Positions 1 to 52,027 of a stretch of DNA of 52,027 nucleotides are shown in pieces; position 1 is the stretch's first letter; each line of letters opens with the position of its first letter. The notes under the pieces are model-generated. The model did no database searches and was not told the origin of the DNA. It saw only the letters and a program-made list of their open reading frames with translations. The DNA lies in the NCBI GenBank assembly GCA_016788825.1, contig JAEUSD010000007.1, forward strand, positions 1-52,027, read 5' to 3'. The DNA comes from Candidatus Doudnabacteria bacterium (GTDB lineage Bacteria > Patescibacteriota > Dojkabacteria > J137 > JAEUSD01). The position numbers and the translations under genes were made by a program.

Positions 1-248
1 TCAAATTCAAGTTTCTGAGCTTTGTCTTCAAATTGGACGTTCTCTGGGCACTTGTCAGGCAAACACTGTGCCGTGTTGTTCAAATCATCTTGAAGCTTTT
101 GCTTCTCTGAGGTTAACAAAGCATTCTGCGTTTGCAGATCTGAAACCTCATTGTTACGGATGAAGAATAAAACCCCAAAAGTAATTGCGGTCGTAAGTAA
201 GGCCAAGAAAATAAACCAAATGAAAAATCTGATAATTTTGCGAATCAT
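1..248 (-). CDS. Membrane-anchored coiled-coil protein, 5' part only
   Basis: An open frame starts at an ATG at 248 on the minus strand and runs off the left edge after 82 codons. The first few residues are basic. A hydrophobic segment of about 23 residues follows (roughly 8-30) and would be a signal anchor. After it comes a hydrophilic stretch rich in Gln, Leu, Lys, Asp and Asn, beginning NNEVSDLQTQN, with coiled-coil character and two Cys near residues 62 and 67. This is the layout of small bitopic envelope or division proteins, but no family was recognised. It is divergent from the CobW gene across 87 nt. The remainder lies outside the window. Confidence 0.6.
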   Translation of the reverse strand, partial: MIRKIIRFFIWFIFLALLTTAITFGVLFFIRNNEVSDLQTQNALLTSEKQKLQDDLNNTAQCLPDKCPENVQFEDKAQKLEF

Positions 249-335
249 GAAAGTATATTTAATAATCACTACAGTTTAAGCTTAAATAGCCTCATTGACA
301 ACTTTGCTAAAATTAAAAGGTAAATAAATAAACAA

Positions 336-1337
336 ATGCCAATTCCAATTACAATTCTGACAGGTTTTCTCGGCGCCGGGAAAACAACAATTCTAAATAA
401 AATCATCGCCCAGAACCCAGATCGCAAATTTGGTCTGATTATCAATGAATTTGGCGCCGAAGGAATCGATGGGCAACTTGTAGAGAGTAGTGGAGATGAA
501 AAAATTGTGGAACTCTCAAATGGTTGTGTATGCTGCGTTGTGCGAGAGGATCTCCAAGCTGCGGTAAATAAGGTGGTGACAGATACCGATGTTGACTACG
601 TCATAATCGAAACTTCGGGCTTGGCGGAGCCAATGCCTGTGGCCCAGACATTTGCCCTAGACGACTTGGGTGGCAAAGTAGCGCTTGACGCGATTGTCGC
701 GATTGTCGATGCAGAAAACTACTTTGCCACCACCCAGAAGTATCAAGTAGGGGTAACCCAGATCCAGGCGGCCGACGTGGTGCTGATCAATAAGATAAAT
801 GACACGTCGGCCCCAACCGTTCCGCAGCTCCAGAAACTGATCAAGCAAATCAACCCCTATGCAGCCATCGTATTGAATAACCAAGAAGATTTGGCCGCAG
901 AGCTATTGATCGAGACAAATAAATGGACTGTAGACAAACTAAGCGGCTATCAGGCAGAGGAAGAGCACACACATGAAGATCACGATCACCAAGACGGCAA
1001 AGAACATGAGCACTTCCATGTGGACGAGGTCGTTTACACAACCACAGATCCGATCAGTGCTGAAAAAATGAATAAATGGATACTTGAAGACTTTCCTGCC
1101 CAGGCCGTGCGAGCCAAAGGCATTTTGAGACTGGAGATATTTCCCGGCCAGCACGGCTTGTTCTTATTTCAGATGGTCGGCGCGACTCGGATGCTAGTTC
1201 CTTTTGTACCCAAGCGCGCCGACTTCAATTCTCAAAAATCAACCGTTGTGGTGATCGGTAAAGAACTAGACAAAGAAGCAATCCTGACCTCGCTCTCAAA
1301 AACACGGGTCCCGACAAGTCGGGACCCGAATCCTTAA
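336..1337 (+). CDS. CobW/P47K-family GTPase (COG0523), putative zinc metallochaperone
   Basis: Seen: a P-loop GFLGAGKTT at residues 10-18, the diagnostic GCVCC metal-binding motif at 63-67, an ETSGLAEP switch near 92-99, NKIND in place of the usual NKxD, and a His/Asp/Glu-rich loop near residues 210-230 before a CobW C-terminal-like domain. Known for the family: G3E GTPases hand metals, mostly Zn, to client enzymes, and the His-rich loop and CxCC are metal sites. Inference: a zinc chaperone, consistent with the ZIP transporter gene at 41246. A TTGACA is present at 295-300, but no convincing -10 at ideal spacing. The last ten codons encode a perfect hairpin that probably terminates the opposite-strand gene. 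Length 333 aa is normal. Confidence 0.88.
   Translation: MPIPITILTGFLGAGKTTILNKIIAQNPDRKFGLIINEFGAEGIDGQLVESSGDEKIVELSNGCVCCVVREDLQAAVNKVVTDTDVDYVIIETSGLAEPMPVAQTFALDDLGGKVALDAIVAIVDAENYFATTQKYQVGVTQIQAADVVLINKINDTSAPTVPQLQKLIKQINPYAAIVLNNQEDLAAELLIETNKWTVDKLSGYQAEEEHTHEDHDHQDGKEHEHFHVDEVVYTTTDPISAEKMNKWILEDFPAQAVRAKGILRLEIFPGQHGLFLFQMVGATRMLVPFVPKRADFNSQKSTVVVIGKELDKEAILTSLSKTRVPTSRDPNP
1305..1328 (-). terminator. Intrinsic terminator for the minus-strand gene, inside the 3' end of the CobW gene
   Basis: Two perfect 11-nt arms (1305-1315 and 1318-1328) are separated by two bases. Read on the minus strand, the stem follows the stop of the gene ending at 1353 and is followed by TGTTTTT, as expected for an intrinsic terminator. 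On the plus strand the following sequence has no U-run. The arms lie inside the last codons of the convergent CobW gene. Confidence 0.7.
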
Positions 1338-1352
1338 TTATTTCAAACCCTC

Positions 1353-2636
1353 TTAATCCATCAGCTCAATGCTCAACAAGCGGTAACTGTTGACCGTATT
1401 TGTGCTATGCAGTCTAAAGTCCTTCTTGGCCTTCACTTCTACCCAGAAAGTCGCTGTTCCACCTGTGAAGCCTTTGGTATAGACATCCACCATATTTGAG
1501 GATGCAGTTGAAATGTTAATGATCGCTTTTTGTCTTCCTAGCGCATGCAGTAGGTCGTATGACAAATTACTTATCTTAACTTCAATGTAGTTTTTACCGT
1601 CAGCTGCTACATACTCGGCAGTGGCATTTGGGACAGCCGGGTTTGCACCTCGGATAGCCCAACTAAACTCAAAGCTAGTTCCTTTATCTTCGTAATAATA
1701 AGTTTCACTAATCAGAGAGTTGTCAGTCACTTTTGTGTTGGTCACAGTTTGCTTGTTTTGGCTAACTGCATTGTCAAACTGGTCTGTTCCACTTGCAGCG
1801 CTGGAGCTAGTACTACTTACAGTTGTGGTCGAAACACTTGAAGAAGTAGAGCTAGCAGCGGATGAAGTAGTTTCACTCGCAGTAGTTGTACTGCTTACGC
1901 TGAACTGGCTGTCTGACTTGAAATAGATTACCAACACATTTTTGCCTTCTACTGCAGCGTAAAATTTCACATTCTCAAAGAACGAGACTGTGATCTCCAT
2001 ATCACCTTCAACTTGTTGAGGGAAGATTTGGGTTACGTTTCCGGTATCCACTCGAATCTCTTGCAACATGGAGATATCCAATGGGGATACCGTATCCATC
2101 GTTACCACAACTTTGTCTGTTTTGTTGTCATAAGAGATCTTAGTCGATGGCAAACCAGTCGCTACCTCGGATAGAGTCAATCTCAATTCACTAAAACTTT
2201 TGTACGGGGTATAGTCGATTTTCTCCAACTTTAGCTCCGCGTTTACGTTAGCTGGACTTCCTAAATTCAATTCAACATCTGTATACTGTGAGTCACTGAT
2301 TTGTCTGATTGATTCACTATCTTCTTTCTCTACGTCACTGATTGTTACGCCAGCGATCTCAATCGCCTCTTCGGAAGTAGAAGTACTGCTGGATGTTTGG
2401 CCATTTCCGTTACCCTGGGAGACAAAGCTCTGCACCAAGAAAGTCAATCCCAAGCCCAAGGCTAGAACGATGACAATGAATATGATGATGCGGCGCGAGT
2501 TTCCACCTTCTTGTTCAAGATCGCGCCGCACACTAAACTTCAAAGGCTCGTCACTTGAGGCTAACAAGTCAGACTCGTCTTCGCGTTCTGTGGCTTTGCT
2601 TGCGCGGGAAGTTAATTGATAGTCAGATTTTGGCAT
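1353..2636 (-). CDS. Single-pass membrane protein with Ser/Thr-rich linker, unknown function
   Basis: 427 aa. A polar N-terminal segment of about 48 residues would be cytoplasmic. One strong membrane segment follows (about 49-70), starting after RR. The outer part has a folded region (about 130-235) whose strand-rich end around FENVKFYAAVEGKNVLVIYF loosely recalls AMIN-type envelope domains. Next comes a Ser/Thr/Ala-rich linker (about 245-285) and a final globular domain of about 130 residues. No family was recognised with confidence. The Ser/Thr linker would be a natural substrate for the O-mannosyltransferase-like protein at 6988-8574 (inference). The gene is divergent from uvrA and probably ends at the hairpin at 1305-1328. 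Confidence 0.8.
   Translation of the reverse strand: MPKSDYQLTSRASKATEREDESDLLASSDEPLKFSVRRDLEQEGGNSRRIIIFIVIVLALGLGLTFLVQSFVSQGNGNGQTSSSTSTSEEAIEIAGVTISDVEKEDSESIRQISDSQYTDVELNLGSPANVNAELKLEKIDYTPYKSFSELRLTLSEVATGLPSTKISYDNKTDKVVVTMDTVSPLDISMLQEIRVDTGNVTQIFPQQVEGDMEITVSFFENVKFYAAVEGKNVLVIYFKSDSQFSVSSTTTASETTSSAASSTSSSVSTTTVSSTSSSAASGTDQFDNAVSQNKQTVTNTKVTDNSLISETYYYEDKGTSFEFSWAIRGANPAVPNATAEYVAADGKNYIEVKISNLSYDLLHALGRQKAIINISTASSNMVDVYTKGFTGGTATFWVEVKAKKDFRLHSTNTVNSYRLLSIELMD
2489..2530. repeat. Intragenic inverted repeat, 10-bp arms, 22-nt loop
   Basis: Arms 2489-2498 and 2521-2530 are perfect complements (GC-rich, tgcggcgcga and its complement). They lie in the codons just before the membrane segment of the gene at 1353-2636, where they encode Arg-rich stretches. 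Confidence 0.6.
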
Positions 2637-2757
2637 AGTAACATAATTAAAAGTACAAGTATTTCAGTATAGATGAAGCTTAAAACGATGGCAAGCTTAC
2701 CTTAGCGTTCGAACAAAGCTATATGCGCTTATATAGCTTGAAAAGGGCTTTAGATGT

Positions 2758-2763
2758 TAAAAT
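2758..2763 (+). promoter_or_regulatory. -10 box of uvrA, leaderless spacing
   Basis: TAAAAT preceded by TG one base upstream (extended -10), ending 6 nt before the uvrA ATG. Transcription would start at or next to the start codon. No ribosome-binding site is present. Confidence 0.6.
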
Positions 2764-2769
2764 GCTCGG

Positions 2770-5700
2770 ATGTCAGACGTTTCTCCAAACACACACATCA
2801 AGGTGCGTGGCGCACGAGCCAACAACTTGAAAAACGTGGATATTGATATTCCCAAGAATAAATTGGTGGTGATCACGGGACTTTCCGGGAGCGGAAAGTC
2901 CAGCTTGGCATTTGACACGATTTACGCCGAGGGGCAGAGGCGCTATGTAGAATCATTATCCGCCTATGCCCGTCAATTCTTGGGGCTGATGGAAAAACCA
3001 GATGTCGATATGATTGAAGGCTTGGCGCCGGCGATTTCTATTGATCAAAAGAGCGCCGGCCACAATCCGCGTTCGACAGTGGGAACTGTGACGGAGATTT
3101 ATGACTATCTCAGGCTTTTGTATGCGCGGGTGGGACACCCGCGCAGCCCAATAACAGGGCGCAGATTGCAGAAGCAATCTGCGCAACAAATCGTGGATGA
3201 CATCCTCAGCTACCCTCAGAAACTGAATCAGGATGAGGTGAAAGTGCAGGTGCTTGCCCCCATCGTAAAGAACCGCAAGGGAACTTACGAAGAGTTGTTT
3301 CAGCGTTTCTTATCTCAAGGTTACGTACGCGTACGCGTAGATGGAGAGACTTTCAACCTTGAAGAAGAAATTAAGTTGGATAAATTCAAACAACACAGCA
3401 TTGAACTTGTAATCGACCGTATCGCAATTAATAAGGATAAACAGGAAGATACAGAATTTTTGAAACGGCTGACGGATTCGGTTGAATTAGCCTTGAACTT
3501 GGGAGAAGGAGAAGTGTTGGTTAATTTAGTAGACGCGACTGAGCAGACAGACAACTTCTATTCAGAGAAATTAGTCGACCCCGAAAGTGGGGTCTCGTTC
3601 CCCGAGGTTGAACCGCACTCATTTTCATTCAATTCACCTCATGGCGCTTGTCCACACTGTCACGGGCTAGGGGTGATTAAAGAGATCGATCCTACAAATG
3701 TTTACAACCCTCGATTGACCATCGCTGAAGGCGGAATTTATCCCTGGTCGCGCATGGCAGATAATATGAATTCATGGCACATGCAGGTTCTTACTCAAGT
3801 TTCTGAGGCAGAAGGTTTCTCAGTCCGCACCCCATTGGGAGAACTTGATCCTAAACATTTGAACCTGATTTTGTATGGTGCTGGTGATAAGAAATATGCG
3901 ATTAAGATTCAGAGCGAAAACACCGGCGCGAGCTTTGAGCACAACAACCGTTTTGAAGGTGTGATTCCAAACTTGATGCGGCGTTACGAGCAAACTGAGT
4001 CCGACTATATCCGCAATGAGATTGAGGAGTATATGAGTGAGAAATTATGCCCAGAGTGTCAAGGGTTAAGATTGAAGAAAGAAGCCCTGGCTGTGACTAT
4101 TTGCGGTTTGAATATCGTAGATCTGACAAATATGTCCATTTCGGATGCGCACACCTGGTTGGAAAAAGTAAGTAAGGATGAGGACACTTCTAGTACAGAG
4201 GTAACTTCAACTTTACTATCTGTATTGGGCTTGAAAGAGATGTCCCTCAGTGAGGATGGGCTGACAGAACAAGAACATGAGATTGGGAAACAGGTGTTTA
4301 AAGAAATTTTGACTAGATTAAATTTTTTGGTGTCGGTGGGCCTCGACTATTTGACGCTTAGCCGTAAGGCGAATACGCTTTCTGGTGGAGAGGCCCAGCG
4401 AATTCGACTGGCTTCGCAGATTGGGACTGGATTGACTGGAGTGCTGTATGTACTAGATGAACCATCTATCGGATTACACCAAAGGGACAACTCCAAACTG
4501 ATTGACACTTTGGTGAGGCTGCGCGACTTGGACAATACCGTGCTCGTGGTCGAGCACGACGAGGACACGATGCGCGCAGCCGACTACTTAATAGATATCG
4601 GTCCCAAGGCAGGCGAACATGGTGGTCAAATTGTGGCTGCTGGGCTGCCACAAGAGGTGGTAAATCACCCTGACTCACTTACGGCAAAATATTTAAGGGG
4701 TGAGAAGGTGATTACTCGCGAAAGTATTGATGCAGATCTCAAAGCCATTGGGATCGAGAATATCCGTCAGGATCGTAAAGAATCAATTCAAGTGCGCGGG
4801 GTGAATCATCACAATTTAAAGAATGTTGATCTGGAAGTACCTCTGGGCAAGCTTGTTTGCATCACTGGGGTTTCTGGGAGTGGTAAATCTTCACTTATCA
4901 ACGAAGTTTTGTACCGATCTTTGGCGAAAGATTTGTATGGTAGCAAAGATCAACCTGGAAGTTACAAAGAACTGCGCGGAGTGGAGCATGTAGATAAAGT
5001 AATAGATATCGACCAATCTCCGATTGGTCGCACTCCGCGCTCGAACCCTGCTACTTACACCGGGTTATTCGGACCTATTCGCGACATTTTCGCTCAAGTC
5101 CAAGAGTCTCGCGCCCGCGGGTATAAGTCTGGGCGCTTCAGCTTCAACGTCAAAGGCGGGCGCTGCGAGCATTGCCAGGGAGATGGGGTGATCAAGATCG
5201 AAATGCAATTCCTGCCCGATGTATATGTGACTTGCGAAGTTTGCAAGGGTAAACGTTACAACCGTGAGACATTACAAATTGATTACAAGGGTAAGAATAT
5301 TGCGGACGTTTTGGAGATGACTGTAGAGGAAGGCTTGGAGTTCTTCCAAAACGTCCCAGCTATCCAAAGCAAACTGCAGACACTAAATGACGTTGGCCTC
5401 GACTATATTCGTCTCGGCCAGTCTGCTACAACCCTCTCTGGAGGAGAGGCCCAGCGTGTGAAGTTGGCGACAGAACTCGCTAAACGCAGTACAGGTAGAA
5501 CTTTGTACATCCTTGATGAACCCACAACTGGGCTGCACTTCGAAGACGTCCGCCGTCTTTTGATCGTGCTGCACGGCCTAGTTGCCAAAGGAAACACAGT
5601 ATTGATCATCGAACACAATTTAGATGTGATCAAAACCGCTGACTGGGTCATCGATCTCGGACCTGAGGGCGGCGATAAGGGAGGAACCATAATTGCAGAA

Positions 5701-5772
5701 GGCACCCCAGCATCTATCGCCGCCACAACAGAAAGCTACACCGGCGAATGGTTAAAGAAAGTACTGAGTTAA
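2770..5772 (+). CDS. uvrA: Excinuclease ABC subunit A
   Basis: DNA-damage sensor of nucleotide excision repair; it loads UvrB at lesions. 1000 aa, somewhat longer than the usual ~940. Both ATPase halves are complete: Walker A GLSGSGKSS at 37-45 and GVSGSGKSS at about 700-708, with signatures LSGGEAQ at about 537 and 889. Zinc-module cysteines are present as CPHC (about 294) with CPEC (about 427) in the first half, and CEHC (about 799) with CEVC (about 822) in the second. The ATG at 2770 is supported by a -10 box 6 nt upstream. The gene is convergent with the surface-protein gene, 12 nt between stops and no terminator. Several perfect hairpins lie inside it (2878-2901, 3123-3145, 3159-3184). 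Confidence 0.98.
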   Translation: MSDVSPNTHIKVRGARANNLKNVDIDIPKNKLVVITGLSGSGKSSLAFDTIYAEGQRRYVESLSAYARQFLGLMEKPDVDMIEGLAPAISIDQKSAGHNPRSTVGTVTEIYDYLRLLYARVGHPRSPITGRRLQKQSAQQIVDDILSYPQKLNQDEVKVQVLAPIVKNRKGTYEELFQRFLSQGYVRVRVDGETFNLEEEIKLDKFKQHSIELVIDRIAINKDKQEDTEFLKRLTDSVELALNLGEGEVLVNLVDATEQTDNFYSEKLVDPESGVSFPEVEPHSFSFNSPHGACPHCHGLGVIKEIDPTNVYNPRLTIAEGGIYPWSRMADNMNSWHMQVLTQVSEAEGFSVRTPLGELDPKHLNLILYGAGDKKYAIKIQSENTGASFEHNNRFEGVIPNLMRRYEQTESDYIRNEIEEYMSEKLCPECQGLRLKKEALAVTICGLNIVDLTNMSISDAHTWLEKVSKDEDTSSTEVTSTLLSVLGLKEMSLSEDGLTEQEHEIGKQVFKEILTRLNFLVSVGLDYLTLSRKANTLSGGEAQRIRLASQIGTGLTGVLYVLDEPSIGLHQRDNSKLIDTLVRLRDLDNTVLVVEHDEDTMRAADYLIDIGPKAGEHGGQIVAAGLPQEVVNHPDSLTAKYLRGEKVITRESIDADLKAIGIENIRQDRKESIQVRGVNHHNLKNVDLEVPLGKLVCITGVSGSGKSSLINEVLYRSLAKDLYGSKDQPGSYKELRGVEHVDKVIDIDQSPIGRTPRSNPATYTGLFGPIRDIFAQVQESRARGYKSGRFSFNVKGGRCEHCQGDGVIKIEMQFLPDVYVTCEVCKGKRYNRETLQIDYKGKNIADVLEMTVEEGLEFFQNVPAIQSKLQTLNDVGLDYIRLGQSATTLSGGEAQRVKLATELAKRSTGRTLYILDEPTTGLHFEDVRRLLIVLHGLVAKGNTVLIIEHNLDVIKTADWVIDLGPEGGDKGGTIIAEGTPASIAATTESYTGEWLKKVLS
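3123..3145. repeat. Perfect intragenic hairpin in uvrA, 10-bp stem, 3-nt loop
   Basis: Arms 3123-3132 (tgcgcgggtg) and 3136-3145 are exact complements. The segment encodes the conserved ARVGHPR region of UvrA, so the stem is built on a conserved coding stretch. Confidence 0.7.
3159..3184. repeat. Perfect intragenic hairpin in uvrA, 11-bp stem, 4-nt loop
   Basis: Arms 3159-3169 (gcgcagattgc) and 3174-3184 are exact complements around the loop agaa. It lies only 14 nt after the preceding hairpin. Confidence 0.7.
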
Positions 5773-5784
5773 TCTTTGGGGATA

Positions 5785-6951
5785 TTATTCGCCTTCAAAC
5801 TTTTCTTCAAACTCCTGTTGGGTCTTGCGCTTGTACCTACCTTTAAAGTCTAGAGCCTCTTTCAATTCACTAGAAATCTCTTGTTGCTGAGTTTTCAAGA
5901 ATCCTTCGAAATTATCTACCAAACTAAACTTATACACCAACCCTCCCAAGATAAGCAAGCCCACTCCAAGCAAGATACTATCTATATTGTCTGAGAAAAT
6001 ACTGGTCTCAGGTAACCCTGGAGGAGTGGTTGTAGTCGTAGTCACAACTGTCGTCGTAGTTCCTGTAGTGGTTGTAGTAGACACAGTCGTCGTAGTTGAA
6101 GACGAACAAATACTTGGATTATCTACACGCACCCCACCGTTCCCACCGACCCTATCAACCTGTGCACAACCACCACCACAAGGAGCCTCACGATCTGTAC
6201 TTTGTCCTGCAGTCAAGTTGCGAACCTCGCCGTTCTGACTACATGTAGCATCTCCAGGACCACTGAAAGTCGCAATTTGAATAGTACCCGTACAATCTGG
6301 ATCTTCTGCCAAGCTCGGAATCCTAGCCACCGCCCTAAAGCCATTTGTCGAGAACTGTACCGCACAATTCCCATCAGAAGTCCCTCCAGAAGAACTTCCA
6401 CCAGAGCTAGAGCCACCTCCAGAAGATGAACCTCCCGAACTCGATCCGCTACACTCAGGAGAATTAGCGACACAATTGAATACCCAACGATCAGGACATC
6501 CAGTACCTCCTGTTACAGCAACACAAGAACACCTATCCGTTCCGGAGCAAATGGGAGCTGAGCCTGGAGTACATGCGTTAGGCTGACATTGGGTGTTAGT
6601 AGGGCAGGAGGCCCCCTTCCCGACAACTACTCCGGTACCATTACATAAGCATCTACCATTATTGACTCCCCCATCTGTTATCTCGACTGAATCATTCGGG
6701 CAGGTTGGAACTGCCGGACAATCGGTTCCAGGAGAAACAATGACATCTGAACCGTTACAAGTACACTGACCAGTACCAGGACCAGGGGTTGAGTTAGCAG
6801 GACAATCTTGTCCCTCGCCAGCAGCACTATCATCCTGTGGAACTTGGTCTTGAGAAAGACGGATTCCGATCACAAGGGAGAGACCTAGCAACATTACTAC
6901 TAAAGCAACAAGTACTCCTAATCCAATTTTTCGAGATAAGTCTTTACCCAC
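5785..6951 (-). CDS. Cys-rich surface protein with LPxTG-like C-terminus
   Basis: 388 aa from a GTG start at 6951. The N-terminal segment (about 9-30) is a signal peptide or anchor. A Cys-rich region follows with repeated units such as CTCNGSD, CLCNGTG and CSCVAV, then a Ser/Gly linker (about 169-192), a domain of about 90 residues containing CAQVD, a Thr-rich linker, LPETS at 313-317 and a second hydrophobic segment (about 322-342). Unlike classical sortase substrates it continues with a charged tail of about 45 residues. The CAQVD domain, linker style and C-terminal layout recur in the protein at 9808-11670, so the two are paralogues. Probably displayed at the cell surface and perhaps O-glycosylated by the neighbouring enzyme (inference). 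Confidence 0.82.
   Translation of the reverse strand: MGKDLSRKIGLGVLVALVVMLLGLSLVIGIRLSQDQVPQDDSAAGEGQDCPANSTPGPGTGQCTCNGSDVIVSPGTDCPAVPTCPNDSVEITDGGVNNGRCLCNGTGVVVGKGASCPTNTQCQPNACTPGSAPICSGTDRCSCVAVTGGTGCPDRWVFNCVANSPECSGSSSGGSSSGGGSSSGGSSSGGTSDGNCAVQFSTNGFRAVARIPSLAEDPDCTGTIQIATFSGPGDATCSQNGEVRNLTAGQSTDREAPCGGGCAQVDRVGGNGGVRVDNPSICSSSTTTTVSTTTTTGTTTTVVTTTTTTPPGLPETSIFSDNIDSILLGVGLLILGGLVYKFSLVDNFEGFLKTQQQEISSELKEALDFKGRYKRKTQQEFEEKFEGE
6001..6015 (-). other. LPETS sorting-signal-like motif codons
   Basis: Encodes LPETS about five residues before a hydrophobic segment. It resembles a sortase signal, but the long charged tail after the membrane segment is atypical and no sortase gene lies in the window. 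Confidence 0.45.
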
Positions 6952-6987
6952 AAATTAATATTAATTACTAAACAGTATACATATTTA

Positions 6988-8574
6988 CTATTTCCCTGGC
7001 CACTTGAGATTCCATTCCTTGTAGAAGATCAGTCTAGCTTCGAATTGATCTTTGTTCAACGGTAGTTTGTATGTAAACGGAGCATAGATGTAGAAGCCGA
7101 TTACAATCGCAATCAGCAAACTTACGAAAATAATTACGGTAGAAACTTCAAGCGGGTTATGGAGCACTATTTTCGCCCGTGTTTTTATTTTAGAAACAAG
7201 AACAGGTAAGACCTGCGCCAATCTAGGAACAACAAACGTATAACAGAACAAGGTAAAGGCGATGACGCTGAAAATCAAGGCAGGGTAGTAATGATAAATG
7301 TACATCACTCTCCGAATCGGCGCAAAAGGCAACCAGTTGGCAAAGTAGAGCGCGAGCACTAGAGCATGCGTCCAACCAAAACCATTTTTACCTATCAAAA
7401 GCCTGGCCACACCAAAACCTGTGAGCAAGAGAACGCCGATGAGCCCGAGAGCCCACACGACTGGGTTACCCAAAGTAACTAAGCCTGCGTAAGTCGCATT
7501 AGCTCCACTTGTAAACTCGGTCCAGTATTGGATCGGACGAGCGTTTATCGGCCAATTTATCCATAAGCTTCCAATCTCGTCCGGCTTTGTATAATCCAGC
7601 TCAGGCACATATTGCTGGTATCGCAGGCTGCGCTGCTGCCAGTCCCAATACTTAGCCAGGAAGGGAGTTTCATTTGTCCCTTCCTTCAAATCTTTTTGGT
7701 AAGACTCCAACGCAGATGCCGCGGAAGGGCCATATGTGTGCAATTGATCAAAATGCCAAATGAAACTCCCCAGATACATCAAGAATCCCAAATATACAAT
7801 TAGGAGCGACGTAATTATTCCTGCCGCCAGACGCCTCACAGGCCTCATGTTTTCCAGACTGTGATATTCTTTCCAAATTACCATCAACAACGCGAAGGGG
7901 ATTACGGAGTAGGCCACCATTTTTGTTCCCAAAGTCAACCCAACACATAGAACCAGGAAAATAAATGCCCAGATAGTTCCTGATCTCGTGCGTGCACGCA
8001 TGTAACGAATCCCGGCTATCAGAGTAAGCAGCATCATGGCAAACATTGGCTGTGAGAGCAGAGCAATACGGGAATCCAGGATTAGAGCATTTTCGAATGC
8101 GATCGCCAGACCGCCTAAGTATGGGATCAAATAGTTGGCGATCGCCCGTTCTTTATTACGTTTATGATTTATCAGTTGGTAACACAGGACAAACATCAAC
8201 ACTGGGATCAAGCTCCCAATTAGCTTCGGGAAAAATCGAATCCCATCTAGATTCAGTGGCGACTGGTAGCCATTCTCCGACTTATCGGCCAACTTATCTG
8301 GTTCTAACTTTTCTTCGTAGCCAGGGTTGGCCAAAATATGCCCAACCAATAGAGGAATCCGACCAAATATTCCGTGCGGATCATAGAAATACCTATTTAC
8401 CATGTAGCTCTCTGTCTGCACCACAAAATAGTTTTCGTCGAAGATCATTTTATCCCGTGGCTCTGTCGGGATGCCCATGCGAAAGATCGCTGAGATCACA
8501 AATAAGCTCAGCGCCATCGCCACAAATAGGTAGTCTAACTTGGGAAATTTGAGTTTTGAAAGTCGGTTACGCAT
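6988..8574 (-). CDS. Protein O-mannosyltransferase-like membrane glycosyltransferase (PMT/GT39 type)
   Basis: 528 aa with about ten or more hydrophobic segments from residue 15 to the C-terminus. Just after the first segment is an acidic motif FDENYF followed by YFYDPHG, matching the PMT-family pattern of an acidic pair in the first outer loop followed by a DPHG/DxHP-like motif. Known for the family: these enzymes move mannose from a polyprenyl-phosphate carrier to Ser/Thr of exported proteins. The gene lies 36 nt after the start of the Thr/Ser-rich surface protein and next to a membrane methyltransferase, all on the minus strand. Inference: it glycosylates the linkers of these surface proteins. 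Another GT-C glycosyltransferase acting on a lipid or polysaccharide is the alternative. Confidence 0.72.
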   Translation of the reverse strand: MRNRLSKLKFPKLDYLFVAMALSLFVISAIFRMGIPTEPRDKMIFDENYFVVQTESYMVNRYFYDPHGIFGRIPLLVGHILANPGYEEKLEPDKLADKSENGYQSPLNLDGIRFFPKLIGSLIPVLMFVLCYQLINHKRNKERAIANYLIPYLGGLAIAFENALILDSRIALLSQPMFAMMLLTLIAGIRYMRARTRSGTIWAFIFLVLCVGLTLGTKMVAYSVIPFALLMVIWKEYHSLENMRPVRRLAAGIITSLLIVYLGFLMYLGSFIWHFDQLHTYGPSAASALESYQKDLKEGTNETPFLAKYWDWQQRSLRYQQYVPELDYTKPDEIGSLWINWPINARPIQYWTEFTSGANATYAGLVTLGNPVVWALGLIGVLLLTGFGVARLLIGKNGFGWTHALVLALYFANWLPFAPIRRVMYIYHYYPALIFSVIAFTLFCYTFVVPRLAQVLPVLVSKIKTRAKIVLHNPLEVSTVIIFVSLLIAIVIGFYIYAPFTYKLPLNKDQFEARLIFYKEWNLKWPGK

Positions 8575-8627
8575 AGTTAAACAACGCTATTATTCCTTAA
8601 TCGCTAGGTTTTTGCAATTGATTAGCC

Positions 8628-9674
8628 CTAAATAATTCCAGGGATACACAACCATCTCACCTTCTTTTTGTAAGCTACATAGTCAGGGTCTTGGGAAAGA
8701 TGGCGTTCTTCAGTCCAAGCGCGGAGTGTATAAATTCCCACCCAACCGAGCCAGAAAAGGAAGTATACCGGAGTAGTGATAAATAAGAACCCTTCAAGCA
8801 ACCATCCAGTTAGTTTTGCTGTATAAGCTGGGTGACGCACAAACCGATACGTGCCGCGGGACACAGTCCCGCGGTTGGTTAAATTGGTAGCTTTTGTCCC
8901 CAAAGATATACTACTTAATACAAATACGATATGGCACACCAAGATCGCTAGCTGAAGGAAGTATATTAAGACTGGGGAGAGAGGGGCAAAACCACTCTTG
9001 GCCAAAGGGAGTAGAGTTCCTGTTACCGAGTTGAATGGAGGATAAGTGCATAGAGCAACCACCCAACCAAGCATTGTCGGTTCTACTGAGCGGATTTGGT
9101 TGCCTAGCCATTTTGACTCCACTACGTAACCAAAGGCAAAGATTAGTGTATCTATAAAGAAGATTAATGTGATTGTATTGCCGTAAATGAAGTCGAAGTT
9201 AACGTTAGCTTGCCCCTTGATCACCATGTCCCAGCTGGTACTGAGTGCGAAGCCGTTGGTGACAACCGTGGCCATCATGATGGGGAAGAAAAAGAATTTG
9301 ACGACCAGAGCCATGATGGCCACACGGGTTGCTTTGTCTGCGCGCAGATCTATTTCATTTTTCTTTCGTAAAATGGTTGCGCGCAGCTTGGCCCCTACTT
9401 TAAATAGGTATATGAATAGCAGCGACGCGGTGGTAACAGGTAATTTCTCCACGAACAGATATTTCCGCGTCGCATCCAATATCCAGACGCCGCACAATAC
9501 CCAGAATAGTTGACCGATCACAGTCATCACTTGCGGGTTCAAATAACTTTGATAATAGGGGTAGTTGAAGTATATTCCCCGCGCAATTATCAAAAGGGAA
9601 AGTCCAACTAAGAGTTGCACCGCAAAAAACAAATTGCGTTGAGGAGATGGTTTCTGGATGTGAATAGCAAACAT
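8628..9674 (-). CDS. Integral membrane methyltransferase, ICMT/phospholipid-methyltransferase type
   Basis: 348 aa. The N-terminal two thirds contain about six hydrophobic segments. The C-terminal part has the isoprenylcysteine carboxyl methyltransferase / phospholipid N-methyltransferase signature: G-TYRFVRHPAYTAKLTG (about 271-288), then EERHL and YVAYKKKV near the end. Known for the family: SAM-dependent methylation of lipids or isoprenylated substrates within the membrane. The substrate here is unknown; the long N-terminal membrane domain is unusual for the compact members. The ATG at 9674 is fixed by a TATAAT box 6 nt upstream. It contains the perfect hairpin 8854-8874. Confidence 0.72.
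   Translation of the reverse strand: MFAIHIQKPSPQRNLFFAVQLLVGLSLLIIARGIYFNYPYYQSYLNPQVMTVIGQLFWVLCGVWILDATRKYLFVEKLPVTTASLLFIYLFKVGAKLRATILRKKNEIDLRADKATRVAIMALVVKFFFFPIMMATVVTNGFALSTSWDMVIKGQANVNFDFIYGNTITLIFFIDTLIFAFGYVVESKWLGNQIRSVEPTMLGWVVALCTYPPFNSVTGTLLPLAKSGFAPLSPVLIYFLQLAILVCHIVFVLSSISLGTKATNLTNRGTVSRGTYRFVRHPAYTAKLTGWLLEGFLFITTPVYFLFWLGWVGIYTLRAWTEERHLSQDPDYVAYKKKVRWLCIPGII
8854..8874. repeat. Perfect intragenic hairpin, 9-bp stem, 3-nt loop
   Basis: Arms 8854-8862 (ccgcgggac) and 8866-8874 are exact complements. They lie in the methyltransferase gene just before the conserved RHP motif and encode NRGTVSRG. Confidence 0.6.
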
Positions 9675-9680
9675 GTGGCG

Positions 9681-9686
9681 ATTATA
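9681..9686 (-). promoter_or_regulatory. -10 box of the membrane methyltransferase gene, leaderless spacing
   Basis: Perfect TATAAT on the minus strand, 6 nt before the ATG at 9674. The predicted transcript starts at the start codon. Confidence 0.7.
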
Positions 9687-9716
9687 GCCATGAGTTGGGG
9701 AAATTGACTAGAGCCC

Positions 9717-9737
9717 ATGCGGCCCTTCGGGCCGCAT
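9717..9737. repeat. GC-rich hairpin between divergent genes
   Basis: Perfect 9-bp stem (9717-9725 and 9729-9737, atgcggccc and its complement) with loop ttc. It sits between the divergent starts at 9674 and 9808. It has no U-run, so it is not an obvious terminator. A regulatory element or a 5' transcript structure of the surface-protein mRNA is possible. Confidence 0.5.
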
Positions 9738-9807
9738 AACAGTTGCACCCATTTTCAAATTACTGTAAATTGGTAATCGAGTACTTCATTCTAGCTAGAA
9801 AAAATAT

Positions 9808-11670
9808 ATGCCACAAAGTAGATCGCGCCGCATTACCATAGCTGTTTTGTCAGTTTTAACTATTTTGCTTCTTGGATTAGCTGTTTTTATTGCGTTCAGA
9901 TTACAAACACCAGACACTGGAGTTGCTGTGTGTAATAATGCGCCACAATGTTCGACTAATAATCAAGATTTAGGTTGCCAGGGAGGGGGGAACCCTTTTA
10001 GGTGTAAATGCGTAGCTGTGAGGCCCGCTGGCTGTGATAACGATATTCTAGTAGTAAACTGCGGTACTCCAGACGCTAGCTGTGGAGGCGGTTCTTCAAG
10101 CAGTTCATCAAGCTCAAGTAGTAGTGGCGGGGGGGGCACCTGTACCCCAGGAACAACTGTTTCTGTAGGGGCTTGTGGCTGTCAACCAGGGCGGAGAACA
10201 ATTGTTATTTGCAACAGTCAAGGTCAACCTCAATCAACCTGTCAAGTAGACACGACATGTAGTAGTAGTTCAAGCTCATCCGGAGGAAGCAGTTCATCCT
10301 CAAGTGGTGGAAGCGGTACATGTACACCTAACTATTTCACATCTGGTTCAAATGGACAGATTGCGAATGTAAGTATCCCAGATACTGCTGCTTGTGATGG
10401 TCAAACGTTTACATTTGTGAAATTTACAGGACCAGCAAACAGCGGAACATGTAGCGAAAACCAAGTCGGGGGAACAGGTACAACCTATCCTTTAACAAGA
10501 GGACAATCGCAAAGCCAAGAGGCAGGCTGTGGTCAATGTGCTCAAATTGACGGGACTAACGGAACAACCGGTGGTATCCGTGCTAATAATACAAGCTGTA
10601 CTGGAAGTAGTTCTTCCAGTTCATCCTCATCAAGTGGAACTAGTTCCAGTGGAGGTGATGCATATACCTGTAATTCAATGACTCGTATTCCAACAGGAAG
10701 CCCATTGCCTCCTGGACAGACTGTATCTGTGCAAGTCACCGAGACATCTGCCACCGCAAATAACGCGGCATGCGTATTCCTTGTAGATGGTTCAAACGCT
10801 CAGGTAGCGCAGTCTACCCGTACAGGTGGACCAACAGCCGGGCCAAACAACACATGGACACACAATTACAACATTGCAATCCCAGGTGGGGCTGCAAACG
10901 GCAACTACAGCCTGAGATACTCACGCTCATGTGCCATGGGAGCATTGGAAGCGGCAGCAGCTTGCCAACAGGCATTTACAGTAACAGCCGGAGTACAAGA
11001 AAACCCAGCGCTTAGCCTGATCAAGTCATCAGCAGTCGTGACCCTGCCAAATGGTAACGCAAACGTAAACTACACAATAACAATCACCAACAGTGGGAAT
11101 GTAGCAGCAACAATCAGCCCAGTTGTAGATGTTTTACCAGTTCAGGTGACATCAGCCTCACAGGTGACATCTACAAATCCACAGGCAAGTCAAATTACTG
11201 CTGATGCAATCACTTGGAACGGACCATTTACCGTAAATCCAAATAGCAGCATTCAGTTCACATATACCTTGTCATTCACAGCTGCCGAGATAGCTGCATT
11301 TACAAGTAATCAGCTGATCAACACAGTAACTATCACCTACAACGGTGGTGGCGGAAGCTCATCCAGTTCAAGCGGAGGTGGTGGTGGCACACTAAGCTTC
11401 ACCCTACTGACGTTGCTCGGAGCACTTCCAGCAACAGGACTATTCGATGAACCAGCTGGATTGATGGTTGTAGGTTTGATCCTAATCATGATCGGACTAA
11501 TCATCAACCGCTCAGGTATCTTGCTAAATCTATTTGGAGCAGGAGTTGGCTCAACAGACGCTACAACCAAACTCGTAGAATCATTCTTACGCGGAGAAAC
11601 AGAAGAGAATAGAAAAGACAAATTCGCCGCAAAAGTAGTAAGCCAGCAAGAGAAGAAGTATAGAAAGTAG
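9808..11670 (+). CDS. Large Ser-rich surface protein with DUF11-like domain and LPATG-like C-terminus
   Basis: 620 aa. Signal/anchor segment at about 9-30; Cys-containing units (CKCVAV, CGCQPG); several poly-Ser/Gly linkers; a domain of about 90 residues with CAQIDG that matches the CAQVD domain of the protein at 5785-6951; a region near 300-390; and a DUF11-like beta-sandwich (about 402-512) with YTITITNSGN. It ends with LPATG at 540-544, a hydrophobic segment (about 550-567) and a charged tail of about 55 residues ending QEKKYRK. The tail is much longer than in classical sortase substrates. Probable cell-surface stalk or adhesin, and a plausible O-glycosylation target. A strong terminator follows. 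Confidence 0.82.
   Translation: MPQSRSRRITIAVLSVLTILLLGLAVFIAFRLQTPDTGVAVCNNAPQCSTNNQDLGCQGGGNPFRCKCVAVRPAGCDNDILVVNCGTPDASCGGGSSSSSSSSSSSGGGGTCTPGTTVSVGACGCQPGRRTIVICNSQGQPQSTCQVDTTCSSSSSSSGGSSSSSSGGSGTCTPNYFTSGSNGQIANVSIPDTAACDGQTFTFVKFTGPANSGTCSENQVGGTGTTYPLTRGQSQSQEAGCGQCAQIDGTNGTTGGIRANNTSCTGSSSSSSSSSSGTSSSGGDAYTCNSMTRIPTGSPLPPGQTVSVQVTETSATANNAACVFLVDGSNAQVAQSTRTGGPTAGPNNTWTHNYNIAIPGGAANGNYSLRYSRSCAMGALEAAAACQQAFTVTAGVQENPALSLIKSSAVVTLPNGNANVNYTITITNSGNVAATISPVVDVLPVQVTSASQVTSTNPQASQITADAITWNGPFTVNPNSSIQFTYTLSFTAAEIAAFTSNQLINTVTITYNGGGGSSSSSSGGGGGTLSFTLLTLLGALPATGLFDEPAGLMVVGLILIMIGLIINRSGILLNLFGAGVGSTDATTKLVESFLRGETEENRKDKFAAKVVSQQEKKYRK
11425..11439 (+). other. LPATG sorting-signal-like motif codons
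   Basis: Encodes LPATG, followed by LFDEP and a hydrophobic segment. This fits the LPxTG consensus exactly, but about 55 residues follow the membrane segment. Confidence 0.5.
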
Positions 11671-11689
11671 AAAGTATTAATAATAAAGG

Positions 11690-11718
11690 AAAAGGGCTCC
11701 GATTATCGGAGCCCTTTT
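11690..11718. terminator. Bidirectional intrinsic terminator
   Basis: A 13-bp perfect stem (11690-11702 and 11706-11718) with loop tta. It has A-rich and T-rich flanks on both sides and lies between the convergent genes ending at 11670 and 11743. Confidence 0.9.
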
Positions 11719-11742
11719 TAAATTACATAAGCGTCTAAATTC

Positions 11743-12042
11743 TTAAACTTCCACAGAATCATTTCCTGGAATATGCCGGCGCTTAGGAAGTTCTACTTTT
11801 AACCACTTTGTCAAGCGGGTCTGCTCATCTCCAGTTAGCTCTCTTCCTGTTCGATTTTCATATTGGGTCAACAACCTTTGCAAATTTATGAACCAGCCCA
11901 TTCTAGAGTAATCTGGTCCTTCTTGAATTTCTCCGTAATATACACAGAGATCAAATAATTCCCCTTCATCCTTCTGCAATGCAGTCTTAATTGCTATGAC
12001 TGTCTGAAGGTTAGCTAAATCTTCGTGATCTATATTTGCCAT
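11743..12042 (-). CDS. Small acidic protein, unknown
   Basis: 99 aa beginning MANIDHEDLANLQ. The frame could extend two codons to a TTG at 12048, but the perfect TATAAT at 12048-12053 ends 5 nt before the ATG at 12042 and fixes the start. No signal or membrane segment. It is rich in Glu, Asp, Arg and Leu, with a helical look (LQRLLTQYENRTGREL). No family recognised. It lies between the terminator at 11690 and tRNA-Gln. Confidence 0.65.
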   Translation of the reverse strand: MANIDHEDLANLQTVIAIKTALQKDEGELFDLCVYYGEIQEGPDYSRMGWFINLQRLLTQYENRTGRELTGDEQTRLTKWLKVELPKRRHIPGNDSVEV

Positions 12043-12047
12043 GCGCA

Positions 12048-12053
12048 ATTATA
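12048..12053 (-). promoter_or_regulatory. -10 box of the small acidic protein gene, leaderless spacing
   Basis: Perfect TATAAT on the minus strand, 5 nt before the ATG at 12042. Confidence 0.7.
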
Positions 12054-12108
12054 TCACAACTATATAGGGTACAACAGCGGTTCTGGGCTTTGTGGGGAAA
12101 CTTTCCTT

Positions 12109-12179
12109 TTGCCCAGCTTGGATTCGAACCAAGATACACGGCTTCAAAGGCCGTTGTCCTACCATTAGACGACCGGGCA
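12109..12179 (-). tRNA. tRNA-Gln (anticodon UUG)
   Basis: 71 nt on the minus strand. The acceptor pairs TGCCCGG with CTGGGCA (one G-T pair). The D arm is GTCT/GGAC, the anticodon stem ACGGC/GCCGT around loop CTTTGAA (anticodon TTG), and the T arm CTTGG/CCAAG around TTCGAAT. CCA is not encoded. A TATAAT box lies about 10 nt upstream. Confidence 0.95.
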
Positions 12180-12188
12180 AAGCACGCG

Positions 12189-12194
12189 ATTATA
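12189..12194 (-). promoter_or_regulatory. -10 box of tRNA-Gln
   Basis: Perfect TATAAT on the minus strand, ending 9 nt before the first tRNA base at 12179. Confidence 0.65.
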
Positions 12195-12201
12195 TCAAAA
12201 A

Positions 12202-13017
12202 TTAACCTTCTTTGGGTTGGTTTGGGGTAGAGGAGATCGTTGCGGAGGGCGCAGGATGAACATTGATTACCTGTCGTTCTGGTTGGACTGGCGCCGGGGG
12301 AGGCACAGGCACATTGATGGTGATACTCTGCGGCGCCGGCTGATTTACCACAACAGGCTGTGGTGCAGGCGCAGCCTGCACCACCACAGTTTTTTCCACT
12401 TTCTCCACCTTTGGAGCAGCTACCTTTGCTGGGCGGTTAGCCTTCCACTCCGAAATCCTTTTTGACATCGATGTCAGGAAACCCTCTGTGGCTAAGTCGA
12501 TTAAGACAACAATTATCAGAACTATCACTGTGGAAACTTCCAAAATTCCAAACAAGAAATCGCGGCTCGGCAGTATTCCCAAACTCCATTCCGTTACTGC
12601 GTAGACATTACTTACAAAGGCTCCAGTTTGGGGTGTTAATCCAAACAGCCTGAACACAATTCTACAGATCAATAAGAATTCAATAAATTTGAATGCAGCA
12701 TCAATTAACTCACGCAAAATTGCCGCAGCATTATCTTGTAGTAGAGCTGTTATTAATTCGCTTATCAGGATTCCCAGGATCACATACATCAAAATCGCGA
12801 GCAGGGCATTGCTATCTACAAAATTGGGGAGAGAGGTGTTTCCAAAACTTTGGAAGGGATAAACAAGAATTCCACTTAAATCTAGTAATAATCTGACTAG
12901 AAAGTGCCCTTGGTCAGCACCAGCAAAAATCAGGATAAATCTCAGCACCAACAAAGTGACGATTCCACCTGTAATTGCCAAGATAATTGCTCTAACTTTT
13001 GTACGTGCTGCTTCCAT
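12202..13017 (-). CDS. YggT-like membrane protein with Pro-rich tail
   Basis: 271 aa from the ATG at 13017 (MEAARTK), chosen because a TATACT box lies 6 nt upstream; longer in-frame starts would overlap that promoter. Four hydrophobic segments form two repeats. Each pairs a segment such as LLVLRFILIFAG or LLICRIVFRLFG with an amphipathic stretch (LSGILVYPFQSFG), as in tandem YggT proteins. A basic helix follows, and a Pro/Val/Ala-rich tail of about 70 residues (PVPPPAPVQPE) replaces the usual short end. YggT proteins are linked to osmotic or division functions, but their mechanism is unsettled. Confidence 0.7.
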   Translation of the reverse strand: MEAARTKVRAIILAITGGIVTLLVLRFILIFAGADQGHFLVRLLLDLSGILVYPFQSFGNTSLPNFVDSNALLAILMYVILGILISELITALLQDNAAAILRELIDAAFKFIEFLLICRIVFRLFGLTPQTGAFVSNVYAVTEWSLGILPSRDFLFGILEVSTVIVLIIVVLIDLATEGFLTSMSKRISEWKANRPAKVAAPKVEKVEKTVVVQAAPAPQPVVVNQPAPQSITINVPVPPPAPVQPERQVINVHPAPSATISSTPNQPKEG

Positions 13018-13023
13018 ATCCAA

Positions 13024-13029
13024 AGTATA
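13024..13029 (-). promoter_or_regulatory. -10 box of the YggT-like gene, leaderless spacing
   Basis: TATACT on the minus strand, 6 nt before the ATG at 13017. Confidence 0.6.
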
Positions 13030-13062
13030 CGCCAGGTTGCTGACGAATAGCAATATAAGGGA

Positions 13063-13092
13063 TTTACATGTTCGATATATACATGATATAAC
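13063..13092 (+). promoter_or_regulatory. Promoter of the HNH-like gene
   Basis: TTTACA at 13063-13068, an 18-nt spacer and TATAAC at 13087-13092. The -10 ends 7 nt before the ATG at 13100, so the transcript is probably leaderless. Confidence 0.6.
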
Positions 13093-13099
13093 CATATCC

Positions 13100-13555
13100 A
13101 TGGGATTTAGAGCAGAAATAAGAAATCAGATCCGCTCCAATGCAGGACACGTTTCCGAGATCAGCGGTAGATCTGATCGACCATTGCAATGTGCCCATAT
13201 CTTCCACGATAAAACTAACCCTGACTATAATTCCCCCGATAACGGAATACTTCTTACAGATGAAGAACACTTTTGCCATCACTGGGTAAATCGCCATAGC
13301 CCAAACCTCATTGGCTTAACAAAAGACGAAAACAACCAAAGTATCGCCGGACTATGGGGGAATATTGTCAAATTCGATCAAAAAAGTGGTTTGAGAAGAG
13401 CGGATAGCTTTAGAGAAACGGTCACTGAGTTACTTGACATCCTTCGACAACACTTTAAGTACAAAGAGAATGGCGCAGCGATGGCTATAGAACTTGCGAA
13501 TTTGATTAAATTTGTAGGAATTCCCGAATATTTTAATGAGGAAGTTGAAGCCTAA
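13100..13555 (+). CDS. HNH-like endonuclease domain protein
   Basis: 151 aa from the ATG at 13100 (MGFRAEIRNQ), chosen from its promoter; a longer frame upstream would run across it. The core reads GRSDRPLQCAHIFHD, then NSPDNGILLT and EEHFCHHW. This matches the beta-beta-alpha metal fold order with His33, Asn48 and His57/His60. The zinc Cys pairs seen in many HNH proteins are absent. Known for the family: metal-dependent DNA cleavage. No partner methylase or phage gene is adjacent, so its role is unknown. It is convergent with the ligase gene; the stop codons overlap by 2 nt. Confidence 0.6.
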   Translation: MGFRAEIRNQIRSNAGHVSEISGRSDRPLQCAHIFHDKTNPDYNSPDNGILLTDEEHFCHHWVNRHSPNLIGLTKDENNQSIAGLWGNIVKFDQKSGLRRADSFRETVTELLDILRQHFKYKENGAAMAIELANLIKFVGIPEYFNEEVEA

Positions 13556-15342
13556 ATACCCTTCACTCGTAATTCGTACAATCTCAGCACCTCAGCAACT
13601 GTCGTTGCCTGCGCAGCTTTTTTGTCGCGTTTCCAGATTTTGAGGCGCGGGAAGCGCAGAGAGAGGCCCTTGGTGCTTGCCTCGGTTTCGAACCGCGCCT
13701 GAGTGCCCACTCCAGCCGTATGGCCTGGACTCCGAGTCACTTCGTCAGCATCGATCTCGACTACAATTTCGGGTTGGACCCACACATCGGGATGTAGGAT
13801 CTTATTAACCACCACATTTTCAGGCTGAGATTTGGCTATGAGAGGCTCTAGATCGCGTTTTATCTCAGCCAGTTGACTCTCAGTCATTCCGGTACCTACC
13901 TTGGCCACAGAATAGAATTTATCGTCATCCGGGTTGTAAAGTCCCACGAGGATCGCACCCACTCCAAAGGCAGCTCGTCCACCTCGACCGGTGAAATATC
14001 CAAGAACGACTGCGTCTACCGTATCCACCATATCTGATTGTGTGTTTGCCTTCAGCTTGATCCAGTCGAAGTTTCTAGTACCTGGGTCGTATGTAGTTCC
14101 TAACTTTTTAACAATCACACCTTCGAGCCCCATCCCAATTTTTTCTTTGAAATAGGTATCGAGCTCTTCTTCGGTATCCATGGTTTTGGTTTCTAGTTGT
14201 TGAATGACTTGCTGATCTGAATTACCCAAGATCTGCTCCAGCTTAGCGAGACGGCTTTCAACATCTTCGCGCGATAGGTCTTCGCCATTTAAATACATCA
14301 GATCGAAGGCCATCGCGCGGATAGGAATGGCCTCCACCGTTTCATCAATGTTGTATTTACGGCGGCGTTGAATGGTTTGCTGGAAGGGTAGATAAGTTGC
14401 ATTTTCCACATCGTACCCGATCGCCTCAGAATCAATGATCACAGATTTAACTGGTAATTTCTGCACCGCTTCTACAATATCTGGAAATACTGCCGTGAGG
14501 CTCTCCATATTGCGAGAGAAGATCTCAACCTTGTGACCTGCGGCGTTGGGCTGTTCTAGCAAATGGATCTGACAGCGCAGGCCATCCAATTTCGGCTGCA
14601 CAATACATTTTCCCATTCTTTCAAACGTTGAAGCAGCCGAAGATTCCCGTTCTACCAGTTTTGAAGCTACAGGTACCCCTGGTACAAATTTAATGTTGGA
14701 TAATACTTCAGGCAGATCTTCCACCTTCGTTACCAATACCAATTTCGCAAGTTCACCAATATCTGCCTTCGCACCGTAAGCAATGTCTAGAGATTTCCGT
14801 AACCTTTTGTCGCCAGTCTTTGCCCAAGAGAGAGCATCGAGGACAGTTTTGTCTGAAAATCCGATCCGCAGACTGCCCATCACCACCCGAGTCACATAAC
14901 GCACACTCAATGGATCAAGCTTCAGCAGAAGGTCTTTGAACAAAGTTAATTTAGCTTCTTGAGAGCCTTTACCACTTGCTTGTGCAATACTCATCAGGAT
15001 TTCGTACACTTCAGAAACGGAAATCTTCTTGGTAGAATCAGACTTCTTTTCCAAAACTTGCTCAGCAACAAGACCAACATCACCGAGTGTGGCGAACAAG
15101 TCCTTCACCTTACCCTCATCTTCCGAAACTTCACTCAGTGCCCGCAGTCCAGATTTTTGAGAGAAACCAAATTCGAGATCAATGAAGTTGGGAACCAAAC
15201 GACCTTGTAATAAATACATGACGGAAGAAACCTCTTCAGGCGGAATTTTTTGCAAAAATTCCGCCAACAAAACAGTCACCTCATTCCGCCCCGAAATTCC
15301 CTCAACCTCAGCCAAAAACTTTGCAAATTCTTCAAATTTCAT
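13552..15342 (-). CDS. ATP-dependent DNA ligase (archaeal/eukaryotic LigI-like)
   Basis: 596 aa. The nucleotidyltransferase motif I is QPKLDGLR with the adenylated Lys near residue 251. Later motifs are FDLMYLNGEDL, EGVIVKK and DWIKLK. An N-terminal helical DNA-binding domain (about 1-215) and a C-terminal OB-fold region (about 450-596) complete the long three-domain form usual in archaea. Bacterial replication normally uses the NAD-dependent LigA, so this may be a repair ligase or a replacement. The ATG at 15342 is preferred over an upstream in-frame start because TATAAT lies 6 nt before it. Confidence 0.92.
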   Translation of the reverse strand: MKFEEFAKFLAEVEGISGRNEVTVLLAEFLQKIPPEEVSSVMYLLQGRLVPNFIDLEFGFSQKSGLRALSEVSEDEGKVKDLFATLGDVGLVAEQVLEKKSDSTKKISVSEVYEILMSIAQASGKGSQEAKLTLFKDLLLKLDPLSVRYVTRVVMGSLRIGFSDKTVLDALSWAKTGDKRLRKSLDIAYGAKADIGELAKLVLVTKVEDLPEVLSNIKFVPGVPVASKLVERESSAASTFERMGKCIVQPKLDGLRCQIHLLEQPNAAGHKVEIFSRNMESLTAVFPDIVEAVQKLPVKSVIIDSEAIGYDVENATYLPFQQTIQRRRKYNIDETVEAIPIRAMAFDLMYLNGEDLSREDVESRLAKLEQILGNSDQQVIQQLETKTMDTEEELDTYFKEKIGMGLEGVIVKKLGTTYDPGTRNFDWIKLKANTQSDMVDTVDAVVLGYFTGRGGRAAFGVGAILVGLYNPDDDKFYSVAKVGTGMTESQLAEIKRDLEPLIAKSQPENVVVNKILHPDVWVQPEIVVEIDADEVTRSPGHTAGVGTQARFETEASTKGLSLRFPRLKIWKRDKKAAQATTVAEVLRLYELRVKGI

Positions 15343-15348
15343 GACGGA

Positions 15349-15354
15349 ATTATA
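15349..15354 (-). promoter_or_regulatory. -10 box of the DNA ligase gene, leaderless spacing
   Basis: Perfect TATAAT on the minus strand, 6 nt before the ATG at 15342. It decides the start codon against a longer in-frame alternative. Confidence 0.72.
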
Positions 15355-15417
15355 CCCTATTGACTTAGTGGTGTAACAAGAATATTCTAGCGATGTTAAT
15401 TTACCCCACACCCCAAT

Positions 15418-15924
15418 ATGACCACAGGAACCCAGCAAATTCATGTTTATTCTCCCGAAATGGAATCTCAAGTAAACCTATCCGCTGAAATAATTGCTGA
15501 GTTAGCGAAATCACCAGTCGTAATAATTCATGCCCTGTGTTCTTCTCGTCTGGTAAGGAAAACTTATAAAAACGAAACACGCGTAGGAGAAGACGGAGTA
15601 AAAAAAGAAGTTCAGGTCCCGATCACCGAAATTGTTGCCCCTATAAATGAAAACGAAGCTGAAAAATATATATCAAGAGGTGGACCAGTTGGCCGTTTCA
15701 CACAGATGCCTCCAAAAGACAGAAGAGTTCTTGCCAGACATATTCTTGCCCAACTAAAGATTGAAAGACCACAGGACGTAGATGAGACGCTTTTTTTGAA
15801 TGCTGTAGTTAAAGTTATCGGAAGAGTTCTGCTGCTAGCCTACCAAAACAGAGAAGAAGGGGTAACAAATTTTGACGATGAAAACAGACCCGCTTTTCAC
15901 TACGTCTCGCCCCAAGAATCCTAA
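15418..15924 (+). CDS. Hypothetical soluble protein
   Basis: 168 aa, no signal peptide or membrane segment. Features: a leading VYSPEMESQVNLSAEIIAELAKSP stretch read here in two parts (VYSPEMES, LSAEIIAELAKSP), a central basic and charged region with KKEVQVPITEIVAP, then a helical C-terminal half ending with acidic residues. No family recognised. It is divergent from the ligase gene over a 75-nt region that must hold both promoters, and is followed within 21 nt by the cyclophilin gene. Confidence 0.6.
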   Translation: MTTGTQQIHVYSPEMESQVNLSAEIIAELAKSPVVIIHALCSSRLVRKTYKNETRVGEDGVKKEVQVPITEIVAPINENEAEKYISRGGPVGRFTQMPPKDRRVLARHILAQLKIERPQDVDETLFLNAVVKVIGRVLLLAYQNREEGVTNFDDENRPAFHYVSPQES

Positions 15925-15933
15925 CTCATCTGC

Positions 15934-15939
15934 TATTAT
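15934..15939 (+). promoter_or_regulatory. -10 box of the cyclophilin gene, leaderless spacing
   Basis: TATTAT, 6 nt before the ATG at 15946, in the short gap after the preceding stop. Confidence 0.55.
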
Positions 15940-15945
15940 TAATGC

Positions 15946-16566
15946 ATGAAAAAATTAGTCTTTTTAATCGCTACAACTTTAATTCTTACTGGATGCACAG
16001 TGAATAACGTCAATAATAACTCACAAGCTTTACCTTACGGAACGAGTACAACCTCAACCAATCCTCCAGCAGCGCAGGGAAAGACCAATTTGAGTCGAGG
16101 GGCGGTTTTGGGAACGGCAGAACTGCAAGGCAAAAAAGCGACCGTCAAAACCGCCAAGGGGGAAATTGTAATCGAACTATACGGCGATGTGGCACCTCAA
16201 ACAGTAAGCAACTTCATTCAATTATCACAGTCAGGGTTCTACAACGGCTTGGTGTTCCATCGCCGTGAAGAAGGCTTTGTCATCCAAGGGGGTGACCCAG
16301 CTGGCAACGGCACAGGCGGACCTGGATACACAGTCCCAGCAGAGATCAGTGAGAAATCTCACATCCGCGGAGCAGTAGCCATGGCTCGTCTACCAGACTA
16401 TATAAACCCTGAGAAAGAATCGAGCGGAAGCCAGTTCTACATCACCCTGGCACCAGCAACATTCTTGGATGGCGAATACACAGTCTTCGGACAAGTGACA
16501 TCTGGCATGGCAGTAGCCGATCAGATCGAAGTAGGAGACGAGATAATCTCGATTACCATTCAATAA
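15946..16566 (+). CDS. Cyclophilin-type peptidyl-prolyl isomerase, lipoprotein
   Basis: 206 aa. Lipoprotein signal with lipobox LTGC, Cys at residue 17, then a Ser/Asn/Thr-rich spacer. The cyclophilin domain starts near residue 60: IELYGDVAPQTVSNF, GLVFHRREEGFVIQGGDP (the catalytic Arg lies in FHR), SSGSQFYITL and FGQV. Known function: cis-trans isomerisation of prolyl bonds; here on proteins outside the membrane, anchored by lipid. Its stop abuts the stop of the convergent gene with no spacer and no terminator. Confidence 0.93.
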   Translation: MKKLVFLIATTLILTGCTVNNVNNNSQALPYGTSTTSTNPPAAQGKTNLSRGAVLGTAELQGKKATVKTAKGEIVIELYGDVAPQTVSNFIQLSQSGFYNGLVFHRREEGFVIQGGDPAGNGTGGPGYTVPAEISEKSHIRGAVAMARLPDYINPEKESSGSQFYITLAPATFLDGEYTVFGQVTSGMAVADQIEVGDEIISITIQ

Positions 16567-17952
16567 TCACACAACCAATTGGAAGCTGTTTTTTTCTAGA
16601 GTAGTTTTGGCGCCGGCAACTATTAACGGATATCTCCCAGAATCAGCAACTGCGGCTAACTCATTGGCACCTTGTCTACGCACAAAGCCATCCCCATAAA
16701 GGTACTTTGCACTCGCAACCACATACTTTGCTAGGCTGGGATAAGGGTTATGTTCTAGATACTGCAACTGATTCAGTTGTCTGAGTGTATAAGGTAAGTT
16801 ATGCCTTGCCTCAATGAATAATTTCCAAAGTTTCACCTTGCTAAACAATTGTTGACCCCGCAGCTCTGCCTCCAACACTTCCGAAGTACGGAAGAAACTA
16901 TACGCCGCATCCAGATCGCCTCTCAGCAAAGCCACCAAACCCTTATTCTCGGCGTCGAAATGGGCATCCATTCCGGTCAATCTCCCTGGGTCGAGCCGAG
17001 ACCGAGCAATCCCCGCACTTGTTAAATCTTGAAACCTCGCATAGATAAGGGACAAACGCGTATAGACATGTGCGTGCAATCCTTTTTTGTGAGGCAAAGT
17101 TTTTAACAAATTTAAACAACGTTCTACATAGCGATAACATTGCGCCTGATCGCCTTGCATAGAGTAGAGGCTCGCCAATCGCAAATAGCTTTTGATATAA
17201 GAGGTTGGCTGCTTATCCACAGTAAGCAACTCCATCCCTGCCTCTGACTGACGCAAAGCTTGTGCGAAATCTTCGCGCAAGCCACTCAGAATGCTCAATT
17301 CAGCCCAAGCTGTACTGGCTATTTCCGACTGCGAATGCTGCGTAGCCAAACTAAGTGCTTTGGCAATATATTTCTGTGCAGGTGCTAGCTGGCGCTTATG
17401 GCGCAAATAGATCCCCTTGGTGAGCCACACCTGAGAAAATTCAGGCGCGTCCATCGGACGCGCCACCAACAATTTCTCTGCATCTGCGACCAATTCCTGT
17501 ACTTTATCCAATCGCCCCAGTAGCAGATGCATCCGTGCCAAAGACATCAGCTCCGCAACATTCAACAATTCATACCTATTCTCCAGAACTGCCGCTTTGG
17601 CCTCTAGTCCTCCGCCAACTGCCACATTACGCTGAGGAACCGTCATCTCTAGCCTGGGAGAACTCCGTTCCAAAAACTGCAATAGAGCAATCCGAATCAA
17701 AGCGCTTAGACTTAATCCATACTGAGATTGCCAGGCTAACAACACGCGGAGGGCCGCAGCGTCTACCCGAAAATTAAATGTGGTGCTGCGGCCCTCATAA
17801 AACCGCCTTTGCAACGCCACATTCAGTTCACTCGCCCCCAAGATTATCTGCCTCAACAACTTTGCTTTGGTCATTCCCGATCGTTTCGCATAAGATACAA
17901 AAGCATCGGCCAAGCCTTGGTCTAGTTGGAAGTTCACGCGTTTATACGCCAT
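16567..17952 (-). CDS. Ribbon-helix-helix plus TPR-like repeat protein, putative regulator
   Basis: 461 aa. The N-terminus holds two ribbon-helix-helix-like units: a beta strand KRVNFQLDQGLADAF with helices up to residue 45, then TTFNFRVDAAALRVL with helices up to about 93. From residue 125 onward come helical hairpins typical of TPR-type repeats (AELMSLARMHLLLGRLDKV, LRLASLYSMQGDQAQ). Inference: a DNA-binding regulator with a protein- or peptide-sensing repeat domain. A TATAAT 5 nt upstream fixes the start, and a 27-nt inverted repeat lies in the divergent intergenic region to the XRE gene. It contains a 12-bp inverted repeat at 17749-17796. Confidence 0.62.
   Translation of the reverse strand: MAYKRVNFQLDQGLADAFVSYAKRSGMTKAKLLRQIILGASELNVALQRRFYEGRSTTFNFRVDAAALRVLLAWQSQYGLSLSALIRIALLQFLERSSPRLEMTVPQRNVAVGGGLEAKAAVLENRYELLNVAELMSLARMHLLLGRLDKVQELVADAEKLLVARPMDAPEFSQVWLTKGIYLRHKRQLAPAQKYIAKALSLATQHSQSEIASTAWAELSILSGLREDFAQALRQSEAGMELLTVDKQPTSYIKSYLRLASLYSMQGDQAQCYRYVERCLNLLKTLPHKKGLHAHVYTRLSLIYARFQDLTSAGIARSRLDPGRLTGMDAHFDAENKGLVALLRGDLDAAYSFFRTSEVLEAELRGQQLFSKVKLWKLFIEARHNLPYTLRQLNQLQYLEHNPYPSLAKYVVASAKYLYGDGFVRRQGANELAAVADSGRYPLIVAGAKTTLEKNSFQLVV
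17749..17796. repeat. Intragenic inverted repeat, 12-bp perfect arms, 24-nt loop
   Basis: Arms 17749-17760 (gagggccgcagc) and 17785-17796 are exact complements, in the region coding for the second ribbon-helix-helix-like unit. Confidence 0.65.
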
Positions 17953-17957
17953 ATTTG

Positions 17958-17963
17958 ATTATA
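17958..17963 (-). promoter_or_regulatory. -10 box of the RHH-TPR gene, leaderless spacing
   Basis: Perfect TATAAT on the minus strand, 5 nt before the ATG at 17952. Confidence 0.72.
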
Positions 17964-17976
17964 TAGCCACATATTC

Positions 17977-18003
17977 AAAATGACACAATTTTTGTGTCAT
18001 TTT
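17977..18003. promoter_or_regulatory. 27-nt inverted repeat, candidate operator between divergent regulators
   Basis: Perfect 11-nt arms (17977-17987 and 17993-18003, core TGACACA/TGTGTCA) around ATTTT. It lies between the divergent starts at 17952 and 18056, about 25 nt upstream of the minus-strand start. That position suits an operator better than a terminator, although the T-rich 3' arm resembles one. Confidence 0.55.
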
Positions 18004-18055
18004 TTAACTAACACCGCTTAGCACATTAAAATTAATAAATCCTTAAATTACTTCT

Positions 18056-18313
18056 ATGTCCACATATATTGAAATAACCTACAAGCAAGGAAGTATTCTC
18101 CGTATCCTGCGTAAACAGCGTGGTATCAGCCAGCTCAATCTCGAGGCTCAGGCCCAGCTCTCACCTGGGAGCATCTCTCGGATTGAGAATAATAAAACAA
18201 ACCCTACCAAAGAGACACTTTTCAAATTAGCGATAATCCTCCAATTATCTCGCGAAGAGATCGTCGATCTCTTCGCCATCAACGAGCTCCTCAAGATCCA
18301 ACCTACCCATTGA
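18056..18313 (+). CDS. Small XRE-family HTH regulator
   Basis: 85 aa. A single Cro/C1-type helix-turn-helix: LRILRKQRGISQLNLE, then SPGSISRIENNKTNPTKETLFKL. It has no further domain beyond a short C-terminal helix. It shares the SPGSISRIEN/KxNPxKET recognition region with the two larger XRE proteins at 21939 and 22696, so the three may bind related sites. A TTGTAT-N4-ATACAA inverted repeat lies 18 nt after its stop. Confidence 0.85.
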   Translation: MSTYIEITYKQGSILRILRKQRGISQLNLEAQAQLSPGSISRIENNKTNPTKETLFKLAIILQLSREEIVDLFAINELLKIQPTH

Positions 18314-18330
18314 TAAAATTCCCTCAAAAT

Positions 18331-18346
18331 TTGTATTGTGATACAA
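18331..18346. promoter_or_regulatory. TTGTAT-N4-ATACAA inverted repeat, copy 1
   Basis: Perfect 6-nt arms with 4-nt spacer tgtg, between the small XRE gene and the small ORF at 18396. The same arms and spacer length recur at 21867-21882 upstream of the XRE pair. Confidence 0.5.
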
Positions 18347-18395
18347 TGCGGCCCACGCCCCGAAATGATATAACTGAGTATTTAACAATACCGTT

Positions 18396-18560
18396 ATGCT
18401 TACCATCCAAATTCAGAACGGCCAAAAAGGCTGGTACACTGTCCAAGTGTTCAAAGATAAGAAGCTTGTCGCTACACGCGAGATCCGCACGAACAACTAC
18501 TTAGAGATCTTTGAATCACTCGAACCACTTCTCAAGTGTTGCAGCGAAGCAAGGGTATAG
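18396..18560 (+). CDS. Small ORF, 54 aa, unknown
   Basis: ATG at 18396, stop at 18558-18560. The peptide begins MLTIQIQNGQKGWYTVQVFKD and continues with alternating hydrophobic and polar residues, as in a small beta-strand protein, then LEIFESLEPLLKCC. Composition looks protein-like rather than random. It lies 50 nt after the TTGTAT inverted repeat and 62 nt before the ABC permease start. A 17-nt inverted repeat (18581-18597, ttctag and ctagaa arms) separates it from that operon. No family recognised. Confidence 0.45.
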   Translation: MLTIQIQNGQKGWYTVQVFKDKKLVATREIRTNNYLEIFESLEPLLKCCSEARV

Positions 18561-18622
18561 TGCTATTGTTTGTGGAACACTTCTAGTATTGCTAGAATTT
18601 ACCTCGTTCTCTTCTAGACAAC

Positions 18623-19402
18623 ATGTCCAAATATGTTTTCTTATTGAAAACCCAATTAAGTCAGATCGCTACTTACCGAGAAGATCTCGTGTTTAACTGG
18701 CTCTTTAAACTATTCCAAATGTTAGTCGTCTACGCATTATGGAGCATTAGTCAACAAGAACCAGAGGAGCTCTCACGTTTATTTGTCTACTACACACTAT
18801 TTTTCTTATTCTTCGATAGTTTCACTACTGCGAAAATATCTCGATGGATGAGCAAGGACATTATGAGTGGGAATTTAAGTACCTACTTACTCAAGCCAAT
18901 CAATTACCCAATCACTCTTTGGATTAAGCAAATCGCACTCATCGTAGCTAGAGTAATAATCCCCATAGTTTTATTCCTAATTTTTCTATTCATTAGGCCA
19001 GACATCGCAGCCCCCAGTTCAATAATTAACTTAGTAGTCTTTATAATCAGCACGATAATGTGCATGGTTATATGGAATCTATTTGTTACCATAATTGGAC
19101 TCTTTTCCTTCTGGATTAACGAAGTATCACAATTACAAAATGTTATAAACTTACTACTAAATATTGTTATCGGACGCTATATACCTCTATATCTATTCCC
19201 TGAGAATCTGCAAAATCTTATTGCACTTACACCAGCAAATTATTTAGGAGGATTTCAGATTCAAGCATACCAAGGGTTTGCGACAAGCGAACAAATTGTA
19301 CAAGGATTCTTCGTAATGAGTATATGGACGCTTGTATTTACTATCTTCGCTTGGTTTCTATATAGCAAAGGTGTGAAAGTTTATGAAGCCAATGGCAGCT
19401 AA
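18623..19402 (+). CDS. ABC-2 type transporter permease, subunit 1
   Basis: 259 aa with six hydrophobic segments. The N-terminus contains TQLSQIATYREDLVFNWLF, and the gene lies in the order permease-permease-ATPase typical of the COG4587/COG3694/COG4586 exporters. Residues around IALTPANYLGGFQIQAYQG match the conserved end of the COG4587 family. It precedes the second permease by 3 nt, so both are cotranscribed. The transported substrate is unknown. Codon use is more AT-rich than in the housekeeping genes. Confidence 0.85.
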   Translation: MSKYVFLLKTQLSQIATYREDLVFNWLFKLFQMLVVYALWSISQQEPEELSRLFVYYTLFFLFFDSFTTAKISRWMSKDIMSGNLSTYLLKPINYPITLWIKQIALIVARVIIPIVLFLIFLFIRPDIAAPSSIINLVVFIISTIMCMVIWNLFVTIIGLFSFWINEVSQLQNVINLLLNIVIGRYIPLYLFPENLQNLIALTPANYLGGFQIQAYQGFATSEQIVQGFFVMSIWTLVFTIFAWFLYSKGVKVYEANGS

Positions 19403-19405
19403 AAA

Positions 19406-20194
19406 ATGATTAAATATCTCAAAATATACAAACTATTTTTTAAGAATTCACTTGCACTACTTGCCAGCCACAGATTCAACTTACTAATGTCAGCTATTGC
19501 GAACATTGTCTGGACGTTTGGTCAAATTGTCTCATTACAATTCCTCTTCACAAGAATTGACTCTTTTGAGGGGTGGAGTATAAACGATATGGTACTGCTG
19601 CTTGGCTTCGGTCAATTATTCGTATACATAATGTTTGTATTGTACTTCAACAATCATGGTGAATTACAGACAAAGATTCTCGAAGGCGAACTTGATACAC
19701 TGCTTTTGAAACCTGTAAGCACACAATTTTTTATTTCATTTCAAAACGTTTTGATTGCGCAGATAATTCCTTTGTTTATTGCAGTGGCTCCATTGATCGT
19801 GATAGGTATTCGCGATTTACGCGCCCTCTCGGTCCATGATGTACTTTTCTCCATCATTGTACTTCTAATCGGTATGATCGTGATGTATCTGCTTAGTTTA
19901 AGTCTTTCAGGGTTAAATTTCTTCACTGACAACGCCACAGCTATAAGAGATATGGTTATGAATACAACAGATATGAGCAGGATCCCCCTTACATTTTTTC
20001 CTAACCCCATACAACTTGTTTTCGTTTTTTTTATTCCCCTAGCATTTGTTACCTACTACCCCACACTCATTTTGAAATCACCCCAAAACATGTTTTTGAT
20101 CTTAGGACTAGAAATATTTACCCTGATTGTATTCTACTTCATATCTCAATTCATTTGGAAGAAAGGACTACAACGATACTCGGGAGTAGCTTAG
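19406..20194 (+). CDS. ABC-2 type transporter permease, subunit 2
   Basis: 262 aa with six hydrophobic segments; COG3694-like. The stretch GELDTLLLKPVSTQFFIS is typical of this family, and the protein ends IWKKGLQRYSGVA as in relatives. It forms the heteromeric channel with the preceding permease. It begins 3 nt after that gene without a ribosome-binding site and is followed 21 nt later by the ATPase. Confidence 0.87.
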   Translation: MIKYLKIYKLFFKNSLALLASHRFNLLMSAIANIVWTFGQIVSLQFLFTRIDSFEGWSINDMVLLLGFGQLFVYIMFVLYFNNHGELQTKILEGELDTLLLKPVSTQFFISFQNVLIAQIIPLFIAVAPLIVIGIRDLRALSVHDVLFSIIVLLIGMIVMYLLSLSLSGLNFFTDNATAIRDMVMNTTDMSRIPLTFFPNPIQLVFVFFIPLAFVTYYPTLILKSPQNMFLILGLEIFTLIVFYFISQFIWKKGLQRYSGVA

Positions 20195-20215
20195 CTTAAT
20201 CATTAACCTAACATT

Positions 20216-21199
20216 ATGGAGGCAATCATAAAAGTTCAGAATCTTAAGAAAAGTTTCAAGCAGTACAAAAAGGAGCCGGGTTTGAAGGGGACTCTAAAAG
20301 GCATTTTCAAACGCCAATTTTTTGAGGTAAATGCAGTGAATGATATAAGTTTCGAAATAGAACCTGGAGAGTTTGTGGGTTTCATCGGCCCTAATGGCGC
20401 GGGAAAGACTACCACATTAAAAATGTTATCTGGAATTCTGTACCCATCTTCGGGAGAGATTTCAGTTGCTGGGCATATCCCTCAAAAAAGAGAAACTCAA
20501 TTTCTGAAAAGCATCTCCTTAGTAATGGGACAAAAATCTCAATTGTGGTGGGATTTACCTGCGATGGATGGCTTCATTCTGAATAAAGAAATCTACGAGG
20601 TCGATGATAATGACTTTAAATTCCTTATAAATGAACTTGCGGAGTTACTGGAGGTAAAGGACCTCCTTAAGATACCGGTACGAAAATTATCTTTAGGACA
20701 GAGAATGAAATGCGAATTAATGGCATCGTTGATACATAGGCCAAAGGTCTTATTCCTCGATGAACCAACTATAGGGCTAGATATTGTCGTACAAAAGCGT
20801 ATCAGAGAGTTTTTCAACTACTATAACCAAAAAAGTAAAACCACAGTCTTATTAACATCACACTATATGGAAGATGTAGCAGAGCTCTGCAAGCGCGTAA
20901 TTATTATTAATCATGGGTCAAAGATATACGACGGGACTCTTGAGGAGCTAACCCGTAAATATGCAAATAATAAGTACCTAAAACTTATCTTCAATCGTCC
21001 TGTAGAATTGGCTGATCTTGCCAAGTTTGGAGAGGTGATCGAGAGAGATAAGGATGGACTGAAAGGTACTATCTCCGTGAGTCGCGAATCACACACAAAA
21101 GTTGCTTCCGGTTTACTTGAAAGTCTGCCAGTTGATGATTTAGATATCTCCGAAGTTGAGCTGGAGGATATAGTGACTAAGATTTTCCAGGAAAGATAA
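20216..21199 (+). CDS. ABC transporter ATP-binding protein (COG4586 type)
   Basis: 327 aa. Walker A GPNGAGKTT at 58-66, Q-loop region near VMGQKSQLWWD, signature LSLGQRMKCEL near 158, Walker B LFLDEPTIGLD near 178, and the H-loop in LLTSHYMED. The long segment before the ABC core (FKQYKKEPGLKGTLKGIF) is characteristic of COG4586. It energises the two upstream permeases. The C-terminal 90 residues form the accessory domain seen in exporters. No terminator is evident after the stop. Confidence 0.93.
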   Translation: MEAIIKVQNLKKSFKQYKKEPGLKGTLKGIFKRQFFEVNAVNDISFEIEPGEFVGFIGPNGAGKTTTLKMLSGILYPSSGEISVAGHIPQKRETQFLKSISLVMGQKSQLWWDLPAMDGFILNKEIYEVDDNDFKFLINELAELLEVKDLLKIPVRKLSLGQRMKCELMASLIHRPKVLFLDEPTIGLDIVVQKRIREFFNYYNQKSKTTVLLTSHYMEDVAELCKRVIIINHGSKIYDGTLEELTRKYANNKYLKLIFNRPVELADLAKFGEVIERDKDGLKGTISVSRESHTKVASGLLESLPVDDLDISEVELEDIVTKIFQER

Positions 21200-21265
21200 C
21201 CGAGTTAACTATCGTGAGTAAACTCAAACATCACTTATATTGCAGTACACATCCCGGCATCCCCC

Positions 21266-21805
21266 TCAATCCGCACTAAAATAGTAGCCCGACTGGCCCT
21301 TGGAGATATCAGACCTTAGATTCTCAAAATACGGACGCCATTTAACCAAGTTCCGATACAAAGCATGAGCTAACGCCCAGATCCACGGTTTGGTCATTTG
21401 CGTCTTACTCCAAGACTGCCGCCAGGCAGCCTCCCAAGGGTTTGTCTCAATGATCACCATCGGCAATGTCGTCAAACTGAGGCTAGACTTAAGTAATGAA
21501 ATCCCCTCGATAATTGCAGGTTCTGGGTCTCGCAAAGCGATATCCAACATGAGTTCATTTTTATGGACCTCATAGAGCACCTTATTTGTCTTCTTCAAGT
21601 ACTGAATCCGTTTTAACTCATCATCCAGATGGACTACTTTCACACCTGTGACCTCGCCTAGTTTAGTAGAGAAAGTAGTTTTACCTGCACCACAGTAGCC
21701 AACCACAAACAGTTTATCGCCGCTCAAGCCATTAAACCGAGCCTTGAGACCAAGCTCTTGGATGACACTGATGATGTGCTTCATTTGAAATCTACTATCT
21801 TGCAT
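21266..21805 (-). CDS. Small P-loop kinase-like protein
   Basis: 179 aa. Walker A GYCGAGKTTFS at about 38-48, then a nucleoside/adenylate-kinase-like VVHLDDE, and IIEGISLL and MVIIETNPWEAAWRQSW in the positions of later core strands and the Arg-rich lid. The layout resembles AAA kinases and topology-modulation FlaR-like proteins, but the substrate cannot be assigned. The ATG at 21805 lies 7 nt after a TATTAT box. A 14-nt palindrome (21831-21844) covers its expected -35 region, suggesting repressor control. Confidence 0.65.
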   Translation of the reverse strand: MQDSRFQMKHIISVIQELGLKARFNGLSGDKLFVVGYCGAGKTTFSTKLGEVTGVKVVHLDDELKRIQYLKKTNKVLYEVHKNELMLDIALRDPEPAIIEGISLLKSSLSLTTLPMVIIETNPWEAAWRQSWSKTQMTKPWIWALAHALYRNLVKWRPYFENLRSDISKGQSGYYFSAD

Positions 21806-21812
21806 GTTTGTG

Positions 21813-21844
21813 ATAATATTCCCAATATTCTATATTCGAATATA
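21813..21844 (-). promoter_or_regulatory. Kinase promoter with a 14-nt palindrome at -35
   Basis: TATTAT on the minus strand at 21813-21818 lies 7 nt before the ATG at 21805. The perfect palindrome tatattcgaatata at 21831-21844 lies where the -35 region would be, so a bound regulator would block it. Confidence 0.5.
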
Positions 21845-21866
21845 CCATTTATCGACAAACCTCGCG

Positions 21867-21882
21867 TTGTATTACAATACAA
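21867..21882. promoter_or_regulatory. TTGTAT-N4-ATACAA inverted repeat, copy 2
   Basis: Same arms and spacing as the copy at 18331-18346, here with spacer taca. It lies 72 nt upstream of the first of the two XRE-sensor genes. Candidate operator for the XRE family in this region. Confidence 0.55.
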
Positions 21883-21938
21883 ATTTTGTCATTTTCTTTG
21901 TAGTTTTTCGCACTTTTCATGCTAAAATCATCCTATAG

Positions 21939-22703
21939 ATGTCGTTATATATGACAGACACCGCCAACAACACTCAAAATCTTCCCCTTGGCCAAAAGGT
22001 CCAAAACTTCCGCAAGCGCGCAGGAATAAGCCAACTCGAGCTGGAAACCTTGATCGATGCCGCGCCAGGTAGTATCAGTCGGATAGAGAACGGCAAGGTG
22101 AATCCTAACAAAGAGACCCGTCTCCAGATCATCAACGTGCTAAAACTCAAAGACCGCGAAGCGATCGACCTCATGGAGGTCCTACCTTTGCATCCTACGG
22201 AAGAGGAGATTGCGGCTGCTCGCGCAGAGGCAAAACCTCTACTAGACAACCCCGATGTACTCGGTTACTTAATAGATGAAAATGGGACTGTGTATGATTT
22301 CAGCACCGGGTTCAAAAACACCCTAAAGATATCACCGCAGCAGTTTAAGAGAATGTATGGGAAGCCGCTATTGGAAATAGCCTTATCTCCTGAGTATGGA
22401 GTCTCTCAATACCTCGATCTCGATAAAAATAAAAAGACTCTAGCTGTAGAGATGGTACGCATTTGGAAGGAAGCTCCAGATCTCAAGTTCTCAGACAATA
22501 AATTCATTACTTCACCTATATTTAAAGAGGTTTTGGGACTGACGGAATCTGTGACAGACGAGGATGTTCTCTCAGTTAGAAACAAGAAAGTCTACTTTAT
22601 TATCCAAAACAAAAGAGTGAAAATGGATTACAGTAGGGAACGCCTTAAGGTAAACAGCAGATTTGAGATATTCGAGTATCACAACCCAACACCTTATGAA
22701 TAA
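21939..22703 (+). CDS. XRE regulator with C-terminal ligand-binding-like domain, paralogue A
   Basis: 254 aa. Cro/C1-type HTH at about 18-60 (VQNFRKRAGISQLELE, APGSISRIENGKVNP), a linker, then about 160 residues beginning NPDVLGYLIDENGTVYDF. This arrangement resembles the MmyB-like ligand-binding domain of XRE regulators. An alternative start at 21951 (MTDTANN) cannot be excluded. The next gene starts inside its 3' end, overlapping by 8 nt, so the two are translationally coupled. The HTH codons are nearly identical to those of paralogue B. Confidence 0.82.
   Translation: MSLYMTDTANNTQNLPLGQKVQNFRKRAGISQLELETLIDAAPGSISRIENGKVNPNKETRLQIINVLKLKDREAIDLMEVLPLHPTEEEIAAARAEAKPLLDNPDVLGYLIDENGTVYDFSTGFKNTLKISPQQFKRMYGKPLLEIALSPEYGVSQYLDLDKNKKTLAVEMVRIWKEAPDLKFSDNKFITSPIFKEVLGLTESVTDEDVLSVRNKKVYFIIQNKRVKMDYSRERLKVNSRFEIFEYHNPTPYE
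21990..22117 (+). repeat. Direct repeat, HTH-coding copy A (128 bp)
   Basis: Aligned at an offset of 724 with 22714-22841. Eight differences over 128 bp were counted, all at third codon positions and all synonymous. The flanks on both sides are unalike. Confidence 0.85.
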
Positions 22704-23436
22704 CCTATCGATCGGCCAAAAGGTCCAAAACTTCCGCAAGCGTGCAGGAATAAGCCAACTCGAACTAGAAACCTTGATCGATGCCGCACCTGGGAGTATC
22801 AGTCGGATAGAGAACGGCAAGGTGAATCCTAATAAAGAAACATTGCTCGACATTTGCGATGCACTAAGACTGCCAATATACGAAAGGTTATATGTGATTG
22901 GTGCCAATTATTCCCAGGTGACCACAGAAGAAAGAGAATTGGTACTTGAAAAGCTAGCTTCCACCCTGGCAGACCCAGAATTCTTGGGGTATCTCCTTGA
23001 CGATACTTACTCCGTTTTAGCTATCGGCGCCACATACAAGACCTTCTTAACTCAGCTAGGTGTAGACTCTGACAAGTTATTGGGAAAGAATATGCTAGAA
23101 ATTGTTTTCAATCCTGAGCTGGGAATTCGCAGTGCTATCCCTGAGGCAAGATTTGACCAAATAGCAATAAACTTAATGTCTTTCTTCTACAAAGAGCTAG
23201 GTTTCAGATTAAACGAACCATGGTGGGAGGAACTATTGCTGAGGTTGAAAACATTTCCCAGATTTCAGGAATTGTGGGATTCGATAGAGGATAAGAGCAT
23301 TAATATCTACGCTCCTACGTCGCGAAAAGTGTTTTTCAAACTCGGAGATAATGAGATTGAGACGTCTTATAGCCTAGGGGCTGTGGTTTATGATCCAAGA
23401 TTTACTTTAGTGGAATATAAGCCCCTTCAAAAATAA
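22696..23436 (+). CDS. XRE regulator with C-terminal ligand-binding-like domain, paralogue B
   Basis: 246 aa from the ATG at 22696 (MNNLSIGQKV). An upstream in-frame ATG at 22663 exists, but the chosen start matches the HTH-adjacent start of the paralogue. The HTH is identical over 43 residues (GQKVQNF through NPNKET) to paralogue A. The C-terminal domain (PEFLGYLLDDTYSVLA onward) shares the layout but has diverged. It overlaps the upstream gene by 8 nt. Inference: both proteins recognise the same DNA site but respond to different signals, or they heterodimerise. Confidence 0.82.
   Translation: MNNLSIGQKVQNFRKRAGISQLELETLIDAAPGSISRIENGKVNPNKETLLDICDALRLPIYERLYVIGANYSQVTTEERELVLEKLASTLADPEFLGYLLDDTYSVLAIGATYKTFLTQLGVDSDKLLGKNMLEIVFNPELGIRSAIPEARFDQIAINLMSFFYKELGFRLNEPWWEELLLRLKTFPRFQELWDSIEDKSINIYAPTSRKVFFKLGDNEIETSYSLGAVVYDPRFTLVEYKPLQK
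22714..22841 (+). repeat. Direct repeat, HTH-coding copy B (128 bp)
   Basis: Partner of 21990-22117. Only synonymous differences were seen. Confidence 0.85.
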
Positions 23437-23448
23437 GAATTTTAGGAC

Positions 23449-23477
23449 TTGAATATCCTATAGGTATATTATATAAT
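23449..23477 (+). promoter_or_regulatory. Sigma-70-type promoter
   Basis: TTGAAT at 23449-23454, a 17-nt spacer and perfect TATAAT at 23472-23477, 9 nt before the ATG at 23487. The spacer contains the palindrome cctatagg. Confidence 0.75.
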
Positions 23478-23486
23478 TAACTATAT

Positions 23487-23825
23487 ATGCAACAGCACCT
23501 TCAAAGAAACCTAGAGTTAAGAGACTCAGAAACCGTAGGTGTTTCTGACTTCAGCACGATTTATGATTTATACATGCAGCAGGTTCAAGGACTTGTTAAG
23601 CTCGGTTTTTCACTGACTAGTGATGCCTACTCCATTGGTCACCTGTTTATTGCATCTCTATTAACGAAATGGCAGAAAACAGGAAACATAGAAAAAACAA
23701 TAGCGGTAAGTGTCTTGGTTGGTTTAATAATATTTGTCCTATTTGTTCTTTACGTCAACAACTCTCTAAATATAGACTTAGGTTCACTTGACGCAATAGA
23801 GTTGCAGTATGGGCCAGAGAGTTAA
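23487..23825 (+). CDS. Small single-pass membrane protein, unknown
   Basis: 112 aa. About 65 soluble residues come first, including FSTIYDLYMQQVQGLVKLG, then one strong membrane segment (about 73-93, VSVLVGLIIFVLFVLYV) and a short acidic end. It has no signal peptide, so it is probably a tail-anchored-like protein with the N-terminus inside. No family recognised. It has its own good promoter and is the first of a run of plus-strand genes leading to the histidine kinase. Confidence 0.65.
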   Translation: MQQHLQRNLELRDSETVGVSDFSTIYDLYMQQVQGLVKLGFSLTSDAYSIGHLFIASLLTKWQKTGNIEKTIAVSVLVGLIIFVLFVLYVNNSLNIDLGSLDAIELQYGPES

Positions 23826-23879
23826 ACAGGTATCTTATATGGTATTCTATGAATATAGATAAATCATACTCTCAGAATA

Positions 23880-25646
23880 ATGATAATCACAGACGCAGAA
23901 AACCAACTCGGGGTCTCTTTTCTCACCGACAAGAATACACTACCATGGCCTCAGTGGAGTCAGCTTTCAAAGAACCCTTTTACTTCATCTGGAAAACAAG
24001 ATATTCCCAGCTCATTAATGGTTGATAATCTTGACGCAATAACACCGGAAGAACTTCAAGCTTATAGAGCTGGAGCCCTGTACTACCATGAAATATTTGA
24101 AACTATAAAAACACAGGTTGAAAACTGCAGTCTCGGTAATAAGAATGAATACATTCTGATATTCGGGTCGATCGGTGCTGTATTTAATCTATTATCAGAA
24201 CAGCTGGGACTGAAAGATCTTGAAAAAACAAAATGGTTGATAGGCCAACTCATAGACTCAGAACTAAACAACCCTCAACTACTAAACCTCAAACAACTCC
24301 AAAGAATATCAACTCTATCCAGACTAGTAGCAAATTATATAAGCATCAATATCTATTCGAACTTCCCAGTAAACACATTCTGCTCATTAACCACGAAAGT
24401 CCTTTCAGGTGAAGGAATACTGGCATTAGGCAGACCAAAATTACGTGCAAAAAGACTCCAAACCGAAAACCTTCCTAAAACAACAAGAGACTGGCTAAGG
24501 ACTTTGGGAGAAGCCCCCCCCTTAATTACGATGGAAGCCGCGCAAGCCACAGCGCTTGATAGCAGTACACTGGCTGTGATTGGAAGAAGCAGACAAGAAC
24601 AATTTGGGGGGAAACAAGGCTGGCTCCTGCCAAAACCACCTTCAGTAATACTACAGAGACTAGAAGATAGCGCTTCTGTTGATCTAGATTTGGATGCATC
24701 AGATATGAACCCAGAAACTGAAATTTACACCTTTTCATTCCACTCGCATCCTCAAGAGGCTACGGTAAGGACCAAGTATCCTGGCTCTGCTAGATTAATA
24801 AACCTAGTCAACACAACAGATTTGCCGATAAGAAACGGAACGCTTGAGGAGGTTTTAAGAAACCTACGCTTCAGTCCTTTTGATGTAAACGGTAATGGTC
24901 CCCATATTGATACCGATATCAGAGCCGCTATTAGGGCTGACAAAGCGAGCATTGTCGAACTACTACGGCAAGAGGGGATCCAAGATATTAATGAGTCAAA
25001 CCTGGTTAATGCCCTTGAAGATGCTGACATCGTAGTCTCAGATGCTGAAGTATACCCATCTACAACAGATATAGTGCTAAACCATTTACTACACCAAATT
25101 GATAATATCCCGTTACACTCGGAGACAGCACCGATACTTGAGCAGTTTTTGGAAAGATTAAATGAGAAGAGAACAATCATATTACTTGAAAGATTAATTG
25201 CTCCCGTCTTAGTAGATAGTAACGGAGAACCAGTTAAAAACTTTTTGACCTCAATGGCAGCACTTGCAGTATCGATGTGGGAAATGGCGACAGATTGTTT
25301 AGCCGCAGACAATACATTGTGGCTAATTCAGTGCGATGACAAATTCACAGGTATGTTGGAGACAATGTTTGGCAAAGAATGCTTTTACCATTTCAACAAT
25401 GCTAATGCAGTAGGTGGAGTAAACGGGATAATGCAACTGAAAGTTAATAGAAAAACGGGCAAAGTAGAAAAAGACGCCTGCAATACCATGTTAATCGATA
25501 TAAAGAAAGCGCTTTTCAGGTTCATGGCTGATAATCAGGACTCACCTAATTACGAGGCTAGCCAGTATATTCTTTCTCAGCTTCCTACTGATGTACGTGC
25601 AAAACTAGAGGCAGAGTTTTCACAATCAACCAAATTAGAGGCTTAG
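23880..25646 (+). CDS. Large protein of unknown function
   Basis: 588 aa, no signal peptide or clear membrane segment. The N-terminal 200 residues are helical (EELQAYRAGALYYHEIFETIK, LGLKDLEKTKWLIGQLID). The middle contains FSFHSHPQ and mixed strands. The C-terminal 180 residues include TLWLIQCDDKFTGMLETMFG and GGVNGIMQLKVN, with a faint resemblance to GNAT-type acyltransferase folds (speculative). HSHP recalls JAMM proteases, but the downstream Ser/Asp spacing does not fit. It sits between the small membrane protein and the 7TM kinase, all co-oriented with gaps of about 50 nt. Confidence 0.6.
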   Translation: MIITDAENQLGVSFLTDKNTLPWPQWSQLSKNPFTSSGKQDIPSSLMVDNLDAITPEELQAYRAGALYYHEIFETIKTQVENCSLGNKNEYILIFGSIGAVFNLLSEQLGLKDLEKTKWLIGQLIDSELNNPQLLNLKQLQRISTLSRLVANYISINIYSNFPVNTFCSLTTKVLSGEGILALGRPKLRAKRLQTENLPKTTRDWLRTLGEAPPLITMEAAQATALDSSTLAVIGRSRQEQFGGKQGWLLPKPPSVILQRLEDSASVDLDLDASDMNPETEIYTFSFHSHPQEATVRTKYPGSARLINLVNTTDLPIRNGTLEEVLRNLRFSPFDVNGNGPHIDTDIRAAIRADKASIVELLRQEGIQDINESNLVNALEDADIVVSDAEVYPSTTDIVLNHLLHQIDNIPLHSETAPILEQFLERLNEKRTIILLERLIAPVLVDSNGEPVKNFLTSMAALAVSMWEMATDCLAADNTLWLIQCDDKFTGMLETMFGKECFYHFNNANAVGGVNGIMQLKVNRKTGKVEKDACNTMLIDIKKALFRFMADNQDSPNYEASQYILSQLPTDVRAKLEAEFSQSTKLEA

Positions 25647-25693
25647 TCACGCTATCAATCTTATGATAGGATATCTTGTAGAGTTCCTATCTC

Positions 25694-28018
25694 ATGACCT
25701 ACTTGCTATACATCACAGCTTTCTTAAATGTCGGTCTTGGATTATTTACTTTCGTTAATAAACCCAAGGCCCGAACTAATATATATTTTTTCCTGCTCTC
25801 AGTCGGGATAGCCTCTTGGGCTATTTCAAATGCCTTGTTCCAAGAATCAGATAGCGCTGACGTAATGCACTTATGGGCAGTAGTTGCATATATTGTGGCA
25901 AGCCTCATGCTCTATACCGTACATCTATTTAGTTACTCAGTGACAGGTCTAGCACGTAGTAGAGCTAAAAAAACTATTTCATATTTTAGTCTTTTCGTAG
26001 GCAGTGTTCTTCCACTTGTGCCAAACTTAGTCAGCGTAGGTGTGAACTTTGAGCAACGATCTATAATTGGAGGCCCACTACTTCCCTTAGTTTTCGTTTC
26101 TTACTTGTTCCTAATTATTGATTCACTTGTAACCCTCTTTAAAGCCCAGAAAGTAGCTCAAAGCTCAGCAAAGATACAGTTACGCCTAGTATTTTGGGGA
26201 CTATTTGGAGCAATTATAAGTGGGACTTTTACAAACCTAGTATTACCTGCTGTCGGTATTTACGATGCTGTAGCTATTGGGCCAACTTTCACATTAATAC
26301 TCTTAGGTATCATTTCTTATGCCATCGTCAGACATCGCCTCTTCGACATTCGGGTACTTGTTGGTAGGCTTATTTACTACACAACCCTCGCATTACTTCC
26401 CTTCTCAATCTTCTTTATCCTTGTCTACTTCTACGTTGACGTATTTGGCTCGGTATTTAGCCCTCCGGTGTACCTGCTATCCATCCCTATCGCCGTAGGG
26501 TTTGTACTGATGTTCAATTGGATAAACGACATTCTGCGCAATCAAGTGACAACCAGACTGATCAACCCCGGGTACAACCCGCTAGAGACGGCTGAGCGGC
26601 TCTCAAACGAGCTCAGCGTGATGATCGAGTTGCCGCCGATCGCGAATGCTATCACCAGTACGCTCAGCCGCACAGTGAGACCGGATTTCAGCGCGATTGT
26701 CATCTTGCCGGACGAAAAACACGCAGCTGATCGCACTTACACAAGTGACAATCGCGCCTTGGCCGATCTGACAAAGCTCAAGAATGCGGTTACTACTTTG
26801 TGGAACACCGTCGGCAAACACCCCATCATACTCGAAGAGATAGATATCGAAGTCGCTGAAGGGCTATACAGAAACGTACCCAATATCGCTCAGGAGTTGA
26901 AAGCAGAGATGAACCACTTAGGCATCCGCATCTTACTTGCACTAGGACAAGATAACGTCTTTGGGCTCTTTGCCATCGGGCAAAAAGAGGCCGACTCCAG
27001 CTACACAAACAGCGATGTAGAATTTCTCAAGTCCATCGCCAACACAGGCTCATTGGCCGTACAAAGATCACTGCTATACAGCGAGGTACAAGAATTTGCC
27101 CAGACACTGCAGAAGAAAGTTGACGATGCTACAACAGAGTTGAAAAAGGCAAACACAGACCTGCAATCCGCACTGTCTCAGCTGCAAGAAGCTCGGCGGG
27201 TAGAGCGTGACATGATCGATGTAATGGGGCATGAGCTTCGCACACCTATCAGCATCGTACGTAACGCTTTGGTAATGATGGGGAAGCACCAAGAGCGCAA
27301 CAAACACCTAACCTCCGAAGAGCTGAAAAAATACATGGACATGGCTTTAGAATCAACACGTCGTGAAATCACCATGATAGAGACTTTGCTAAGTGCAACC
27401 AAAGTGGACAACGCTCGCATTCAATTGTACCTAGTTAAGTCGGATATGGTAGACATGGTAGATGATGCAATTGAAGGACAGAAAGTTCCAATCTCCCAGA
27501 AAAACCTAGAGATTATTTTCCACCGTCCCCCAGAACCAGTCTGGGTGTACGCCGACCGCACACGTGCACAGGAGATTACAGACAACTTCTTGAGCAATGC
27601 AGTCAAATACACATTAGCCGGTAGCGTAGAGATCAACGTCTGGAAAGACGATAAATACGGCTACACCAGCATCAAAGATACTGGAATCGGAATTTCGGAA
27701 GAAGATCTTCAGAATCTGGGTAAAAAGTTCTTCCGTGCCAAGCAACACATTCCCAAAAAGAATGGCAGCGACACGGAAGTTGTGCGTCCAGGTGGAACGG
27801 GTCTGGGACTATACGTTACCTTCGACCTGATCAAGATCATGGGTGGCAGTTTGTACATCAATAGCAAGGTAGGGGAGGGCACCACTTTCACCTTCTGTCT
27901 CCCATCTTATGTTGATCAGCCAGAAAAACAAGTCGATCAAACCTTCGATAACAACCACGAAGACACCAAAGCTAATATTTTCCTCAACAAGGCTGCTCCG
28001 CAGCCCCCAAGCAAGTAA
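25694..28018 (+). CDS. Sensor histidine kinase with N-terminal 7TM domain
   Basis: 774 aa. The first about 290 residues carry roughly eight hydrophobic segments like the histidine-kinase N-terminal 7TM module. A GAF-like domain follows (about 300-455), then a coiled coil, the HisKA box MGHELRTPISIVRN with phospho-acceptor His near 513, and a HATPase domain with DNFLSNAVKYT, DTGIGI and GTGLGLYV. A tail of about 35 residues after the ATPase (PEKQVDQTFD to the end) is conserved in the second kinase at 32403. No response regulator lies in the window. The signal is unknown; being membrane-embedded, it could sense a lipid or terpenoid (speculative). Confidence 0.93.
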   Translation: MTYLLYITAFLNVGLGLFTFVNKPKARTNIYFFLLSVGIASWAISNALFQESDSADVMHLWAVVAYIVASLMLYTVHLFSYSVTGLARSRAKKTISYFSLFVGSVLPLVPNLVSVGVNFEQRSIIGGPLLPLVFVSYLFLIIDSLVTLFKAQKVAQSSAKIQLRLVFWGLFGAIISGTFTNLVLPAVGIYDAVAIGPTFTLILLGIISYAIVRHRLFDIRVLVGRLIYYTTLALLPFSIFFILVYFYVDVFGSVFSPPVYLLSIPIAVGFVLMFNWINDILRNQVTTRLINPGYNPLETAERLSNELSVMIELPPIANAITSTLSRTVRPDFSAIVILPDEKHAADRTYTSDNRALADLTKLKNAVTTLWNTVGKHPIILEEIDIEVAEGLYRNVPNIAQELKAEMNHLGIRILLALGQDNVFGLFAIGQKEADSSYTNSDVEFLKSIANTGSLAVQRSLLYSEVQEFAQTLQKKVDDATTELKKANTDLQSALSQLQEARRVERDMIDVMGHELRTPISIVRNALVMMGKHQERNKHLTSEELKKYMDMALESTRREITMIETLLSATKVDNARIQLYLVKSDMVDMVDDAIEGQKVPISQKNLEIIFHRPPEPVWVYADRTRAQEITDNFLSNAVKYTLAGSVEINVWKDDKYGYTSIKDTGIGISEEDLQNLGKKFFRAKQHIPKKNGSDTEVVRPGGTGLGLYVTFDLIKIMGGSLYINSKVGEGTTFTFCLPSYVDQPEKQVDQTFDNNHEDTKANIFLNKAAPQPPSK

Positions 28019-28022
28019 CAGC

Positions 28023-28982
28023 GTGCAGCAACTATTCAATACTACGGCACTTCTAGACGTAGCAAACAAGCATTTCGACGAATGGTCCACTCGTAAGGCA
28101 GAATGGCTCCAAGCCATAATTGGCAGATTAATCAATGATCCAGAATTCACACAAAAAGCTAAATTTGTCCTAAACGGTATCGTTGATCCTAAAAATTATC
28201 ACCGGATCCGTGGAATTCAAATGTGGGCAAATATGGTATCCCAACATCCAACAGCATATACCGAAATGCTCAGTGTTCTCGTACATTATTGGCAAGAGTT
28301 AGCATTGCTTCCTGCTGATGAGCGCAGTTTAGAAATCAGATCAAAAATTCAAAAGTCCGAACCACCTTTTTTCAGATTAAAATCTCCCTTCTACATATAT
28401 GTTTACCCCGAAGAACTTGAAGTGACTCAAAATATTGGTATGCGGGGCTGCCAAATCTTATGGGAGATAATTGGCCGCAGCCCCGCAAATATGGCAACGC
28501 GTGAGAGTTCAAGGTTTGAGTTAGGTCATTTCGAAGCTGCACTCATATATTTACTAAATTTGGGCGGAGTAGAGACGATAGAAGGGCATCCTGCATTAGA
28601 CTCGTTCAATGACTCAGCCCCCTTGATTCAAGCAATGTTGAGGAATATCTTGGTAGCTATTTACTTGATGTATTTGATAAACGAATCAAGAAATGACCTT
28701 CTACGCGAATGTATCTGGCAATTGGTTAAAACAGAGAATTTAGAGGCGTTGGAAGATATTCCGGATAGCGAATTATTTAGAGCCGTAAAAAATATTTTGC
28801 AGGAGAACAGTAAACTGACAGAAAGGAAATTCATTCAAGAACTAAACCTAGAAATTTCAGGAACTGTGGATTTAGGATGGGATAAGGTATTTGCAATTAT
28901 GAAATCTACTTTTGAAGGAGAACTAACTAAGCGGATTCTCTGCAATCTAGCCAACAATCTGCAACTTAATATCGAGACCTAA
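28023..28982 (+). CDS. Protein of unknown function, helical
   Basis: 319 aa if the GTG at 28023, 4 nt after the kinase stop, is used. The frame also continues upstream inside the kinase gene to an ATG at 27909, but that would overlap a conserved coding end by 110 nt and is less likely. Soluble and helix-rich, with Trp-containing motifs (RIRGIQMWANMVSQHP, RECIWQLVKTENLEALED). No family recognised. Probably cotranscribed with the 7TM kinase. Its 3' end overlaps the convergent prenyl synthase gene by 4 nt. Confidence 0.6.
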   Translation: MQQLFNTTALLDVANKHFDEWSTRKAEWLQAIIGRLINDPEFTQKAKFVLNGIVDPKNYHRIRGIQMWANMVSQHPTAYTEMLSVLVHYWQELALLPADERSLEIRSKIQKSEPPFFRLKSPFYIYVYPEELEVTQNIGMRGCQILWEIIGRSPANMATRESSRFELGHFEAALIYLLNLGGVETIEGHPALDSFNDSAPLIQAMLRNILVAIYLMYLINESRNDLLRECIWQLVKTENLEALEDIPDSELFRAVKNILQENSKLTERKFIQELNLEISGTVDLGWDKVFAIMKSTFEGELTKRILCNLANNLQLNIET

Positions 28983-30049
28983 AACTCACGGTTGATCATA
29001 TAGTCTGCTATGCCGTCGAGAAAGGCACGGCCTTCGCCTTGCCATTGTGGCCGCGCTGCAAGCGCGGCCTTGGCTTCTTTTACAAGTTTTACAGCTAGAT
29101 TTTTGCTGTACTCTAAGGAACCTGTACACTTCACAATTTCTCGAACTGTATCAGCCATTTCGTCAGTGAGTTCTGGGTTTCCTAATGCTTTTTTTATCAG
29201 CTCAGTTTCGGCCTCTGTGGCCTTTTCTAGGGCTTTAACGATGAGCAGGGTGTGTTTACCTTCCCGTAGATCAGAATCGTTAGCCTTACCCAATTTATCT
29301 TCATCGCCAAACATCCCTAAGATGTCATCTTGGATTTGAAATGCGATCCCTGCCGGGATCGCATACCCGGAGAGTACCAACCCATCTTTATCCGAAGCTC
29401 CCATCAACAATGCACCAACCAAAAGCGGTGTTTCATAAGTGTAGACAGCAGTCTTGTAGTTGTGAATCCTCATCACATCTGTCTCCCCGATTTTTTCCTG
29501 CACTGAGCCAAATACGTCTAGAATCTGGCCATATCCAACCGTTGTTATTTGGCGGTTTAAGGCATGCAGCGCTTTAATTTTGTTCTCCGCTGGGAAGTTT
29601 GCCGTAGTCAGTACATCTAGGGCCAAATGGCAGGCGATATCCCCTACATTTATAGCCTCAGACTCTCCGAAATGCAAAGGGTCTTGTCGGTAACTCATTT
29701 GCTTATGGAACTCTTTGTAGATTGTATGAACCGTCGGTTTGCCACGTCGCAGCAGGTCCTGATCCATCACATCATCGTGAATCAAAAGGTAGGACTGGAC
29801 CAGCTCAATGAACATCGACGTCTTGACTGCTTCGGCTTTGTCTTGGCCGCCCAACATTAAATATGTGTAGTAGAAGAGGGCGGCCCTCAATCTTTTTGCC
29901 TTACGTAAGGTGTACTCGTGGAGAATTTCTAGCGCCTGAACAGCCTCAGGTGCTATGCGCTGAGTCTCAGGTATCAATTTATTAAAAAAGCGGTCCAATT
30001 CCGCTTCTACTTGGACCGCAAACTCGGCCAATGTTTTCTTCGCATCCAT
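28979..30049 (-). CDS. Polyprenyl diphosphate synthase (trans-isoprenyl diphosphate synthase)
   Basis: 356 aa from the ATG at 30049. The first Asp-rich motif is DDVMD at 92-96 followed by LLRRGKPT, and the second is QIQDDILGMFGD with Asp241/Asp242. Both bind the Mg-diphosphates that condense IPP onto an allylic primer. The chain length cannot be fixed by eye; GGPP or similar is usual for such proteins. It is divergent from the cyclase-like gene, 136 nt apart, which suggests substrate supply for that operon. It contains two perfect hairpins (29049-29069 and 29341-29364). No IPP pathway genes are in the window. Confidence 0.92.
   Translation of the reverse strand: MDAKKTLAEFAVQVEAELDRFFNKLIPETQRIAPEAVQALEILHEYTLRKAKRLRAALFYYTYLMLGGQDKAEAVKTSMFIELVQSYLLIHDDVMDQDLLRRGKPTVHTIYKEFHKQMSYRQDPLHFGESEAINVGDIACHLALDVLTTANFPAENKIKALHALNRQITTVGYGQILDVFGSVQEKIGETDVMRIHNYKTAVYTYETPLLVGALLMGASDKDGLVLSGYAIPAGIAFQIQDDILGMFGDEDKLGKANDSDLREGKHTLLIVKALEKATEAETELIKKALGNPELTDEMADTVREIVKCTGSLEYSKNLAVKLVKEAKAALAARPQWQGEGRAFLDGIADYMINREF
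29049..29069. repeat. Perfect intragenic hairpin, 9-bp stem, 3-nt loop
   Basis: Arms 29049-29057 (ggccgcgct) and 29061-29069 are exact complements, near the 3' end of the prenyl synthase gene, encoding AKAALAAR. Confidence 0.6.
29341..29364. repeat. Perfect intragenic hairpin, 10-bp stem, 4-nt loop
   Basis: Arms 29341-29350 (atgcgatccc) and 29355-29364 are exact complements, just upstream of the second Asp-rich motif in the prenyl synthase, encoding YAIPAGIAF. Confidence 0.7.
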
Positions 30050-30173
30050 CAATGACTACTACGATTATTCTATTTTAACATACTGTCGGTTGAAGAACAT
30101 TTGAAAGTTGCGCATACGCAGCCAAATAGATACTTATCTCTGGAAAGGACGTGCAGATACAAAGAGAAACCTG

Positions 30174-30179
30174 TAAAAT
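30174..30179 (+). promoter_or_regulatory. -10 box of the terpenoid operon, leaderless spacing
   Basis: TAAAAT preceded by TG, 6 nt before the GTG start at 30186. It lies in the 136-nt divergent region shared with the prenyl synthase gene. Confidence 0.6.
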
Positions 30180-30185
30180 CAAAGG

Positions 30186-31640
30186 GTGACGAAACCTTTA
30201 CAGCAAACAATACACAGAGGTTACCAGTATCTCATAGATAGTCAGAAGAGAGATGGTTCGTGGAATGGCCCCCTTAGTTCACGTATCCGGGAAACCTTGT
30301 TGGTAAATGAGGTCAGCCGTCTATATGGTTGGGAAGAGTTACAACAGTATTCAAGTGTATGGCTAGAATCAAATAGAGATCTGGGGGATAGTGATACAGA
30401 AAAACTGTTGAACAGAGCAATGTTGAGTATTTATAAGCAAGCACCACTTGAACTTATCCATCCAGATCTATATGACAAGGTTATTGTTCGCAAGACCTTG
30501 CTGATTTATTGCCTAGCATTGATCAATAACATTCAAGTTGAAGTTCCCGATCCATATACATCACCTCTCAATATTTTCCAGTTCATATCTATGTACTTGC
30601 AGAAGTTGCAAGGTCAGATTAAAGGATGGGCTTTGGCTGAGATGCTCTGCTTCAAGGTAATTATAGGTAAACACATTAACATCGATGTAAAAAATGAAGT
30701 AGCACAACTATTGGAGTTAAAAACAGGAAAGGGCAACTGGCTGCAAAATCCGGCCACAACCGCAATGAGTTTAATTGCATTACAAGTAGCCGGTAAGAAA
30801 ATAGCCCCAAAACCTTTTGAAAAGTACTTCGCCAGAATCCAACAACAAGATGGAGGATGGTCTTACTGTGCCATCCCTTTATGGGACACAGGACTAAGCC
30901 TTGAGAGTTTATACTTAGCGGACAAAAACGACAAAACCATCCCAAAAGCCTTAGACTATATTGAAAGTCACCAAAACCCTGATGGTGGATGGGGTTTCGA
31001 CGAAGGACTTGAGTCTGAGGCAGATACAAGCAGCATTCTTCTTTATGCACTTCGAAATTCTGGCAGAAAGGCCATGTTGAAGAAAGCTGTGAACTATTAC
31101 AAGAAACTACAATTCAAAGATGGTGAATTCGCTGGTTTGTGGCCTGTGTGGAGACAATCTGAAGCTCCCAGCCTGGAAGTTGTGTCACATATTGTAAGCG
31201 CTTTGCAGGGGTGTAAAGCAGACATAGATTGCACCAAAGCACTCACCTGGATCGCCAAGCAAGTAGAGAGCGGCAATTGGAAAGCGGATTGGGGAAGAAA
31301 CCTACCTTACGCTATCAACTCAATTACGCAGGCTACCCGAAAAGATTTTCCTGAACTAATCAAGTATTTGAACGATTCTCAAAACTCAGACGGTGGCTGG
31401 GGAGCCACAAAAGGTGAAAAATCTAATGCAAGTGCCACCGCAAATGCTATTATGACATTCAAGTGGTTGAACAAAGCTAAGTATGCCAAGGAGATTGAAG
31501 ATGGTACCCAGTATCTTTGTTCAACCCAAGCAGAATCTGGCACTTGGCCACGCGTCAAAGAAGTGATTGGTCCTAGACCTTTTGTCTATGCTGATGACAG
31601 CTCAACACATAATTTTGTAATACAAGCATTATTAATTTAA
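30186..31640 (+). CDS. Squalene-hopene-cyclase-like / prenyltransferase-repeat protein
   Basis: 484 aa from a GTG start. Repeated QW-type motifs are QQQDGGWSY near 218, NPDGGWGFDEG near 263 and NSDGGWGATKG near 400, plus a weaker QKRDGSW at 20. LWDTGLSLESL near 236 and APSLEVVSHIV match cyclase landmarks. These define the alpha/alpha barrel of triterpene cyclases and class II diterpene cyclases. The catalytic DxDD motif is not seen; the matching place reads ESEADT (about 276-281), so activity may be changed or lost, or the protein may act on another prenyl substrate. It is followed after 4 nt by the terpene synthase-like gene. Confidence 0.78.
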   Translation: MTKPLQQTIHRGYQYLIDSQKRDGSWNGPLSSRIRETLLVNEVSRLYGWEELQQYSSVWLESNRDLGDSDTEKLLNRAMLSIYKQAPLELIHPDLYDKVIVRKTLLIYCLALINNIQVEVPDPYTSPLNIFQFISMYLQKLQGQIKGWALAEMLCFKVIIGKHINIDVKNEVAQLLELKTGKGNWLQNPATTAMSLIALQVAGKKIAPKPFEKYFARIQQQDGGWSYCAIPLWDTGLSLESLYLADKNDKTIPKALDYIESHQNPDGGWGFDEGLESEADTSSILLYALRNSGRKAMLKKAVNYYKKLQFKDGEFAGLWPVWRQSEAPSLEVVSHIVSALQGCKADIDCTKALTWIAKQVESGNWKADWGRNLPYAINSITQATRKDFPELIKYLNDSQNSDGGWGATKGEKSNASATANAIMTFKWLNKAKYAKEIEDGTQYLCSTQAESGTWPRVKEVIGPRPFVYADDSSTHNFVIQALLI

Positions 31641-31644
31641 GAAC

Positions 31645-32406
31645 ATGGGACTAAAGTCAGTCATAATCCCAATACTTAACTTTGCAATCAACCCAGTTCT
31701 CTTTGTCGACTACCTCATTTGGAGCAAGCAGCTAAACTATACACCGTTCAAAAGAAGACAGTATTCCCTGTTCTCAGCAAACGCAGCCATGTTCCCTTTT
31801 TGGAAATACGGCTACCAATCTGTGAAGAAACAGGCATTAATAATCTCCGTAATTTTTGATGTCGACTACTACCTAGACCAAGTGGTGGGGAAGACAGAGG
31901 GCTATGAGCAAGTAATCGAAACTGTTTATGATTCAGGAAAATACAAAGGACTTGTAGAAGATGTAGTGCGAGGACTTCCTCAAGATCAAGCTACCGAAGT
32001 TGCAAACGAAATCAAAAGGCTTACAGTATATGCAGCCAAGCTCGATCACACAGATGTACACAGCATCCAAGAATACTTGGACCTAGCTTCAATTACTATC
32101 GCAATGCCTTGCCTAGCAATGATAGCAGGCTTCACGCTTAAGGAGGAGCCAGCTGATACTGCCTTTATAAAACTTAGTTCAGACATCACCAGAATAGTAA
32201 ACGACCGAGCAAATAGGCAAAAAGATGCAGAAGAAGGTACAAAAAACATATATAATCTATTTGGCCGAGACGAGGTAAATTCTTACCTTGGAAATGCCAT
32301 CTCTGAATTCAGAAAATTCGAGCCCAAGAAAAAAGTAGAGCAGTATATGAAGACTCTTACAGAGCTTGGGCTAAAGCTATACAAGGAAAAAGATTTTGAA
32401 CTATGA
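31645..32406 (+). CDS. Class I terpene-synthase-like protein
   Basis: 253 aa, helical. An Asp-rich motif DVDYYLD at 72-78 lies in the position of DDxxD. A second metal motif starts at Asn186 (NDRANRQKD, then AEEG and NIYNL), close to the NSE pattern NDxxSxxxE with Asn replacing Ser and Asp replacing Glu. Between them lies EYLDLASITIAMP, in the place of the effector-helix region. Known for the family: metal-dependent loss of diphosphate and cyclisation of prenyl chains. It is shorter than most bacterial members (about 300-370 aa). It lies 4 nt after the cyclase-like gene and overlaps the histidine kinase gene by 4 nt. A different all-helical prenyl enzyme is the alternative. Confidence 0.6.
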   Translation: MGLKSVIIPILNFAINPVLFVDYLIWSKQLNYTPFKRRQYSLFSANAAMFPFWKYGYQSVKKQALIISVIFDVDYYLDQVVGKTEGYEQVIETVYDSGKYKGLVEDVVRGLPQDQATEVANEIKRLTVYAAKLDHTDVHSIQEYLDLASITIAMPCLAMIAGFTLKEEPADTAFIKLSSDITRIVNDRANRQKDAEEGTKNIYNLFGRDEVNSYLGNAISEFRKFEPKKKVEQYMKTLTELGLKLYKEKDFEL

Positions 32407-34493
32407 TTTTTGACTTTTTAAAGCCCAGTAAAAAGCCAGCTTTCACTGCCCCTGAAATTGTAAATAAAGAGGTAGACGCCAGCACACTCAAGCTTCAACT
32501 CGAAGCTGTTCAAGCAGTTTCACACCAACTGATAAACCAGACAGATTTAGACGAAACACTAGATACAGTTGTAAAGGTGTTGGTAAAAAAGTTGAACTAC
32601 ATCAACCCCAGTATTTATATCCTAAATGATGACAAAAAAACTTTCAGCGTGAAGAAAGTTGATGTCGCCAAGTTATTTCTTTCAATGGCCGAAAAAATCA
32701 TTGGGAAATCCATCTATGACGTGAAGTTCAGCCTAGAGGATGAGAATCTACTCTCAAAGACAATCACGTCAGGAAAACTGCAACTTTCCAGAGATCTAAA
32801 TGAACTATTAGCACCGCATATCAGCAAAACAGGAGCAAACATCCTTCAGACATCTCTCGGCCTCGGACTGATAATTGTAACGCCTGTGAATATTGAGTCT
32901 CAACCAATCGGGTGTCTCGTACTGACAAAACACGAAACTGAGATAACCGAGGCCGAACTACAACTAATTTCAACATTTAGTGATCAGATCAGTATTGCTA
33001 TTTATAATGCAAGAAGTTTTGATGAAAAGAAGAAACAACTCGCTTCCATCGAAGAACAGAACTACGATCTGGCGTCGCTTTTCAACTTAACCAGCCAAAT
33101 CAGTAAATCTTTAGACCCGCAAACTGTTTCTCAAACAGCTGTAGACTCATTACCTCAAAGCGATTTCCTCCTCGGATCCGCCATTCTCAAATTAGATGAG
33201 CAAGCTAAAGTTGCAAAAGTGATTGCCTCCACATCTAGCCAACTCAAAGACCAAGTGCTCAAAATCGCAGGCAGTGTAAACGCATTTGAAACAAAGCTAG
33301 ACTCACCAGAAACCCAAAATTCACCAGTCGTTCAAGCAATCAAAAAACGAGAGGTCGTACATCAAAATGATCTACGCGGTATGCTAACCCCACTACCCGA
33401 GAGGGCAGCTGACTTAGTCGCCAGAATCGTTGATTTGAAGTCAGTAGTCGCATATCCCATCGTCTCGCGAGATAAAGTCACCGGCGCCGTTGTATACTTC
33501 CTCAAAGGCAAAAAATACGAAGAACTAGCAGAAAACAAAAAACAACTACTTACCACCTACACGCTTCAGATCACAATCGCACTAGAAAACGCAAACCTCT
33601 ACGCCGAGTCTCAGACAATTCAACAAAACCTCCAAGATGCGCTGTATCAATTGAAAGAGGCGCGACGTCAGGAGCGCGATATGATCGATGTCATGGGACA
33701 TGAATTGAGAACGCCAATTAGCATTGTTCGCAATGCCCTAGTAATGGTCGAGAAACAATTTGAAAAGGAGAAAATGATGTCACCAGTTGAACTACACAAG
33801 TACCTAGACATGGCACTTGAGTCCACTCGTCGCGAAATTACGTTGATCGAGACTTTGCTGAGTGCCACAAAGGTAGATGCCTCCAGAATGCAACTATATT
33901 ACACCAAGGTAGACCTCAAAGATGTGGTTCACGATGGCATAGAAGGTCAACGAGTGGAGGTAGGTAAAAAAGATCTCCAGATCGTCCATGTTTCTCCAGA
34001 CGAAGAGATCACGGTATATGCTGACCGTACCCGCATTCAGGAAGTTATGGACAACCTCTATAGCAACGCAGTTAAATATACCCCCAAAGGGAAAATTGAG
34101 ATCAAAGTCTGGAAAGACGCACAATTCGGTTGGGTCGAAATCAGCGATAACGGTCTGGGAATCAGCGCGGAAGATCTTCAGAATTTAGGAAAGAAGTTCT
34201 TCCGCGCCAAGCAATACATCGAAAACGGGAATGGCAATGAGGATGACAACATGGTTATCCGTCCGGGGGGAACGGGCTTGGGGCTTTATGTAGCTTTCAA
34301 CTTAATCCGGATCATGGGCTGTAAATTGTATATCAATACAGCGCCAGAAAAGGGGAGTGTCTTCACTTTCTGCACCCCGTTGTATACGGGCCAACCGGAA
34401 AAACAAATAGATCAGACATTCGACTCTAGCGAGCAGGATCGCAAGGACCACATTCTACTCAACCAGCAAGTACCAAGCCAGCCGCCGAGTTAG
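32403..34493 (+). CDS. Soluble sensor histidine kinase with two GAF-like domains
   Basis: 696 aa, no membrane segment. Two GAF-like domains (about 35-200 and 225-405) precede a coiled coil, HisKA box MGHELRTPISIVRN (phospho-acceptor His near 433) and HATPase motifs (DNLYSNAVKYT, DNGLGI, GTGLGLYV). From the coiled coil to the end it is very similar to the 7TM kinase at 25694, including the tail PEKQIDQTFD onward. The start ATGA overlaps the stop of the terpene synthase-like gene, so they are translationally coupled. Inference: a cytosolic sensor tied to the terpenoid operon. No response regulator is nearby. Confidence 0.93.
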   Translation: MIFDFLKPSKKPAFTAPEIVNKEVDASTLKLQLEAVQAVSHQLINQTDLDETLDTVVKVLVKKLNYINPSIYILNDDKKTFSVKKVDVAKLFLSMAEKIIGKSIYDVKFSLEDENLLSKTITSGKLQLSRDLNELLAPHISKTGANILQTSLGLGLIIVTPVNIESQPIGCLVLTKHETEITEAELQLISTFSDQISIAIYNARSFDEKKKQLASIEEQNYDLASLFNLTSQISKSLDPQTVSQTAVDSLPQSDFLLGSAILKLDEQAKVAKVIASTSSQLKDQVLKIAGSVNAFETKLDSPETQNSPVVQAIKKREVVHQNDLRGMLTPLPERAADLVARIVDLKSVVAYPIVSRDKVTGAVVYFLKGKKYEELAENKKQLLTTYTLQITIALENANLYAESQTIQQNLQDALYQLKEARRQERDMIDVMGHELRTPISIVRNALVMVEKQFEKEKMMSPVELHKYLDMALESTRREITLIETLLSATKVDASRMQLYYTKVDLKDVVHDGIEGQRVEVGKKDLQIVHVSPDEEITVYADRTRIQEVMDNLYSNAVKYTPKGKIEIKVWKDAQFGWVEISDNGLGISAEDLQNLGKKFFRAKQYIENGNGNEDDNMVIRPGGTGLGLYVAFNLIRIMGCKLYINTAPEKGSVFTFCTPLYTGQPEKQIDQTFDSSEQDRKDHILLNQQVPSQPPS

Positions 34494-35005
34494 TCAGCTG
34501 AAATATTCCTACTAAAAAGCTGGACCAACTGGCTGTTTTCCCACTCACCAGCCATAAACATAGTACCTTTACCGCCTTCCAGCAGCCAATCCAAGTAATA
34601 TTTTATCGGCGGGAAGATCTCTAAATCGTTAACTTTGGCAATCTCAATCCATTCAACCTCACCTTCGTACGTAGATCTACAGCTTTGCATCTCATTTAGC
34701 TGAGAATAAAAGCCAAAAACCAGCCAAGTTTGGTTCCGATCTTTATGGAAGTTAATCGCCTGAACTCTCAAGCGAGTTTCTGAAGGAGTCAAACGAATGC
34801 TAGTTTCTTCCTCAACTTCTCTAATTGCTGCGGTCAAAGCATCCTCCCCAAAGTCGACGTGCCCACCTGGCAAAGTCCAGAAGCCTGGGAAGTTCTTAGC
34901 CGAAGGGCTGCGCTTTTGTAGGAGAACTTTGCCGTCACAGACCACGCAGACTTCGGCTGCGACTTTCAGATCTGCAACTTCGTGGATAGCTTTCTTATCC
35001 GACAT
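34490..35005 (-). CDS. Nudix hydrolase
   Basis: 171 aa. The Nudix box reads GGHVDFGEDALTAA followed by IREVEEET, matching Gx5Ex7REUxEExGU except that the final Gly region is ETSI. Known for the family: hydrolysis of nucleoside diphosphates linked to other groups, such as oxidised nucleotides. It starts 2 nt after the trpS stop, so it is cotranscribed with it, and its 3' end overlaps the convergent kinase gene by 4 nt. The substrate cannot be told from sequence. Confidence 0.92.
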   Translation of the reverse strand: MSDKKAIHEVADLKVAAEVCVVCDGKVLLQKRSPSAKNFPGFWTLPGGHVDFGEDALTAAIREVEEETSIRLTPSETRLRVQAINFHKDRNQTWLVFGFYSQLNEMQSCRSTYEGEVEWIEIAKVNDLEIFPPIKYYLDWLLEGGKGTMFMAGEWENSQLVQLFSRNISAD

Positions 35006-35007
35006 GG

Positions 35008-36480
35008 TTAGTAGTTAATTTTTACGGCTTCTTTGACCATCGCCATGGTTTCTTTGGCGACTTCGCGGGCGCGGCGGGTGCCGGCGTCTACGATCTCGGC
35101 TACGCGGTCTAGCGGGAAGTCCGCCCGCCGCGCCCGGATAGGCTCTAGAAACTCGTTCAGCGCATTCGCCAGCTTTTCTTTAACCTCTACATCCCCCACA
35201 GCACCCTTCACATAACGCTGCTTTAGATCTTCAACCTCCTCTTTATTTGAGTTGAAGAAGTCATGATAAATGAACACAGGGTTACCTTCCACTTTGCCCG
35301 GATCGGTAGCGCGAATGCGACTAGGATCCGTATACATCGTCTTCACCTTAGCTTTCACAGTCTCCGCATCGTCGTTTAAATTGATTGTATTGCCTTTCGA
35401 CTTACTCATCTTGGCATCACCATCAGTACCTACCAAATTACGTTCTACGCCAAATAGGCTATTAAGCTTTGGGTCAAAAATACTGCAATTGTATATGCGA
35501 TTGAATTTTTGACCGATCTCCCGGGCCAACTCTATCATGGGTGCCTGATCAATTCCCACCGGAACCAAGTTGGCCCGAAATACATTGATATCCGCCGCCT
35601 GGCTGACAGGATAGGCTACAAAACCAAATGGCACCGACTCACCAAAGCGTTTATCCTGGATCTCTGCCTTCACAGTCGGATTCCGCAACACCTCAGCATG
35701 AGTCACCAAGTTCATAAACAAAATCGTCAGCTCAGCAATTTCCGGGATCATCGACTGGATAAGCATTGTGGACTTCTCAGGATCTAGACCACACGCTAGA
35801 TTATCTTGGGCTACCTGCAAAACATTGGCACGCACCTTCTCAGGGTTATCAAAGTTGTCTGTAAGCGCCTGGATATCTGCAATCAAATAGAATAGCTCGT
35901 ACTCATTTTGCAATTTAACGCGATTTTCCACCGATCCCACATAATGTCCCAAGTGCAGAGCACCGGTAGGCCTATCGCCGGTTAGAATGCGTGATCGTTT
36001 CAAACCGTCTCCAACCTTAACTTCACAAACATCTACTACTTGAGCAGCAGTTACCTTTAATAAGTCATTTGGAGATATCTCTAAACTGTACTCATTACCT
36101 CCCGTTCCCACGCGAACAGCAACTTGCTCTAGAACGCGCTTATCCATATATATAGGAATCTCAAGTCCGATCGGCGATACCATACCCGGTTCAAAGCCAG
36201 CTATCTGCATCAATTCTTCTGGCTCAGCCATTCTCAGTTTGTTAATTCCTAATACCTGCTTGAATAGCTTGTTATCTACTTTCGTATCATCTCGGCGTAA
36301 AAGAGCAACAGGTCCTTGATTGGTTATAAAGATTAAAGTCGCACAACCTTGAGAAGCATCCAAACCAAATGCCTCTAAATGTTCTTGTACCGACTTACCA
36401 ACACCTGCAGGTACTCTATGTAGTTTAAACTCAACAGAATGCGATTTTAACGCGATTTCTATTTCAGAAATGGTCAACAT
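35008..36480 (-). CDS. trpS: Tryptophanyl-tRNA synthetase fused to an N-terminal YbaK/ProX-type editing domain
   Basis: 490 aa against the usual ~330. Residues 1 to about 150 resemble the YbaK/ProX aminoacyl-tRNA deacylase fold (SVEFKLHRVPAG, CATLIFITNQGPVALLRRDD, ISPNDLLKVTAAQVVDVCEV). From about residue 160 the class I core is complete: GALHLGHY as HIGH and DAKMSKSKGN as KMSKS, with DIQALTDN and VGIDQAPMIELARE typical of TrpRS. The frame is continuous across the junction with no frameshift or internal promoter seen. Inference: the added domain clears mischarged tRNA or acts in trans. It is the first gene of a two-gene unit with the Nudix gene. Confidence 0.9.
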   Translation of the reverse strand: MLTISEIEIALKSHSVEFKLHRVPAGVGKSVQEHLEAFGLDASQGCATLIFITNQGPVALLRRDDTKVDNKLFKQVLGINKLRMAEPEELMQIAGFEPGMVSPIGLEIPIYMDKRVLEQVAVRVGTGGNEYSLEISPNDLLKVTAAQVVDVCEVKVGDGLKRSRILTGDRPTGALHLGHYVGSVENRVKLQNEYELFYLIADIQALTDNFDNPEKVRANVLQVAQDNLACGLDPEKSTMLIQSMIPEIAELTILFMNLVTHAEVLRNPTVKAEIQDKRFGESVPFGFVAYPVSQAADINVFRANLVPVGIDQAPMIELAREIGQKFNRIYNCSIFDPKLNSLFGVERNLVGTDGDAKMSKSKGNTINLNDDAETVKAKVKTMYTDPSRIRATDPGKVEGNPVFIYHDFFNSNKEEVEDLKQRYVKGAVGDVEVKEKLANALNEFLEPIRARRADFPLDRVAEIVDAGTRRAREVAKETMAMVKEAVKINY

Positions 36481-36793
36481 TTTGGTATTTTCAATGATTT
36501 AATATAGTTTAACGAAAAAAGGGGAGTTTAGACACACAAATTTAGGCCCATTGAGGCCAGCACTTCACAGAAGCATTTTTGTTGAAGTATTTCCTATTCA
36601 TTACTTCAATTATATAGAAAGAGTGTACCGTTGTACAGGTTGACCACTTCAGGCGACTAAAGAGGCACCCATCACCACCTAACTTCCACAGAAAAAACTA
36701 TTACCACTATACTGGCAGTGTACTGGTTTGTGAGAATTTCCCGGAGCCTAGCTACACTCAGGGTATACCCCGCAGTCAGAAAACTACACTAAA

Positions 36794-36925
36794 ATGAGAA
36801 CTCTAGGCGGAGTAGAGGTGGGGCAACTACCAGCGGAGGCTTTACGCATCACAGAATACGTATCAGCTGTGGATAACCACATTTTCGAGCACACACAGCA
36901 GTACCACAGAATTACCCCTAGTTAG
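36794..36925 (+). other. Small ORF candidate, 43 aa
   Basis: ATG at 36794, stop TAG at 36923-36925. The peptide begins MRTLGGVEVGQLPAEALRI and looks protein-like. The frame stays open upstream to 36752 without another start. No family or ribosome-binding site. It overlaps the first DnaA-box match. It may be a gene remnant. Confidence 0.25.
36868..36876 (-). other. DnaA-box match (TTATCCACA)
   Basis: Exact match to the TTATNCACA consensus, one of two in the intergenic region upstream of mutL. One further exact match in the window lies inside a gene at 17213, so single hits are not significant alone. Confidence 0.35.
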
Positions 36926-36972
36926 TACATTTAACCTCACTAAGGAAATGGGTAGGGTCAGGGGAAGACTTC

Positions 36973-37074
36973 ATGACTAACAAAGTTCCCCGTACAAAGA
37001 TTTTGACCATACCAAAAGTAAACTGTACGGGGAAATCAGCTCAAAACGACATTTTGCCATTTCTGGTAGAATAG
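36973..37074 (+). other. Very small ORF candidate, 33 aa, overlapping a hairpin
   Basis: ATG at 36973 to TAG at 37072-37074, beginning MTNKVPRTKILTIPK. It spans the 11-bp hairpin 36986-37034 upstream of mutL. It could be a leader peptide or chance. Confidence 0.2.
36986..37034. repeat. Long hairpin upstream of mutL
   Basis: Perfect 11-nt outer arms (36986-36996, ttccccgtaca, and 37024-37034). Inside, a smaller pairing of ttttg with caaaa gives a two-tier stem. There is no U-run. Possible regulatory RNA structure or protein-binding site. Confidence 0.6.
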
Positions 37075-37146
37075 GGAAGTTTGATACTCGTTGAAGGCCG
37101 ATTTCGGGTATACCAAAAAGTCCTTTACTGGTTTTCGTAACAATGT

Positions 37147-37155
37147 TGTGAATAA
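37147..37155 (-). other. DnaA-box match (TTATTCACA)
   Basis: Exact match to TTATNCACA, ending 2 nt before the mutL start codon; it could also affect mutL transcription. Confidence 0.35.
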
Positions 37156-37157
37156 TT

Positions 37158-38951
37158 ATGGGAAAGATCCAGATTTTAGACGAAAAATTAGTCAATTTGA
37201 TCGCCGCAGGCGAGGTAGTTGAGCGGCCGGCGTCGGTGGTCAAGGAATTGATGGAAAACTCCCTCGACGCGGCCGCTACGAAGATTATTGTGCGTGTACG
37301 CCAAGGCGGCAAAGAAGATATCCAGATTGAAGATAATGGCTCAGGCATCGAACCAGACGACCTCCCTCTAACATTAACCCAGCACGCCACATCAAAAATA
37401 AAGACGGTTGGCGATCTAGATAAAATCTTTACCCTCGGTTTCAGAGGAGAGGCCTTAGCCAGTATTGGCTCAGTAGCAGATGTACGAATCGAATCCAAAA
37501 CAGAGGTCTCAGCCGCGAGCAGCATCAGCTCAGGTTCCAAGACCATTTCCAAAGCTGCTCGCGGGAACACTGGTACCACTATCACAGTTTCCGGCCTTTT
37601 TAGGCATATTCCAGCGCGATTGAAATTTCTCAAAACGGATAACACCGAATTTAACCATATATATGATACATTCGTGAATACTGCATTGACGCAGTTAAGT
37701 GTTCACTTTGAGTTGTACAACGAAGGCAAGCTCGTCCTCCGACTTCCCGCCGCCACAGAGTTCACAGATAGAGTACAGGACATTTGGGACAAAAATATTG
37801 CTACCAACCTTTACCAGACCACCGTTCCAGTCTACGGCGGCGAAGCCATCCTATTTTTAGGGAAGACTGAAATCGCCCGCAAAGACCGCAAACTCCAATA
37901 CCTATTTATCAACAATCGCTACGTTACAGACCGAGGTATCCAAAAAGCAATCAGCGATGGCTACAGCGGATTTATTAATCGGGAACTTTACCCAGTATAC
38001 TTTGCCAAATTAACTTTGGATCCCAATGTGGTAGACGTCAACGTTCATCCAAGGAAACTCGAAGTCCGTATCGATAACGCACAACAACTTTTCGGCCAGA
38101 TCCGCAACGCTGTTGCCGATACCCTAGCACGATCCACAAAGGCAGATATGCTGTCCAAGATAGCGGCAAATACTGAACTGCCAACGAATCAGGAATCGAC
38201 CTTTACAGGTTTTAAGCCAACATCTAGTTCTTACACCCCAAAGACCAACACCTACCCGTCAACAAAAAGCTATTTACCAAAAGCAAATAATGAACCGCCG
38301 GTAAGACCTACGCAATTCCTACTTAGCGATAGCGCCACCGCTGCAACCGCAACCATTGAAGACTCACCTAGAAACCTGCTGCAACTTTTCAACACATACA
38401 TCGTTTACCAAAATGGGGCAGAGGTCGTATTTATCGATCAGCATGCAGCAGCAGAAAAGATCACATACGAAAAGCTCCGCAACCAGATCAACCACTCACG
38501 ATCTCGCCCTCTGTTAACGCCCTTGGTAATCGAGCTAGAGTCAACTAAGTTTAAAAATGAGGTAATTGAGTTGCAGGAGGAGCTGAAGCAAATGGGGCTC
38601 GAGGTAAGCGACTTTGGTGGCAAATCTATACAGGTGAGTGCTTTGCCCGAACTGACTCCACATTTAAATGTAGCAAGTTTCTTGCAGGAACTAGTTGGGC
38701 GAAATGACCCGGGGGTAGACTGGCCGGCGCTGAGTCAGACAGGTATCCCACAGACTACCCATATTCGCATTGCCACAATGGCTTGCCACGGCTCCATCCG
38801 CGCCGGCCAGAGACTCTCAGCGCCTGAGATGCAACAACTTATTTCAGATTTAGCCAAGTGTGAACTACCCTACAACTGTCCTCACGGTCGGCCTGTTTCA
38901 TGGGTGTTATCTCAGTCAGATTTAGAACATAATTTTAGACGCACATTATGA
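37158..38951 (+). CDS. mutL: DNA mismatch repair protein MutL, endonuclease type
   Basis: 597 aa. N-terminal GHKL ATPase: NSLDAAAT, DNGSGI, HATSKI and GFRGEALASI within the first 100 residues, then the transducer domain (FINNRYVTD, NVHPRKLEV). A low-complexity Ser/Thr/Pro linker runs about 330-400. The C-terminal domain carries DQHAAAEKITYE starting at 427, fitting the metal-binding DQHA(X)2E(X)4E motif, plus ACHGSIRAG and CPHGRP. Known: MutL with this motif nicks the new strand itself, as in organisms without MutH. mutS is not in the window. It overlaps the DUF192 gene by 4 nt. Confidence 0.97.
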   Translation: MGKIQILDEKLVNLIAAGEVVERPASVVKELMENSLDAAATKIIVRVRQGGKEDIQIEDNGSGIEPDDLPLTLTQHATSKIKTVGDLDKIFTLGFRGEALASIGSVADVRIESKTEVSAASSISSGSKTISKAARGNTGTTITVSGLFRHIPARLKFLKTDNTEFNHIYDTFVNTALTQLSVHFELYNEGKLVLRLPAATEFTDRVQDIWDKNIATNLYQTTVPVYGGEAILFLGKTEIARKDRKLQYLFINNRYVTDRGIQKAISDGYSGFINRELYPVYFAKLTLDPNVVDVNVHPRKLEVRIDNAQQLFGQIRNAVADTLARSTKADMLSKIAANTELPTNQESTFTGFKPTSSSYTPKTNTYPSTKSYLPKANNEPPVRPTQFLLSDSATAATATIEDSPRNLLQLFNTYIVYQNGAEVVFIDQHAAAEKITYEKLRNQINHSRSRPLLTPLVIELESTKFKNEVIELQEELKQMGLEVSDFGGKSIQVSALPELTPHLNVASFLQELVGRNDPGVDWPALSQTGIPQTTHIRIATMACHGSIRAGQRLSAPEMQQLISDLAKCELPYNCPHGRPVSWVLSQSDLEHNFRRTL

Positions 38952-39454
38952 ACATTCGCAACAAATTGCTTCAAGCAACAGTGGTAGTAGTTATAGCTGG
39001 GAGTTTAATCTCTGGTGGGTTGTTTGCGCTTATCAGTGCAATCAATAACCAGGAGAGTAGGCTAACCCCGGTTCCTGATGACACTATTACACTTAGTTTT
39101 GTAAATAACCGTAGGAGCGAGAAGCACTCGTTGGAGTTGGAGATAGCCAACACCCCAGAAGCTCTCACCAAAGGGTTGATGGGCAGGCAGAGCCTGCCGT
39201 CCAATGGGGGGATGTTTTTTGTTTTTGATCGTCCTTTACCGCTTACCTTCTGGATGAAGGATACACTGATTTCACTGGATATTATATTCCTGGACAGCGA
39301 TCTGAACGTGGTGACAATTTACAGATCTGTGCGTCCAAACCAAACAGAGGAGACCTATCCTGCTTCTGCTTACAGTCAGTATGTGATCGAAACCAATGCT
39401 GGCTGGGCGACCTTGGTCGACCTCCGAGAATCTGATCAATTTTTTATCGAATAA
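38948..39454 (+). CDS. DUF192 family membrane-anchored protein
   Basis: 168 aa. N-terminal anchor (about 8-30), then the DUF192 domain: ANTPEALTKGLMGRQSLP, GMFFVFDRPLPLTFWMKDT, LDIIFLDSDLNV and YVIETNAGW, all conserved positions. Function of the family is not established; proteins are secreted or anchored outside. Its ATGA start overlaps the mutL stop, so it is translated from the same transcript. Confidence 0.92.
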   Translation: MNIRNKLLQATVVVVIAGSLISGGLFALISAINNQESRLTPVPDDTITLSFVNNRRSEKHSLELEIANTPEALTKGLMGRQSLPSNGGMFFVFDRPLPLTFWMKDTLISLDIIFLDSDLNVVTIYRSVRPNQTEETYPASAYSQYVIETNAGWATLVDLRESDQFFIE

Positions 39455-39555
39455 CTCACTTGAAGTGTTCACTTTTTGTAAACAGAAGGCTAGAAAGGGC
39501 TACCTATCAGGCCATTCCGGGGTGCCATAATTGGAACATAAAAACCCCTAACTAG

Positions 39556-39584
39556 TTGACAATATTTACTCTGAGCAGTATTAT
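39556..39584 (+). promoter_or_regulatory. Strong sigma-70-type promoter of a small RNA
   Basis: Perfect TTGACA (39556-39561), a 17-nt spacer and TATTAT (39579-39584). Among the best promoters seen in the window, yet no open reading frame follows. Confidence 0.8.
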
Positions 39585-39590
39585 ATTCAT

Positions 39591-39671
39591 GTAATCAAAA
39601 AAGATTACAAGGCAAAAAGGCAGTAAAATAGTTAAAAGTGCAAGCAAAAAACCTCCGCAAGGAGGTTTTTT
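39591..39671 (+). ncRNA. Putative small RNA of about 80 nt
   Basis: The predicted start at about 39591 is 7 nt after the -10. The transcript begins with a hairpin (gtaatc, six A, gattac), has an A-rich single-stranded middle and ends at an intrinsic terminator at 39646-39671. The only ATG near the start is followed at once by a stop. No known RNA family recognised. Confidence 0.6.
39646..39671 (+). terminator. Intrinsic terminator of the putative small RNA
   Basis: 11-bp perfect stem (aaaaaacctcc and complement) with GCAA tetraloop and a run of six T in the 3' arm. The A-run opposite lets it work on both strands. Confidence 0.88.
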
Positions 39672-39718
39672 GTCGGTAGATTTTTCCACTTATCAGAGCC
39701 CACCACCACGTACTATGA

Positions 39719-39850
39719 TCAGAAATACTTAACCCAGATCATGTCATTGATGAGTTCATAGACACTGCTTACCCTGCAGGGCTAGAGCCGGAAGAAGCAG
39801 AGACACTAAGATTGACACTACAAGCGAAGAGAGCTCAGCTTGAGGGCTAA
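39719..39850 (+). pseudogene. Open-frame remnant without start codon, 43 residues
   Basis: A frame between a TGA at 39716 and the TAA at 39848-39850 encodes a protein-like sequence (NPDHVIDEFIDTAYPAG, then EPEEAETLRLTLQAKR) but has no ATG, GTG or TTG. It probably is the 3' remnant of a lost gene. Family unknown. Confidence 0.35.
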
Positions 39851-39856
39851 TAAAAA

Positions 39857-40324
39857 TCATCCCTCCACAAACATATCTAGCTGCTCCTTAAACAATCCAG
39901 ATACGTATTGAGTTCTCTCTGTCCAAAAATCTCCCCTCTTTATTACCTCCAAATTCCCTAGCATCTCATCTAGCCAGCTTTTCCCCAACTCAGACTCTTC
40001 GTAGACTCTCCGGACAAAACTATCGTCTGCTTGTACCAGAAGGTTAAACACATCATGGACTCCCTTAATAAGGGAAACGAAAATCAAAGGACAGTCTTCA
40101 GCTGTGTTAACAATAGACCTTATTATACTTAGAGATATATTGATAAAATTTTCAGGTTCAGCGTTCATCACTATATAAAGGACATTCCTCAACTCACTTT
40201 CTTCCTCTTCGGTCAAAGACTCTTGAGCAAAGTCTACAACCGTAGGTCCGGCCTTTTGCGCAGCACATAGAAGAAAATCCAACTTTTGTACTAGCGGCCT
40301 TCTTTCAAAATTGGAATCAGGCAC
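39857..40324 (-). CDS. Hypothetical acidic helical protein
   Basis: 155 aa from a GTG at 40324; no ATG is available further in. No signal or membrane segment. Rich in Glu, Leu and Val (LTEEEESELRNVLYIVMN, EDCPLIFVSLIKGVHDVFNLL), predicted helical. No family recognised. Its stop lies 6 nt from the convergent remnant. Confidence 0.55.
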   Translation of the reverse strand: MPDSNFERRPLVQKLDFLLCAAQKAGPTVVDFAQESLTEEEESELRNVLYIVMNAEPENFINISLSIIRSIVNTAEDCPLIFVSLIKGVHDVFNLLVQADDSFVRRVYEESELGKSWLDEMLGNLEVIKRGDFWTERTQYVSGLFKEQLDMFVEG

Positions 40325-40414
40325 AGGTTATTTTTTTAATCAACGGCAAATATATCATATAGTTGATGCAAACACGACCCTATCACTCAAGGGACACCTC
40401 TGCTAAAGATCTGA

Positions 40415-40420
40415 TATAAT
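40415..40420 (+). promoter_or_regulatory. Extended -10 promoter of clpP
   Basis: TGATATAAT, a perfect TATAAT with TG one base upstream, leaving a leader of about 43 nt before the ATG at 40470. Confidence 0.65.
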
Positions 40421-40469
40421 CAGTTCAGAAAGTTTAGGATTTTAAATTTAGATATTAGTATTCATATAC

Positions 40470-41066
40470 ATGTCTTACCTTGTACCAACAGTTATCGAAA
40501 AGAGTCGCGAAGGGGAGAGGGCCTACGATATTTATTCCCGTTTGCTCAAAGATCGGATAATTTTTTTGGGCAGCCCCATCAACGATGATGTAGCCAATGC
40601 TGTAGTTGCTCAGTTGCTATTCCTAGAAAAAGAAGACCCGGAGAAAGACATTACAATGTATATTCATTCTCCAGGAGGAGTTATCTACTCCGGACTAGCG
40701 ATCATCGACACGATGAACTTGATCAAGCCAGACGTGGCAACCGTCGCCGTAGGAAGCACCGCCTCCATGGGGACTATGATCTTGACCAGCGGCGCAAAAG
40801 GCAAACGTTTTGCATTACCACATTCAACTATCCACATGCACCAACCATTGGGCGGGGCAGAGGGACAGGCGTCTGACTTGGAGATTACAGCGAAAGAAAT
40901 TCTAAGGCTAAAGGACTTGCTCGTAGATATGCTCGAAGAATCAACGGGTCAAAAACGAGACCAAATCATCCACGATATTGATCGTGATAAATACCTGACA
41001 GCAAACCAAGCCAAGGAATATGGCTTGATAGATAAGATCATTAAGAAGAGAGAAGACGCAAAATAA
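40470..41066 (+). CDS. clpP: ATP-dependent Clp protease proteolytic subunit
   Basis: 198 aa, normal length. Serine peptidase core: oligomer-interface [12 protein letters not shown], catalytic Ser near 99 in GSTASMGT, catalytic His near 124 in MHQPLGG, and catalytic Asp in [18 protein letters not shown]. The N-terminal [22 protein letters not shown] is typical. It forms the tetradecameric chamber fed by ClpX or ClpC unfoldases, which are not in the window. It is monocistronic, followed by a very strong terminator. Confidence 0.98.
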
Positions 41067-41084
41067 TTAGCAGAATAATATTTT

Positions 41085-41116
41085 AACCCGGGCGGTTCTG
41101 TCGAACCGCCCGGGTT
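41085..41116. terminator. Intrinsic terminator after clpP
   Basis: Perfect 14-bp stem (41085-41098 and 41103-41116, GC-rich core cccgggcgg), TGTC loop and T-run. A T-run on the other side would let it act in both directions. Confidence 0.93.
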
Positions 41117-41122
41117 TTATTG

Positions 41123-41128
41123 TATAAT
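41123..41128 (+). promoter_or_regulatory. -10 box of tRNA-Val
   Basis: Perfect TATAAT immediately after the clpP terminator, 8 nt before the first tRNA base. Confidence 0.65.
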
Positions 41129-41136
41129 CCTTTCGC

Positions 41137-41209
41137 GGGCATTTAGCTCAGTTGGTAGAGCGCTCCCTTGACGTGGGAAAGGTCGCAGGTTCGAACCCTG
41201 CAGTGCCCA
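41137..41209 (+). tRNA. tRNA-Val (anticodon GAC)
   Basis: 73 nt. Acceptor GGGCATT pairs with AGTGCCC (one T-G), D arm GCTC/GAGC, anticodon stem CTCCC/GGGAA with the outermost C-A unpaired, loop TTGACGT (anticodon GAC), T arm GCAGG/CCTGC with TTCGAAC. CCA is not encoded. Confidence 0.95.
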
Positions 41210-41232
41210 AACAAACCCCTTGACGTCTTTGT

Positions 41233-41238
41233 TACAAT
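41233..41238 (+). promoter_or_regulatory. -10 box of the ZIP gene, leaderless spacing
   Basis: TACAAT, 7 nt before the ATG at 41246, in the 36-nt gap after tRNA-Val. Confidence 0.5.
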
Positions 41239-41245
41239 CTTAGAT

Positions 41246-42013
41246 ATGAATACCGATCCATTTTTAGCCTCACTTATCGCCACACTAGCCGTGGGCGCAG
41301 TTGCATTCTTTGCCGTGTTTTTGCTCACCTCAGCACAGAGCCGTTTGAGGAGTCTCACTAGGTACTTAATTACCCTGGCAGCCGGAGTGTTGATCGGGGA
41401 TGTTTTCCTACATTTACTACCCGAACTTGTCGAAGAGCAGGGCGGATATACCACTGAGACCGCAATATTTATCCTAGCTGGAATTCTAGTTTCTCTGACT
41501 ATCGAGTCGCTCATCCATTGCTACAACCACGACCACTACACAGAAGGAACACACGAACACCACAACCCCGCTGCCGCATACCTTAGCCTGATCAGCGATG
41601 CTTTGCATAATTTCCTAGATGGGATCAGCATCGCCGCTAGTTTCATACTCAACCCCGTCACTGGAGTAATTACTACAATCGGGATTTTTCTCCACGAGAT
41701 CCCTCAAGAACTCGCCGATGTAGCTATCTTGTTGCACAGCGGCTGGGAACGCAAGAAAGTCTTGCTAGGTAACGTACTCACTGCATTAACCGCAGTTTTG
41801 GGAATGATTGTATTCTTCTTAGTTAGCGAGATTTCTCCCGCATTAACTACCACCCTGGTAGGGTTTGCTATTGGACAACTAACTTACGTCGCATTAGCTG
41901 ACCTTCTACCCGAGATCCACAAGCACAAGACAACAAAAAGCTACGTGATTAGCGTAGCTTTGTTTGTAGTTGGTTTGGTTGTAATGGGCTTGTTGCTAGG
42001 GCTTGAAGCCTAA
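41246..42013 (+). CDS. ZIP-family divalent metal transporter
   Basis: 255 aa. About seven to eight membrane segments. Metal-binding helices contain HNFLDG (His121, Asn122, Asp125) and HEIPQELAD (His150, Glu151, Glu155), the core ZIP motifs, and a His-rich cytoplasmic loop HDHYTEGTHEHH near 94-105. Known: uptake of Zn, Fe or Mn. The ATG at 41246 is chosen because the longer frame begins inside tRNA-Val. With the CobW-type GTPase at 336 it suggests a zinc economy (inference). Confidence 0.93.
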   Translation: MNTDPFLASLIATLAVGAVAFFAVFLLTSAQSRLRSLTRYLITLAAGVLIGDVFLHLLPELVEEQGGYTTETAIFILAGILVSLTIESLIHCYNHDHYTEGTHEHHNPAAAYLSLISDALHNFLDGISIAASFILNPVTGVITTIGIFLHEIPQELADVAILLHSGWERKKVLLGNVLTALTAVLGMIVFFLVSEISPALTTTLVGFAIGQLTYVALADLLPEIHKHKTTKSYVISVALFVVGLVVMGLLLGLEA

Positions 42014-42027
42014 AAGCTCCCTTATGG

Positions 42028-42122
42028 TATAATTCCCTGCCTGCACTTAAAGACCCTGCCATTGCCAAGTTGAAATTCAAGCCTGTATTTTGTAATTACG
42101 GGCAAACTGCCACCATAACCAA
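42028..42122 (+). promoter_or_regulatory. Extended -10 promoter and about 80-nt leader of the thrS-pheT operon
   Basis: TGGTATAAT (TATAAT at 42028-42033), then a leader of roughly 80 nt before the ATG at 42123, unlike the leaderless genes around it. The leader holds small inverted repeats (ttgaa/ttcaa; ggca/tgcc). No T-box consensus was seen. Its length suggests control of the operon at the RNA level. Confidence 0.5.
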
Positions 42123-43703
42123 ATGGAACCTGATTCGAATAATAGTACATATGACTTAGATGTGTTGCGTCATTCTGCCGCGCATGTGTTGGCTATGGCA
42201 GCATTACGCCTCTTCCCAGATGCGCGGGTAGGGGTAGGCCCAGTGACGGAGGAAGGTTTCTACTACGACTTTGAATTCCCCACACCTATTACCGAGGCAG
42301 ACTTAAGGCAGATAGAAGCAGAGATGAACTTAATCATCCAAGAAGGGCTAGCTTTCCAGCAAATCGTAGTCAGCAAAGACGAAGGTTTCGACATTTTGCT
42401 CAAGCGAGGTCAAATATTCAAAGCCGAGCTATTACGCGAGATCCCCGAAGCTGAAGCCAGTTTCTACAAAACTGGGAACGAATTTATCGACTTATGCCGA
42501 GGGCCACATGTGGCAGGGACAAACAACGTAGGAGTGGTAAAGTTGATCGATTTACAAGACGTGAACTGGCGCGGCGATCCGACGCGCCCTAGTCTCCAAA
42601 GAATCCATGGTGTAGCTTATCCATCTCTGGAAGAGCTGCAAGCCTACCTCCGAAGACGCGAAGCAATCAGCAATCGAGATTTCCGAAAACTTAGCAAATT
42701 CCTACAACTCACTTTAGGCGACCAAAGTGAGGTTGTGTATACACCAGGCGGAACGCTTGCGTTCCGCCAGATCCAGAAAGTGATCTCCGACAAGTTCCGC
42801 CAACAAAGTTACGACGAAATCTTGGCATCCCCCATCCGTAGCCTGGAACAAGTAGAAGAGAGCATGGACAAGTTTTACACCCACAAGAACCGAAGTTACA
42901 AAGAATTACCCTTACGCGTATTTACAAACCTACGTAACGAGCTCGATGCCCCCACAAGGATCATCGGCCGCGAGTACAACTCCGTAACATCATTAACATT
43001 TAAATCCTACTTTCAACCCCAAGAAAAGTTTGCCGAACTCCAGGCCCAGCTATCTGCCATAGTTGAATCACTAGATCAATTGAAGTTACCTCGGAGCTTG
43101 GCCCGCATAGTGGTTTCGGACCACGAGTCAGAGCTACTGACCCAGATCAGCGAGATCATGCAGCGAAAAGGAATTTCTCAGACACATATCATCAAGCCTA
43201 ATATCTCGGGTGCTGAAATTGAATTCGTCGCCGAAGACAGCCTAGAAAGAGAGTGGGAGATCTGCCACACCTACTACTCCGAGGGAGCAATTGAATACGT
43301 AGATAAGTCCGGTCAGATGGTAAAAGGAAACACATTATGCACTCATTGGACTGTAGAGAAATTACTCGCCTTCTTTATCGAGGATCAAGAAGGACTACTC
43401 CCACTGTGGCTAGCGCCTGTACAAGCAATCATTATCCCGATTGCAGAAGAACAGCTGGATTTCGCCGAAAAGATCCAAGATACACTCATCACCAATGGAT
43501 TGCGCGCGCAAATCGATGCGCGCGCAGAGACAATGCAGGCCCGAATCAGGCATGCAGAACTATTGAAAATCCCTATCATAATCGTGATCGGCGAAAAAGA
43601 ACGCCAAAACAACTCTGTGTCCCTGCGATTGCGCAGTCAACGCGAACTAGGACTCGTGTCGGAAGAAAGCCTTGTAGAAACGATCTTAAGTTTGTATAGC
43701 TAA
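42123..43703 (+). CDS. thrS: ThrRS-like protein: editing and anticodon-binding domains with degenerate catalytic core
   Basis: 526 aa against ~640. The N-terminal TGS domain is missing. The editing domain is intact: HSAAH (His17, His21) and CRGPH (Cys125, His129). The C-terminal anticodon-binding domain is normal (LWLAPVQAIIIPI onward). The aminoacylation core is altered. The stretch with the zinc-binding Cys (normally NCPGH) is deleted to SMDKFYTHKN. Motif 2 keeps RNE but loses the QDDAHIF block with the second zinc ligand. Motif 3 reads WTVEKL where GSxERF is expected, losing its Arg. Inference: it may only hydrolyse Ser-tRNA(Thr) in trans, with another ThrRS elsewhere. It holds two perfect hairpins (42747-42768 and 43501-43526). 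Confidence 0.8.
   Translation: MEPDSNNSTYDLDVLRHSAAHVLAMAALRLFPDARVGVGPVTEEGFYYDFEFPTPITEADLRQIEAEMNLIIQEGLAFQQIVVSKDEGFDILLKRGQIFKAELLREIPEAEASFYKTGNEFIDLCRGPHVAGTNNVGVVKLIDLQDVNWRGDPTRPSLQRIHGVAYPSLEELQAYLRRREAISNRDFRKLSKFLQLTLGDQSEVVYTPGGTLAFRQIQKVISDKFRQQSYDEILASPIRSLEQVEESMDKFYTHKNRSYKELPLRVFTNLRNELDAPTRIIGREYNSVTSLTFKSYFQPQEKFAELQAQLSAIVESLDQLKLPRSLARIVVSDHESELLTQISEIMQRKGISQTHIIKPNISGAEIEFVAEDSLEREWEICHTYYSEGAIEYVDKSGQMVKGNTLCTHWTVEKLLAFFIEDQEGLLPLWLAPVQAIIIPIAEEQLDFAEKIQDTLITNGLRAQIDARAETMQARIRHAELLKIPIIIVIGEKERQNNSVSLRLRSQRELGLVSEESLVETILSLYS
42747..42768. repeat. Perfect intragenic hairpin, 10-bp stem, 2-nt loop
   Basis: Arms 42747-42756 (ggcggaacgc) and 42759-42768 are exact complements in the thrS-like gene, encoding GGTLAFRQ. 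Confidence 0.7.
43501..43526. repeat. Perfect intragenic hairpin, 10-bp stem, 6-nt loop
   Basis: Arms 43501-43510 and 43517-43526 are both tgcgcgcgca, itself a palindrome, around aatcga. It lies in the anticodon-binding domain of the thrS-like gene. Confidence 0.65.
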
Positions 43704-43747
43704 GCTTTTTTTGCTATCATTCTATTTGATTTTACTAGGAAAATAAG

Positions 43748-44293
43748 ATTCGATTCACAAGATCACATCGCAAATTTAATAACAACAAGCCCAAGTTACC
43801 TTTCTTCGAGCGTAATGGATTTATTCAGGCAGCTCAAATGTTGGTGGTAACAGATGGAGGAGAGAGTTTGGGTGTGCTGGACAAACAAACAGCCCTCAAC
43901 AAAGCTAGAGAATTAGAGTCAGATTTGGTTCTAATCAACCCTCAAGCCACCCCTCCGGTAGCCAAAATCATTGCTTGGTCGAAGTTCAAGTACGAACAGA
44001 GCAAGAAGAAGAAAAAAGCGATGAAGAATAAAGGCAGTGAGGTAAAGGAGATGTGGTTCAAACCATTCATCGAATTAGGTGATATGGAGCACAAAGTGGG
44101 CCGAATCAAAGAGTTCTTAGAAAAAGGAAACAAAGTAAAGATCACAATCCGAGCAGGACGCGGACCTATCAACCGAGAAAAGATGTCTGCCACTTTGGAA
44201 AAAGTGCTCGAGATGTTAAACTCTGTGGCCGAGGCAGAAGGGGATCGCAAGCAGGAAGGCCGAAATGTAATAGTATTCGTAAAACATAAGTAA
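43748..44293 (+). CDS. infC: Translation initiation factor IF-3, AUU start
   Basis: 181 aa if started at the ATT at 43748. The first ATG in frame (43838) would cut off the N-terminal domain: residues before it (FFERNGFIQAAQ) align with the conserved NxxIRAxEV segment of IF-3. No ATG, GTG or TTG lies upstream in frame, and AGGA stands 7 nt before the ATT. Known: infC uses AUU in Escherichia coli and many bacteria, allowing autoregulation. The C-terminal domain is normal (WFKPFIELGDMEHKVGRIKEFL, KITIRAGRGP). It sits in the conserved order with rpmI and rplT. Confidence 0.88.
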   Translation: MRFTRSHRKFNNNKPKLPFFERNGFIQAAQMLVVTDGGESLGVLDKQTALNKARELESDLVLINPQATPPVAKIIAWSKFKYEQSKKKKKAMKNKGSEVKEMWFKPFIELGDMEHKVGRIKEFLEKGNKVKITIRAGRGPINREKMSATLEKVLEMLNSVAEAEGDRKQEGRNVIVFVKHK

Positions 44294-44307
44294 GTTAAGA
44301 AAATAAA

Positions 44308-44529
44308 ATGGCATCTAAACTCAAGAAAGTAAAAGCAAAAACACACAAAGCTACCAATAAACGCTTCAAAGTAAGCGCTTCAGGCAAAATCATGCACCTT
44401 GGACAAGGCGCAGGCAATGGTCATAGCAACAGCTACAAAAACCGTCGTCAACGCTTAACCACCAAGTCTATGAGAGCTATGGGTAGCAACAAGGAACGTA
44501 TCAAAGTATTAAGACTATTAGGCAAATAA
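44308..44529 (+). CDS. rpmI: 50S ribosomal protein L35
   Basis: 73 aa, very basic. KAKTHKATNKRFKVSASGKI is the family signature, with a long basic middle (NRRQRLTTKS). It starts 14 nt after infC, followed 1 nt later by rplT. No ribosome-binding site; A-rich leader only. Confidence 0.96.
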   Translation: MASKLKKVKAKTHKATNKRFKVSASGKIMHLGQGAGNGHSNSYKNRRQRLTTKSMRAMGSNKERIKVLRLLGK

Positions 44530-44530
44530 T

Positions 44531-44872
44531 ATGAGAATTAAACGCGGAGCTCAAAAGAACAAGAAACACAAAGCCGTGCTACAAAGCACAAAAGGTTATC
44601 GCATGAGCTATAACCGTCTATACCGCCGTGCGATAGAAGCCGCATTGCACGCAGGACAATACAACTTTGCACATCGCCGCCACCGCCGCGCTCAAATGCG
44701 TGACCAGTGGATCAAGATCATCTCGGCAGCCCTCGCTGAGTCCCAAGTCAGCTACCATGACTTCATGGGAAATCTGAAGCGTCACAACGTAGTTCTAGAC
44801 CGTAAAGTACTAGCAGAAATCGCCCAAAACAATCCGCAGCACTTTAAGCAGCTAGTAACAGAAACTGCGTAA
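44531..44872 (+). CDS. rplT: 50S ribosomal protein L20
   Basis: 113 aa, basic. SYNRLYRRAIEAALHAGQYNF, HRRHRRAQMRDQWIKIISAA and GNLKRHNVVLDRKVLAEIA match L20. It binds 23S rRNA and in many bacteria represses its own operon (known for the family). Between rpmI and pheS. Confidence 0.97.
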   Translation: MRIKRGAQKNKKHKAVLQSTKGYRMSYNRLYRRAIEAALHAGQYNFAHRRHRRAQMRDQWIKIISAALAESQVSYHDFMGNLKRHNVVLDRKVLAEIAQNNPQHFKQLVTETA

Positions 44873-44883
44873 TACTCATTGAC

Positions 44884-45918
44884 GTGAATAAAGATCAAAA
44901 CCTAGACACAACAAAGAAGCAATTAGCTTCAGATTTGAACTCAGCGAAGCAGTCTACTGACGTGGAAAAGCTGAGAGAGCAGTATCTAGGCAAGAGTTCA
45001 CCCATCCAAAAAGCACTCCAGAATCTCAAAGAACTCCCAGCAGAAGAGCGTAAAGCCGCAGGAGGAAAACTAAACCAGTTGAAGCAAGAATTAGAAACCC
45101 AAATCAATGACAAACTAACCGCTTTGCGCGAGGCAGAATACAATTCTCGGCTGGCCGGGGAGAGTTTAGACCTTGATTTGCCACCGTTAGCGGCCAGCCA
45201 AGGATATTTGCACCCTGTCACCCAAGAGTTGGAACGCATCGTTGATATCTTTCAACGCATGGGGTTCTCGGTACAGGAGCCATTTATGGTCGATGACGAG
45301 TACAACACATTCACAGCATTAAACATTCCTGAGGGGCATCCAGCCCGAGATATGTGGGATACAATCTACCTAGAAGACGACAACTTGCTCATTACTCATA
45401 CATCCTCAATGCAAAACAGAGTGATGTCCAGCAAGCAGCCCCCAATCCGCACGATTGTGCCAGGAAAATGCTTCCGAAATGAGGCAACTGACGCTACCCA
45501 TGAACATTCTTTCTATCAGCTAGAAGGAATATATGTAGATAAGAATATCAAGTTGTCAGATTTGATCGGAACACTATCTGAATTTTTGAACCAGTACTTC
45601 GAAACCAAAGTGCCCATTAAGATTCAACCGACCTTCTTCCCCTTTGTGGAACCGGCATTAGAAATCATGATGCCTCGCCCTAAACTGGGAGGTAAGTTAG
45701 ATCTGGAAAATTTCAATCCTGAGACGACCGATTGGCTTGAAGTAATTCCTTGTGGACCAATTCATCCCAATGTACTGAAGGAAGCTGGAATCGACGCCAC
45801 GAAGTACTCAGGCTTTGCTTGGGGCATGGGTTTGGAAAGACTAATAATGATCAAACGCCAAATTAACGACCTACGATATTTTCACTCAGGTCGAATAGAT
45901 TTCTTAAATCAATTTTAA
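44884..45918 (+). CDS. pheS: Phenylalanyl-tRNA synthetase alpha subunit
   Basis: 344 aa from a GTG start. The N-terminal coiled-coil region (about 1-85) binds tRNA. The class II core has GFSVQEPFMVDDEYNTF, motif 2 GKCFRNEATDATHEHSFYQLEG read in two parts (GKCFRNEATDATH, EHSFYQLEG) and motif 3 GFAWGMGLERLIMI. It charges tRNA-Phe as an alpha2beta2 complex with PheT, whose gene starts at the very next base. Confidence 0.97.
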   Translation: MNKDQNLDTTKKQLASDLNSAKQSTDVEKLREQYLGKSSPIQKALQNLKELPAEERKAAGGKLNQLKQELETQINDKLTALREAEYNSRLAGESLDLDLPPLAASQGYLHPVTQELERIVDIFQRMGFSVQEPFMVDDEYNTFTALNIPEGHPARDMWDTIYLEDDNLLITHTSSMQNRVMSSKQPPIRTIVPGKCFRNEATDATHEHSFYQLEGIYVDKNIKLSDLIGTLSEFLNQYFETKVPIKIQPTFFPFVEPALEIMMPRPKLGGKLDLENFNPETTDWLEVIPCGPIHPNVLKEAGIDATKYSGFAWGMGLERLIMIKRQINDLRYFHSGRIDFLNQF

Positions 45919-48336
45919 ATGCTTTTATCACTTAAGTGGCTTCAAAAATATATTCCAGATTTCCAGATAAACAATCTGGATAGCTTCAGATACAAAGTAG
46001 ATACACGACTGAGTGAGGTTAAGTCTGTGGAAGTGAAAGGACTCGGTTTGGAAAAACTTTTTACTGCTCAAATCTTGGAAGTAGAGGCTCACCCTAAGAG
46101 CGAGAAACTCCATGTGTGCAAAGTAACCATGGACGGGAAAGAACAAATCCAGATCGTGTGCGGTGCCCCAAATGTAAGGCCTGGCCTGGTGAGTGTACTG
46201 TGCTTACCTGGCGGGAAAGTCTACGCACCAGGCCATGCAGAGAGCGGTGTCTTGGAGATCGGTGTCCGCGCTGTCGCGGGAGTAGATTCAAATGGGATGC
46301 TGTGCTCAACTGCGGAGCTCGGCCTGAACGACCACCACGATAGCATTATTGAACTGCCGAGCTCCACCCCTTTGGGCGAAGATGTCACAGACCAATTCCT
46401 TGACACTGTCATTTATATCGAGAACAAGGCATTTCCTCATCGCCCGGATGTATTCTCTCATGCAGGGATCGCCCGCGAATTCGCAGCAATCTTTAGTAAT
46501 GAGTACAAAGGTGTTGAAAAGACAGCAGAATTCATTGCAAAAGCGGAAAACACGCTGCCACTAGAGGTGGAAATCAAAGCATCAGAAGGTTGTCAGAGAT
46601 TTAGCGCTGTAACCTTGTCAGATCTCAAGGTTGGCCCATCGCCCCTTTGGCTACAGATTTTGCTGAACTATTGCGGCGTAAGGGCGATCAACAACGTAGT
46701 CGATGTTACAAATTATATGATGCTAGATATGGGGCAACCTATGCACGCTTTTGACTATAGCAAGGTTGCTGAACACAAACTTACCGTACGCATGGCCCGT
46801 GCAGAAGAGGAACTCACCACCTTGGATGGCAAAGAACGCAAATTATCTAAAGAAATGTTGGTAATCGCTGATGGAAAGGCTGCCCAAAGTATCGCCGGCA
46901 TTATGGGTGGGGCCAGCACAGAGATTGCAAATGACACACAGGCGATAATCTTGGAAGCTGCCAACTGGGAAATGTACCGTATCCGCCGAACTTCTCGTGA
47001 ATTGGGGCTACGAAGCGAAGCTTCTACACGCTATGAAAAAGGAATGTCTCCCGAATATACAGCTATTGCAGTAGTCAAAGCAGCAAATATGTTACTTGAT
47101 CTGGCTGGAGCAGAGGTAGCAGGGGAACTGATCGATATTTACCCAGAAGCGGCAGAAGCCAAGCTTATTCCTTTCGAACTAAACTCTGTCGCCCATTTGC
47201 TCGGCGTACAGATAGACAAACAACAACTAATCGACATCTTGGAAAATCTGGAGTTAGAACCACAAAACCCAGAGCAGATCCCTGCAGACGCGTTGGCGCG
47301 GGCAGATATGCACACGGAATTGATGATCAAAGTGCCCGCGCACCGTCGAGACATCAATATTGGGGCTGACATTCTTGAGGAAATAGGTCGCTATTACGGT
47401 TACGAGAACTTTCCTCTCACACTACCCAAGCGCGACCTATTTCCTGCTGAAGTAAACAAACATTTTCACGCCAAACTTGAGCTTAAACACCTCATGGCAG
47501 CGAGTGGCTTGCACGAGATTTTCACCTATTCCATGATCGGAGCAGAACTGCTAGCAAAATCTTTGCTGACACCAAAAGGTTTACTGAAAGTTGTAAACCC
47601 CATATCCCCAGAATTAGCATTTGTGCGCAATACACTCATCCCCAGCATTCTGGAAAAAGTAAAAGTTAACCAGAATAAGTTTGGGACTTTTGGACTGTTT
47701 GAAATCTCACAAGTCGCTATTCCCCAAGGTGGCAAACTACCCGAACAGCCAGCAATATTATCTGGCGCTTACATATCTGAGGACGGTGAGACAGCATACA
47801 GGCATCTCAAGCAGGCGATTGTGTCTCTACAACAAAAATACCCTGGGAAAATCGCGCTAGAAGCTACCAAGAATGCTCCAGCATACATGCACCCGAGTAA
47901 GTGTGGTCAGGTAACTTTTGGGGGTAAACCTATCGGTTTTATCGGTGTTCTACACCCCAAGGCTGGCGACAACTTTGAATTTGGAAATAACGGTGTCGCC
48001 GTCTTCGAGATAAACCTTTCTGAGATCTTGAACTTCGTACCTGAAGTGCGACAATTCCGCCCACTGGCAAAAGTCCCTGCCGTTGTAAGAGATATTAGTT
48101 TCTGGGCAGATAAGGGTTTCTCTATGCAAGAACTTTCCACCAAATTGTCTGGCGCGAATATTCCTGACCTTGAATCATCGGCCGTTCTTTCCACATATAC
48201 CAAAGACGCCAAGCGCAGCTATACAGTACGGTTTACTTTCCAACCGTATGACAAAACTCTCACTCAAGATGAGATAAACTCACGCGTAGAGGCCATAAAC
48301 AACGCGCTCAAATCTTCGGGCTACGAACTAAGATAA
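45919..48336 (+). CDS. pheT: Phenylalanyl-tRNA synthetase beta subunit
   Basis: 805 aa, normal length. An EMAP-type tRNA-binding OB domain (about 40-150, AHPKSEKLHVCKV), B3/B4 editing domain (about 210-395, GVRAINNVVDVTNYMML, RTSRELGLRSEASTRYEKG), B5 region, catalytic-like core (RNTLIPSILEKVKVNQN) and a C-terminal ferredoxin-like anticodon domain (FRPLAKVPAVVRDISFW). It begins directly after the pheS stop with no spacer. A long-loop 9-bp inverted repeat lies near 47296-47340. Confidence 0.97.
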   Translation: MLLSLKWLQKYIPDFQINNLDSFRYKVDTRLSEVKSVEVKGLGLEKLFTAQILEVEAHPKSEKLHVCKVTMDGKEQIQIVCGAPNVRPGLVSVLCLPGGKVYAPGHAESGVLEIGVRAVAGVDSNGMLCSTAELGLNDHHDSIIELPSSTPLGEDVTDQFLDTVIYIENKAFPHRPDVFSHAGIAREFAAIFSNEYKGVEKTAEFIAKAENTLPLEVEIKASEGCQRFSAVTLSDLKVGPSPLWLQILLNYCGVRAINNVVDVTNYMMLDMGQPMHAFDYSKVAEHKLTVRMARAEEELTTLDGKERKLSKEMLVIADGKAAQSIAGIMGGASTEIANDTQAIILEAANWEMYRIRRTSRELGLRSEASTRYEKGMSPEYTAIAVVKAANMLLDLAGAEVAGELIDIYPEAAEAKLIPFELNSVAHLLGVQIDKQQLIDILENLELEPQNPEQIPADALARADMHTELMIKVPAHRRDINIGADILEEIGRYYGYENFPLTLPKRDLFPAEVNKHFHAKLELKHLMAASGLHEIFTYSMIGAELLAKSLLTPKGLLKVVNPISPELAFVRNTLIPSILEKVKVNQNKFGTFGLFEISQVAIPQGGKLPEQPAILSGAYISEDGETAYRHLKQAIVSLQQKYPGKIALEATKNAPAYMHPSKCGQVTFGGKPIGFIGVLHPKAGDNFEFGNNGVAVFEINLSEILNFVPEVRQFRPLAKVPAVVRDISFWADKGFSMQELSTKLSGANIPDLESSAVLSTYTKDAKRSYTVRFTFQPYDKTLTQDEINSRVEAINNALKSSGYELR

Positions 48337-48378
48337 TTTCAGAAGAACACCTTGCCCAGGCTAAGTGCCTAGGTAATA

Positions 48379-51300
48379 TCACGGACGTGTGACAGAGAAA
48401 GCTGGGCTAACTAGAGTAGTGTATGTACCGGTAGTTGTTCCAGTAATATTTCCAGTCATGTAGAAAGTATAGTTTACCGTGTTTCCTGCACCAGGATCTG
48501 GAACAGGCCAGTTGTTGCGAACAAACACCGTTGGGCCACCCGCAGGGTTACCAGCAGCTACAGCAGCGCCTCCATTGGCCTGAGAGAACAAGCGCATTGT
48601 ATTCAAAGTCATTGGCGCCGAAAGTGTGACTGTAACGTCCAACACAGCACCGGCAGTCCATACCAATGGGCTAGCTGGGTTGAAAGTGAACGTGGCAGTT
48701 GGCAAAGTCCCTACAGTCACCTGGACGGGAGAACTGAAGTTTGTTGTAGTACCATCTGTTGCTCGCAGCATCACTGTATACGTACCCGGCTGCAAAGCAC
48801 CCGGAAGCGCAAATGTTTGATCAAAGGCATTGTTTGTCGGTACTTGAGCACCAAGACGTTTTGCGGCGGTACAATTGGCAGCAGCATTGCAGTCAAAGTA
48901 GAATTCTACATTTGTTACGGCGCCACCAGTCGAGTATACATTCCCTGTGTACCTCACGTTACCACCAGCAGAGGTGACTGCCACATTCTGGAAGAATGGT
49001 CCATTGATCCCACCTCCAGTTCGATCAATATTGCACTGCTCAGTTGGACCACCATTAGGTGTCTTTTGCTCAGCCAAATATTTATCCAAGAAACCTTGCA
49101 AGGAAGGCGCTGGCATGCGGAAACTAGTCACAATCAGGTCCGTTGCTTTGCCTAGCGCCTCATCTATCGGGCGGGCTAGCCTATCCGTTTGATCTACACA
49201 CACTCGCACCTTGGCTCTCGTGTTATCCACTGGGTAGCCCGCACCTTCCAACCCAATTCGAAGACCAGCGTTCAAACCCACATTACCTCCCAAACATTCA
49301 CCGCCACAACCAGGGATATCGATTATCCCACCAGGGCGAGGGAATGGAGTAGCGGCAGCAAAGTATTCAGTTCCCCCAATCTTTGCCATATAATCTTTGA
49401 CCCAAGGGGAAACCGCGTTTTCTCCAAATGCATTGAAGTCCATGTATTGGTTGTTGTTATTTCCAATCCAAGCAATAGTTACGTAGTCAGGTGACCAGTT
49501 TGCAATCCAAGCATCAGTACTGTTCTCCGAAGTACCGCTCTTTGCGGCATTGTCGCGTCCATCCCAAGAGAGCAGGTGATTGTTCAAAAGTGTTTGGTTG
49601 ATCAAGTATGCCGCTCGCTCATCGCCGACTTTCTTCGGCTCAGGTTTGTGCTCGTAGACAACATTCCCTTCGCGATCGGTAATCTTGTAAATGATCTCGC
49701 TTTGTAACAAGTTTCCTCCCGTAGCAAATACACCATAACCTTGCGCATGTTCTACTGGTTTTACATCAGCTCCTCCCAAGATCACAGACGGACCATATTG
49801 CGAGTTATCTTTATATGTCGTGTAACCAAATTCGCGCATCACATCCAAGAATCTTTCAGTTCCAATCATTTCCAAGATCACAATTGCAGGCAAGTTACGT
49901 GACTCACGCAACATCTGTCCTACTGTAGTCTTATCACTTACCCCGAAGTAGGTACCGTTCCAGTTTTTGATAGTATAGCCACCACCTGGATCAATCGGCA
50001 CATCGGGTAGCAACGAAGCAGGGAACACCAAGCCTTGTCTATACGCCTCGTAAGTTCCCATCGGCTTGGTGCTAGAACCTGGAGACTGCAAACTTGTGAG
50101 AACATTTACCTGCGCGTTAAAGAGACAGTTTGCTTTGTCGTCGTTTATACATTCATCTTTTTCGAAATAGCTTCGTGAACCAACCATTGTAATAATTTGC
50201 CCTGTGCTAGGCACCGTAGTCATCAAAGCTGCATTGCGGAAGGCATAAGTCTGCCCATAGCTACTTACAGCATCGAGCACGGTACGCTCAGCAACTTGCT
50301 GCAAATCATAATCAAGAGTTAGGTAAATTTTGTAACCACCATTTTGCAATTCGGTAAGCTCAAACGGCTTCTCACCGTTGTTGTAATTACGCTGTTGCAG
50401 TAGTTCCAACGCATAGTCGACTGCGTGTCCAGCTTTCTTTGTGGTAAAGATTGGCTCACGATAAGTGATCTGCTGTGCGATAGCCTCGTCGATCAGCTCA
50501 GGAGTGACCAGATCATCAGCTTCCTGGTCATCAATCTGTTGACGATACTGTGAATTGATCTGATCTCTGTGCACTCGTAACTGGTTGAGCACATGGTTCT
50601 CTTGACGAGACTTTATACGCTTTTGCTTTTCTTCTGTATTACCTCCGATAGTTGGAGAATAGTAAGTCGGGTTCTGAATCATCCCCGCGAGAATGGCAGC
50701 TTCAGCCAGTGTTAAGTCTTTAGGCTGCTTGCCAAAATAAAATTCAGAAGCAGAAGTTAGTCCATAAATGTTCGAACCAAATGGGATAACTTGTAAGTAA
50801 AGCTCCAAGATCTCATCTTTTGAATAGGCCTGTTCAACCTTGATAGCAGCCAAAATCTCTTGCAACTTACGGTCAACAGTTGGCTGATCTTGGTTTGTCT
50901 GGATCTTCACAATCTGCTGGGTGATCGTACTTCCTCCACAGCTTACCGCTCCAGAACGTAGGTTCAACACAGCACAACGCACAATAGCAATTGGATCAAA
51001 TCCTTGGTGGTTGTAGAAATCAATGTCTTCAGAAGCCAAGAACGCCCACTTCACCAAAGGTGGAATGTCTTCAATATTGAGAGGATCGCGGTTGTAGTTG
51101 TTGAATAGCTTGTAAAGTTCCTTGCCCTTGCGATCGTAAAACACGCTCGCGAGTTCTCGCTCGCGGAAGATATCGTCAATAGACTTAATCCCAGCATCAA
51201 GCTTCTGAATATATGCAAAGAACCAAAGTCCCCCCGCAATTGTCACAAAGCAGAATACAGCCAGCAAAGCCAATAAGACTTTCTTTAGCTTCTTCTTTGT

Positions 51301-51453
51301 AGTGGGAGACATTTTTTTGCGTGTAGCAAAAAACTTCTCGAACTTGCTGCGGATCTGGGCCCGGGGGCTGTTCTCAGCAGCAAGCTGCAGACGCGACTTA
51401 GCCGGGCCCACATTCTTTGGCATTTTGGAGTTTAGATCTACTCTGGCAACCAT
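48379..51453 (-). CDS. Class A penicillin-binding protein with C-terminal Ig-like region
   Basis: 1024 aa. A basic cytoplasmic segment is followed by a membrane anchor at about 59-82. The GT51 transglycosylase runs about 100-290 (ASEDIDFYNHQGFDP, GGSTITQQIVK, LELYLQVIPFGSNIYG, EAAILAGMIQNP). The transpeptidase has SSTK with active Ser near 460, SRN near 520 and KSGTSENS near 636. About 200 further residues form beta-rich Ig-like repeats (TVMLRATDGTT, VTVTLSAPM) that ordinary PBP1 proteins lack. It makes and cross-links peptidoglycan. Monocistronic, convergent with pheT. Confidence 0.96.
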   Translation of the reverse strand: MVARVDLNSKMPKNVGPAKSRLQLAAENSPRAQIRSKFEKFFATRKKMSPTTKKKLKKVLLALLAVFCFVTIAGGLWFFAYIQKLDAGIKSIDDIFRERELASVFYDRKGKELYKLFNNYNRDPLNIEDIPPLVKWAFLASEDIDFYNHQGFDPIAIVRCAVLNLRSGAVSCGGSTITQQIVKIQTNQDQPTVDRKLQEILAAIKVEQAYSKDEILELYLQVIPFGSNIYGLTSASEFYFGKQPKDLTLAEAAILAGMIQNPTYYSPTIGGNTEEKQKRIKSRQENHVLNQLRVHRDQINSQYRQQIDDQEADDLVTPELIDEAIAQQITYREPIFTTKKAGHAVDYALELLQQRNYNNGEKPFELTELQNGGYKIYLTLDYDLQQVAERTVLDAVSSYGQTYAFRNAALMTTVPSTGQIITMVGSRSYFEKDECINDDKANCLFNAQVNVLTSLQSPGSSTKPMGTYEAYRQGLVFPASLLPDVPIDPGGGYTIKNWNGTYFGVSDKTTVGQMLRESRNLPAIVILEMIGTERFLDVMREFGYTTYKDNSQYGPSVILGGADVKPVEHAQGYGVFATGGNLLQSEIIYKITDREGNVVYEHKPEPKKVGDERAAYLINQTLLNNHLLSWDGRDNAAKSGTSENSTDAWIANWSPDYVTIAWIGNNNNQYMDFNAFGENAVSPWVKDYMAKIGGTEYFAAATPFPRPGGIIDIPGCGGECLGGNVGLNAGLRIGLEGAGYPVDNTRAKVRVCVDQTDRLARPIDEALGKATDLIVTSFRMPAPSLQGFLDKYLAEQKTPNGGPTEQCNIDRTGGGINGPFFQNVAVTSAGGNVRYTGNVYSTGGAVTNVEFYFDCNAAANCTAAKRLGAQVPTNNAFDQTFALPGALQPGTYTVMLRATDGTTTNFSSPVQVTVGTLPTATFTFNPASPLVWTAGAVLDVTVTLSAPMTLNTMRLFSQANGGAAVAAGNPAGGPTVFVRNNWPVPDPGAGNTVNYTFYMTGNITGTTTGTYTTLVSPAFSVTRP

Positions 51454-51629
51454 TAGTGTTTATCTAGTTCATAAGTGTACTACATCTTTAGTGACCGCCG
51501 CTACATTCTACACTAGTAATTTATTCTATACCATTAGTCGGAGGTGGTATACAACCAGAAGTTGGTAAAAATGGAGTGGAAATAGGCAAAGATTATTTAG
51601 GAGACCACCTGTTTTAGTTAACTAAAGTG
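51454..51629. other. Intergenic region upstream of the penicillin-binding protein gene
   Basis: 176 nt between two minus-strand genes. It holds a 7-nt inverted repeat (tatacca and tggtata arms, about 51526-51550) and AT-rich sequence likely to contain the penicillin-binding protein promoter (TAGATA about 7 nt before its ATG). No ORF or RNA gene was recognised. Confidence 0.4.
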
Positions 51630-52027
51630 CTAGGAGCTTAAGTTAGCGGCTAGAATGTTTACTAGTCCTACCAAATTCAAAATTCCGAACAGTATCACCA
51701 AGAAGCCAGCCGTGTGGAGAAAGAATTGTTTGAATTTCGATTGCGCAAATTTCACACTGGCGAAACTGATCAAGGCCAACATCGGCAATGTACCAAGTGC
51801 AAAGACAAGCATTGTCAAAGCCCCGGATTGGATATCCCCAGTGGCAATTGCCTGAAACTGCATCGACTGAGTGAAAGCGCAAGGCAGAAAGAAAGTAGCA
51901 ACCCCCAAGAGCAGAGGTTCCCAGATGGCCGAACTTGATTGAGAGAAAAGTGTGAGCCGTTTGCTCATCCCTGCGGGTAAATGTAACTGGAACGCTGCCA
52001 ACTTATTTACTCCGAGCAAATTTAGCC
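51630..52027 (-). CDS. DsbD/CcdA-like membrane protein, 3' part only
   Basis: The frame is open to the right edge, so the N-terminus is missing; at least 131 residues are seen. Three hydrophobic segments: LLLGVATFFLPCAFTQ, with the PCAFTQ motif, SGALTMLVFALGTLPMLALISF, and a last segment VILFGILNLVGLVNIL. This matches the sulfite-exporter/DsbD-like transmembrane family (DsbD_2). The family moves reducing power across the membrane for extracellular thiols, which would fit the Cys-rich surface proteins here (inference). Confidence 0.75.
   Translation of the reverse strand, partial: LNLLGVNKLAAFQLHLPAGMSKRLTLFSQSSSAIWEPLLLGVATFFLPCAFTQSMQFQAIATGDIQSGALTMLVFALGTLPMLALISFASVKFAQSKFKQFFLHTAGFLVILFGILNLVGLVNILAANLSS

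Follow-up and report, generated by a model that had tools for sequence, protein, structure and literature searches.

The division of threonyl-tRNA synthetase (ThrRS) into a charging and a proofreading protein has been described for archaea. In the passages of PMC9976931 and PMC8762117 that cite Korencic et al. (2004), the archaeal protein ThrRS-ed appears as a stand-alone Ser-tRNA(Thr) hydrolase. In Anabaena, an engineered zinc-ligand triple mutant of the ThrRS T1 (T1-SYY) is dead in synthesis and keeps Ser-tRNA(Thr) deacylation; in vitro, it lowers the amount of Ser-tRNA(Thr) made by the other ThrRS, T2, and co-purifies with it (PMC4787780). The residues H73, H77, C182, and H186 of E. coli ThrRS are critical for editing, and the zinc held by C334, H385, and H511 is essential for aminoacylation (PMC4041444). 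If such a division arose naturally across a whole bacterial lineage, with sister families at graded stages, the route from synthetase to editing factor could be followed, and the case would reveal what makes very small genomes keep extra proofreading. The full-text literature that we searched, a scope outside which subscription papers and preprints fall, holds no report of such a bacterial case.

In this study, we analyzed a window of 52,027 nucleotides, positions 1 to 52,027 of contig JAEUSD010000007.1 of an uncultured Candidatus Doudnabacteria bacterium (class Dojkabacteria, WS6, within the CPR), which carries a catalytically degenerate ThrRS paralogue within a conserved gene cluster:

40470..41066, plus strand: clpP, landmark on the upstream side of the native thrS slot (gene order)
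42123..43703, plus strand: catalytically degenerate ThrRS paralogue of 526 aa, proposed Ser-tRNA(Thr) trans-editing protein (ORF, Pfam, NCBIfam, PDB alignment)
42153..42692, plus strand: bacterial-type ThrRS editing domain, aa 11-190 (residues invariant in seven complete family members; AlphaFold2 pLDDT about 90-98 in blocks of 10 residues)
42693..43397, plus strand: what is left of the class II catalytic domain, aa 191-425 (deletion of the NCPxH segment; substitutions at H385 and at the motif 3 Arg)
43398..43700, plus strand: anticodon-binding domain, aa 426-526 (HGTP_anticodon; Glu493 and Arg502 invariant)
43748..44293, plus strand: infC, landmark on the downstream side of the native thrS slot (probably starts with ATT)
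44308..44872, plus strand: rpmI and rplT, further genes of the conserved cluster (gene order)
44884..48336, plus strand: pheS and pheT, further genes of the conserved cluster (gene order)

Only two Pfam domains score above the cut-off in the 526-aa protein, tRNA_SAD (aa 113-161) and HGTP_anticodon (aa 434-523, 73.8 bits), and the latter match indicates that the anticodon-binding domain is kept. No Pfam match to tRNA-synt_2b was found in this protein or in any of the seven members of its catalytically dead family. Residue numbering follows an alignment to the PDB structure 1qf6 of E. coli ThrRS, in which His17, His21, Cys125, and His129 pair with H73, H77, C182, and H186. Tyr48, Lys100, and Asp123 are the equivalents of Y104, K156, and D180, which we take to line the ThrRS editing pocket, and together with the HxxxH and CxxxH motifs they complete the bacterial ThrRS editing signature. 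On the synthetic side, the segment with the zinc ligand C334 (NCPxH) is deleted, H385 is replaced by Leu, the H511 equivalent His408 is left, and the motif 3 Arg is replaced by Lys. The preliminary description, made from the window's letters and open reading frames, had read the protein as one that lost its aminoacylation motifs, including the NCPGH zinc segment and the motif 3 Arg, and kept its editing residues and anticodon-binding domain; the alignment and the domain searches bear out each of these points.

The protein shares its editing domain, anticodon-binding domain, overall fold, and gene position with bacterial/eukaryotic ThrRS (TIGR00418), but its catalytic core is not recognizable and its NCBIfam thrS score of 256.1 bits lies under the family cut-off of 383.65 bits. 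Judged from its sequence, it is not an aminoacylating ThrRS, by its zinc ligands, by its class II core with the motif 3 Arg, and by its thrS score. Continued charging of tRNA(Thr) by a route that needs no zinc is highly improbable. The survival of motif 2 Arg271 and of His408 speaks for such a route in the window's protein only; neither residue is conserved in the relatives, most of which have lost them, the NCPxH segment is deleted in all dead-family proteins, the motif 3 Arg is lost, and E. coli aminoacylation depends on zinc bound through C334, H385, and H511 (PMC4041444). AlaX and other free-standing SAD editors are likewise non-synthesizing proteins with a SAD editing site, but they are not close kin (29 bits for the AlaXM profile versus 256 for ThrRS), and the window's protein has a ThrRS anticodon domain. 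In the AlphaFold2 model (mean pLDDT 87), confidence is high for the editing and anticodon-binding domains. The model matches ThrRS structures with a TM score of up to 0.88 (1nyq), although the fold of the remnant domain is partly imposed and biased toward ThrRS because the alignment behind the model consists mostly of intact ThrRS.

One point of the preliminary description held only in part. The TGS domain is absent from the 526-aa protein as stated, but this absence is not decay: intact ThrRS of class relatives, for example L009-L012 (583-593 aa), also begin just ahead of the editing domain without TGS, and the absence is therefore a feature of the class.

The dead ThrRS lies between clpP and infC-rplT in all relatives whose contig extends that far. 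Other families of the class have an intact ThrRS in the same clpP-infC-rplT slot, and the dead gene is therefore the native thrS, in agreement with the position first assigned to it. The neighboring infC probably begins upstream of the ATG ORF listed at 43838, at an in-frame ATT (43748) that AGGA precedes by 7 bases. E. coli infC is known to use the same rare start codon, AUU.

The degeneration is shared among relatives, a point that the preliminary description had set out for checking: nine of the ten genomes analyzed from the order carry the dead form, with seven copies of full length and two truncated by contig ends. His17, His21, Tyr48, Lys100, Asp123, Cys125, and His129 are invariant in all seven complete proteins. 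Within the dead family, pairs of proteins are on average 45% identical in the editing domain, 19% in the catalytic domain, and 31% in the anticodon-binding domain; the corresponding values for intact ThrRS of the class are 57%, 50%, and 45%. Where intact ThrRS show at least 95% conservation of an alignment column, the conserved residue is kept in 63% of the dead family's cells in the editing domain, 21% in the catalytic domain, and 69% in the anticodon domain. Between the dead genes of genomes G009 and G004, pS is 0.79 (saturated) and pN is 0.067, and the catalytic remnant alone gives 0.77 and 0.081. By these measures, purifying selection extends to the catalytic remnant, which is thus maintained as a structure. 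A relic decaying toward loss, already disfavored, has very little probability left: the 19% identity between catalytic domains would suit it, but the reading frame is open in all seven complete copies, the seven editing residues do not vary, and the synonymous excess is strong even in the dead catalytic domain.

The persistence of the gene in its operon slot in every relative examined would also be expected of a regulatory or tRNA-binding pseudoenzyme, which would bind tRNA(Thr) or the mRNA of its own operon and control translation of clpP-infC-rplT, with the editing site serving in folding or oxidation sensing and not in hydrolysis. The editing Cys182 of ThrRS has indeed been proposed as an oxidant sensor (PMC4041444). 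We consider this reading unlikely, as the strongest constraint falls on the hydrolytic residues, including His and Cys side chains with a known role in deacylation, and a search of Rfam gave no regulatory element beside the gene.

A second, catalytic ThrRS, for which the preliminary description had proposed to search the rest of the genome, is present. It lies on another contig of the same genome (G000:C2:762-2474), is 610 aa long from its ATG, scores 650.7 bits, matches tRNA-synt_2b in Pfam with 133.8 bits, and has every catalytic residue intact. It adjoins ftsA and ftsZ (named by eye), and the GC content of its contig is 0.45 versus 0.44 for the window. In genomes G001 and G003, the dead and the complete gene share one long contig, and the pair is therefore not a binning artefact there. 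The complete ThrRS was not found in the assemblies of G002, G004, and G042, even though the dead native gene is present in them; this counts against the takeover of charging proposed below, and the missing gene most likely lies on an unassembled or unbinned contig. The active ThrRS retains the equivalents of H73, H77, K156, D180, C182, and H186, with N at position 104, and on this basis probably edits in cis. A second editor would seem redundant beside it, which counts against a role in trans-editing. In all four genomes of the order that we checked, there are exactly three SAD proteins, namely the active ThrRS, the dead ThrRS, and a third whose size is that of AlaRS; no AlaX-type protein is among them.

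We propose, with a probability of roughly two in three, that the native ThrRS was displaced in charging by the second ThrRS and turned into a dedicated Ser-tRNA(Thr) trans-editing protein. The native gene would be the vertically inherited ThrRS of this Dojkabacteria lineage, and the second complete ThrRS, whose active site is intact, would have taken over aminoacylation. The native protein has lost the zinc site and class II motifs, and the conservation of its editing and anticodon-binding domains shows that these have stayed under selection. The anticodon domain would bind tRNA(Thr), and the His73/His77/Cys182/His186-type site would hydrolyze Ser-tRNA(Thr) in trans, clearing mischarged tRNA freed by the active ThrRS. 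The conserved catalytic remnant may permit a heterodimer with the active ThrRS, by analogy with zinc-free T1 and T2 in Anabaena.

A stronger version of such a heterodimer makes the dead protein an obligate non-catalytic subunit of an asymmetric ThrRS, in which the active enzyme exists mainly as a heterodimer and its partner supplies tRNA binding and editing. Both the purifying selection on the remnant, which cannot catalyze but bears the dimer interface in ThrRS, and the pairing of Anabaena apo-T1 with T2 (PMC4787780) would fit an obligate subunit, but similar ThrRS occur without such a partner in other CPR classes, and we regard it as distinctly improbable.

Read as a trans-editing protein, the window's protein resembles archaeal ThrRS-ed, as far as the citing passages describe the latter: both are ThrRS paralogues that have no functional catalytic site, carry editing and anticodon-binding domains, and are accompanied by a separate catalytic ThrRS, and trans-editing is proposed here for the Dojkabacteria protein. 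The suggestion in the preliminary description of a bacterial counterpart to the archaeal split ThrRS is thus supported by the second complete ThrRS, the shared degeneration, and the native slot, with trans-editing as the predicted function. The dead form is nevertheless not archaeal ThrRS-ed, because its editing domain is of the bacterial SAD type (no archaeal tRNA-Thr-ED is among the Pfam matches above the cut-off) and it still includes about 200-235 aa of decayed catalytic domain. In addition, its catalytic partner keeps an editing domain of its own. Anabaena offers the parallel of two bacterial ThrRS in which a zinc-free subunit is a trans-editing factor for the other, as proposed here, and the zinc-ligand mutant T1-SYY mimics the anatomy of the dead form (PMC4787780). 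The difference is that zinc switches T1 reversibly, the metallated protein being a full enzyme (PMC4787780), whereas the zinc site and motifs of the Dojkabacteria protein are permanently gone. We are evenly divided on the broader claim that bacteria evolved their own ThrRS-derived trans-editor, with native thrS kept after the takeover as a permanent, operon-borne, editing-only subunit, possibly in a fixed asymmetric heterodimer, and with several Dojkabacteria families showing stages of the process.

Native-slot genes of three other families (f8, f10, and f11) show partial loss of zinc ligands and motifs, with the HHCH editing residues kept. Outside the class, no full-length dead form was found at E 1e-82 among 380 genomes sampled across the phylum. 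Three full-length matches in other CPR classes were considered as dead forms and rejected, all being intact ThrRS.

Other native-slot genes of the class depart from this pattern. In the family f3 paralogues (L052:4649-6403 and L056:4796-6544), the editing residues (C182 to Ala or Ser) and zinc ligands are lost, and the Arg residues of motifs 2 and 3 and the class II core are retained; these proteins possibly have a new specificity. Because of this loss, editing is not retained throughout the class, which counts against the proposed course of events. The native-slot gene L053:4098-5867 (genome G017) has an intact synthetic site and has lost its editing residues, the reverse split of the window's gene. 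G016, a single contig of 738 kb rated 94% complete, has both infC and clpP, but no ThrRS was found in it.

The editing-site Tyr (E. coli Y104) is lost in the active ThrRS, where GFYYD is changed to GWYND, GFSND, or GFYFD. A coupling of this loss to the dead partner, considered from its co-occurrence with a native-slot paralogue in the class, was weakened on three grounds: N, F, or G likewise stands at this position in ThrRS of other CPR classes, whose genomes give one match each; G045 carries a dead native gene and keeps the Tyr; and the assemblies of the seemingly partnerless G005, G028, and G039 are without the whole clpP-infC region.

The active ThrRS of Dojkabacteria are mosaic, in that the GxYND/GFSND/GFYFD editing domains form one clade and the catalytic parts are scattered; the mosaic proteins include that of the window's genome (G000:C2, L038), L014, L168, L169, L171, L032, L030, and others. 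A single clade for the changed-pocket ThrRS is rejected on the catalytic data (p-AU 6e-75), and keeping three catalytic clades together is likewise rejected on the editing data, with p-values that are optimistic because the clades were named after the trees were seen. The conflict between the editing and catalytic trees points to domain exchange within Dojkabacteria ThrRS. A further change at the editing site is seen in L186-L192 (families f6 and f12), L179, and L182, in which the K156 and D180 equivalents are replaced by Ser and Asn and the HHCH residues are kept.
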